From assembly GCA_903951405.1 (NCBI GenBank), contig CAJBBV010000195.1, positions 1 to 34,612 on the forward strand: DNA of 34,612 nucleotides, in the 5' to 3' direction. This document shows positions 1 to 34,612 of the stretch, one piece after another. Position 1 is the first letter of the stretch. The number at the start of each line of letters is the position of its first letter. Both the position numbers and the translations under genes were made by a program. This DNA is from an uncultured bacterium. GTDB taxonomy: Bacteria > Bacteroidota > Bacteroidia > Chitinophagales > Chitinophagaceae. A model generated the notes under the pieces. The model had not been told where the DNA came from and made no database searches. It saw only the letters and a list, made by a program, of their open reading frames with translations.

Positions 1-108
1 ATAATAAGTAAGTTGCATACTTAAATTTCCAATTTCCTTAATTATTCAAGCTCATACCACTGTTTGGTAATTAAAAAATAACTAAAAAAATAAAAACGCT
101 GCACGTAA

Positions 109-144
109 TTTTTTTTTTTTTTAAAATTAGCCCCCATATATTTA
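109..144 (+). promoter_or_regulatory. Putative promoter region of the susCD pair
   Basis: A run of 14 T (109-122) is followed by TATATTTA at 137-144, one base off the Bacteroidota -7 consensus TAnnTTTG. It lies 27 bp before the susC start codon. No clear -33 TTTG is seen, only the T-run at about the right distance. The element is inferred from consensus and is weak. The T-run could vary in length and affect promoter spacing. Confidence 0.3.
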
Positions 145-171
145 TTCTTTAATTAACATTAAATTAATCTC

Positions 172-3100
172 ATGAAAGGACTTAAGGTAATGCTGTTCTT
201 GCTACTAGTTGCAAATCTAGTAACAGCTCAAACTCGGCAGATTAAAGGTCTTGTAAAAGACGCTGCCAATCAAGGTGTTCCATCGGCTACTGTAAAAGTT
301 AAAAATGGCAAAGGCCAAGCAGTTACAGATGCTAACGGAGCTTTTTCTTTATCAGTGCCTGCAGGAAATGTTGTTTTACAGATTTCCTCCATTGGTTTTG
401 AATCTAAAGAAGTTTCAGTAGCAGGTTCTGCTAGTGATGTATCAGTTTCTTTAGCTTCTTCTTCTGCATCGTTGGCTGACGTTGTTGTAACAGCGCTCGG
501 TGTAACGAAAAGTAAGAGATCATTGAACTATGCTACTCAATCAGTTGAAACCAGGGATTTGACTAAAGCACGTGAAACAAACGTTGCCAACTCACTTTCT
601 GGTAAAGTTGCTGGTCTAGACGTAGTTCGTTCATCTCGTGGAGTTGGATCTGATGTACGTATTGTACTCAGAGGTGATAGATCATTTGCTAACAGCAGTG
701 AAGCATTGATTATCATTGATGGTATTCCTGGTGATTTGAGTTCATTGAACGCTGATGATATCGCTTCTATGAACGTTCTAAAAGGATCTTCTGCTGCTGC
801 TCTTTATGGAAGTGATGCATCAAATGGTGTTATCATCATCGCTACTAAAAAAGGTTCAGCTGGTAAAGGCCTTGCAGTTTCTGTAAACAGCAGTACTCAA
901 CTTGATCAAGTAGTAAATCTTCGCGATTTTCAAAATACTTATTCTCAAGGCTCAGGTGGTAACTACATCAGAAATTCTGAACTAGGGTGGGGAGAAAAAA
1001 TAGTTGGACAGCAAGTGGATAACTGGAGTATTAATCCAGCTGATGCCGCAACAACTAAACTTGAAAGCCATCCAAATAACTATTTGGATTTCTACAGCAC
1101 TGGCCAAACATACACCAATGGTGTTTCTGTAACGGGTGGTGGTGATAAAATTCAATCTTTCTTCTCTTATAATAATATATCTGGAAGAGGAATAGTTGAT
1201 AACAACACGTTCTTAAGGCATAACTTTAACTTTAGGGTTGGTGGAAATATCACCGACAAACTTTCATTTGATACCAAAATCACTTATTTTGATCAAATTG
1301 AAAATAACTTTGTTAAGGCAGGTGAAGATTTTTCAAATGTAAACCGTCAGATTCTTCGTTTACCTACAAACATTGGCGTGGATTACATCAAAGATCATTA
1401 TCAATTTAGAAATGATCAAGGTCAGTTGATTCAAAACTATTGGAACCCAGGTTCAAATGGTGGAGAAAATCCTATGTGGGTTAAGTATAACACTACAAAT
1501 AAATTGAATTCTGGTAATGTTAAAGGGATGGGATCATTAACCTATAAATTCTTACCTAACCTTAGTCTTTTGGTTCGTACTGGTATGAATAAATATTTAT
1601 CAAATTCACAAGACCGTAGATTCAGAAATACATATGTTATCGCAGAGGAAGGCTATTATGGATTGACGAATAGTTCTTTTACTGAAGTAAACAATGACTT
1701 CCTATTGAACTACCAAGGTAATTTCGGTGATTTTAAATTAAACGCCAACGTTGGTGGTAATATGAGAACCAGAATCAATAGTGGATTGAATTCTGCTGCA
1801 ACGGCATTGGTGAATGAGAATGTTTTCACACTTAACAATGCGGCTTCTGGAAAACTAACTTCTAATGAAAGTTACTCTGCTTATAAAAAGAATTCTTTAT
1901 ATGGAAGTGGAGATATAACGTATAGGAAATATTTAGTATTGAGTGTAACAGGCAGAAATGACTGGTCTTCAGCATTGCCTTCATCCAATAGATCTTATTT
2001 CTTTGGATCAACTGGTCTTACCGCTATCATTTCAGATATGGTGAAACTACCTGATTATGTTAGCTTGTTTAAGGTGAGGACTTCCTTTGCACAAACAGGT
2101 ATTGATGCTGCTCCATATCAAACCAAAGAATACTTTAGCGTAACTCCTGGTGGTGGTATCAACAAGAGTCAATCTAAGCCAGCTGTGGATTTAAAACCTG
2201 AGCTTACTTCTTCTGGTGAATTAGGGGTAGACTTAGCCTTCCTTAACAATAGAATTTCTACAGATGTTACATTATACAAAACCAACTCAAAAAACCAGTT
2301 GGTTAACGTAGCAACTCCTCCAGCATCAGGATATTCTAGCAAATTTATCAATGCTGGTGATGTACAAAATAAAGGGATAGAAATTACAATGAATTTTGTA
2401 CCAGTGAAAACAAATGATTTCTCTTGGTCTTTCTATGTGAACTATGCTAGAAACTGGAACCAGGTTATTTCAATTTCTCCAAACTCTCCTGAATTTGTAT
2501 TGGGATCAGATGGTTTCATGAACTTTACTAAGATTGTAGAAGGAAAGCCTTTTGGAGAAATGTATAGTAGAGGTTTCGTAAGAAATGCAGCAGGTAAAGT
2601 TGTTGTGTTACCAAGCGGACTTCCTCAAATTACTGGTGCTCAAAATGTATATGTAGGAAATAGCCGTCCTGATTGGATAGGTGGTTTGGGTAACCGATTT
2701 ACATACAAAGATTTTGCCTTAAGCTTCCTCGTTTCAGCTAGGATTGGTGGTGTAGTAACTTCTTTCACAGATGCTAACGTTGTTGGAGATGGATTCGCTG
2801 CTAAAACCCTCGAGGGAAGAAGCGGTTGGGTAGTGGATGGTGTACAAGAGGATGGTTCTAAGAATACTGTTCAAACTACTGCGGAAGCATATTGGATGTC
2901 AGTGGGTGGTAGAAATACTCCAGCTGGTGAAGCATTCACGTATTCTGCTTCAAATATCAGATTGAGAGAACTTGTTCTAAGCTATAACATTCCTCAAAAG
3001 AAAATAGCAAAAACTCCATTTAAGGCAGCAACTTTATCGTTAACTGGACGTAACCTATTTTTCTTAATGAACAAAGCACAAGGATTTGATCCTGAATTGG

Positions 3101-3192
3101 TAGTATCTACCGCAAGTGGTTTAATAGGAACTGAGTCTTTCTGCTCGCCTTTTACACGCAGTCTTGGACTTAACCTAAACCTTAATTTTTAA
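172..3192 (+). CDS. SusC/RagA-type TonB-linked outer membrane transporter
   Basis: This is a 1006-residue outer-membrane beta-barrel of the SusC/RagA family, which imports oligosaccharides, peptides or other large nutrients with TonB energy and a SusD lid. Residues 1-19 are a signal peptide (cleavage near VTAQ). Residues about 22-100 form a carboxypeptidase-regulatory-like beta domain (QIKGLVKDAANQGVPSATV). Residues about 120-230 are the plug, with the family signature around DGIPGDL and VLKGSSAAALYGSDASNGV. The rest is a barrel ending in a terminal Phe (LNLNLNF), as expected for BAM-dependent insertion. The length is normal for the family. The susD-like gene follows after 20 bp, so the two are surely co-transcribed. 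No glycosidase, peptidase or sigma/anti-sigma gene is adjacent in this window, so the substrate cannot be inferred. Confidence 0.96.
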   Translation: MKGLKVMLFLLLVANLVTAQTRQIKGLVKDAANQGVPSATVKVKNGKGQAVTDANGAFSLSVPAGNVVLQISSIGFESKEVSVAGSASDVSVSLASSSASLADVVVTALGVTKSKRSLNYATQSVETRDLTKARETNVANSLSGKVAGLDVVRSSRGVGSDVRIVLRGDRSFANSSEALIIIDGIPGDLSSLNADDIASMNVLKGSSAAALYGSDASNGVIIIATKKGSAGKGLAVSVNSSTQLDQVVNLRDFQNTYSQGSGGNYIRNSELGWGEKIVGQQVDNWSINPADAATTKLESHPNNYLDFYSTGQTYTNGVSVTGGGDKIQSFFSYNNISGRGIVDNNTFLRHNFNFRVGGNITDKLSFDTKITYFDQIENNFVKAGEDFSNVNRQILRLPTNIGVDYIKDHYQFRNDQGQLIQNYWNPGSNGGENPMWVKYNTTNKLNSGNVKGMGSLTYKFLPNLSLLVRTGMNKYLSNSQDRRFRNTYVIAEEGYYGLTNSSFTEVNNDFLLNYQGNFGDFKLNANVGGNMRTRINSGLNSAATALVNENVFTLNNAASGKLTSNESYSAYKKNSLYGSGDITYRKYLVLSVTGRNDWSSALPSSNRSYFFGSTGLTAIISDMVKLPDYVSLFKVRTSFAQTGIDAAPYQTKEYFSVTPGGGINKSQSKPAVDLKPELTSSGELGVDLAFLNNRISTDVTLYKTNSKNQLVNVATPPASGYSSKFINAGDVQNKGIEITMNFVPVKTNDFSWSFYVNYARNWNQVISISPNSPEFVLGSDGFMNFTKIVEGKPFGEMYSRGFVRNAAGKVVVLPSGLPQITGAQNVYVGNSRPDWIGGLGNRFTYKDFALSFLVSARIGGVVTSFTDANVVGDGFAAKTLEGRSGWVVDGVQEDGSKNTVQTTAEAYWMSVGGRNTPAGEAFTYSASNIRLRELVLSYNIPQKKIAKTPFKAATLSLTGRNLFFLMNKAQGFDPELVVSTASGLIGTESFCSPFTRSLGLNLNLNF

Positions 3193-3212
3193 TTATTAAA
3201 AAATAATAGTTT

Positions 3213-4787
3213 ATGAGAAAATACACTAACGGTTATAATCTTTTCGTCTACTTCTGCATGCTGGTATTATTATCATCATGTACTAAAGGGTTCGATGAAT
3301 TAAATACCGATAAAACAAAAATTGAAACATTAGCTCCTAAGCAGTTGGACAAGTTATTTAGCAGTGCTGAGTATGGAGGTATTTTGAATACGGATCAGTG
3401 GGCAGGTGGCTATCAGCTACTTGTATCTCTTGCTTCTGACGAACAGGCTCAGTTCTTCTCTTGTACTCAAAAAGCATTCCCAAGTGATCGTAATGCTATG
3501 GTGGGTCGTTGGATAAATGGTGGATGGGGCGCTTTCCTTAATGGAGCTTCTACCCTACAAACCATTTTGGATCAAACTGGTCCAAATTCACCTTCACCTC
3601 GTCCTGTAGAAGAAGCGGTGGCTAAAGTGTGGAAATCGTACATCTTTATTCCGATGACAGATTTCTTTGGTCCTCTTCCTTATTCTACAATTGGAAATGG
3701 TCAAGACGTTGTTGAATATGACTCACAAGAGTTTATTTACACAGAAATTTTAAAATCTTTGGGTGAGGCGATTACCGTACTTTCTCAAAATCAAGATAAA
3801 ACTGCATTTGCTTCAGGAGACGTGATTTATGGCGGTAACATCACACAATGGTTGAAGTTTGCGAACTCAATCAGATTGAGAGCTGCTATGCGTATTTCTA
3901 AGGTAAATCCAAGTCTTGCAAAAACTGAAGCTGAAGCTGCTGCTGCTGGCCCTGGTGGTTTAATTACTACTAATGCTGACAACGCTGCACAAAAGCCAAC
4001 TCCTCCAGGATACCTTAACCCACTTGGGGTTATATCAGAGTGGGGTGAATTTAGAATGAGTGCTTCTATGGAGAGTGTGCTTAAAGGATATGAAGACCCA
4101 AGGATGATGGCAATGTTTCAGGAATCCGCAAATGGTGGGTATAAAGGGTTGAGAAATGGCTTGACCATTGCACAGATGTCAGAGGCATTCAACGACAAAG
4201 ACAACAATAGTAACGTGGTTCCAAGATTTCAAAATGCTGCAAATGGTACAGAGCCTTTCACCATTTATGCTGCAGCAGAGACTTGGTTTAATCTAGCTGA
4301 AGCTAAATTAAACGGATGGAACGTTGGTTCTGCCTCTGCTAAGGATCTTTATGAAGGTGGTATTGCGGCATCTATGGCTCAGTGGGGCTACACAGGTGCA
4401 CCTGTAACAAATTACATTGCAAGCCTTAATACTCCTGCTCCATTTGAGGGACCGGCTGAATATGCTGCTCCGCCGTTGTCAGATATTACTGTAGCTTGGG
4501 CTGGTACCGAAGAAAAGCAACGTGAGCAAATTGGTACTCAAAAATGGATCGCTTTGTGTCCAACTATGAGTACTGAAGCTTGGGCTGAATTCCGCAGAAC
4601 CGGATATCCTAAGTTGTACGATAGGATTAACAACGAAAATCCAGATGCATCTACAGCAGCTGGATCAGTTAAACGTTTAATTTTCCCTCCTAGTGAAGAA
4701 GTTGTAAACAAAGGTGGTTACGATGGTGGTGTTTCAAAATTGGGCGGTCCTGATAAATCAAGTACTGCACTTTGGTGGGATAAATAA
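3213..4787 (+). CDS. SusD/RagB-family nutrient-binding outer membrane lipoprotein
   Basis: A 524-residue surface lipoprotein that partners the preceding SusC barrel. The N-terminus is a lipoprotein signal with lipobox LLSSC, lipidated Cys23. It is followed by the usual SusD start (KGFDELNTDKT) and tetratricopeptide-like helices, for example around AVAKVWKSYIFIPMTDFFGP. The C-terminal part has the family pattern QKWIALCPTMSTEAWAEFRR, in which the residues before WAEFRRTGYP are typical of the SusD-like_2 branch (seen in SusD homologues not necessarily linked to glycans). Length is normal. It is co-transcribed with susC and followed by a strong terminator. The ligand is unknown. Confidence 0.94.
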   Translation: MRKYTNGYNLFVYFCMLVLLSSCTKGFDELNTDKTKIETLAPKQLDKLFSSAEYGGILNTDQWAGGYQLLVSLASDEQAQFFSCTQKAFPSDRNAMVGRWINGGWGAFLNGASTLQTILDQTGPNSPSPRPVEEAVAKVWKSYIFIPMTDFFGPLPYSTIGNGQDVVEYDSQEFIYTEILKSLGEAITVLSQNQDKTAFASGDVIYGGNITQWLKFANSIRLRAAMRISKVNPSLAKTEAEAAAAGPGGLITTNADNAAQKPTPPGYLNPLGVISEWGEFRMSASMESVLKGYEDPRMMAMFQESANGGYKGLRNGLTIAQMSEAFNDKDNNSNVVPRFQNAANGTEPFTIYAAAETWFNLAEAKLNGWNVGSASAKDLYEGGIAASMAQWGYTGAPVTNYIASLNTPAPFEGPAEYAAPPLSDITVAWAGTEEKQREQIGTQKWIALCPTMSTEAWAEFRRTGYPKLYDRINNENPDASTAAGSVKRLIFPPSEEVVNKGGYDGGVSKLGGPDKSSTALWWDK

Positions 4788-4804
4788 TTATCACTTACCT
4801 ATAC

Positions 4805-4838
4805 AAAAAAGGCCATTCTATTTAGAATGGCCTTTTTT
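4805..4838. terminator. Bidirectional intrinsic terminator after susD
   Basis: A perfect 9-bp stem GGCCATTCT (4811-4819) / AGAATGGCC (4824-4832) with a 4-base loop is flanked by A6 (4805-4810) and T6 (4833-4838). The stem can extend to 15 bp and the U-tract works in either direction. It lies 18 bp after susD and also faces the minus-strand gene ending at 4894, so it can serve both. Confidence 0.9.
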
Positions 4839-4893
4839 TATGACTTATAATGCAATGAGTGACGGTTCTATGTACTACAATCTTGCTCTAAAA

Positions 4894-5868
4894 CTAGCCT
4901 ACAATGATTTCATCAATTTTCCCAGCCACTTCTAATGCAGTGTGCTTGCCAATGTCATGAAACATCAATGAATTATTTCTTTTATCATACAATTTGACCT
5001 GCACTTCTGATGACATGCTTTCTTCTATTCGCCCATCCATTAGTCCAAGTATTGGAGAAGCTAACGCTGTAGCTTGATCACGTTTCGCCTTTATTTCAAG
5101 ACGGTATTTATTATTTTCCAGTATGATATCAACTTCTTTGTCGTTTGCAAATGATTTTTTAAGGCTTGTTCTATTATAGGTAGTAAACTGAATTAATTGG
5201 TCGTGTAGATGGAGTCCAGCAATGAATCCAACAAACGAACTTCCTAGCCAGGGTATTTTCGCAATGGATGTTTTCAGAGAAATTCCTGGTGTGCTAAAAT
5301 GGTTTGATTGAAGCCATATGTAAGCAGATGGGAAAGACCTCCCCCAGTCCTTTTCAATGTAGCCACGACCGTTTTCAAAATCGATTTCTTCATTATCTAT
5401 TACCAATTTGCCCGATATGCTGTGATCCATGCTTACAATACCATGATAACACTCCATAAACGGAACAAATGAAAATGGTCCCATTATTCCTGGAGAAAAA
5501 AATGAATTAGGCCATGGACGATTTCCCGTAAATCTCAGTGTGCCGATGGCACCTGGAAGGCTTAATGAAATGGAGGATGAAGAAAAACTATTTGTGTTTA
5601 CTTCTACATAAAATTCAGTCGGGGATGGCTTGAAGTCGCTTGCAGGAAATTTGTGGTAGAGCGCAGTTTTTTTCCTTCCATTGAGTACTTGAACAAAGGA
5701 TTGTTTATTTCCATGTTTATCCATTGCAATACCTGGTATAAACGCAAATGCTTTAGAGCCATCCGCGTTAACTATTTTGAAGTACCAGCCTTCGAAATAG
5801 TTTTTTTGTTTACCCCAGCCTTGAAAATATGCTGGGTTAAAAAAGGCATTAATTTTTTTAAAAATCAT
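4894..5868 (-). CDS. Tocopherol cyclase-like protein (VTE1/SlyX-fold family)
   Basis: A 324-residue protein that I recognise as the tocopherol cyclase family (Pfam Tocopherol_cycl). Plant and cyanobacterial VTE1 closes the chromanol ring of vitamin E. Family hallmarks are YFEGWYFK near residue 25 and the highly conserved block GRGYIEKDWGRSFPSAYIW with NHF shortly after, around residues 165-190. There is no signal peptide and no obvious membrane span. It starts at ATG and is only 8 bp downstream of the DUF4834-like gene, so they are probably co-transcribed. No homogentisate pathway genes are in the window, so a true vitamin E function is unlikely to be provable here. Many bacterial members are of unknown role and may act on other prenyl quinones or lipids. 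Confidence 0.8.
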   Translation of the reverse strand: MIFKKINAFFNPAYFQGWGKQKNYFEGWYFKIVNADGSKAFAFIPGIAMDKHGNKQSFVQVLNGRKKTALYHKFPASDFKPSPTEFYVEVNTNSFSSSSISLSLPGAIGTLRFTGNRPWPNSFFSPGIMGPFSFVPFMECYHGIVSMDHSISGKLVIDNEEIDFENGRGYIEKDWGRSFPSAYIWLQSNHFSTPGISLKTSIAKIPWLGSSFVGFIAGLHLHDQLIQFTTYNRTSLKKSFANDKEVDIILENNKYRLEIKAKRDQATALASPILGLMDGRIEESMSSEVQVKLYDKRNNSLMFHDIGKHTALEVAGKIDEIIVG

Positions 5869-5876
5869 TTGATGGA

Positions 5877-6101
5877 TTAAATTTCCTCAAATTCTATGTA
5901 ATCGCCTTTGATGTCTTTTTTGGGTTGCGGCTTATGTGTTTGACGTGTTGATTGTTGATCAAAATCTTGATTGGTGTTCTGTCTTACCGAATCAAACTGC
6001 TTTTTTACTTGTCTTGTTGTTTTGTATACGGGTATAACCAATTCAAAAATAAAACGATAGGCAAAGTAAATCATCAAGCCTAGGAATATATAGCGTATCA
6101 T
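5877..6101 (-). CDS. Small membrane-anchored protein, DUF4834-like
   Basis: A 74-residue protein with one N-terminal hydrophobic span (about residues 3-22, IFLGLMIYFAYRFIFELVIPV). A basic, Gln/Asn-rich hydrophilic middle follows, and it ends in the acidic tail KGDYIEFEEI. This architecture and tail match the Bacteroidota-specific DUF4834 family as I recall it; function is unknown. It is the first gene of a two-gene minus-strand unit with the tocopherol-cyclase-like gene 8 bp downstream. Upstream lies repeat block A. Confidence 0.72.
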   Translation of the reverse strand: MIRYIFLGLMIYFAYRFIFELVIPVYKTTRQVKKQFDSVRQNTNQDFDQQSTRQTHKPQPKKDIKGDYIEFEEI

Positions 6102-6210
6102 GGAACAAAGTTAATTAATTTAAATAAATGAATATGGGTTGGGGTTGAAGGCTTGGCGCTTCGCGCGCTTAACGCTTAACGCTCGGGTTGGGGGTTGGAC
6201 GCTGGACGCT

Positions 6211-6334
6211 TGGCGCTTCGCGCTTCGCGCGCTTAACGCTCGGGTTGGGAGTTCGGGGTTGGGGTTGAACGCTTGGCGCTTGGCGCTTCGCGCTTCGCGC
6301 GCTTAACGCTCGGGTTGGGAGTTCGGGGTTGGGG
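6211..6334 (+). repeat. 70-bp-period direct repeat inside block A
   Basis: Bases 6211-6264 (54 bp) recur exactly at 6281-6334, a period of 70 bp. The unit begins TGGCGCTTCGCGCTTCGCGC and ends with G-runs. Exact identity over 54 bp points to recent duplication. Confidence 0.9.
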
Positions 6335-6362
6335 GTTGGACACTTAACGCTAGGCGCTCGGC

Positions 6363-6399
6363 GCTATAGTATTGCCTCCTGCCTCCTGCCTATTGCCTC
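6363..6399 (+). repeat. Left arm of exact 37-bp inverted repeat
   Basis: Bases 6363-6399 (starting GCTATAGTATTGCC) are the exact reverse complement of 7281-7317. The arms enclose the two-gene unit 6454-7137 and are embedded in repeat blocks A and B. Confidence 0.93.
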
Positions 6400-6449
6400 T
6401 TGCCTATTGCCTCCTGCCTATTGCCTCCTGCCTATTGCCTCCTGCCTCA
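6373..6449 (+). repeat. Array of eleven heptamers (TGCCTCC/TGCCTAT)
   Basis: Eleven contiguous 7-bp units run without a break: TGCCTCC twice, then TGCCTAT, TGCCTCT, TGCCTAT, then alternating TGCCTCC and TGCCTAT, ending TGCCTCA. The alternation gives a 14-bp higher period. The array stops 4 bp before the stop codon of the minus-strand gene ending at 6454, so it would be the first part of that gene's 3' untranslated RNA, read as (TAGGCAGGAGGCA)n. Confidence 0.95.
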
Positions 6450-6453
6450 AAAT

Positions 6454-6756
6454 TCACTTCTCATGCCCAAAGGCCTTATGAATTCCTTCACCAACTTTAT
6501 CGGCTAAGGATCCAGCAAGTTTACTGATACCGTTTTGAAGTTTTTCACTTTCCATGACTTGCCCGACTATGTTGGCCCAAAAGCTTGCAGTCGATTTTTT
6601 TTTCGATCCGAAAACGGAGTTCATGGTCATGCCAAAATAATTCGACTTCAAATTTTGCATATTGAGGTCGAGTTTAGATTCGATGTTTGTTTGTTTTTCC
6701 TTCAATTCCCTCAATGTTCGATTTAAGGAATGAATCGTGCGTATTGATTTGCTCAT
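6454..6756 (-). CDS. Small hypothetical protein with N-terminal coiled coil
   Basis: I do not recognise a named family. The 100-residue product has a charged helical N-terminal half (about 1-37, [22 protein letters not shown]) likely to form a coiled coil. The C-terminal half is weakly amphipathic and rich in Gly, Ser and Lys ([21 protein letters not shown]), resembling membrane-surface helices. No signal peptide is visible. It is 6 bp downstream of the holin-X-like gene and certainly co-transcribed. In other Bacteroidota such small genes sit with YtxH and holin-X genes thought to be linked to envelope stress, but that is inference. Confidence 0.75.
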
Positions 6757-6762
6757 GGTTGT

Positions 6763-7137
6763 TTAGTATTCATCCTCTTCATCTTCTTCACTTAGGGATG
6801 AATGTATGAAGAGACGTATAAAAGGGTTTACAAATAAGGCGTTTCTGAAAATAATAGAAACTAATATGATGATTAAGAATACAGCCCCTCCACATAAAAA
6901 GCCCATTGCATTACTTCCTAGTACATCTGCCATGAACCATGAGAAAGCAATGACTAGAAATAGTAAGAAAAAAAGAAACATAAAGCTAATGATGCTAATG
7001 AGTACTAGCATGCTAATCGTTTTAGAGAGCACCTTTATGCTAGAAAGTTTAAAGATCTGTAGCCTAGTTTCAAGGTACTCGTTCAGTAGCTTTTTATTCT
7101 CTTGATAGAAATCGTTCAGGTTTTCTGTTGTTGGCAT
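6763..7137 (-). CDS. Holin-X / phage-holin-family-like membrane protein
   Basis: A 124-residue membrane protein. Residues 1-35 are a hydrophilic helix (ENKKLLNEYLETRLQIFKL). Two long hydrophobic segments follow at about 40-70 and 78-100, and the tail is very acidic (SLSEEDEEDEY). This layout fits the 'phage holin family / Actinobacteriota holin-X' proteins common as chromosomal, non-phage genes in Bacteroidota. There is no lysis cassette nearby, so a phage role is unlikely. It heads a two-gene unit enclosed by inverted repeat blocks A and B. Confidence 0.7.
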   Translation of the reverse strand: MPTTENLNDFYQENKKLLNEYLETRLQIFKLSSIKVLSKTISMLVLISIISFMFLFFLLFLVIAFSWFMADVLGSNAMGFLCGGAVFLIIILVSIIFRNALFVNPFIRLFIHSSLSEEDEEDEY

Positions 7138-7219
7138 AACTAATCTATATGTGATAAAATTAGACCATTAAAATGAACAGTGCATGATTTTGGTCATCCT
7201 TTAGGGTGAGGTTGGTTGC

Positions 7220-7510
7220 AGGCAATAGTGAATACAGAAAAGGGGCAAGGGCACAAAGTTAGGCAAGAGGGAATAGGCAGGAGGCAATAGGCAGGAGGCA
7301 GGAGGCAATACTATAGCGTTAAGCGCCAAGCGTCCAACCCCCAACCCCGAACTCCCAACCCGAGCGTCCAGCGTTAAGCGTCGAGCGCCAAGCGTCCAAC
7401 CCCCAACCCGAGCGTCCAGCGTTAAGCGTCAAGCCTCCAAGCCCCAACTCCCAACCCGAGCGTCCAGCGTTAAGCGCCAAGCGTCCAACCCCCAACCCAA
7501 GCGTCCAGCG
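7220..7510 (-). repeat. Modular intergenic repeat, block B (inverted relative to A)
   Basis: This fills most of the 484-bp divergent gap between the holin-X-like gene and rimP. Read on the minus strand it has the same order as block A: G-rich modules (7318-7510), then CTATAGTATT, then TGCCTNN heptamers (about 7261-7310), then a 40-bp tail (7220-7259). The tail matches 21345-21384 of block C at 34 of 40 positions. The remaining 7138-7219 should hold the promoter of the minus-strand unit, but I see no clear consensus there. Confidence 0.88.
7281..7317 (-). repeat. Right arm of exact 37-bp inverted repeat
   Basis: Reverse complement of 6363-6399 with no mismatch over 37 bp. Similarity continues imperfectly on both sides, into heptamers on one side and the GCGCTTAACG-type module on the other. 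Confidence 0.93.
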
Positions 7511-7531
7511 CTCACCGTACGAAGTGCTGAT

Positions 7532-7562
7532 TTTGTTTTTTCAGGCAAACTGCCTATATTTG
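7532..7562 (+). promoter_or_regulatory. Putative rimP-nusA-infB promoter
   Basis: TTTG at 7532-7535 and TATATTTG at 7555-7562 match the Bacteroidota consensus TTTG / TAnnTTTG with a 19-bp spacer. The start codon of rimP is about 60 bp downstream, leaving room for a structured leader. Assigned by consensus and position. Confidence 0.65.
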
Positions 7563-7582
7563 TGATAGAAATAGAATAAGGT

Positions 7583-7606
7583 GAAGGGAACGGAGGCGTT
7601 CCCTTC
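7583..7606 (+). promoter_or_regulatory. Leader stem-loop before rimP
   Basis: A perfect 10-bp stem GAAGGGAACG (7583-7592) / CGTTCCCTTC (7597-7606) with loop GAGG, followed by TTTATTT. It lies between the predicted promoter and the rimP start at 7622. It could be an attenuator or protein-binding hairpin for the rimP-nusA-infB operon. The U-tract is imperfect, so termination would be partial. Confidence 0.55.
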
Positions 7607-7621
7607 TTTATTTCATAGACT

Positions 7622-8092
7622 ATGGCAACAGAGGATAAAACAGCAGAAATTGTAAAATTGGTGGAGCAGTTGCTTCAGGAAGAGCCTGTTTACTTTCTAG
7701 TCAGCGTAGCCATAAAGCCAGTAAACAACATCAGCCTGTTTATCGATGGCGATTCCGGTATTACCATTGAAAAGTGTGTTAGAATTAATAAAGCCTTATA
7801 TAAGCAGATTGTCGAAACAACACTTTATCCTGATGGAGAATTCTCATTGGAAGTGTCTTCACCAGGGTTGGATGAACCACTCAAGCTAAATAGGCAGTAT
7901 ATCAAAAACATTGGCAGGTCCCTTATGGTAGAACTTGCTGATGGGAAAAAGGTAGAGGGTAAATTGATTGCCGCAGATAACGTGGGAATTGAGCTAGAGG
8001 AAGAGTTGGGCAAGGGAAAGAAAAAAGAAGTGGTTAAACACGCTTTTCTTTTCGATCAAATTAAAGAATCAAAGGTCAACGTAGTATTTTAA
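7622..8092 (+). CDS. rimP: Ribosome maturation factor RimP
   Basis: A 156-residue cytoplasmic factor needed for 30S subunit maturation. It shows the family pattern of an N-terminal alpha/beta domain (residues about 7-80; ISLFIDGDSGITIEKCVRINKAL is the signature region) and the conserved SLEVSSPGLDEPLK at about 75-90, then a small SH3-like C-terminal domain. It starts at ATG after a promoter and leader hairpin. It is the first gene of rimP-nusA-infB, with nusA 35 bp downstream; this gene order is conserved across most bacteria. Confidence 0.95.
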   Translation: MATEDKTAEIVKLVEQLLQEEPVYFLVSVAIKPVNNISLFIDGDSGITIEKCVRINKALYKQIVETTLYPDGEFSLEVSSPGLDEPLKLNRQYIKNIGRSLMVELADGKKVEGKLIAADNVGIELEEELGKGKKKEVVKHAFLFDQIKESKVNVVF

Positions 8093-8127
8093 ACAAATAG
8101 TAGAAAAGAACATTAAATGTATGTTAT

Positions 8128-9375
8128 ATGGCAAGTATTAACTTAATTGAATCGTTTCAGGACTTTAAAGATGCGGAAAATATCGATCGTCCTACGCTTA
8201 TGAAGGTGTTAGAAGATGTGTTTAAAACCCTTCTGAGAAAAAAATATGGCTCAGACGAAAGTTTTGACGTTATCGTTAACACCGAAAAAGGAGATCTAGA
8301 GATTGTCCGTCGCAGGATGATTGTAGAAGATGGTGCTGTTGAAAATCCGCTTATCGAAATTGCATATAGTGATGCAGTTAAAATCGAGCCCGATTTTGAA
8401 GTAGGTGAAGAATTGTATGAAGAAGTTGAAATTCAGGATTTTGGCCGTAGAGCTATCTTGGCTGCAAAGCAGACCCTTGCTAGCCGTATTGGAGATTTGA
8501 AGAAGAATGCACTTGTAAAAAAATATGGTGACCGTGTTGGAGATATCATCAGTGCTGAAGTGTATCAGGTTTGGAAGAAAGAAGTTTTGTTGATTGATGA
8601 AGATGGAAATGAGTTGATTCTGCCAAAATCAGAACAGATTCCTGCTGATTACTTCAAAAAAGGAGAAAGTATTCGTTCTGTAATTAAAAAAGTAGAACTA
8701 AAAAACAATGCGCCTGTTATCATATTGTCAAGAACACATTCTTCTTTCCTAGCCAAATTGCTAGAAATTGAAGTTCCTGAAATTTTTGATGGTCTTATTG
8801 TGATTAGAAAGATTGTTCGTGAGCCAGGAGAGCGTGCTAAAGTAGCTGTTGAAAGTTATGATGATCGTATTGATCCTGTAGGTGCTTGCGTAGGTATGAA
8901 AGGAAGTCGAATTCATGGTATCGTAAGGGAATTGAAGAATGAAAATATCGATGTAATTAATTTTACAAATAATATTCAACTGTTGATTCAACGTTCTTTA
9001 ACGCCTGCTAGAATCACACGTATGAATATTGATAATGAAGGTAAGCGTGCTGAAGTGTTTGTCTCTCCCGATCAGGTATCACTTGCTATCGGTAAGCGTG
9101 GAGTAAACATTAAATTGGCAGAAGACCTTACTGGATTTGTGATTGATGTATACAGGGATAATGAAGGCGAAATGGCCGAATACGATATCGATTTGGATGA
9201 ATTTAGTGATGAAATAGAAGCGTGGATTATTGAAGAACTAAAGCGTATTGGTTGTGATACCGCGCGTAGTGTACTTGATCTAACGCCAACTGAATTGGAA
9301 CGTAGAACAGACCTTGAAAAGGAAACAATCGAAGACATTCGTGAGATCCTTAGGTCTGAATTTGAAAAGGAATAA
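8128..9375 (+). CDS. nusA: Transcription termination/antitermination protein NusA
   Basis: A 415-residue RNA polymerase-binding elongation factor. The N-terminal RNAP-binding domain covers about residues 1-125, the S1 domain about 130-200 (GDIISAEVYQVWKKEVLLID), then KH1 and KH2. KH motifs seen are GACVGMKGSRIHGIVREL and LAIGKRGVNIKLAE. A short acidic C-terminal helix-hairpin-helix-like segment follows (about 350-415), without the two full acidic repeats of E. coli NusA. This is the short form common outside Proteobacteria. It lies between rimP and infB in the same operon. Confidence 0.96.
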   Translation: MASINLIESFQDFKDAENIDRPTLMKVLEDVFKTLLRKKYGSDESFDVIVNTEKGDLEIVRRRMIVEDGAVENPLIEIAYSDAVKIEPDFEVGEELYEEVEIQDFGRRAILAAKQTLASRIGDLKKNALVKKYGDRVGDIISAEVYQVWKKEVLLIDEDGNELILPKSEQIPADYFKKGESIRSVIKKVELKNNAPVIILSRTHSSFLAKLLEIEVPEIFDGLIVIRKIVREPGERAKVAVESYDDRIDPVGACVGMKGSRIHGIVRELKNENIDVINFTNNIQLLIQRSLTPARITRMNIDNEGKRAEVFVSPDQVSLAIGKRGVNIKLAEDLTGFVIDVYRDNEGEMAEYDIDLDEFSDEIEAWIIEELKRIGCDTARSVLDLTPTELERRTDLEKETIEDIREILRSEFEKE

Positions 9376-9416
9376 TTGTTAGTGGTTTTTTAAAAGATAG
9401 CTAAGCATAAAAGCTG

Positions 9417-9423
9417 AAGGAGG
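9417..9423 (+). promoter_or_regulatory. Strong Shine-Dalgarno site of infB
   Basis: AAGGAGG ends four bases before the infB ATG at 9428. Most genes in this window lack such a site, so this one is unusual and supports the chosen start. Confidence 0.7.
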
Positions 9424-9427
9424 ATCA

Positions 9428-12229
9428 ATGTCAGAAGCAAACACACCCAGGTTAATGGCTGCGGCCAAGGAATTCAACATCGGTAAAGACACGTTGGTGG
9501 ATTTCCTTGTGAGTAAAAATTTTAGTAAGGATGATCTTAAGCCAACATCCAAATTGACTGAAGATATGTACGACTGCCTGCTGCAGGAATTTTCTTCAGA
9601 CAAAGCGGCTAAGGCTAAGAGTGATGCCATTGAAATTCCGAAGGGTAGTTCAGGGGAGGTTAAGAAGAAGAAGGATGAAGAGGAGATAGTTTTCAAAAAA
9701 GAGGGTAAGAAGAAAGTCCAAGCAGAGGTCTCAGAACCTGTTGTTGCTTCAGCTGCTCCTATAGAACAAGTGCCCGTGGCAGTTCCTGAGGTTATTGTTC
9801 CAGAACCGACAAAAGCACCTTCAGAAGTAGAAATGCTGAAAATAGATGCACCCGAACTTGATGGTCCGAAATTGCTTCACAAAATTGATCTTGATGCGAT
9901 TGATTCATCTACTAGGCCAAAGCGGGGCTCCACTAAAAAGAAAGAAGAGAAAGAAAAAACAACCACTTCCAAAAAAACTAAGTCTGAAGTAACTGAACCT
10001 GTTGAAGTGCCTGCTGCGCCTGAAGTAGCTAAAGCACCTGAAACAGAGATGATTAAAATTGAGGCGCCAGAACTTGAAGGAACAAAGGTTGTAGGTAAGA
10101 TAGAATTAACACCAGATCTTGAAGATCGTGGCCGTAGCGCTGATGAAAAAAGAAAGCGTAAGCGTATTCCAATTGAAAAGAAGGATGAAGAGAGGATGAA
10201 GCCTTTGCTTCAAAAGGATGGTGTGAAACCAGCTGCTGGTGCGTCAAGGCCAACAGCCCCAAGGGCTCCTGGAACATCTCGAATGGCGATACGAAAGGAC
10301 AAAGATGTTAAGGAGATTGACGAGAAGGAAATTCAAAATAAGATAAAAGAAACACAAGCTAAGCTATCAGGTGGCGGTGGATCTAAACCTAAGATTACCA
10401 AATCCAAAATGCGCCGACTCAAACGCGAAGAAATGGAGGCGGGTGCAGAAGGGGAAGAAACTAAAATTCAATTAACTGAGTTTATCAGTGTAATTGAATT
10501 GGCTAATTTGCTCGATGTCAATTTTGCTGATATCATTAGCACATGTATGAACTTAGGTATAATGGTATCTATAAATCAACGTCTTGATGCTGAAGTTATT
10601 GAATTGGTGGCAAGTGAGTTTGGGTATGAAGTAGAATTCATAGACATGGAGAAGCAGATGGAAATGGAAGAGCAGGATACCGAAGATCAACCCGAAGACA
10701 ATGTATCGCGTGCGCCAATTGTTACCATCATGGGTCACGTAGATCACGGTAAAACGTCATTACTAGATTATATCAGAAACGCAAACGTGGTAGCAGGTGA
10801 AGCGGGGGGTATTACACAGCATATTGGTGCATACCATGTTGATTTGCCTTCTGGGAAATCAATTACCTTCTTAGATACACCTGGTCACGAAGCCTTCACC
10901 GCCATGCGTGCTCGTGGTGCAAAGGTTACTGATTTGGCAATTATAGTGGTTGCTGCAGATGATGCGGTTATGCCACAAACCCGGGAGGCGATAAGCCATG
11001 CACAAGCTGCTGGGGTACCGATGATTTTTGCTATCAATAAAATTGATAAAGATGGCGCCAATTCACAGAAAATTTATGAGCAATTAGCCGGAATGAATAT
11101 TCTTGTTGAAGAGTGGGGTGGTAAATTCCAAAGTCAAGAACTTTCTGCGAAACAAGGACTTAATGTAGATAAGCTACTTGAAAAAATATTACTTGAATCT
11201 GAAATGCTTGATTTAAAAGCAAATCCAGACAAAGAAGCTTCAGGTACAGTAATTGAAGCTACGCTTGATAAAGGAAGGGGTTATGTAGCCACCATACTTG
11301 TTCAAAATGGTACACTTCATGTTGGAGATCTAGTGGTGAGTGGACAGCATTATGGAAGGGTAAAGGCGATGGTGAATGAACGTAACAAAAAAGTTGATGT
11401 TGTACCTCCTGCAACACCAGTGTTAATTCTCGGATTAAATGGTGCTCCACAAGCCGGTGAAAAGTTTAAAGTATATAAGGAAGAATCTGAGGCTAAAGAA
11501 ATTGCCGGAAGAAGATCACAAATTTTGCGTGAGCAAGGTATTCGTACTAAGAAGCATATTACGCTTGATGAGATTGGACGTCGTCTTGCATTGGGCAACT
11601 TCAAGGAACTTAATATTATCATCAAAGGTGACGTGGATGGTTCGGTAGAAGCACTAAGTGACTCACTTCAGAAACTTTCAACGCAAGAGGTGGCAATCAA
11701 AGTTGTACATAAAGCAGTAGGTCAAATCACTGAAAGTGATGTATTGCTCGCGACTGCATCCGATGCAATTATTATAGGATTCAATGTAAGGCCTTCGTTA
11801 CAAGCAAATAAGCTTGCAGAGGGTGAAGGTGTTCAAATTAAGCTTTACTCAATCATCTATAATGTAATTGAAGAGATTAAGAGTGCCATGGAAGGAATGC
11901 TTGAGCCTAAGATTGAAGAAAAGATTGTTGCCAATGTTGAAATCCGTGAGGTGTATAAATTTGATAAGGCTACCGTAGCAGGATGTCAAGTGCTTGATGG
12001 AAAAATCATGCGCAATAATAAAATCAGAATCATTAGAGATGGTATTGTGGAGTATCCAAAAGGAGAAGGACAGAGTGCAGAACTAGGTAGCTTAAAGCGT
12101 TATAAGGATGATGCCAAAGAAGTAACTGCAGGTATGGAATGTGGATTGACAATTAAGAACTATAATGACATTAGGGTTGGTGATGTAATCGAAGCATTTG
12201 AAGAAACAGAAGTTAAAAGGACCCTCTGA
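9428..12229 (+). CDS. infB: Translation initiation factor IF-2
   Basis: A 933-residue GTPase that places initiator tRNA on the ribosome. The N-terminal IF2_N region is at about 1-60, followed by a long Lys/Glu/Pro-rich linker (about 60-345) containing a duplicated segment (about 135-158 and 207-230, both with EM-KI-APEL-G-K). A second IF2_N-like domain is at about 350-415. G1 is GHVDHGKT at 436-443, with DTPGHE and NKID further on. Domains II-IV then follow to the C-terminus. The length is typical of Bacteroidota IF-2 with an extended linker. It starts after a strong Shine-Dalgarno site and lies 52 bp after nusA. Confidence 0.97.
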
Positions 12230-12331
12230 GTTTAAATTAAGAAAACTTTAAGGTTGTTTTTACACATAACACACCGATTTCAGTCAAATTTGAACATGGA
12301 TGCACGTGCATCCTTAAAAGTGATAATAAGC

Positions 12332-13687
12332 ATGAGACAATTTTTTGCCATTCTCTTTTTTTTAGCCTTTTCTGTTGTGGCAAAATCACAATCAGCAAGG
12401 GTTTTGGCCGATAAAATTGTTGCAATCGTAGGTGATAAAATCGTGTTGCGCAGTGATATTTCTAATTATATAGATGATATGAAACGTCAAGGTAATGAAG
12501 TACCTGTGAACGTAGAGTGTGTGTTGTTAGATAAAATGATGCAAGACAAAGCGTTGGTACTCCAGGCTGAAAAGGATTCATTGCCCGTGGGTGAAGAAGA
12601 AGTTGAAGCTGAACTTGATCAGCGTGTGCGTTATTTCGTTATGCAGTATGGTGGTAAAGAAGCCTTTGAACAAATTGCAGGAAGAACAGTTTATCAGGTC
12701 AAAGAAGACTTCCGTAAGTCGATCAAAGAAGGCAGACTAGCAAAGTCTATGCGCGATAAAATTGTTGAATTCATCAAGATTACGCCGAATGAAGTAAAAG
12801 ACTATTTTGATAAAATACCCAAAGACTCTTTGCCCTTCTATGAAACTGAATTAGTGATCGGCCAAATTGTAATTCATCCTAAAGCGGGCAGGGAATTGGA
12901 GAAGTTTGTTCAAGATGAACTATCGGATTACAAAAGACAAGTTGAATCCGGGAACAAGACCTTTGAAACTATGGCTAGGCTGTATTCTGAAGATCCAGGG
13001 AGCAAGCAGCTTGGTGGACGATTTGAATTAAGCAAAACAGATAAGCAAACTGACCCTGATTTTAAAAATGCAGCATTCAGGTTAAAAGAGGGACAAATTT
13101 CCCCTGTTATTAAATCCAAATTCGGATATCATATCATCCAAATGGTAAGCCGTAATGGAGATGATGCTGTTGTAAGGCATATTCTAAGAATACCTCAAGT
13201 ATTGGAGGAAGATATACAGGAGACCAAACAAAAACTGGATTCAGTTCGTTCAAAATTGATAGCTTCAACAATTACCTTCGGAGAGGCGGTAGATAAATAC
13301 AGTGATGATCAGAATAGTAAGTTTACTGGTGGTATTCTTAATGGTCAAGGTGGCAACTTTGTTACCATTGATGAGCTGGATAAGAGTCTTGTAGCAGATC
13401 TTTCGAAACTTAAAGTAGGGGAGTATTCTCAACCATTGGGTTATAAAGATGAACAGGAAAAACAATCAGTAAGAATAGTATACCTCCAAAATAAAACGGC
13501 TCCCCATCGGGAAAATTTACGGGATGATTACGATCGAATTTCTCAACGAGCCATAGCAGAGAAAAAAGATAGGGCTATTGAAAAATGGTTTTTGTCGAAA
13601 TTGCCTACTTATTACATCATGGTAGACACAGAATTCCAGGAATGTGAAGAAGTCAAGAAGCAATTCCCGAATTTCATTACTAAATAA
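12332..13687 (+). CDS. SurA-like periplasmic chaperone / parvulin peptidyl-prolyl isomerase
   Basis: A 451-residue periplasmic folding factor for outer-membrane proteins. I chose the ATG at 12332 because it begins a clean signal peptide (MRQFFAILFFLAFSVVAKSQ). The reading frame stays open to 12254, but that extension is hydrophilic. A SurA N-terminal domain follows (VLADKIVAIVGDKIVLRSDI, near residue 25). Parvulin domain 1 is at about 170-280 (SEDPGSKQLGGRFEL, SPVIKSKFGYHIIQM) and a second, divergent parvulin repeat is at about 280-390. It is 102 bp after infB and may be read through from it or have its own promoter. The gene name surA is not certain, since Bacteroidota carry several paralogues. 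Confidence 0.87.
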   Translation: MRQFFAILFFLAFSVVAKSQSARVLADKIVAIVGDKIVLRSDISNYIDDMKRQGNEVPVNVECVLLDKMMQDKALVLQAEKDSLPVGEEEVEAELDQRVRYFVMQYGGKEAFEQIAGRTVYQVKEDFRKSIKEGRLAKSMRDKIVEFIKITPNEVKDYFDKIPKDSLPFYETELVIGQIVIHPKAGRELEKFVQDELSDYKRQVESGNKTFETMARLYSEDPGSKQLGGRFELSKTDKQTDPDFKNAAFRLKEGQISPVIKSKFGYHIIQMVSRNGDDAVVRHILRIPQVLEEDIQETKQKLDSVRSKLIASTITFGEAVDKYSDDQNSKFTGGILNGQGGNFVTIDELDKSLVADLSKLKVGEYSQPLGYKDEQEKQSVRIVYLQNKTAPHRENLRDDYDRISQRAIAEKKDRAIEKWFLSKLPTYYIMVDTEFQECEEVKKQFPNFITK

Positions 13688-13756
13688 ATACTTCTTCAGT
13701 ATTATTTTTCCCTTTATTGTAAAATCGGTGTAATTTAGCATCTCTCACAGCCCTTT

Positions 13757-15604
13757 ATGAGTGATGCTATAAAACACGAGTGCGGACTCGCATATATCCG
13801 GCTTCTAAAGCCATTTTCCTATTATCAACAGAAAAAAGGAACAGCCTTGTATGGCCTGAACAAGTTGTACCTGCTTATGGAGAAGCAGCACAATCGTGGA
13901 CAGGATGGTGCGGGAATTGCTGCAGTAAAGCTAAATGCTGAGCCAGGTTATCCTTTTATGCATCGGTTAAGAAGTATTGCTACACAGGCTATTGCTGATG
14001 TATTTGCTCAAGTGGGTAAGGAAATTAATGAACTTGAAAAAAATCAGCCTGAAATTAGAAAGCATCCTGGTTTAATGAAAGGCCATCTGAATTTCATGGG
14101 TGAGCTTTTACTTGGGCATCTTCGCTATGGAACACAGGGTAAAAATAATGTGGAGTTCTGCCATCCTTTTATAAAGCGTGATATCCTTCCGGTTAGAAAT
14201 CTTGCATTGGCGGGTAATTTCAATCTAGTTAATACCGACGAATTATTTTCAATAGTAAATATAGAACCTGGCGCATTCGAAAAGCAAAGTGATCTTGCTG
14301 CCATGATGGAAGTAGTGCATCACTTCATCGTAAAGGAAGATGAAGCCAATCCGGGCAGCATGTCACTTTCTTCTGTTCTCAAAAAATCATTTAAGCATTT
14401 TGATGGCGGCTATCATGTATCGGGATTACTAGGAAACGGTGACTCATTTATTATTCGTGATCCACATGGCATACGACCTTCTTATTACTATATAAGCGAT
14501 GAAGTCATTGTCGCTGCATCAGAACGTTCTGCTATCCGCACTACATTTAATGTAGGTGAAAATGAAGTAAAAGAGCTGATGCCTGGCAATGCTATTATTG
14601 TAAAAAATGACGGGACATATTCGATTGAGCAAATACTAGAACCTAAGGAACGAAAAGCGTGTAGTTTCGAGCGGATTTATTTTTCTAGAGGAAGTGATGA
14701 AAAAATATACCGTGAGCGTATTTTGCTAGGATATAAACTAAGCGACTCAGTGCTTAAGTCAATCGATCACAACCTAAAAAATTCGATCTTCTCATTCATT
14801 CCCAATACTGCAGAGGTTGCATTTTACGGTTTGTTGAAAGGGATGGAGGATTACCTCAATAAAATTAAGCTTCAACGAATCTTATCATGGAACAAGGATT
14901 ATGATGAAGAGAAAATGGCAGAGATGATCAACCGAAAAATTAGGGTTGAAAAAATTGCTATCAAGGATGTGAAGATGAGAACCTTCATTACAGAAGACTC
15001 GAACCGTGCTGAAATGGTGCAGCACGTATACGATATTACGTATGGTACTGTTCAAAAAGGGGTTGACACATTGATTATGATTGATGATTCAATCGTTAGG
15101 GGTACTACATTAAAGGAAAGTATAGTTAGGATGTTATCTCGATTGGAGCCCAAAAAAATCATCATTGTATCATCTGCTCCACAGATTCGTTATCCTGATT
15201 GTTATGGAATTGATATGAGTAAAATTGGTGATTTCATTGCTTTTAAGGCCGCATTAGCCTTGCTGAAAGACCACAATCAAATGGAATTACTAGATAGATT
15301 GTATACGCGTTGCAAGGAATTGCTCAGAAATAATTTATTGCATACTGAAAATGTAGTGAAGCAAGTCTATGCGTCATTTACGCCAACTGAGATTTCTGCC
15401 AAAATTGCGGAATTGATTACTCCCCCTGAAGTGAAGATTCCTGTTGAAGTGATTTATCAAACCATTGAAAACCTTCATGAAGCGTGTCCTAGTAATTTAG
15501 GTGATTGGTATTTCACCGGTGATTATCCAACTCCTGGTGGTAACCGAGTTGTAAATAAAGCGTTTCTCAACTTTATGGAAGGGAAGGATGTACGTGGGTA
15601 CTAG
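13757..15604 (+). CDS. Amidophosphoribosyltransferase-like protein (long PurF homologue)
   Basis: A 615-residue class II glutamine amidotransferase fused to a phosphoribosyltransferase. In PurF this enzyme makes phosphoribosylamine in the first step of purine synthesis. The catalytic Cys is probably Cys9 after a short propeptide (HECG). Glutaminase motifs RGQDGAGI, GHLRYGTQG and GNFNLVN (Asn154) are present. The PRPP-binding loop IDDSIVRGTT is at 442-451, preceded by RTFI and followed by PDCYGID. So both active sites look intact. It is about 100 residues longer than classical PurF, with extra C-terminal sequence. Many Bacteroidota have such a long form besides a normal purF, so I give no symbol. 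It may be true PurF or a paralogue. Confidence 0.85.
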   Translation: MSDAIKHECGLAYIRLLKPFSYYQQKKGTALYGLNKLYLLMEKQHNRGQDGAGIAAVKLNAEPGYPFMHRLRSIATQAIADVFAQVGKEINELEKNQPEIRKHPGLMKGHLNFMGELLLGHLRYGTQGKNNVEFCHPFIKRDILPVRNLALAGNFNLVNTDELFSIVNIEPGAFEKQSDLAAMMEVVHHFIVKEDEANPGSMSLSSVLKKSFKHFDGGYHVSGLLGNGDSFIIRDPHGIRPSYYYISDEVIVAASERSAIRTTFNVGENEVKELMPGNAIIVKNDGTYSIEQILEPKERKACSFERIYFSRGSDEKIYRERILLGYKLSDSVLKSIDHNLKNSIFSFIPNTAEVAFYGLLKGMEDYLNKIKLQRILSWNKDYDEEKMAEMINRKIRVEKIAIKDVKMRTFITEDSNRAEMVQHVYDITYGTVQKGVDTLIMIDDSIVRGTTLKESIVRMLSRLEPKKIIIVSSAPQIRYPDCYGIDMSKIGDFIAFKAALALLKDHNQMELLDRLYTRCKELLRNNLLHTENVVKQVYASFTPTEISAKIAELITPPEVKIPVEVIYQTIENLHEACPSNLGDWYFTGDYPTPGGNRVVNKAFLNFMEGKDVRGY

Positions 15605-15608
15605 TTTT

Positions 15609-16595
15609 TTATAGGTCAAGAATTTCCCCCAATGCATTTTTGTATTCAGAAAAGTTAACCTTCATCATGGTGGCTGATGAATCTCTGCATGTTTTTATGT
15701 CTTTAGCTAGCGATACTGTTTCTTGACTCCTAGCAATAAAACGATTCATTTCTTGGAGATGTTGTGCTAAGTAAAGTTGCTCAGATTGACCAGGTGTTGG
15801 TATCAAGAGCGCTTTTTTATGTAGCTTAATTAGGTCCATGATAGTAGAATAACCTGACCTGCATATGACCAATGATGCATCTGACATGATCTTAGACAAC
15901 GAATTGAGGTCCATATAGTTTATAAATTCAACATGCTCCTTCTCTTTAATTTTTGATGTGGCTTCAGGAAGTCCTCTAACAAAGATTATTTTTTCATGCT
16001 GAATGTTGCTCAATTGACTAAGCAGTATATTTTCCAATAGTGTTCGCTGTGGTTCAGGACCAGAGAGTAGGATTAAGATTGGGCCATTAGCTTGGCCTGA
16101 CACAAGGTCTAGCCTCGATAGTGGTCCAATGAATTTAGTATGATTTGGTTTTTGAATAGGATGAGATAGTTTTCCGGCGATGTTATACAACTCGTCTTGA
16201 AGATCTGGGACCCAACATATGTTGAATTTATTTATTTTACTATAAACTATTCGTTGTAATAATTTATCACTGATATTTCCAAATCCAGAAATGATATGGA
16301 GTTGATGTGTGATAAATACAGTCTTGGTTTTTTTTGAATAAAGCCCATACCTGTTATCGCTAATGACTAAATCCCACATTCTATTTTTGAGCTGTGTGTT
16401 AAGCCATTTATTCTCATGGTAGATGGCTTGAAGTATTTTCGGTATTTGGAATAGTATTTTTACTGCAAAGAAAAATCCATTTTTAGGGTATTGAATTCGG
16501 TATCCCTTTAGGGGTAGAAATTCAAGATTGGGAAACTCATTTTTTAAAATAGTAATTGATGCGCGCTCACCAGCAATGGTAACCTTGAGGTTCAT
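15609..16595 (-). CDS. MurG-like glycosyltransferase, N-terminus apparently frameshifted
   Basis: The intact frame gives 328 residues. The C-terminal half has a GT28/MurG-like donor site (CRSGYSTIMDLIKLHKKALL then IPTPGQSEQ). The normal N-terminal signature is missing from the ATG-started product but is encoded upstream in the same frame (16596-16685: TILVAPLDWGLGHATRC). That frame has no ATG, GTG or TTG after its stop, so the true start is probably the ATG at 16701, one base out of frame across an A6 run. The real protein would be about 363 residues. Such proteins transfer sugar to lipids or other acceptors in the cell envelope; the acceptor here is unknown. It is convergent with the PurF-like gene, with only 4 bp between them. 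Confidence 0.78.
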   Translation of the reverse strand: MNLKVTIAGERASITILKNEFPNLEFLPLKGYRIQYPKNGFFFAVKILFQIPKILQAIYHENKWLNTQLKNRMWDLVISDNRYGLYSKKTKTVFITHQLHIISGFGNISDKLLQRIVYSKINKFNICWVPDLQDELYNIAGKLSHPIQKPNHTKFIGPLSRLDLVSGQANGPILILLSGPEPQRTLLENILLSQLSNIQHEKIIFVRGLPEATSKIKEKEHVEFINYMDLNSLSKIMSDASLVICRSGYSTIMDLIKLHKKALLIPTPGQSEQLYLAQHLQEMNRFIARSQETVSLAKDIKTCRDSSATMMKVNFSEYKNALGEILDL

Positions 16596-16701
16596 TGCAA
16601 TGAGCTGATTAATAATGGGAATGCAGCGCGTTGCATGGCCTAATCCCCAATCTAGTGGAGCAACAAGTATAGTTTTCTTCTTAGTATTAATTTTTTACCA
16701 T
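16596..16701 (-). other. Missing 5' part of the glycosyltransferase, with A6 indel site
   Basis: On the minus strand, GAGGTAG is followed by ATG at 16701-16699 and then GTA and a run of six A (complement of T6 at 16691-16696). With six A, the ATG frame stops at once (M V K N stop). With five A it would run straight into the conserved glycosyltransferase N-terminus. Either the base is a sequencing or assembly error, a true loss, or a slippage site. An ATT start at 16691 is the only in-frame alternative. Confidence 0.7.
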
Positions 16702-16787
16702 TTAGGACTACCTCTAAAATATATATAAAATTCTTTTAATCCTTATGCTGTGTTCGATAATCATGTAAATTAGCATTAGGTAATAAC

Positions 16788-16916
16788 ATGAAAAAACTAT
16801 TTTCACCAGTTTTCTTTTTGGCAATTTTGTTTATGACTTTGACAATGTCTTCTTGTATGGCTATAAAGAAGGGTAATTGTGGTTGTCCATCTAAGAAAGG
16901 ATTAGTAGGCTATTAA
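16788..16916 (+). CDS. Small Cys-containing lipoprotein (42 residues)
   Basis: An ATG-started 42-residue frame with a lipoprotein signal: MKKLFSPVFFLAILFMT, then SSC with lipidated Cys23. The mature part is only 20 residues, CMAIKKGNCGCPSKKGLVGY, with a C-x-C pair that could bind metal or form a disulfide. It stops 5 bp before the next gene, so the two are likely translationally coupled. I think similar short lipoproteins with GCPS tails exist in other Bacteroidota, but I cannot name the family. The small size would make it easy to miss. Confidence 0.7.
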   Translation: MKKLFSPVFFLAILFMTLTMSSCMAIKKGNCGCPSKKGLVGY

Positions 16917-16921
16917 GGTAT

Positions 16922-17170
16922 ATGGAACGATTAAATAGAGACTTGATTATCTTAGGGAGAATTGATAAGCTTGATGAAAATGTCATCAAGCAAGAGGTTC
17001 TGTATTTAAATTCTCTGCTTAATTTGGCGGAAATGTCTGATGAGCGTTATAAGACATTTGAGTTGATGGATTTGAATAAATTCAAACTCCGCCAGGAAAC
17101 ACATATTATTTCAAGGGCATTAAAAAACGCAAGTCAACCCCCATTTGAATTTTTGATCAATAAAAATTAG
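16922..17170 (+). CDS. Small hypothetical protein, 82 residues
   Basis: I do not recognise this protein. It is a soluble, mostly helical, charged sequence of 82 residues (LDENVIKQEVLYLNSLLNLAEM) with no signal peptide or membrane span. It is 5 bp after the small lipoprotein and followed by a terminator hairpin, so the two make a small operon. No function can be given. Confidence 0.72.
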   Translation: MERLNRDLIILGRIDKLDENVIKQEVLYLNSLLNLAEMSDERYKTFELMDLNKFKLRQETHIISRALKNASQPPFEFLINKN

Positions 17171-17182
17171 TCGTAAAAGAAA

Positions 17183-17220
17183 GCCTGAACGCTATATAAA
17201 TTAATGTATTGCGTTCAGGC
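17183..17220. terminator. Probable bidirectional terminator
   Basis: A perfect 10-bp stem GCCTGAACGC (17183-17192) / GCGTTCAGGC (17211-17220) with an 18-base AT-rich loop lies between two convergent genes (ends at 17170 and 17228). A TGTTTAATTATT tail follows on the plus strand, and TTTCTTTTACG follows on the minus strand. The U-tracts are moderate. Confidence 0.7.
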
Positions 17221-17227
17221 TGTTTAA

Positions 17228-20200
17228 TTATTTTCCGAAAGGATCCATTTTGGTAGCATTTACCTGCTCCCTATATGACTTCCATAAACCATTTTTAAAG
17301 TCATCTACTTTCTTTATTGCTTCCGCAATGATTGTGCTCGCTCTCTCAACTAACTTCTTTTCTTCTGCTCCCGGAGCAATTGATTTAGAAGCAATATACA
17401 TGCTAGCTTGGTAGTACTCTGACATTACGGTTACAGTTGGCACTTGACCGTATCCCTGTTTGGTTTGTTTCTTACCATTGATGAATTCATTAATTTTTTT
17501 GATTTCATCTTGAATAGTAGTGGTAGCTTTTTTCAAGGAATCAATTTCAATGCCTTTCATATTTTTGATAAACGCTTCAATTTGCATACAGTCATCGTCA
17601 GCATCTGTTAATACTTCAATGGCTTCAACAAGTTGATCTCCACTTTTTCTCAGTTCGGTCCTTAATTCATATTGCGCTTTTTTAATTTCATTGCGGTTAC
17701 CAAGTCTAGGGTCGTCCTGCAATGTAATCATAGTGGAGTCGCTAACTGATTTATACGTTAGTACAACTTTATATGTTCCTGGTAGCGCTTGTTGGCCTCC
17801 TGGTTCATCATCTGGGGATGCTCCGGTGCGCCTTCTCCGTCTTCTGCTTCCTGCACCAGGTTCTTTGTATCCTCTTTCTTCCATGCCCCAGATTTGTCTG
17901 TTGAAGCCTGAGTCAGCAACCCATTTAAGGTTTCTAATCACTTCATTTTTATCGTTATATATTTTCACTAATACAGTATCATTTTTCGCACTAGTATCTG
18001 AAGATGATTTAATAAAAAATGATACAGGGGCACCAGATGCTCTGTTTTCTGCATCCCAAATTCCCCACGTACTCCATTCATATCCAGGAGCATTTTTGAA
18101 TTGTGCTTGAACAACTGGGCGACTTCCGAACACTGTAATGGCATTATTGAACGTGCTTTTTTCAGCTGCTAATTTCCGTAACGGACGTATGTCATCCAAT
18201 ATCCAAAGAGCTCTTCCAAAAGTTGCAATGGCTAGATCTGCTTCACGTTCTTGAATAGCTAAATCATAGGTCGATACACTTGGGTATCCATTTTTCCATT
18301 GTTGAAAACTACCGCCATTATCTAAGCTTATCCAAAGCCCTTGCTCTGTTCCCACAAAGAGGAGGTTAGGTTCTGTTGGGTCTTGTAATACACATAAAGC
18401 ATAGCCAGTTACTTTTTTATCATCCACTACTCTAGTCCACGTTTTACCAAAGTTGGTTGTTCTAAATATGTATGGTTTGAAGTCGCCTCTTCTGTAATCG
18501 TTGGCTACAACAAAAGCTTCACCTGCATTATAACGTGATGCTTGAATTTGTGGGATCCATGCACCTACGGGTAAGCCTGGAATTTTACCTCTGAAGTTGG
18601 TCCATGTTTTACCACCATCTTTTGTAAGTTGTACGTTGCCATCGTCTGTACCTGCCCAAATTACATTGTTGTCTTTAGAAGAGGGGGCAATACAGATGAT
18701 TGTACAATAGTTTTCAGCACCTGTAATATCAATAGAGATACCTCCATTATTTGTTTGATCAATTTTAGCACTATCGTTAGTGGAAAGATCAGGTGAAATA
18801 ATTTGCCATGAAGCACCTTTATCCGTTGACTTGTGAAGGTATTGGCTTCCGTAGTAGATGGTATTTTTATTCAATGGATCTTGCGCCATGGCTGCATTCC
18901 AGTTGAAGCGTAGTGTAGTCTTAACATCGGGGGCAGTGGGTTGTAAATACCAACTTTCTCCTGTCTTTACATTATACTTTCCAACAGATCCACCTTGGCT
19001 CATTGCATATACCCAAGAGGCATCGTCTGGATCGGCCATAGCATCAAATCCATCTCCACCCCAAATGCTTTCCCAATAATAATTTTTGATTCCACCATTT
19101 ATCCAGGTATAAGCAGGGCCATGCCAACTTCCGTTGTCTTGCATACCACCCATTACATGATATGGTGTTTCGTTGTCTACATTGATGTGATAAAATTGTC
19201 CGACAGGAAGTTTTTCATCAAAAATCCATGTCTTACCGTTATCTCTTGTGATACCAATACCGCCATCATTTCCGTCAATAATATAGCTTGCGTTTTTGGG
19301 ATTGATCCAAAATGCTTGGTGGTCGGGATGTATCCCATTGTAAGGAATAACGACATCGAAGTTTTTACCACCATCCTCGCTTACTGAAATCATTTGATTA
19401 ATAAGCCAAAGCCTGTTCTCGTTTTCGGGGTCACAAGCGATATCTTGGAAGTAGAATGGTCTTGTGCTAACCCATTCAGGATTGCTTGTTGTTAATGTCC
19501 AGGTTAACCCACCGTCATCACTTTTATACAACCCATTTTTTGTTGCCTCAATTAGAGCGTATACTCTATTGGGGTTACTGTGGGAAATAGTTATTCCAAT
19601 TCGTCCATAGTTTCCTTCTGGCAATCCTTCTTTTGATCCAAGTTTTTTCCAGTTTTTTCCTCCGTCATAAGTCATATAAAGCCCACTTCCAGAGCCCCCA
19701 CTTTTTAGGCTCCATGGTGTTCTGCGGTGTTGCCACATAGCAGCAAATAGTTTGTTTGGATTAGATGGATCAATAATCATATCTCCAACACCAGATGTGT
19801 CGTTTGTATATAGTATTTTATTCCATGTTTCACCACCATCAGTAGTTTTAAATACGCCACGATCAGCATGTTCGGCATAGGGGTTACCTATTGCGCCTGC
19901 GTAAACTGTGTTTGGATTAGTAGGGTCGACGATGATGCGATGGATGTTTCTTGTTTTTTCAAGTCCCATTCTTTTCCAGGTTTTCCCTGCATCAATTGTT
20001 TTGTAGATACCTTCTCCTAGACTTACCGAGTTGCGGGGGTTTCCTTCACCGGTTCCAACCCAAACTACTGCAGGGTTAGATTGTTGGATGGCAATAGATC
20101 CAATATTTATAATGGGTTGGTCATCGAAAACGGATGTCCAGCTGCCGCCGGCATTATTTGTTTTCCAAACACCGCCAGAAGCCGCACCTACGTAAATGTT

Positions 20201-20380
20201 ATTCGGATCTGAAACAATAGCATCAATTGCTGTAATACGGCCACTCATCCCAGCTGGTCCGATATTACGTGGTTTCCAATTTTTAAATTGGTCTAACGTA
20301 ACTTTTTGAGCTGAGGTTGGAGTGGATAGCAGCAAAAAACTTATTCCTAAAAGCGCATAAATCACTTTTTCGATTCTCAT
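17228..20380 (-). CDS. Secreted VPS10/sortilin-domain BNR-repeat protein
   Basis: A 1050-residue exported protein with signal peptide MRIEKVIYALLGISFLLLSTPTSAQ. The body (about 30-760) is a beta-propeller made of many Asp-box/BNR repeats (GGSWTSVF, AGKTWKRM, GGETWNKI, GGKNWKKL, GGLTWTL, NGKTWIF, GASWQII, GGKTWTNF, FGKTWTRV, GGSFQQW), as in the VPS10 family. A linker with an Arg run and Pro/Gly/Asp (near 840) precedes a helical C-terminal domain. Bacterial members are often called glycosyl hydrolases, but no catalytic residues can be asserted. No type IX sorting signal is obvious at the C-terminus (ending KMDPFGK). It probably acts outside or in the periplasm. Confidence 0.88.
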   Translation of the reverse strand: MRIEKVIYALLGISFLLLSTPTSAQKVTLDQFKNWKPRNIGPAGMSGRITAIDAIVSDPNNIYVGAASGGVWKTNNAGGSWTSVFDDQPIINIGSIAIQQSNPAVVWVGTGEGNPRNSVSLGEGIYKTIDAGKTWKRMGLEKTRNIHRIIVDPTNPNTVYAGAIGNPYAEHADRGVFKTTDGGETWNKILYTNDTSGVGDMIIDPSNPNKLFAAMWQHRRTPWSLKSGGSGSGLYMTYDGGKNWKKLGSKEGLPEGNYGRIGITISHSNPNRVYALIEATKNGLYKSDDGGLTWTLTTSNPEWVSTRPFYFQDIACDPENENRLWLINQMISVSEDGGKNFDVVIPYNGIHPDHQAFWINPKNASYIIDGNDGGIGITRDNGKTWIFDEKLPVGQFYHINVDNETPYHVMGGMQDNGSWHGPAYTWINGGIKNYYWESIWGGDGFDAMADPDDASWVYAMSQGGSVGKYNVKTGESWYLQPTAPDVKTTLRFNWNAAMAQDPLNKNTIYYGSQYLHKSTDKGASWQIISPDLSTNDSAKIDQTNNGGISIDITGAENYCTIICIAPSSKDNNVIWAGTDDGNVQLTKDGGKTWTNFRGKIPGLPVGAWIPQIQASRYNAGEAFVVANDYRRGDFKPYIFRTTNFGKTWTRVVDDKKVTGYALCVLQDPTEPNLLFVGTEQGLWISLDNGGSFQQWKNGYPSVSTYDLAIQEREADLAIATFGRALWILDDIRPLRKLAAEKSTFNNAITVFGSRPVVQAQFKNAPGYEWSTWGIWDAENRASGAPVSFFIKSSSDTSAKNDTVLVKIYNDKNEVIRNLKWVADSGFNRQIWGMEERGYKEPGAGSRRRRRRTGASPDDEPGGQQALPGTYKVVLTYKSVSDSTMITLQDDPRLGNRNEIKKAQYELRTELRKSGDQLVEAIEVLTDADDDCMQIEAFIKNMKGIEIDSLKKATTTIQDEIKKINEFINGKKQTKQGYGQVPTVTVMSEYYQASMYIASKSIAPGAEEKKLVERASTIIAEAIKKVDDFKNGLWKSYREQVNATKMDPFGK

Positions 20381-20482
20381 GGTTCAATAATTTTAGGTAA
20401 ATTATGCATTAATACAGTGCCTAAGAAATTTTGTTTCACTAAATTTTTATTGAACAATGTTGTAATTATTTTTGGCAATTTT

Positions 20483-20514
20483 TTTGGAAAGGAGCTGTAA
20501 ATCACATAATTTAG
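20483..20514 (+). promoter_or_regulatory. Putative yceI promoter
   Basis: TTTG (20483-20486) and TAATTTAG (20507-20514) with a 20-bp spacer, one base off TAnnTTTG. The start codon is 26 bp downstream. The same TAATTTAG occurs before the PurF-like gene, which hints that a TTAG variant is used here. Confidence 0.5.
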
Positions 20515-20540
20515 TGTTTAAACATCAAAATCAGTAAAAC

Positions 20541-21137
20541 ATGAAAAAGCAGTTAATTTTAGTGCAGTTAAGTCTATTGGCTTTGTTATTTACCTCAGGT
20601 CTTGTTGCACAAACAAAATGGACGGTAGATAAGGTTCATTCTAATGTGAAGTTTAGTGTTTCACATATGGTTGTTTCTGAGGTAGAGGGATCATTCAAGG
20701 GCTTTGATGGTACCATTGTGGTTTCAAAAGATAACTTATCTGATGCGGTAATTAATTTTACTGTTGACGTGGCTTCTGTAAGCACGGACAATGTAAACAG
20801 GGACAATCATTTAAAAAGTGATGATTTTTTCAATGCTGAAAAATTCCCTAAAATGACTTTTCTAAGTAAATCAATGACTTTAGTGGGAGGGAATAAGTAT
20901 AAATTAACGGGAGACCTTACTATGCGTGATGTAACGAAGACAGTTGATTTTGATGTTACGTATGGTGGTAAAATCCAAACGAATGATGGTGGTTATAAAT
21001 CAGGATTCAAAGCAAGAGCCACGATTGACCGTACAAATTTTGGAGTTAATTTTACGGGTACATTAAAAGCAGGTGGACTTATGGTTGGCAATGATGTTGA
21101 GATTATTGTCAATCTTGAAATGAATCAGGCAAAATAG
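20541..21137 (+). CDS. YceI-family periplasmic lipid-binding protein
   Basis: A 198-residue periplasmic protein. Residues 1-23 are a signal peptide (ending GLVAQ). The mature part shows the YceI pattern: TKWTVDKVHSNVKFSVSHM, then VSEVEGSFKGFDG, DDFFNAEKFPKMTF and GDLTMRDVTK. YceI proteins form a lipocalin-like barrel that binds polyisoprenoid quinones or similar lipids; some are stress-induced. Length is normal. Repeat block C starts just after its stop codon. Confidence 0.93.
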   Translation: MKKQLILVQLSLLALLFTSGLVAQTKWTVDKVHSNVKFSVSHMVVSEVEGSFKGFDGTIVVSKDNLSDAVINFTVDVASVSTDNVNRDNHLKSDDFFNAEKFPKMTFLSKSMTLVGGNKYKLTGDLTMRDVTKTVDFDVTYGGKIQTNDGGYKSGFKARATIDRTNFGVNFTGTLKAGGLMVGNDVEIIVNLEMNQAK

Positions 21138-21139
21138 CA

Positions 21140-21406
21140 ATACGCTTTGCGTTAGGGGTTGGGCGTTCGGTGTTGGGTGTTAAACGCTTAACGCTGGACG
21201 CTTAACGCTGTGGGTTGGGGGTTCGGAGTTGGGTGTTAAACGATTTGCGCTCGATGCTTAACGCTGTGGGTTGGGGGTTCGGAGTTGGGGGTTGAACGCT
21301 TTACGCTAGACGCTTAACGCTGTATTACTCTTGCCTATTGCCTCACTTAGTGCCTATGTCCCTTTTCTGTATTTACTCTTGCCTCTTGCCTATTTCCTCA
21401 CGCCTA
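21140..21406 (+). repeat. Modular intergenic repeat, block C
   Basis: This fills the whole gap between the convergent yceI and msrB. It has the same order as block A: three or more copies of a G-rich module (GGGTTGGGGGTTCGGAGTTGGG with ACGCTTAACGCT, about 21140-21320), then GTATTACTC, then degenerate TTGCCTATTGCCTC units, a 40-bp tail shared with block B (21345-21384), and more TTGCCT units. The last unit overlaps the msrB stop codon (21404-21406). It is more diverged than A and B. Confidence 0.85.
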
Positions 21407-21943
21407 TTTATTATCCCCTTTTTCGAACCCAAGTATCACTCCATTGATGCAATAACGTAAGCCAGTAGGTGGAGGCCCATCGTTGAATACATGGCCTAGA
21501 TGGGCTTTGCAGCGGCCACATTCCACTTCTGTTCTTTTCATTCCAAGTGAATTGTCTACTAAGTAAATAAGGCTTGATTTGGTAACAGGTTCAAAAAAAC
21601 TTGGCCATCCACAACCGCTATCAAACTTAGTGTTGCTTCTGAACAGGGTATTGCCACAAGCGGCACAATAGTAGGTTCCTTTTTCTTCAAATTTTTCGAA
21701 CTTACTACTCCAGGGTCTTTCTGTTCCTTTTTGACGGGCAATATAATATTGTTCAGGGGTAAGTGCATTTTTCCAATCCTCGTCTTTCATGTCAACTTTA
21801 GCAGATGCATTTCTGGAAAAGGCGGGGTTGGTTTTTTCTGATTCACTCATTTTGGTTGTTTCTTTTTTAATTTTTTCCTGCGCAATGCCGCAGTTCGTGT
21901 ATATAAATGCTGTGAGTAAAAAGATGGTGATTCTTAATTGCAT
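21404..21943 (-). CDS. msrB: Peptide-methionine (R)-S-oxide reductase MsrB, exported
   Basis: A 179-residue enzyme that reduces Met-(R)-sulfoxide in proteins. The domain from about residue 55 shows LTPEQYYIAR, the zinc Cys pairs Cys93/Cys96 and Cys142/Cys145, SGCGWPSF (Cys111, a possible resolving Cys), HLGHVFNDGP, and catalytic Cys165 in RYCING. An N-terminal hydrophobic segment (residues 1-21, ending GIAQ) and a Lys/Glu/Ser linker suggest export to the periplasm, so it would repair envelope proteins. It is divergent from adk. Confidence 0.93.
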   Translation of the reverse strand: MQLRITIFLLTAFIYTNCGIAQEKIKKETTKMSESEKTNPAFSRNASAKVDMKDEDWKNALTPEQYYIARQKGTERPWSSKFEKFEEKGTYYCAACGNTLFRSNTKFDSGCGWPSFFEPVTKSSLIYLVDNSLGMKRTEVECGRCKAHLGHVFNDGPPPTGLRYCINGVILGFEKGDNK

Positions 21944-21961
21944 GTCAGTTAAATTTCAAAA

Positions 21962-21979
21962 CAAAACTAAGTATATTTG
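21962..21979. promoter_or_regulatory. Back-to-back -7 elements of msrB and adk
   Basis: TATATTTG (21972-21979, plus strand) precedes adk by about 65 bp. TAGTTTTG on the minus strand (21969-21962) precedes msrB by about 19 bp. Both match TAnnTTTG, with only 2 bp between them. I see no good -33 TTTG for either, so this is moderate evidence. Confidence 0.45.
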
Positions 21980-22043
21980 GCTCTTAGAATTCAGGTATGT
22001 CTGAATTTCACATTAGTTTTCATCATATTTAACAGATATTTTC

Positions 22044-22625
22044 ATGTTCAATTTAATCTTATTTGGTCCTCCAGGAAGCGGGAAAGGTACACAGTCGGAG
22101 ATGCTCATTACAAAGTACGGGTTCAAACATCTTTCAACAGGAGATCTTCTCCGTTCTGAAATAGCCAATAAAACTGATCTTGGGTTGAAGGCGAAGTCCT
22201 TTATGGATAATGGACAATTAGTTCCAGATGCGGTAGTCATTGGTATGGTAGATGCTGCACTTAATGCGAATAAGCAAGCTTCGGGTTTTTTATTCGATGG
22301 TTTTCCTCGGACTAAAGCACAGGCAATTGCCTTGGACGAGTTGTTGAAAAGTCATCAAACTTCTATTAGTCTAGTTTTAGCGCTTGATGTTCCTGAAGAG
22401 GAATTGATAGTCCGCATGATCAATAGAGCTAAAACATCCGGAAGGTCAGATGATGCGGATGAAGCCGTTCAAAAAAAGCGAATCTCTGTCTATAAAAATG
22501 AGACCCTGGCAGTTGCTGAGCATTATGCAGCGTTTGATAAAGTGATTACGCTGAATGGGCTTGGTGATGTTGATGAGATTTTTGCAAATCTTTGTGCCAA
22601 GATAGATGCTAAAGCTGAAATCTAG
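22044..22625 (+). CDS. adk: Adenylate kinase
   Basis: A 193-residue cytoplasmic kinase that interconverts ATP, AMP and ADP. The P-loop GPPGSGKGT is near residue 8, followed by the AMP-binding STGDLLR and FDGFPRT motifs and a short lid (SGRSDDADEAVQKKRI) without zinc cysteines. It is therefore the short-lid form, which is normal for Bacteroidota (about 190 residues). It starts at ATG after the predicted promoter at 21972. It is convergent with the DAB operon, whose last gene ends at 22672. Confidence 0.96.
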   Translation: MFNLILFGPPGSGKGTQSEMLITKYGFKHLSTGDLLRSEIANKTDLGLKAKSFMDNGQLVPDAVVIGMVDAALNANKQASGFLFDGFPRTKAQAIALDELLKSHQTSISLVLALDVPEEELIVRMINRAKTSGRSDDADEAVQKKRISVYKNETLAVAEHYAAFDKVITLNGLGDVDEIFANLCAKIDAKAEI

Positions 22626-22671
22626 TCCTAGTAGGGATTAAATTTAATAGGGTTATTTCGATAAATTTTTT

Positions 22672-24528
22672 TCAACTTGAACGAAATGCAACTGCGTGAC
22701 TCAGTTTTTTATGAGGCCCTAGAAATATCCTTATAAAAATCCGAATAGAGGCAAATTCCATGAATATGAGATATGTTGACAAGAGTATGATCAGTAATGG
22801 CTGATTTGTTCTTATATAGGTAAAAAAAACATCTGCTCCAATAAATGCACCAGTTAGAGGAAAGCCTATCATCCCTATTGAAGATAGCAGGAATAGAAAA
22901 GCAGTATTTTTTTCTTCGTAAACATATCCATGATATTGATTAAGTGATATGTCTTTGTCGATTTTTTTTACCCTATATAAGGTAAGATAACCTAGAATGA
23001 AGGAAATAAGAATTCCGCTTATGTATAAAATAACCTCAATAGATTTTATTTCTTTTTCATTATTGCTAATTCCGGCAAGTATAAAAATATGTGAAACTAC
23101 GAGAGCTCCCCAAGCTTTTAGTGCTGATCCACGATAGGAAAAAGAGAATAGGACTAAGGAGAGTGCTATGGTGAGCATTGAAATAGAGAGTGCTCCATCA
23201 AATGATTTAATTTGGTTATTGGCTAAAAAATAAATTAGAGAGCCTGTACCAATAATCAAAATGGTTGCAATTGTTTTTGTTTTTTTAAGCCAGTCAAATT
23301 GTTTGCCAATCCACTTAAAAGGAGTGTACAGGTACATATAGAAAAAATGATCTAATCCCCATTCCTTTATTCCTAAGACAAACAGTGTTGCCTTTAACTT
23401 ATTTAGTTTTTTTATTGGGGTAGGATGGTAGTGAAAATACTGGTTATGGATTAAGTAATTTAAAACTGATGGAGAAACTAGCAATTGATATGTTCGTAAA
23501 AACGCATTTCCTGCTATGTGAAGAAGTGCAAGAAAGTGAAATCCTAGTGCAATTTCAACAAAAATTATTCCAATTTGCGCCGCGGAAGAATATGCAATTT
23601 GAGTCTTTACGGTTGGTTGTACTCTAGAAATATGTGTTGAAACAATAGCAGAAACTAAGCCGATTACAACAACGACAGATTTAAACCAGAGCATATCTTC
23701 CCAAAAAGAGTATGTTCTAAGTAAGAGAAATGTGCCAATATGTACACTTAGTGATCCATAAAAAATGGCCGAAGAAGTTGTGGGTCCTTCCATGGCTCTT
23801 GGTAGCCAGCTTGTAAAAGGTATTTGAGCTGATTTAATCATGGCTGAAATCAATATCATAATGACTATGAATATTGCCATGGTTTCTTGTTTCTGTTGTG
23901 TAACAATTATCTTTAATTGAGACAGTTCTGTAAAGTCTATGTTTTTATGAGTCAAATGATGCATCATCCACATCATTAGCATCAATGCAACATCACTTAG
24001 CCTATAATTAGAGAGAACTTTGAAAGCATTTTTTACTGGTAGATAGCGATTTCTATAAAAGGCAATTAAAAGGAAAGAGGAGAGTCCGATAAACTCCCAG
24101 CCGAGAAATAAGGTTTCAAAATTTCCTGAAAAAATGATAAGGTTATAGCCAAACGCAAAAAATAAGATGGTGTTGAAAAATCTTTTATATCCTTCATCCC
24201 GATGCATATAGTATCGGCTAAAAGTTGTTACTAGGAAAAATGAAACAGCCCCGAGCAGGCTGAAAACTGCTGTAGTTCTGTCGTAATAGAAGTGTATAGC
24301 AAAAATAAAATCTTGGCTTTCGTAGATTGTAACTAAGTTAACGTGTATTTCTGGGGCTCCTGAGATAATCCATAAAATAGAATACCCAACTGCTAAAATT
24401 AAGTATATTGATTTAGTGATTTGTACAATTCCAGAAATAGCATTTTCGTGTTTATTCTTCCAAAATAGTGTTGTGAAAAATGCAAATAATGGTATTGCCA
24501 CAAACAATGTTATCAATTGATTCATCAT
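22672..24528 (-). CDS. dabB: DabB: NuoL-like membrane subunit of a DAB inorganic-carbon system
   Basis: A 618-residue polytopic membrane protein of the NADH-quinone oxidoreductase subunit 5 / antiporter family. Hydrophobic segments run throughout. The conserved core around EFIGLSSFLLIAFYRNR and FTSWLPRAMEGPTTSSAIFYG is present, including the Glu of AMEGPT. No other Nuo gene is nearby, whereas the preceding gene, 50 bp upstream, is dabA. In characterised DAB systems, DabB couples ion movement to DabA, which hydrates CO2 to bicarbonate in one direction. I infer the same job here. It is the last gene of the operon. An orphan Mrp/Nuo-type antiporter role is the alternative. Confidence 0.88.
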   Translation of the reverse strand: MMNQLITLFVAIPLFAFFTTLFWKNKHENAISGIVQITKSIYLILAVGYSILWIISGAPEIHVNLVTIYESQDFIFAIHFYYDRTTAVFSLLGAVSFFLVTTFSRYYMHRDEGYKRFFNTILFFAFGYNLIIFSGNFETLFLGWEFIGLSSFLLIAFYRNRYLPVKNAFKVLSNYRLSDVALMLMMWMMHHLTHKNIDFTELSQLKIIVTQQKQETMAIFIVIMILISAMIKSAQIPFTSWLPRAMEGPTTSSAIFYGSLSVHIGTFLLLRTYSFWEDMLWFKSVVVVIGLVSAIVSTHISRVQPTVKTQIAYSSAAQIGIIFVEIALGFHFLALLHIAGNAFLRTYQLLVSPSVLNYLIHNQYFHYHPTPIKKLNKLKATLFVLGIKEWGLDHFFYMYLYTPFKWIGKQFDWLKKTKTIATILIIGTGSLIYFLANNQIKSFDGALSISMLTIALSLVLFSFSYRGSALKAWGALVVSHIFILAGISNNEKEIKSIEVILYISGILISFILGYLTLYRVKKIDKDISLNQYHGYVYEEKNTAFLFLLSSIGMIGFPLTGAFIGADVFFTYIRTNQPLLIILLSTYLIFMEFASIRIFIRIFLGPHKKLSHAVAFRSS

Positions 24529-24578
24529 ATTTTGTAGTGATTCTGTTATTGGGGTATTAGTATTTGAAAATAAGTAGT

Positions 24579-27143
24579 TTATTGATTTAGAAGATAAACA
24601 GGAAGATTTTCTTTGGTAGCATGAGTGATGTGGTTGGTTTCCATTTCATTTGAAGACTCTAGAAACTCTTCCATATTCTTGATATAGCTAATTTCTTCAG
24701 ATTTGGTTATTGGTTCATAGTGTTCAAAAGCACCATCTTTAAATAAATAAAATTTTTGATCAAATGGGTTCATGGCAATAATGTGTACCCATTCGTTTTT
24801 ATACCATTCAAAAACATCAGGGGAAGAATTAATGGCTTTCAAGACTATCTCGGGACGATGTTCAACGATAACAAGTAGTCGAACAGGATCATGAACTTCA
24901 ATCATCTGCCAAGGCAGGCCTGGCCTTAAATCGCCATCACTACTATTAGCAACTCCAAACAAGCCCATTACATTATGTGGAAGTTTTGTGCCTGCTCCCA
25001 TTTTCAAGTTATCTACTCTGCTGAAATAATACTCTAAGTTGATCCCGCCGCACACTAAGCCAATAGGGCGCATTACATTTGAAAGAATTTCCCCACTTGG
25101 GTCGGTAGTATAGTCATAGCTATTTAGAAATGCTCTTCTGTCTAAGAAGAGGCCTTTACTCGTTTTTCTTCTACCAACTATAGCAAGTGTGTTGGTTCCG
25201 TGACCAAGCTCAGGCCTTGGCTCAAATAGTGATACTGAACGTTTTTGAATGGCTTGTCTTATTTGATTTAGATCTTGTTTTGTATCTATTGAAGCAAACC
25301 TTCTACTTCTTTCTTTTGCATTTAGATTTAAAGCGATTTCAAATTTATGTTTATTCTTGACATGTTCAATTTTTACTGAATTAATCAACACATCCTCGTC
25401 ATAATAATCTATAATGTCGGCCGCAGTATCATGCATACTTCCAATGAAGCAAGTATCATTTGGAATAAGGATGCCTTTAGTTGAAAGAATTTCTCTTACT
25501 TTTTTGTTGTTTAAAATGAAGGCTTGAACGCGGGCATTTACAGCACCTGGTCTGCCACTACATGCTCCACAATCATGTGCTCCATGATGAGGATTATTTG
25601 CACTGCTACTTCCATGTGATACAAGATAAATTATGGGGGCGAAATTTTTTATTAATCCAATGCCCCTCAGAAATCCTTCGGCTCTTGTAGCCATTTCATC
25701 GTTAGTGTATCCGATCTGTAATCCATTTTCAATGTCTTTTGGGTCCTTGTTCTCAATACTAAGTTTCGCATATTTATGCATATGTCCAAACGCATTTGAA
25801 ATTGCTGGACTCATCATTGGCTTGAAAAGTGTATTGATTGTTTTTATAAATGCCCAAAAACCAAATACTAAACTATATGCAATCCCTGTCATCATTCCGT
25901 GGGAATCTCTTGAATACAATAGTTCGTTTTTTCTTTCTGCTGTTGTTGAAAATTCTTTTATCAGATATTTTGGTGTAACAGGCGCTGGGCATAATTTATC
26001 ATAAAATTTGGAGTCGTGTTGTTGGAAATAAAATTCAACTCCAAAAAAACCTGGCGCACCCATTGTTTCACAATTTGGATCTGTCGCTTCAATATGTCGT
26101 CTAAGTGAACATTCTCTTTCATCAATGCAAAATATTGCTTGAAATGATTTTTGTAATGTATCTTCTTTATCTAGTTCATTTCTTTTTTTGTTAAATACTT
26201 GAATTCCCTTCAGAACCGTGTCATAGTAACTCCATTCAAAAGCATCTTGCCAGAGTTCAATTACTTCAGAAAATTCTGATTTGTTAACATCCTCAAATAA
26301 TAACGTAGGCTTTTCTTTAATAAAATTAGCCAAGGGTTTTCTGCTATCACCAAGTATTGCTGTAATAGTATCTAATTCAATTAACAGTTCAAATTCGACT
26401 AATTCCTTGAATGTTATTATTTTCTTATCTAATAATGTTTGTGGATTGTCTTCTACCGATGAAACAAAACCACTCCAGCCATTGTGAGCAAAGTGACTAT
26501 CAAATAGATATTGTTCAAAATATTGGGAATCGCCAACTATTTCTTTTAGTAGTGATTCAATAGAGTATGAGCCATTTGTGAAAAGTTCACGGATGGCTTT
26601 AGTTTTAAAAAAACTGACTAAGCTTTTTTGCTCTAGTTCTTTTATGCTTTCTATAAAGCTTTTGTTTTGAATAGGGAACCTGTCTATAGCAACCCCTTGA
26701 TCTAAAAAAACACATAATATTCTGAATAGTCTAGGATGAACTAATCCATCAAGATCTATTTTGTATACATCCTTCCATAACTTTCTGATTTGTCCGATTC
26801 TAGGGTGTTTTATAATATTATAGTGTACGTGTATCATTTTTTCCAACCATACATCAATGTTTTTATTTTTTTTTGAAATTATATTTATAATAATTTCTTC
26901 TTTAATCCTTCCCGTGGCATAAAGCTCTCTGTATTCGTTAAGTTCTAGGTGCACATGGTATCCAAAAATATTTGATGCTTTAAATATGGCATCATAAAAT
27001 TTCATGTGTTGAAAGGCGTGCAGTGAATTATGATGAATGAAATCCTTGAGTGCCTGCTGAGATGGTAAATAATGTTTCAACTCACTTAAAATACGATCTG
27101 TATTGAATTGAGCAGAAGAACTATTTTCTTTGTACGTATCCAT
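24579..27143 (-). CDS. dabA: DabA: DUF2309 carbonic-anhydrase-like subunit of a DAB system
   Basis: An 854-residue protein of the DUF2309/DabA family. It carries the four expected zinc-site residues: Cys339 and Asp341 in AIFCIDERE, and His510 and Cys525 in HGSSSANNPHHGAHDCGAC. The 15-residue His-Cys spacing equals that of the characterised Halothiobacillus protein as I recall it (His524/Cys539). Other family marks are ETMGAPGFFGVEFYF, EGFLRGIGL, and the C-terminal GLPWQMIEVHDPVRL. There is no signal peptide or long span, so it is probably membrane-associated through DabB. It is flanked by sulP and dabB in one operon. Heterotrophs use such systems to keep bicarbonate for carboxylases when CO2 is low. 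Confidence 0.93.
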   Translation of the reverse strand: MDTYKENSSSAQFNTDRILSELKHYLPSQQALKDFIHHNSLHAFQHMKFYDAIFKASNIFGYHVHLELNEYRELYATGRIKEEIIINIISKKNKNIDVWLEKMIHVHYNIIKHPRIGQIRKLWKDVYKIDLDGLVHPRLFRILCVFLDQGVAIDRFPIQNKSFIESIKELEQKSLVSFFKTKAIRELFTNGSYSIESLLKEIVGDSQYFEQYLFDSHFAHNGWSGFVSSVEDNPQTLLDKKIITFKELVEFELLIELDTITAILGDSRKPLANFIKEKPTLLFEDVNKSEFSEVIELWQDAFEWSYYDTVLKGIQVFNKKRNELDKEDTLQKSFQAIFCIDERECSLRRHIEATDPNCETMGAPGFFGVEFYFQQHDSKFYDKLCPAPVTPKYLIKEFSTTAERKNELLYSRDSHGMMTGIAYSLVFGFWAFIKTINTLFKPMMSPAISNAFGHMHKYAKLSIENKDPKDIENGLQIGYTNDEMATRAEGFLRGIGLIKNFAPIIYLVSHGSSSANNPHHGAHDCGACSGRPGAVNARVQAFILNNKKVREILSTKGILIPNDTCFIGSMHDTAADIIDYYDEDVLINSVKIEHVKNKHKFEIALNLNAKERSRRFASIDTKQDLNQIRQAIQKRSVSLFEPRPELGHGTNTLAIVGRRKTSKGLFLDRRAFLNSYDYTTDPSGEILSNVMRPIGLVCGGINLEYYFSRVDNLKMGAGTKLPHNVMGLFGVANSSDGDLRPGLPWQMIEVHDPVRLLVIVEHRPEIVLKAINSSPDVFEWYKNEWVHIIAMNPFDQKFYLFKDGAFEHYEPITKSEEISYIKNMEEFLESSNEMETNHITHATKENLPVYLLNQ

Positions 27144-27193
27144 ATTATAGGCTAATTCAAGTATGAAATAAGTTCTATGTGTAGACCAAACTT

Positions 27194-28777
27194 TTAACCT
27201 TGCTTCATTGTAGAATAATCATACTCTGCATTTTCCATTTTGTATGCAGGTCGGAAATTGATCAATTTTACTTTGATATTTTTATCCTTAGAGCCAAAAT
27301 CGACAAAGTTGCGTATGAGTTCTAAGACGTCATGATCTATATATACAGTATGAGCCGCATTGATAATAAGTTTACTATTGTTTGGTAAATTTGACAATGA
27401 CTGCTTGATCATGGCTTTATTCAAGAACGACACTTCTTGCGCCAAGTCGATTTGAGTTGTTTCGCTATCATTGTGGTGTTCTTTATTAAAAAAGTAAGCT
27501 AATTTCATATTTCCTCTGAGGATGAAGTATATGCTAAATGCCAATCCAATGCCTACTCCTTTTAAAAGATCTGTAAAAACAACTGCAACTACGGTAACTA
27601 CAAATGGAATGAATTGTTGTTTGCCTGCATTCCATACATGACGAAAAGTTTTTACACTAGCAAGTTTAAAACCAATCATTATTAGAATTGCAGCAAGACT
27701 TGCCATAGGAATTTTGTTGAGCAGGCTAGGGATAGTTAAAACTGCAACTAGAAGAAATAGACCATGAAAAATAGCTGATAGTTTTGTTTTTGCTCCTGCA
27801 TTCACATTTGCACTTGTTCTAACAATAACCGATGTCATGGGCAATCCCCCAATTAGTCCAGACAGCATATTGCCAATTCCCTGTGCCCTTAGCTCTGCAT
27901 TTGAACTCGAAAATCGTTTTAATGGATCCATCTTGTCTCCTGCTTCTAAGCAAAGAAGTGTCTCAATGCTTGCAACAATTGCAATTGTAATACCAACAAC
28001 CCATACGCTTGGGTTTGTAAACCCTGATATTGAAGGAAGAGTAAATTGTGTAAAGAATTCATTTAGTGAACTGGCTTTTGGCAGCATAACTAATTGTTCA
28101 TTAGGTATCGCTAATGATGGGAAAGCTGTAATAAAAAATTCGTTCAAGGCAATGCCTGAAGCAACTGCAACTAGAGCACCAGGTATAGCCTTTATTTTTT
28201 TTAATGCTGATATATTATTGAATGCATAAATAATGAATAGTGAGGTAGCCGTAACAATTATTGCACCCAGATGTGCAAAGTTGAAGGAGTGTAATATGTT
28301 AGTGACAAAACCATAATCTTCTTTTAAAATCTCATATGAGAAAAATTGACCATCATTGATAGTGCCGTAGCCAATGGCATGTGGTAATTCTTTTTTTATG
28401 ATGATAATACCAATGGCAACCAGCATGCCTTCGATGACGCTAGTAGGGAAGTAGCTAGAAATGCCTCCTGCTTTTGCCAATCCTAAAGTAAGTTGAATAA
28501 GGCCTGCAATGACGACTGCGGCTAAAAAAGTTTCATAGCCTAAATCGGTAATGGCTAGAAGAATAATGGCAATTAGACCTGCTGCTGGTCCGGATACACT
28601 AACATGTGATTTACTCAAAACCCCAACAACTATTCCTCCTATTACCCCTGTGATGATTCCTGCGAATGGGGGAGCCCCGCTTGCTACTGATATTCCCAGA
28701 CAAAGTGGTAGTGCTACTAAAAAAACTACCATTCCCGACAACGCATCTGCTTTAATATCTGTAAAGATTGTTTTCAT
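27194..28777 (-). CDS. SulP-family anion transporter with STAS domain
   Basis: A 527-residue inner-membrane transporter of the SLC26/SulP family. Hydrophobic spans cover about residues 10-410. Signatures are GMVVFLVALPLCLGIS near the start, SHVSVSGPAAGL, and the block GIGNMLSGLIGGLPMTSVIVRTSAN. A C-terminal STAS domain occupies about 440-515. It is 6 bp downstream of the carbonic anhydrase and 50 bp upstream of dabA. Family members carry sulfate, bicarbonate or other anions; with these neighbours bicarbonate (as in BicA) is the best guess, but the sequence alone does not decide it. Confidence 0.92.
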   Translation of the reverse strand: MKTIFTDIKADALSGMVVFLVALPLCLGISVASGAPPFAGIITGVIGGIVVGVLSKSHVSVSGPAAGLIAIILLAITDLGYETFLAAVVIAGLIQLTLGLAKAGGISSYFPTSVIEGMLVAIGIIIIKKELPHAIGYGTINDGQFFSYEILKEDYGFVTNILHSFNFAHLGAIIVTATSLFIIYAFNNISALKKIKAIPGALVAVASGIALNEFFITAFPSLAIPNEQLVMLPKASSLNEFFTQFTLPSISGFTNPSVWVVGITIAIVASIETLLCLEAGDKMDPLKRFSSSNAELRAQGIGNMLSGLIGGLPMTSVIVRTSANVNAGAKTKLSAIFHGLFLLVAVLTIPSLLNKIPMASLAAILIMIGFKLASVKTFRHVWNAGKQQFIPFVVTVVAVVFTDLLKGVGIGLAFSIYFILRGNMKLAYFFNKEHHNDSETTQIDLAQEVSFLNKAMIKQSLSNLPNNSKLIINAAHTVYIDHDVLELIRNFVDFGSKDKNIKVKLINFRPAYKMENAEYDYSTMKQG

Positions 28778-28783
28778 ATATAA

Positions 28784-29446
28784 TTAAATATTAGCCTTTG
28801 CAGTGTTACTTACTTTGGTTTTTTTTGCGATGTTTTTGAAAAAGTCAACAATTCCAGTATTGACATTATATACGGCACCTATAATTCCTAAATCACCCTT
28901 TGTAAATAAGTCTTTGATTATTTCACTACCTGTTATAATTTCTTCAAGACTATTTTCAACATTAGCATATGAAACATTTTCATTAAATAAATAATTACTA
29001 TCGTCCATGAGCATAGCTTTGCTTATAGAAGGTTGTATCCTATCTAGTAGCTCAGTAATATGCCCGTCTTTAACACCTTTTTTAGCACTGTCGATTGCGC
29101 CACATTCTGTATGACCTAATACAACAAGCACTTTTGATCCGACATATTTCACGGCGTATTCAATGCTTGCTATGATATCATTGTTTACGATATTGCCAGC
29201 TATACGAATGCTAAAAAGATCTCCTAGCCCTTGATCAAATATCAATTCGACTGAAGTGCGAGAGTCCATACAACTTAATATAACTGCAAAAGGGTATTGA
29301 CCATCTCTTGTTTCATTTATCATTTCCAAATGATCATGATCTTTATTAAGTGAATGAATAAATCGTTGATTTCCTTCAACTAACAGATTGAATCCTTGTT
29401 CAGGTGTAAGTTGTTCGAGAAATTCTTTAGAATGTTTTTTCATCAT
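28784..29446 (-). CDS. Beta-class carbonic anhydrase
   Basis: A zinc enzyme converting CO2 and bicarbonate. From the ATG at 29446 the product has 220 residues; the frame is open 15 bp further to a TTG at 29461, which I do not favour. Zinc ligands are Cys59 and (in the closed form) Asp61 in CMDSR, and His112 and Cys115 in GHTECGA. FSIRIAGNIV follows the first motif as in the family. No signal peptide, so it is cytoplasmic. It is the first gene of the operon with sulP, dabA and dabB. A cytoplasmic carbonic anhydrase would dissipate a bicarbonate pool, so its place in this operon suggests it supplies the substrate of a carboxylase or balances pools. Confidence 0.92.
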   Translation of the reverse strand: MMKKHSKEFLEQLTPEQGFNLLVEGNQRFIHSLNKDHDHLEMINETRDGQYPFAVILSCMDSRTSVELIFDQGLGDLFSIRIAGNIVNNDIIASIEYAVKYVGSKVLVVLGHTECGAIDSAKKGVKDGHITELLDRIQPSISKAMLMDDSNYLFNENVSYANVENSLEEIITGSEIIKDLFTKGDLGIIGAVYNVNTGIVDFFKNIAKKTKVSNTAKANI

Positions 29447-29568
29447 ATAGTAGTTTCTCAAATACCTTTAATGTATTTGATGTTAATAAAAAATAGAATA
29501 TAATAAGAGTTTTTTAAACTCCAATAAAATTTATGAACTGTAGGGATTCTGAATAGTGTAGTCTATGC

Positions 29569-29943
29569 CTAAGCATTGCAGTTTGGCGGGGGCACTAGAA
29601 GCTCTCCGTGATAAGCATGATAGAGTTTAGTCTTGTTAGTTTCGAAGTAAGATACTTTTTGTATATGGTTTGTTTCAAATTCAGAAGGATTGTGTACGAA
29701 CTTTTCGATACTATTATCGTTTGCAGGGGCGTCTTCTTCGTTGGTATTGCTATTTAAGAGGTTTGATGCCCCATCTTCGGAGTCATCAATAGGATGGGGT
29801 GTATTTTGTTCAGGTGTATTTTGAGAAAATTCCTGAGTGAAAAATGCTATAGGGGTGCTAATAGTTAAAGCTATTACAGCAAGTAAGAGTAAGCTTGCGT
29901 TTATTTTTTTTATTGCGTTGTATATATTCCTATTTTTTCTCAC
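29569..29943 (-). CDS. Unknown single-span protein upstream of the DAB operon
   Basis: A 124-residue protein that I do not recognise. It starts with GTG (no ATG upstream in frame). Residues about 15-36 are hydrophobic (ASLLLLAVIALTISTPIAFF) and could be a signal or anchor. The middle (40-85) is Asn/Glu/Asp/Pro-rich and disordered. The C-terminus is more ordered and ends in the striking HGELLVPPPNCNA. It is 107-122 bp upstream of the carbonic anhydrase gene on the same strand, so it may be co-transcribed. Codon use looks like its neighbours. Confidence 0.7.
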   Translation of the reverse strand: MRKNRNIYNAIKKINASLLLLAVIALTISTPIAFFTQEFSQNTPEQNTPHPIDDSEDGASNLLNSNTNEEDAPANDNSIEKFVHNPSEFETNHIQKVSYFETNKTKLYHAYHGELLVPPPNCNA

Positions 29944-30135
29944 TAACTGTAAAATGTATTTATGGAGAGTGAAATTACATCAATTAAGTTGATGAATTGC
30001 AATTGATTTTTAATTTTATTTGATATAATTATTATGTTTTAAATAATATGGGGCCGATTTTTTTGTTCAAATTTAAAACAGTCTAAATGAAATATTGACT
30101 TGATTGTTCAATTGCTATTAATTATAAAAATTTTG

Positions 30136-30891
30136 TTAAATATTCAAGCCTCCGCAAGCGCTGATAACCTGTCCGGTGATATAGCTACTCATATCTGACG
30201 CTAGGAATAGGGTTGTATTGCCTATTTCTTCTGCTGTACCGAATCTTCCAAGGGGTATTTTAGCTAAAAATGCTTCTGCCGCAGCGCCTTCTTTAAGATA
30301 ATGAGTCATATCTGTTTCAACGAAACCTGGAGCAATGGCATTCACCCTAACATTTCTACTTCCTAATTCAAGCGCAATGGATTTAGTGAATCCAATTATA
30401 CCAGCCTTGCTCGCAGCATAACTTCCTTGTCCCGCATTTCCACGAACGCCAACAATAGAGCTCATATTGATAATAGATCCTTTTTTTGATTTCATCATAG
30501 GGCGAATCACTTGCTTTGTCATATTGAATACACTTTTGAGGTTGACGTTCATCACCTCATCCCATTGCTCTGGGGTCATGCGGAGCAGCAAATTATCTTT
30601 TGAAATTCCAGCATTGTTAACGCAAATATCAACTGTGCCAAATTCTTTTACTACATCATTTACAAACGACTCTGCTTGCTGATAGTCTCCGGCATTGCTT
30701 TTCCACGCTTTTGCCTTTACGCCTAACAGCTCAAGTTTATTCACTAGAGTGGTTGCTTTTTCTGCACTACTGTCACTAACATAAGTAAATGCAATATGGG
30801 CGCCATGTTCGGCTAATTTTATGGCAATTGATTCACCGATTCCGCGTGCTGCGCCAGTAATTATAGCAACTTTATTTTCAAGTAATTTCAT
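30136..30891 (-). CDS. fabG: 3-oxoacyl-[acyl-carrier-protein] reductase
   Basis: A 251-residue NADPH-dependent short-chain dehydrogenase that reduces beta-ketoacyl-ACP in fatty acid synthesis. The cofactor motif TGAARGIG is at 12-19 and NNAG at 92-95. The catalytic triad is Ser145, Tyr158 and Lys162 (GSYAASKAG), and IAPGFVETDM and the C-terminal GGLNI are as in FabG. Length is normal. It is 70 bp downstream of the GH3-like gene, probably the last gene of that unit. Bacteroidota can have several FabG-like genes, but this one is close to the canonical form. Confidence 0.9.
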   Translation of the reverse strand: MKLLENKVAIITGAARGIGESIAIKLAEHGAHIAFTYVSDSSAEKATTLVNKLELLGVKAKAWKSNAGDYQQAESFVNDVVKEFGTVDICVNNAGISKDNLLLRMTPEQWDEVMNVNLKSVFNMTKQVIRPMMKSKKGSIINMSSIVGVRGNAGQGSYAASKAGIIGFTKSIALELGSRNVRVNAIAPGFVETDMTHYLKEGAAAEAFLAKIPLGRFGTAEEIGNTTLFLASDMSSYITGQVISACGGLNI

Positions 30892-30961
30892 TGTTTCAGA
30901 TTTTGTGCAAGATAATTAAAAGATGTTAGACATCAGATGTGTCGGGTAGACTACTATTGAT

Positions 30962-32485
30962 CTACTTTTGGAATTGTGAATTGATCAATGATGCAATTTC
31001 TTCAATAATGATGCGATCATTACTTAGTCTTGGTATTTTGTGCTGACCGCCCAACTTATTTTTATATTTCAGCCATTGAGAAAAAATTCCACGAGGCAAT
31101 GATTTGATTATGGGTTCTCTCAGGGCAATATTTTTATACCGCTTTGCTTCGTAATCACTATTCAGTTTTTTTAGTTCTTCGTCAAGTATAGAAGCAAATT
31201 TTTTTAAATCGGAAGGCTCATTTTCAAATTCAATCAACCATTCATGTGCCCCGTTTCCATCCTCGCTGAAGTAAACTGGCCCTGCTGTATAATCGCTTAA
31301 CAAGGCATTTGCTTGGGAACAGGCTTCAGCCATTGCTCTATCTGCATTATCTATAATTAATTCTTCTCCAAATGCGTTTATGAATAATTTGAGCCGCCCA
31401 CTTACTTTTATCCGGAATGGGTTTTTGGTGGTAAATTGAATAGTATCACCAACTAAGTATCGCCAAAGGCCACCATTGGTTGTAATAACAGGGGCATAGT
31501 GCTGGCCTAATTCTACATCTTTCAACCCAATAGTTCTTGGCTCATCTTTTCCATATTCTTCTACTGGCATAAATTCATAAAATATTCCATGGTCTAGGAA
31601 AAGCAACATTCCGTCTGATCCAGGAATATCTTGTGCAGCAAAAAATCCTTCACTGGCATTATACATTTCGAGATAGTGTATGTTTTCGCCAATTAGTTTT
31701 TTGAATTGTTCTTTATAAGGGTGAAAAGACACTCCGCCATGTATGTATAATTCTAGCGAGGGCCATACTTCTTTCATGTTTCTCTTGCCAGAAATATCCA
31801 GAATTCGTTGAAATAATAACATTGTCCATGTGGGCACCCCTGAAACAGACGTTACATTTTCATTCGTGGTTGTTTCAGCGAGCATTTCAAGTTTGCTTTC
31901 CCATTCATCCATCAAGGCAATGCGAAGGTCTGGAGTTCTGATCCATTGACCCCAGAAAGGGGTATTCTGCATGAGTACCGCACTGAGGTCGCCATAATGG
32001 GCTTCTTCATGTAGGGTGCTAATAGAGTGGCTACCTCCAACTACTAATCCTTTCCCTGTTAAGAGATCAGACTCGGGGTTAAACATATAATAAAGTGATA
32101 GTACATCTTTTGCGGCCTTAAAATGTCCATCTACCAAACTTTCTTGACTTACCGGAATGAATTTGCTTTTGTCTGAAGTGGTTCCACTGCTTTTGGCAAA
32201 CCAGTTGATTGGGGTATTCCAAAGTAAATTCTGTTCCCCGGCCATGATACGTTCTACATAAGGTCTTATATCATGGTATTCATGGATGGGTATTGCTTGC
32301 TTGAATGTTTTGGTGGTGAATAGCTTTGAAAATTCATACAGCCTTCCAAACTCTGTGTATTGTGCTGTTGTAACGAGGTCCTGCAACACTTCCCGTTGTG
32401 CTGAAATAGGATGTTGCATCCAGGCTTCAATTCGCCATGAGCGCAACCTCGCCAAGGTGGATATGGCAGGGCTTAGTAGTTTCAT
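30962..32485 (-). CDS. GH3-family acyl-adenylating enzyme
   Basis: A 507-residue protein of the GH3 (auxin-responsive promoter) family, which in plants joins amino acids to acyl acids through an acyl-AMP intermediate. The ATP-binding loop SSGTTSDKSKFIPVS is at about residue 93. YNASEGFFAAQD, the GGLWRYLVGDTIQFT block and a C-terminal lid domain follow. The role in Bacteroidota is not known to me. It begins 14 bp after lptB and ends 70 bp before fabG, so a role in lipid or envelope chemistry is a reasonable inference. Confidence 0.9.
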   Translation of the reverse strand: MKLLSPAISTLARLRSWRIEAWMQHPISAQREVLQDLVTTAQYTEFGRLYEFSKLFTTKTFKQAIPIHEYHDIRPYVERIMAGEQNLLWNTPINWFAKSSGTTSDKSKFIPVSQESLVDGHFKAAKDVLSLYYMFNPESDLLTGKGLVVGGSHSISTLHEEAHYGDLSAVLMQNTPFWGQWIRTPDLRIALMDEWESKLEMLAETTTNENVTSVSGVPTWTMLLFQRILDISGKRNMKEVWPSLELYIHGGVSFHPYKEQFKKLIGENIHYLEMYNASEGFFAAQDIPGSDGMLLFLDHGIFYEFMPVEEYGKDEPRTIGLKDVELGQHYAPVITTNGGLWRYLVGDTIQFTTKNPFRIKVSGRLKLFINAFGEELIIDNADRAMAEACSQANALLSDYTAGPVYFSEDGNGAHEWLIEFENEPSDLKKFASILDEELKKLNSDYEAKRYKNIALREPIIKSLPRGIFSQWLKYKNKLGGQHKIPRLSNDRIIIEEIASLINSQFQK

Positions 32486-32499
32486 GATGTTTTTGAGGC

Positions 32500-33282
32500 T
32501 CAGCGATCTCCGTAAAGGGAATCCTGACGGGCCTCCTCGTGAAGATAATCTTTTCTTTTCAGTTCAAAATTACGTCCAAGATAAAGTCTACGTACATGTT
32601 CATCTTCTGCTAATTCCTCTGCTGTACCATGTTTGAATATTTTGCCTTCAATCAGAAGATAGGCTCGATCGCAGATGGAGAGGGTCTCATTTACATTATG
32701 GTCTGTAATTAGAATACCGATGTTCTTGTATTTTAATTTAGCTACAACGGTTTGAATGTCTTCAACGGCAATGGGGTCTACTCCTGCAAATGGCTCATCC
32801 AATAGAATGAATTTCGGATCAACAGCTAATGCACGAGCGATTTCAGTCCTTCTTCTTTCCCCTCCACTTAGTGAATCGCCATTATTTTTTCTAACATGGG
32901 TTAGTCTAAATTCATTGAGTAGTTCCTCTAATTTGTCTTTCTTTTCTTTCTTGCCTAGTTTGGTCATTTCGAGAACGGCAGCAATATTATCTTCCACGCT
33001 TAGCTTTCTGAAAACAGAGGCCTCTTGTGGCAGATAGCCAATACCCATTTGAGCTCTTTTATACATGGGTAATTTTGTAATGTTGAGGTCATTTAGGTAT
33101 ACCTCGCCTTCATCAGGTTTAATTAAGCCGACAACCATATAAAATGAAGTGGTCTTACCAGCCCCGTTTGGACCTAGCAAGCCTACGATTTGTCCTTGCT
33201 CTACTTCAATAGATACTTGGTTTACAACAGTTCTATTGTGGTATCGTTTAATTAGGCCTTTTGTATGAATAGTGAGGTTCAT
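32500..33282 (-). CDS. lptB: LPS export system ATP-binding protein LptB
   Basis: A 260-residue ABC ATPase that drives lipopolysaccharide transport from the inner membrane (with LptF/LptG). Walker A GPNGAGKT is at 37-44, the Q-loop at Gln86 ([17 protein letters not shown], a strong LptB signature), LSGGE at 138-142, Walker B ILLDE at 159-163, and ITDHNV just after. It is about 20 residues longer than E. coli LptB at the C-terminus ([14 protein letters not shown]). It begins a minus-strand unit with the GH3-like gene; metF is divergent. Confidence 0.95.
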
Positions 33283-33373
33283 TAGTGCAAATTAATCAAA
33301 AAAAGGGCAGTTTCGGTGAGAGGAATTCCTTTTAACAGATTAGACAGATTACCCAAAAAGGGGATAGTTTATG

Positions 33374-33381
33374 TATTTTTG
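33374..33381 (+). promoter_or_regulatory. Putative metF -7 element
   Basis: TATTTTTG matches TAnnTTTG and lies 28 bp before the metF start codon. No good -33 element is seen. The divergent lptB starts at 33282, so its promoter must share this 127-bp gap. Confidence 0.5.
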
Positions 33382-33409
33382 CCCCGTTATTAAAATGTAA
33401 TTCAGTAGC

Positions 33410-34363
33410 ATGAAAGTAATTGATCATATAAATCAGGCAAAAGACACGTTGGTTTCCTTTGAGGTTTTGCCTCCATTGAAAGGAAAAACCATCAATTCAT
33501 TGTATCAACACCTTGATCCATTAATGGAATTCAAGCCTTCATTTATTAATGTTACTTATCATCGTAGCGAACAGATTTTCAAGAAAAAAGTGGATGGCAC
33601 GTTTGAAAAAGTTGAAATCAGAAAGCGGCCCGGTACTGTAGGTATTTGTGCTGCCATTATGAATCACTATAAAATTGATGCAGTTCCACATCTCATTTGT
33701 GGCGGATTCACACAGCGTGAAACGGAAGATGCATTAATTGATTTAAATTTTTTAGGCATTGATAATGTATTGGTTTTGCGTGGGGATGCTACAAAAAACG
33801 AAACTAATTTTGAACCTGAGGCGAATGGTAATAGATATGCTATTGATTTGCTCAAGCAAGTAGATAGTTTAAATAATGGGATTTATTTAGAAGAAGATAT
33901 TCGCGACGGATTTAGAACTCATTTTTGCATTGGAGTTGCTGGCTATCCTGAAAAACATTTTGAAGCACCAAACTTAGAGTCAGACCTTGAGTATCTTAAG
34001 GCAAAAGTGGAAGCAGGGGCAGAATATATTGTAACGCAAATGTTTTTTGATAATGCGAAATATTTTCAGTTCGTTGAAAAGTGTAAAGAGAATGGAATAA
34101 CTATTCCAATCATACCTGGGTTAAAGCCCATAACGAATAAGAAGCAGTTAACCATGATTCCTAAAATATTTCACGTCGATATCCCAAGTGATTTATTGAA
34201 TGGAATAAATCGGGCAAAGTCTGATGAGGATTGTGAAATGGTTGGTCAAGAATGGTTGATACATCAATCACAAGAACTTAAAAAAGCAGGTGTGCCGGTC
34301 CTTCATTATTATACATTAGGAAAGCCACGAATTATATACAATGCAGTAAGTAAACTTTTTTAA
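33410..34363 (+). CDS. metF: 5,10-methylenetetrahydrofolate reductase
   Basis: A 317-residue flavoenzyme that reduces methylene-THF to methyl-THF for methionine synthesis. The catalytic Glu is probably Glu18 in VSFEVLPP. NVLVLRGD and GVAGYPEKH, then PGLKPI, mark the FAD/folate TIM barrel. Length is normal for bacterial MetF. No Met regulatory riboswitch (SAM-I/II type) is evident in the short leader. Its stop codon overlaps that of the next gene on the other strand. Confidence 0.94.
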   Translation: MKVIDHINQAKDTLVSFEVLPPLKGKTINSLYQHLDPLMEFKPSFINVTYHRSEQIFKKKVDGTFEKVEIRKRPGTVGICAAIMNHYKIDAVPHLICGGFTQRETEDALIDLNFLGIDNVLVLRGDATKNETNFEPEANGNRYAIDLLKQVDSLNNGIYLEEDIRDGFRTHFCIGVAGYPEKHFEAPNLESDLEYLKAKVEAGAEYIVTQMFFDNAKYFQFVEKCKENGITIPIIPGLKPITNKKQLTMIPKIFHVDIPSDLLNGINRAKSDEDCEMVGQEWLIHQSQELKKAGVPVLHYYTLGKPRIIYNAVSKLF

Positions 34364-34612
34364 TGTACTTCATTTAGCAAGCTATTCCAAGCTGATTTAT
34401 TGATTGTTACTGGATATTTTTTCTTTAAAGCCGCCAACCACAATTTTTCCGTCAATGCCTGTTGATCATTTATGAGGGTTGACTTTGCTTCGTCAAATGA
34501 TTTTCTTAATAACGGGGAATTTCTTTCAGTTATGATAATAAAATTTGCTGAGCCATCAGATTCATTGTAGGCTATTTCTGAAACAAACCCTGCTCTCGCA
34601 TTATTTGCACCC
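34360..34612 (-). CDS. Parvulin-like peptidyl-prolyl isomerase, C-terminus only (partial)
   Basis: The last 83 codons of a minus-strand gene that enters from beyond the window. The translation includes NNARAGFVSEIAYNESDG, then NFIIITERNSPLLRKSF and DEAKSTLINDQQALTEKLWL, ending KKKYPVTINKSAWNSLLNEVH. The pattern of a parvulin-type residue block followed by 'F-EAK...W...L-KKYPVTIN' is typical of PpiC/SurA-like isomerases of Bacteroidota. Only the end is seen, so the domain order cannot be checked. Its stop (34360-34362) overlaps the metF stop. Confidence 0.72.
   Translation of the reverse strand, partial: GANNARAGFVSEIAYNESDGSANFIIITERNSPLLRKSFDEAKSTLINDQQALTEKLWLAALKKKYPVTINKSAWNSLLNEVH

Follow-up and report, generated by a model that had tools for sequence, protein, structure and literature searches.

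A SulP-linked operon of an uncultured Chitinophagaceae bacterium predicts a divergent DAB complex with replaced proton-path residues

The question raised by this locus is whether a gene cluster of a probable heterotroph, described in the initial annotation as a complete DAB-type operon, encodes a complex equivalent to DAB2 (DabA2-DabB2 of Halothiobacillus neapolitanus, PDB 9rd0), the proposed prototype of PMF-driven carbonic anhydrases (PMC13144422). The window, meaning the whole stretch of DNA analysed, comprises 34,612 nt of contig CAJBBV010000195.1 from assembly GCA_903951405.1, which is 90.9% complete and derives from an uncultured Chitinophagaceae bacterium.

The operon and its chromosomal site

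In the ORF list the four genes can-sulP-dabA-dabB all lie on the minus strand, with gaps of 6, 50 and 50 bp. The genes and their surroundings are as follows:

22044..22625, plus strand: adk (ADK 172.6 bits), one border of the interval by synteny
22672..24528, minus strand: dabB, NuoL-like membrane subunit, 618 aa; Proton_antipo_M (PF00361) 126 bits; 9rd0_B E 1e-25
24579..27143, minus strand: dabA, assigned by tree to the SulP-linked subfamily, 854 aa; PF10070 681 bits over 21-786; 9rd0_A E 1.3e-61
27194..28777, minus strand: sulP, SulP/SLC26-type anion transporter, 527 aa; Sulfate_transp 169 bits
28784..29446, minus strand: beta-carbonic anhydrase (CA), 220 aa; Pro_CA 131 bits; C59/D61/H112/C115
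29507..29521, no strand: 15 bp palindrome GAGTTTAAAAAACTC, found from the sequence between ORF124 and CA
29569..29943, minus strand: ORF124, small protein with a single hydrophobic stretch, candidate fifth component
30136..30891, minus strand: presumably a fabG-like reductase, the other border of the interval by synteny

For CA, the ORF list sets the start earlier, at a TTG at 29461. From the spacing we infer that the four genes are co-transcribed, and GAGTTTAAAAAACTC is possibly a regulatory or terminator element. The same genes occur in the same order, at 84-96% identity, in another member of the genus, and the set recurs, whole or in part, in many relatives, a conservation that rules out a chance cluster. 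At the fabG/adk site, CA was found at or beside the site in 24 of the 25 loci examined from the same genus, and synteny showed CA and SulP there without DAB in relatives.

A conserved small upstream frame, ORF124, was absent from the initial annotation. It gave no Pfam or NCBIfam match, lies upstream of the operon in 25/52 subfamily loci and is present in 5 of 41 genomes of the genus, all five among the nine that carry DabA. ORF124 tracks the operon in nearer relatives, and is a candidate fifth gene of the system.

The CA has the Pro_CA domain and the Cys-Asp-His-Cys set of a beta-carbonic anhydrase, no signal peptide evident by eye, and is one of two CA genes in this assembly. The SulP is the only SulP match in its own assembly by genome search. 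Its Glu272 and Cys276 stand at the positions of BicA Asp258 and Thr262, the Na+ site of BicA, with Asp258 as Na+ ligand; Glu occupies this ligand position in 78/79 SulP proteins of DAB loci. NCBIfam scores were 185.5 bits for DauA and 120.7 for BicA, both below cut-off (880 bits for the BicA equivalog). Judged by the Na+ site and the NCBIfam cut-off, this appears not to be a BicA-type Na+/HCO3- symporter; a role as a bicarbonate route is plausible. The placement of SulP beside CA resembles known BicA/SulP-carbonic anhydrase pairs, from which the window differs by Glu272 in place of Asp258 and by the linkage to DabA-DabB.

A separate subfamily with an altered proton path

With a PF10070 gene beside a PF00361 gene, and with the Zn site and dyad present, the predicted products constitute a DAB complex in the broad sense. 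In the tree, however, window DabA and DabB are separated from DabA2 by a long branch (SH-aLRT 100), and by sequence they belong to a deep, divergent subfamily apart from the characterised DAB2. The four genes, their gaps and the named metal-site residues of DabA and CA were all as first described, and gene set, Zn site and homology uphold the DAB assignment, but not the implied equivalence to DAB2. Placement outside the DAB clade had been named beforehand as grounds for refutation; the position found removes DAB2 equivalence and leaves DAB homology standing. The notion of a DAB2-like pair is not supported, given the long branch and the lack of a finger glutamate and of three proton-path residues. 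The replaced and retained residues lie in these features:

23494..23520, minus strand: DabB H337-R345; H337 kept, N341 at His343, R345 at Lys347
23758..23760, minus strand: DabB Y257, at DabB2 His260
25200..25217, minus strand: DabA RPELGH (R643-H648); L646 at Trp656 (T2 gate), H648 at Leu658
25827..25892, minus strand: DabA finger helix, in which no residue is acidic; K434 lies near DAB2 Glu444
26052..26054, minus strand: DabA P364, at DAB2 Ala376, the tunnel T1 bottleneck
26112..26129, minus strand: DabA CIDERE (C339, D341, R343, E344); Zn ligand, Asp-Arg dyad and Glu at DAB2 Ser356

The catalytic centre of DabA is conserved. C339, D341, R343, H510 and C525 align with C351, D353, R355, H524 and C539 of 9rd0, and the Zn ligands and Asp-Arg dyad are intact in 93/93 subfamily DabA; His585 and Asp590 of DAB2 are also shared by the window. 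Around this centre, Ser356, Ala376, Trp656 and Leu658 of DAB2 are all replaced. Leu658, which in DAB2 stands where beta-CA has Gln or His, is His in all 93 subfamily DabA versus none of 35 DAB2-type sequences (35/35 Leu), and both tunnel bottlenecks are changed (A376P in 91/93, W656L in 92/93). The finger window has no acidic residue in 80 of the 93 and one in the other 13, and the Lys434 column is basic in 87/93. Glu444 is kept in 31 of 34 DAB2-type DabA other than 9rd0, the exceptions being three of the 24 chromosomal sequences (L162, L164, L165). The finger alignment is ambiguous, as phmmer sets K434 at Glu444 and MAFFT a hydrophobic residue or Gln, and the claim regarding Glu444 is limited to the absence of a finger acid from the window sequence, with few relatives having one.

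In DabB, Tyr, Asn and Arg replace the proton-path residues His260, His343 and Lys347 in 86-87 of 87 subfamily rows (K347R in 87/87), whereas His/His/Lys was invariant in the 33 DAB2-type DabB and 11 NuoL rows examined. One subfamily DabB, that of L142, retains His343. Other features of the path remain: S253, K308, S314, H337 and K232 match DAB2 Ser256, Lys310, Ser316, His339 and the ion-pair Lys235, although the Ser316 position is Ser in 58/87 subfamily rows and, 9rd0 aside, just 6 of 33 DAB2-type rows have Lys at the Lys235 position. Window DabB keeps the NuoL-like ion-pair residues Glu145, Arg176, Asp179 and Lys232 and has a NuoL-like Glu at DAB2 Ile151, and Glu389 and Lys405 are invariant across 56 subfamily DabB. 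Window DabB is also longer than the DAB2 chain (618 versus 551 aa).

These counts include both L144 and L181, which are identical, and leave out two overlapping DabB frames of L057 that gave odd residues. The DAB2-type set was small (24 chromosomal, 10 others and 9rd0), with most chromosomal loci too short to show SulP/CA neighbours, and DAB1 and MpsB sequences lie outside it. The DabB model resembled complex I NuoL in a structure search, as expected, and phmmer with a DabB fragment returned no match. For the AF2 model of window DabA (pLDDT 85.4), Foldseek against the PDB gave nothing at E<=0.001 (best E 0.41); 9rd0, probably too recent for the library, was absent among the matches listed, a result without bearing on the fold. 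A plasmid search with window DabA revealed no close relative among 123 records (30 listed), all with <60% identity.

Gene neighbourhood also sets the subfamily apart. The window order is dabA-dabB, versus dabB-dabA in 24/24 DAB2-type loci of the phylum, and SulP and CA neighbours are features of the window rather than of DAB2. Among the 52 of 98 subfamily loci with enough flank, mostly from nearer relatives, DabB lay directly downstream of DabA with SulP nearby on the same strand in 52/52, and CA was present in 47. Ten loci from a wider sample of the phylum had SulP on the same strand in six, on the other strand in two and none in two, with CA in one; since L233 of this sample is L144 of the 52, nine loci were new, with CA in none, and SulP on the other strand in two and lacking in two. 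When pooled (61 loci), same-strand SulP was found in 57 and the dabA-dabB order in 61. One subfamily locus, L124, belongs to a named strain, Flavobacterium laiguense LB2P30. Neither SulP nor CA is an obligate partner of this subfamily, given nine further loci without CA and four without same-strand SulP, and the residue findings are independent of which neighbour genes occur.

The SulP-linked dabA-dabB arrangement is itself already known, from COGNAT clade C of COG3002 operons in 2017, in which dabA (ybcC) lies upstream of a nuoL homologue with SulP (COG0659) as neighbour (PMC5700660). The window has this arrangement, the match being by gene order and SulP neighbour. In the accessible portions of that source, a COG1008 (NuoM) neighbour is also described, no function is given, and discussion of catalytic residues is limited to three conserved cysteines; to that extent, the subfamily-wide residue replacements appear to be new. 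The literature searched yielded no assay of any member of this subfamily, no description of its residue replacements, and nothing on DabA with DabB in Bacteroidota.

Possible modes of action

The favoured reading, given a probability of about 0.55 on sequences and predicted monomers, is that the operon serves a probable heterotroph as a module for bicarbonate supply, with a DAB coupled differently from DAB2. Its parts would be a beta-CA in the cytosol, the SulP anion transporter and a membrane complex belonging to the divergent, usually SulP-linked DAB subfamily. DabA, a Zn enzyme, would form bicarbonate from CO2 at the membrane face of the antiporter-like DabB, with this hydration coupled to ion movement through DabB by a path other than that of DAB2, as suggested by the replacement of the finger acid and of three residues of the proton relay, together with retention of the NuoL-like ion-pair residues. 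The bicarbonate would feed anaplerotic and biosynthetic carboxylases rather than a RuBisCO CCM; SulP would add another route for bicarbonate, and CA would keep the pool in balance.

Bicarbonate supply is indicated by the intact Zn site, the SulP/CA linkage, the absence of any RuBisCO large-subunit match in the 90.9%-complete assembly, and MpsAB of Staphylococcus aureus, a homologous pair likewise in a heterotroph, which complements CA-less E. coli according to the part of the source available (PMC6689103). The first proposal, that a probable heterotroph carries an inorganic-carbon operon, is well supported by the same Zn site, neighbours and RuBisCO search; on the last of these, in an assembly 90.9% complete, an autotrophic RuBisCO-based CCM is rejected. 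The cytoplasmic CA had been expected to short-circuit a bicarbonate pool; that this would be an oddity of this one genome is rejected, CA being present beside DAB in 47/52 loci, though in none of the nine wider ones. Against the favoured reading, changes elsewhere could make up for the replaced residues; since a heterotroph produces CO2 by respiration and two CA genes are present here, it is questionable why a further route from CO2 to bicarbonate would be needed; and the 52 loci are mostly from near relatives, with looser SulP/CA linkage in the wider loci. Homologues have also been viewed otherwise: the sections available propose MpsAB as a Na+/HCO3- cotransporter, with S. aureus listed as lacking CA (PMC6689103), and chromate/oxidative-stress tolerance for a Leptospirillum DUF2309 gene studied in E. 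coli, which lies downstream of its nuoL-like partner in the DAB2-type order (PMC9080137).

An ordinary, PMF-driven vectorial carbonic anhydrase like DAB2, with the replacements neutral or compensated (e.g. by DabB Glu389/Lys405 or DabA Lys434), is a less likely alternative. The two-subunit composition and Zn site are the same, DabB keeps K232, S253, K308 and H337, and DAB2 tolerates Leu658 substitutions in vivo (PMC13144422). However, substitution of Glu444, His260, His343 or Lys347 impairs or abolishes DAB2 (PMC13144422), and the DabB replacements are fixed rather than scattered. The latent catalysis of DAB2 has been put down partly to Leu658, to tunnel gating and to a proton wire of NuoL type that ends at Glu444 (PMC13144422).

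Of similarly doubtful standing is the proposal that the subfamily is a membrane carbonic anhydrase of a second, mechanistically distinct kind. The complex-I-type proton wire would have been lost through the change of His-His-Lys to Tyr-Asn-Arg and of the finger acid, with a basic residue near its place, and the pocket would have become more beta-CA-like through His at 658 and two changed bottlenecks; DabB would then cease to relay protons in the DAB2 manner and would move another ion, possibly bicarbonate, or merely dock a freely catalytic DabA at the membrane. A PMF-independent variant is less probable again. Here DabA would be a freely catalytic, membrane-docked CA, with His648 as a beta-CA-type transition-state residue and with altered gates, and DabB an anion/bicarbonate path or a scaffold with fixed positive charges (Arg345, Lys434). 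The near-universal L658H, A376P, W656L and K347R changes, the basic Lys434 column and the acid-free finger window agree with this, but L658Q in DAB2 gained no in vitro activity (PMC13144422), the finger alignment is uncertain, and retention of Lys232, Lys308, His337 and the NuoL-like ion pair suggests residual ion translocation.

Least probable is an export or exchange module, in which bicarbonate formed by DAB and CA would leave through SulP in exchange for sulfate or another anion, for anion uptake or pH control and not carbon supply: same-strand SulP in 57/61 loci, the Glu at the BicA Na+-ligand position and the better DauA score are in its favour, but both family scores are below cut-off, direct evidence of exchange is lacking, SulP is on the other strand or absent in 4/61 loci, and CA and SulP occur at the same site without DAB.

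Implications for the DAB family

Since the DabA finger lacks its glutamate and DabB lacks three residues of the proton path, PMF-driven CO2 hydration is not simply transferable from DAB2, and the label of PMF-driven CO2 pump for such Bacteroidota genes is unproven. This is a natural subfamily in which the Zn site is intact and the differences fall at just the features invoked for DAB2 coupling, and it offers a ready comparison for finding the residues that impose coupling and keep hydration one-way in DABs. Material for such comparison is also provided by a single chromosomal site occupied in relatives with and without DAB, and the subfamily has a bearing on how antiporter-like subunits of complex I become repurposed.

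The operon and its place among DAB systems

The operon is a real feature of the source genome, because its genes, protein families and residues were found as the initial annotation had described them, and because the same four genes with the same flanking neighbours occur in another member of the genus (G176) at 84-96% identity. The four genes lie at the positions first assigned to them and share the minus strand, the gaps of 6, 50 and 50 bp being confirmed; their products matched Pro_CA, Sulfate_transp, DabA and Proton_antipo_M above the Pfam cut-offs. The metal-site residues previously named are present, those of DabA also aligning with the solved DabA2 (PDB 9rd0). The features of the region are:

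22044-22625, plus strand, adk
22672-24528, minus strand, dabB
24579-27143, minus strand, dabA
27194-28777, minus strand, sulP
28784-29446, minus strand, carbonic anhydrase (CA) gene
29507-29521, perfect 15-bp palindrome between the CA gene and ORF124
29569-29943, minus strand, ORF124, 5' of the CA gene, encoding a small protein whose one hydrophobic stretch lies close to the N-terminus
30136-30891, minus strand, fabG-like gene

The source assembly (2.46 Mb), in which the window is contig C195, is 90.9% complete. Elsewhere in the window, positions 4894-5868 hold a tocopherol cyclase-like gene (Pfam, 82 bits), which would not be expected in a heterotrophic Bacteroidota.

The assignment of DabA and DabB to the DAB clade held in part: the zinc site is shared, but a long branch separates them from DabA2. 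In a DabA tree of 91 rows, with four trait columns masked, a branch of length 3.24 (SH-aLRT 100) separated 56 rows of the divergent, usually SulP-linked group of the window (here, the subfamily) from 35 others, among them DabA2 and ten plasmid-borne rows from Archaea, Actinomycetota and Pseudomonadota. When NuoL was included, subfamily DabB, DAB2-type DabB and NuoL each occupied one side of a branch in an unrooted tree with long branches. AlphaFold2 models were obtained for DabA (pLDDT 85.4, pTM 0.88) and DabB (pLDDT 88.8, pTM 0.90). The DabB model resembles NuoL; the DabA model gave no significant match to the PDB, which bears on its fold neither way because 9rd0 was not among the matches listed and is probably absent from the library.

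Gene neighbourhoods of the subfamily

Species genomes were scanned with a profile built from nearby DabA, which yielded at least 588 matched stretches, at least 519 of them relatives, and the best 80 relatives were kept; the subfamily set comprised 98 DabA loci after five duplicates were dropped. Flanks of 3.2 kb or more upstream and 4 kb or more downstream were available for 52 loci, mostly near relatives; among these, DabB lay directly 3' of DabA in all, SulP was nearby on the same strand in all (upstream in 48), and a CA was nearby in 47. A wider check used longer stretches for ten subfamily loci from an even phylum sample, one of them already among the 52. The dabA-dabB order was found in 10/10, SulP lay on the same strand in six, on the other strand in two and was not seen in two, and CA was present in one. 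Of the combined 61 loci, 57 had SulP on the same strand and 47 had a CA close by. Because of the phylum-sample counts, SulP is regarded as the usual, not obligate, partner of the subfamily DAB, and CA linkage as a trait of the window's nearer relatives. Two subfamily pairs (loci L227 and L235) had neither a SulP nor a CA match nearby, and two others (L231 and L232) had SulP on the other strand and no CA match nearby; these four offer a natural experiment on the need for SulP and CA.

In the phylum, the DAB2-type loci whose DabB could be seen had the order dabB-dabA in 24/24 cases. The gene arrangement of the window, with ybcC (dabA) upstream of a nuoL homologue and SulP near, was described in 2017 as that of a clade C, its function being left open in the available part of that paper (PMC5700660). 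No paper on the chemistry of clade C was found among the open-access matches listed, as judged by title and start of abstract.

ORF124 had no match in Pfam or NCBIfam, and its C-terminal part is conserved (HGEL..PPPN). Of the 52 subfamily loci with sufficient flank, 25 have it upstream in the same orientation, and it occurred in 5/41 genus genomes, all within the nine that carry DabA; in nearer relatives the presence of the family follows that of the CA-SulP-DAB operon. In three relatives (L017, L077, L079) a second copy adjoins a second, distant SulP, and so the partner of ORF124 may be SulP rather than DAB.

Replaced residues and coupling

Among the functional residues of DAB2 named in the available part of PMC13144422, the zinc ligands, the Asp-Arg dyad, His585 and Asp590 are kept in 93/93 subfamily DabA. 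Others are replaced: Ser356 by Glu (92/93), Ala376 of the T1 bottleneck by Pro (91/93), Trp656 of the T2 gate by Leu (92/93), and Leu658 by His (93/93), the last being Leu in 35/35 DAB2-type rows; Pro704, also of the T1 bottleneck, is variable. The replaced sites sit within gap-free motifs (CIDxR, G-x-PGFFG and RPExG-x). Leu658 occupies the position of the transition-state Gln or His of beta-CAs; the same source reports it as strictly conserved in 150 homologues and states that its changes neither stopped DAB2 in vivo nor freed activity in vitro (PMC13144422). For the membrane finger, A and Q mutants of Glu444 are said there to abolish activity. This residue is Glu in 31/34 DAB2-type rows other than 9rd0; in the subfamily, where the alignment is uncertain at the finger, an acidic residue is absent from the finger window in 80/93 and the K434 column holds Lys or Arg in 87/93. 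Three DAB2-type DabA (L162, L164, L165) have Ser or Gly in place of Glu444.

In DabB, the DAB2 positions 260, 343 and 347 are His, His and Lys in 33/33 DAB2-type rows and 11/11 NuoL, and are Tyr (87/87), Asn (86/87) and Arg (87/87) in the subfamily. Fixed differences as such are not rare, since 7/70 near-invariant DabA columns and 10/28 of DabB, compared over fragments, carry a different, fixed residue in the subfamily. A role is named in the available part of PMC13144422 for four of the seven and three of the ten, and it is these role-bearing residues that are notable.

A Tyr-Asn-Arg relay lacking the finger acid should not work in the manner of DAB2, and the best option is that the coupling path would be rerouted relative to that system. 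Alternatively, the pair might be DAB2-like, with the replaced relay residues compensated; in DAB2 itself, Ala at His260, His343 or Lys347 each impairs function (PMC13144422). The other alternative is a PMF-independent system with an uncoupled DabA or an anion-conducting DabB; the NuoL ion-pair residues (E145, R176, D179, K232) are kept in subfamily DabB and mostly lost in DAB2-type DabB. In the incomplete source assembly no NuoL match exceeded the cut-off, the two below it being DabB itself (188 bits) and a 431-aa frame on contig C150 (101 bits).

The fabG-like/adk site and the likely role of the operon

A survey of 25 genomes of the source genus showed that inorganic-carbon genes are swapped in and out of the fabG-like/adk interval. 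Its contents (22044-30891 in the window; loci L039-L046, L056-L075 and L201) include CA of two types, SulP that varies in identity, and DAB in some cases. CA-SulP-DAB lies between the fabG-like gene and adk in the source genome, G176 and G169; in G168 the contig breaks off with only DabA-DabB-adk in view, and G160 and G171 have the operon, or its start, on the other side of fabG. Two genomes (G178, G159) carry CA-SulP without DAB at the site, 12/25 pair SulP with another type of CA, which over the matched part is about 24-32% identical to the window CA, and in 5/25 this other type stands alone or at the end of a contig. As DAB comes and goes at one site where a CA was seen in 24/25 genomes, it is an optional part of a fixed carbon-supply site. 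DabA matches were found in 9/41 genus genomes and, counting both kinds of DabA together, in 11/147 of the family and 30/395 of the phylum (PF10070). Three loci may represent degenerating or split copies, or else errors of assembly: L063 (G171) has remnants of DabA, L057 (G160) has a DabB spread over two overlapping frames, and L020 (G140) has a DabA divided into two ORFs.

The sequence evidence points to CO2/bicarbonate chemistry for the operon, because the zinc site is intact and CA and SulP are neighbours. The source assembly gave no match to the RuBisCO large subunit at 90.9% completeness, and holds one SulP and a second, distant beta-CA gene (24% identical). A related pair, MpsAB, is reported to supply bicarbonate in a heterotroph (PMC6689103), and for other Bacteroidetes an anaplerotic uptake of carbon that is stimulated by light and involves CA and a bicarbonate transporter has been suggested (PMC4148732). 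The simplest reading is that the operon supplies bicarbonate to carboxylases in a heterotroph.
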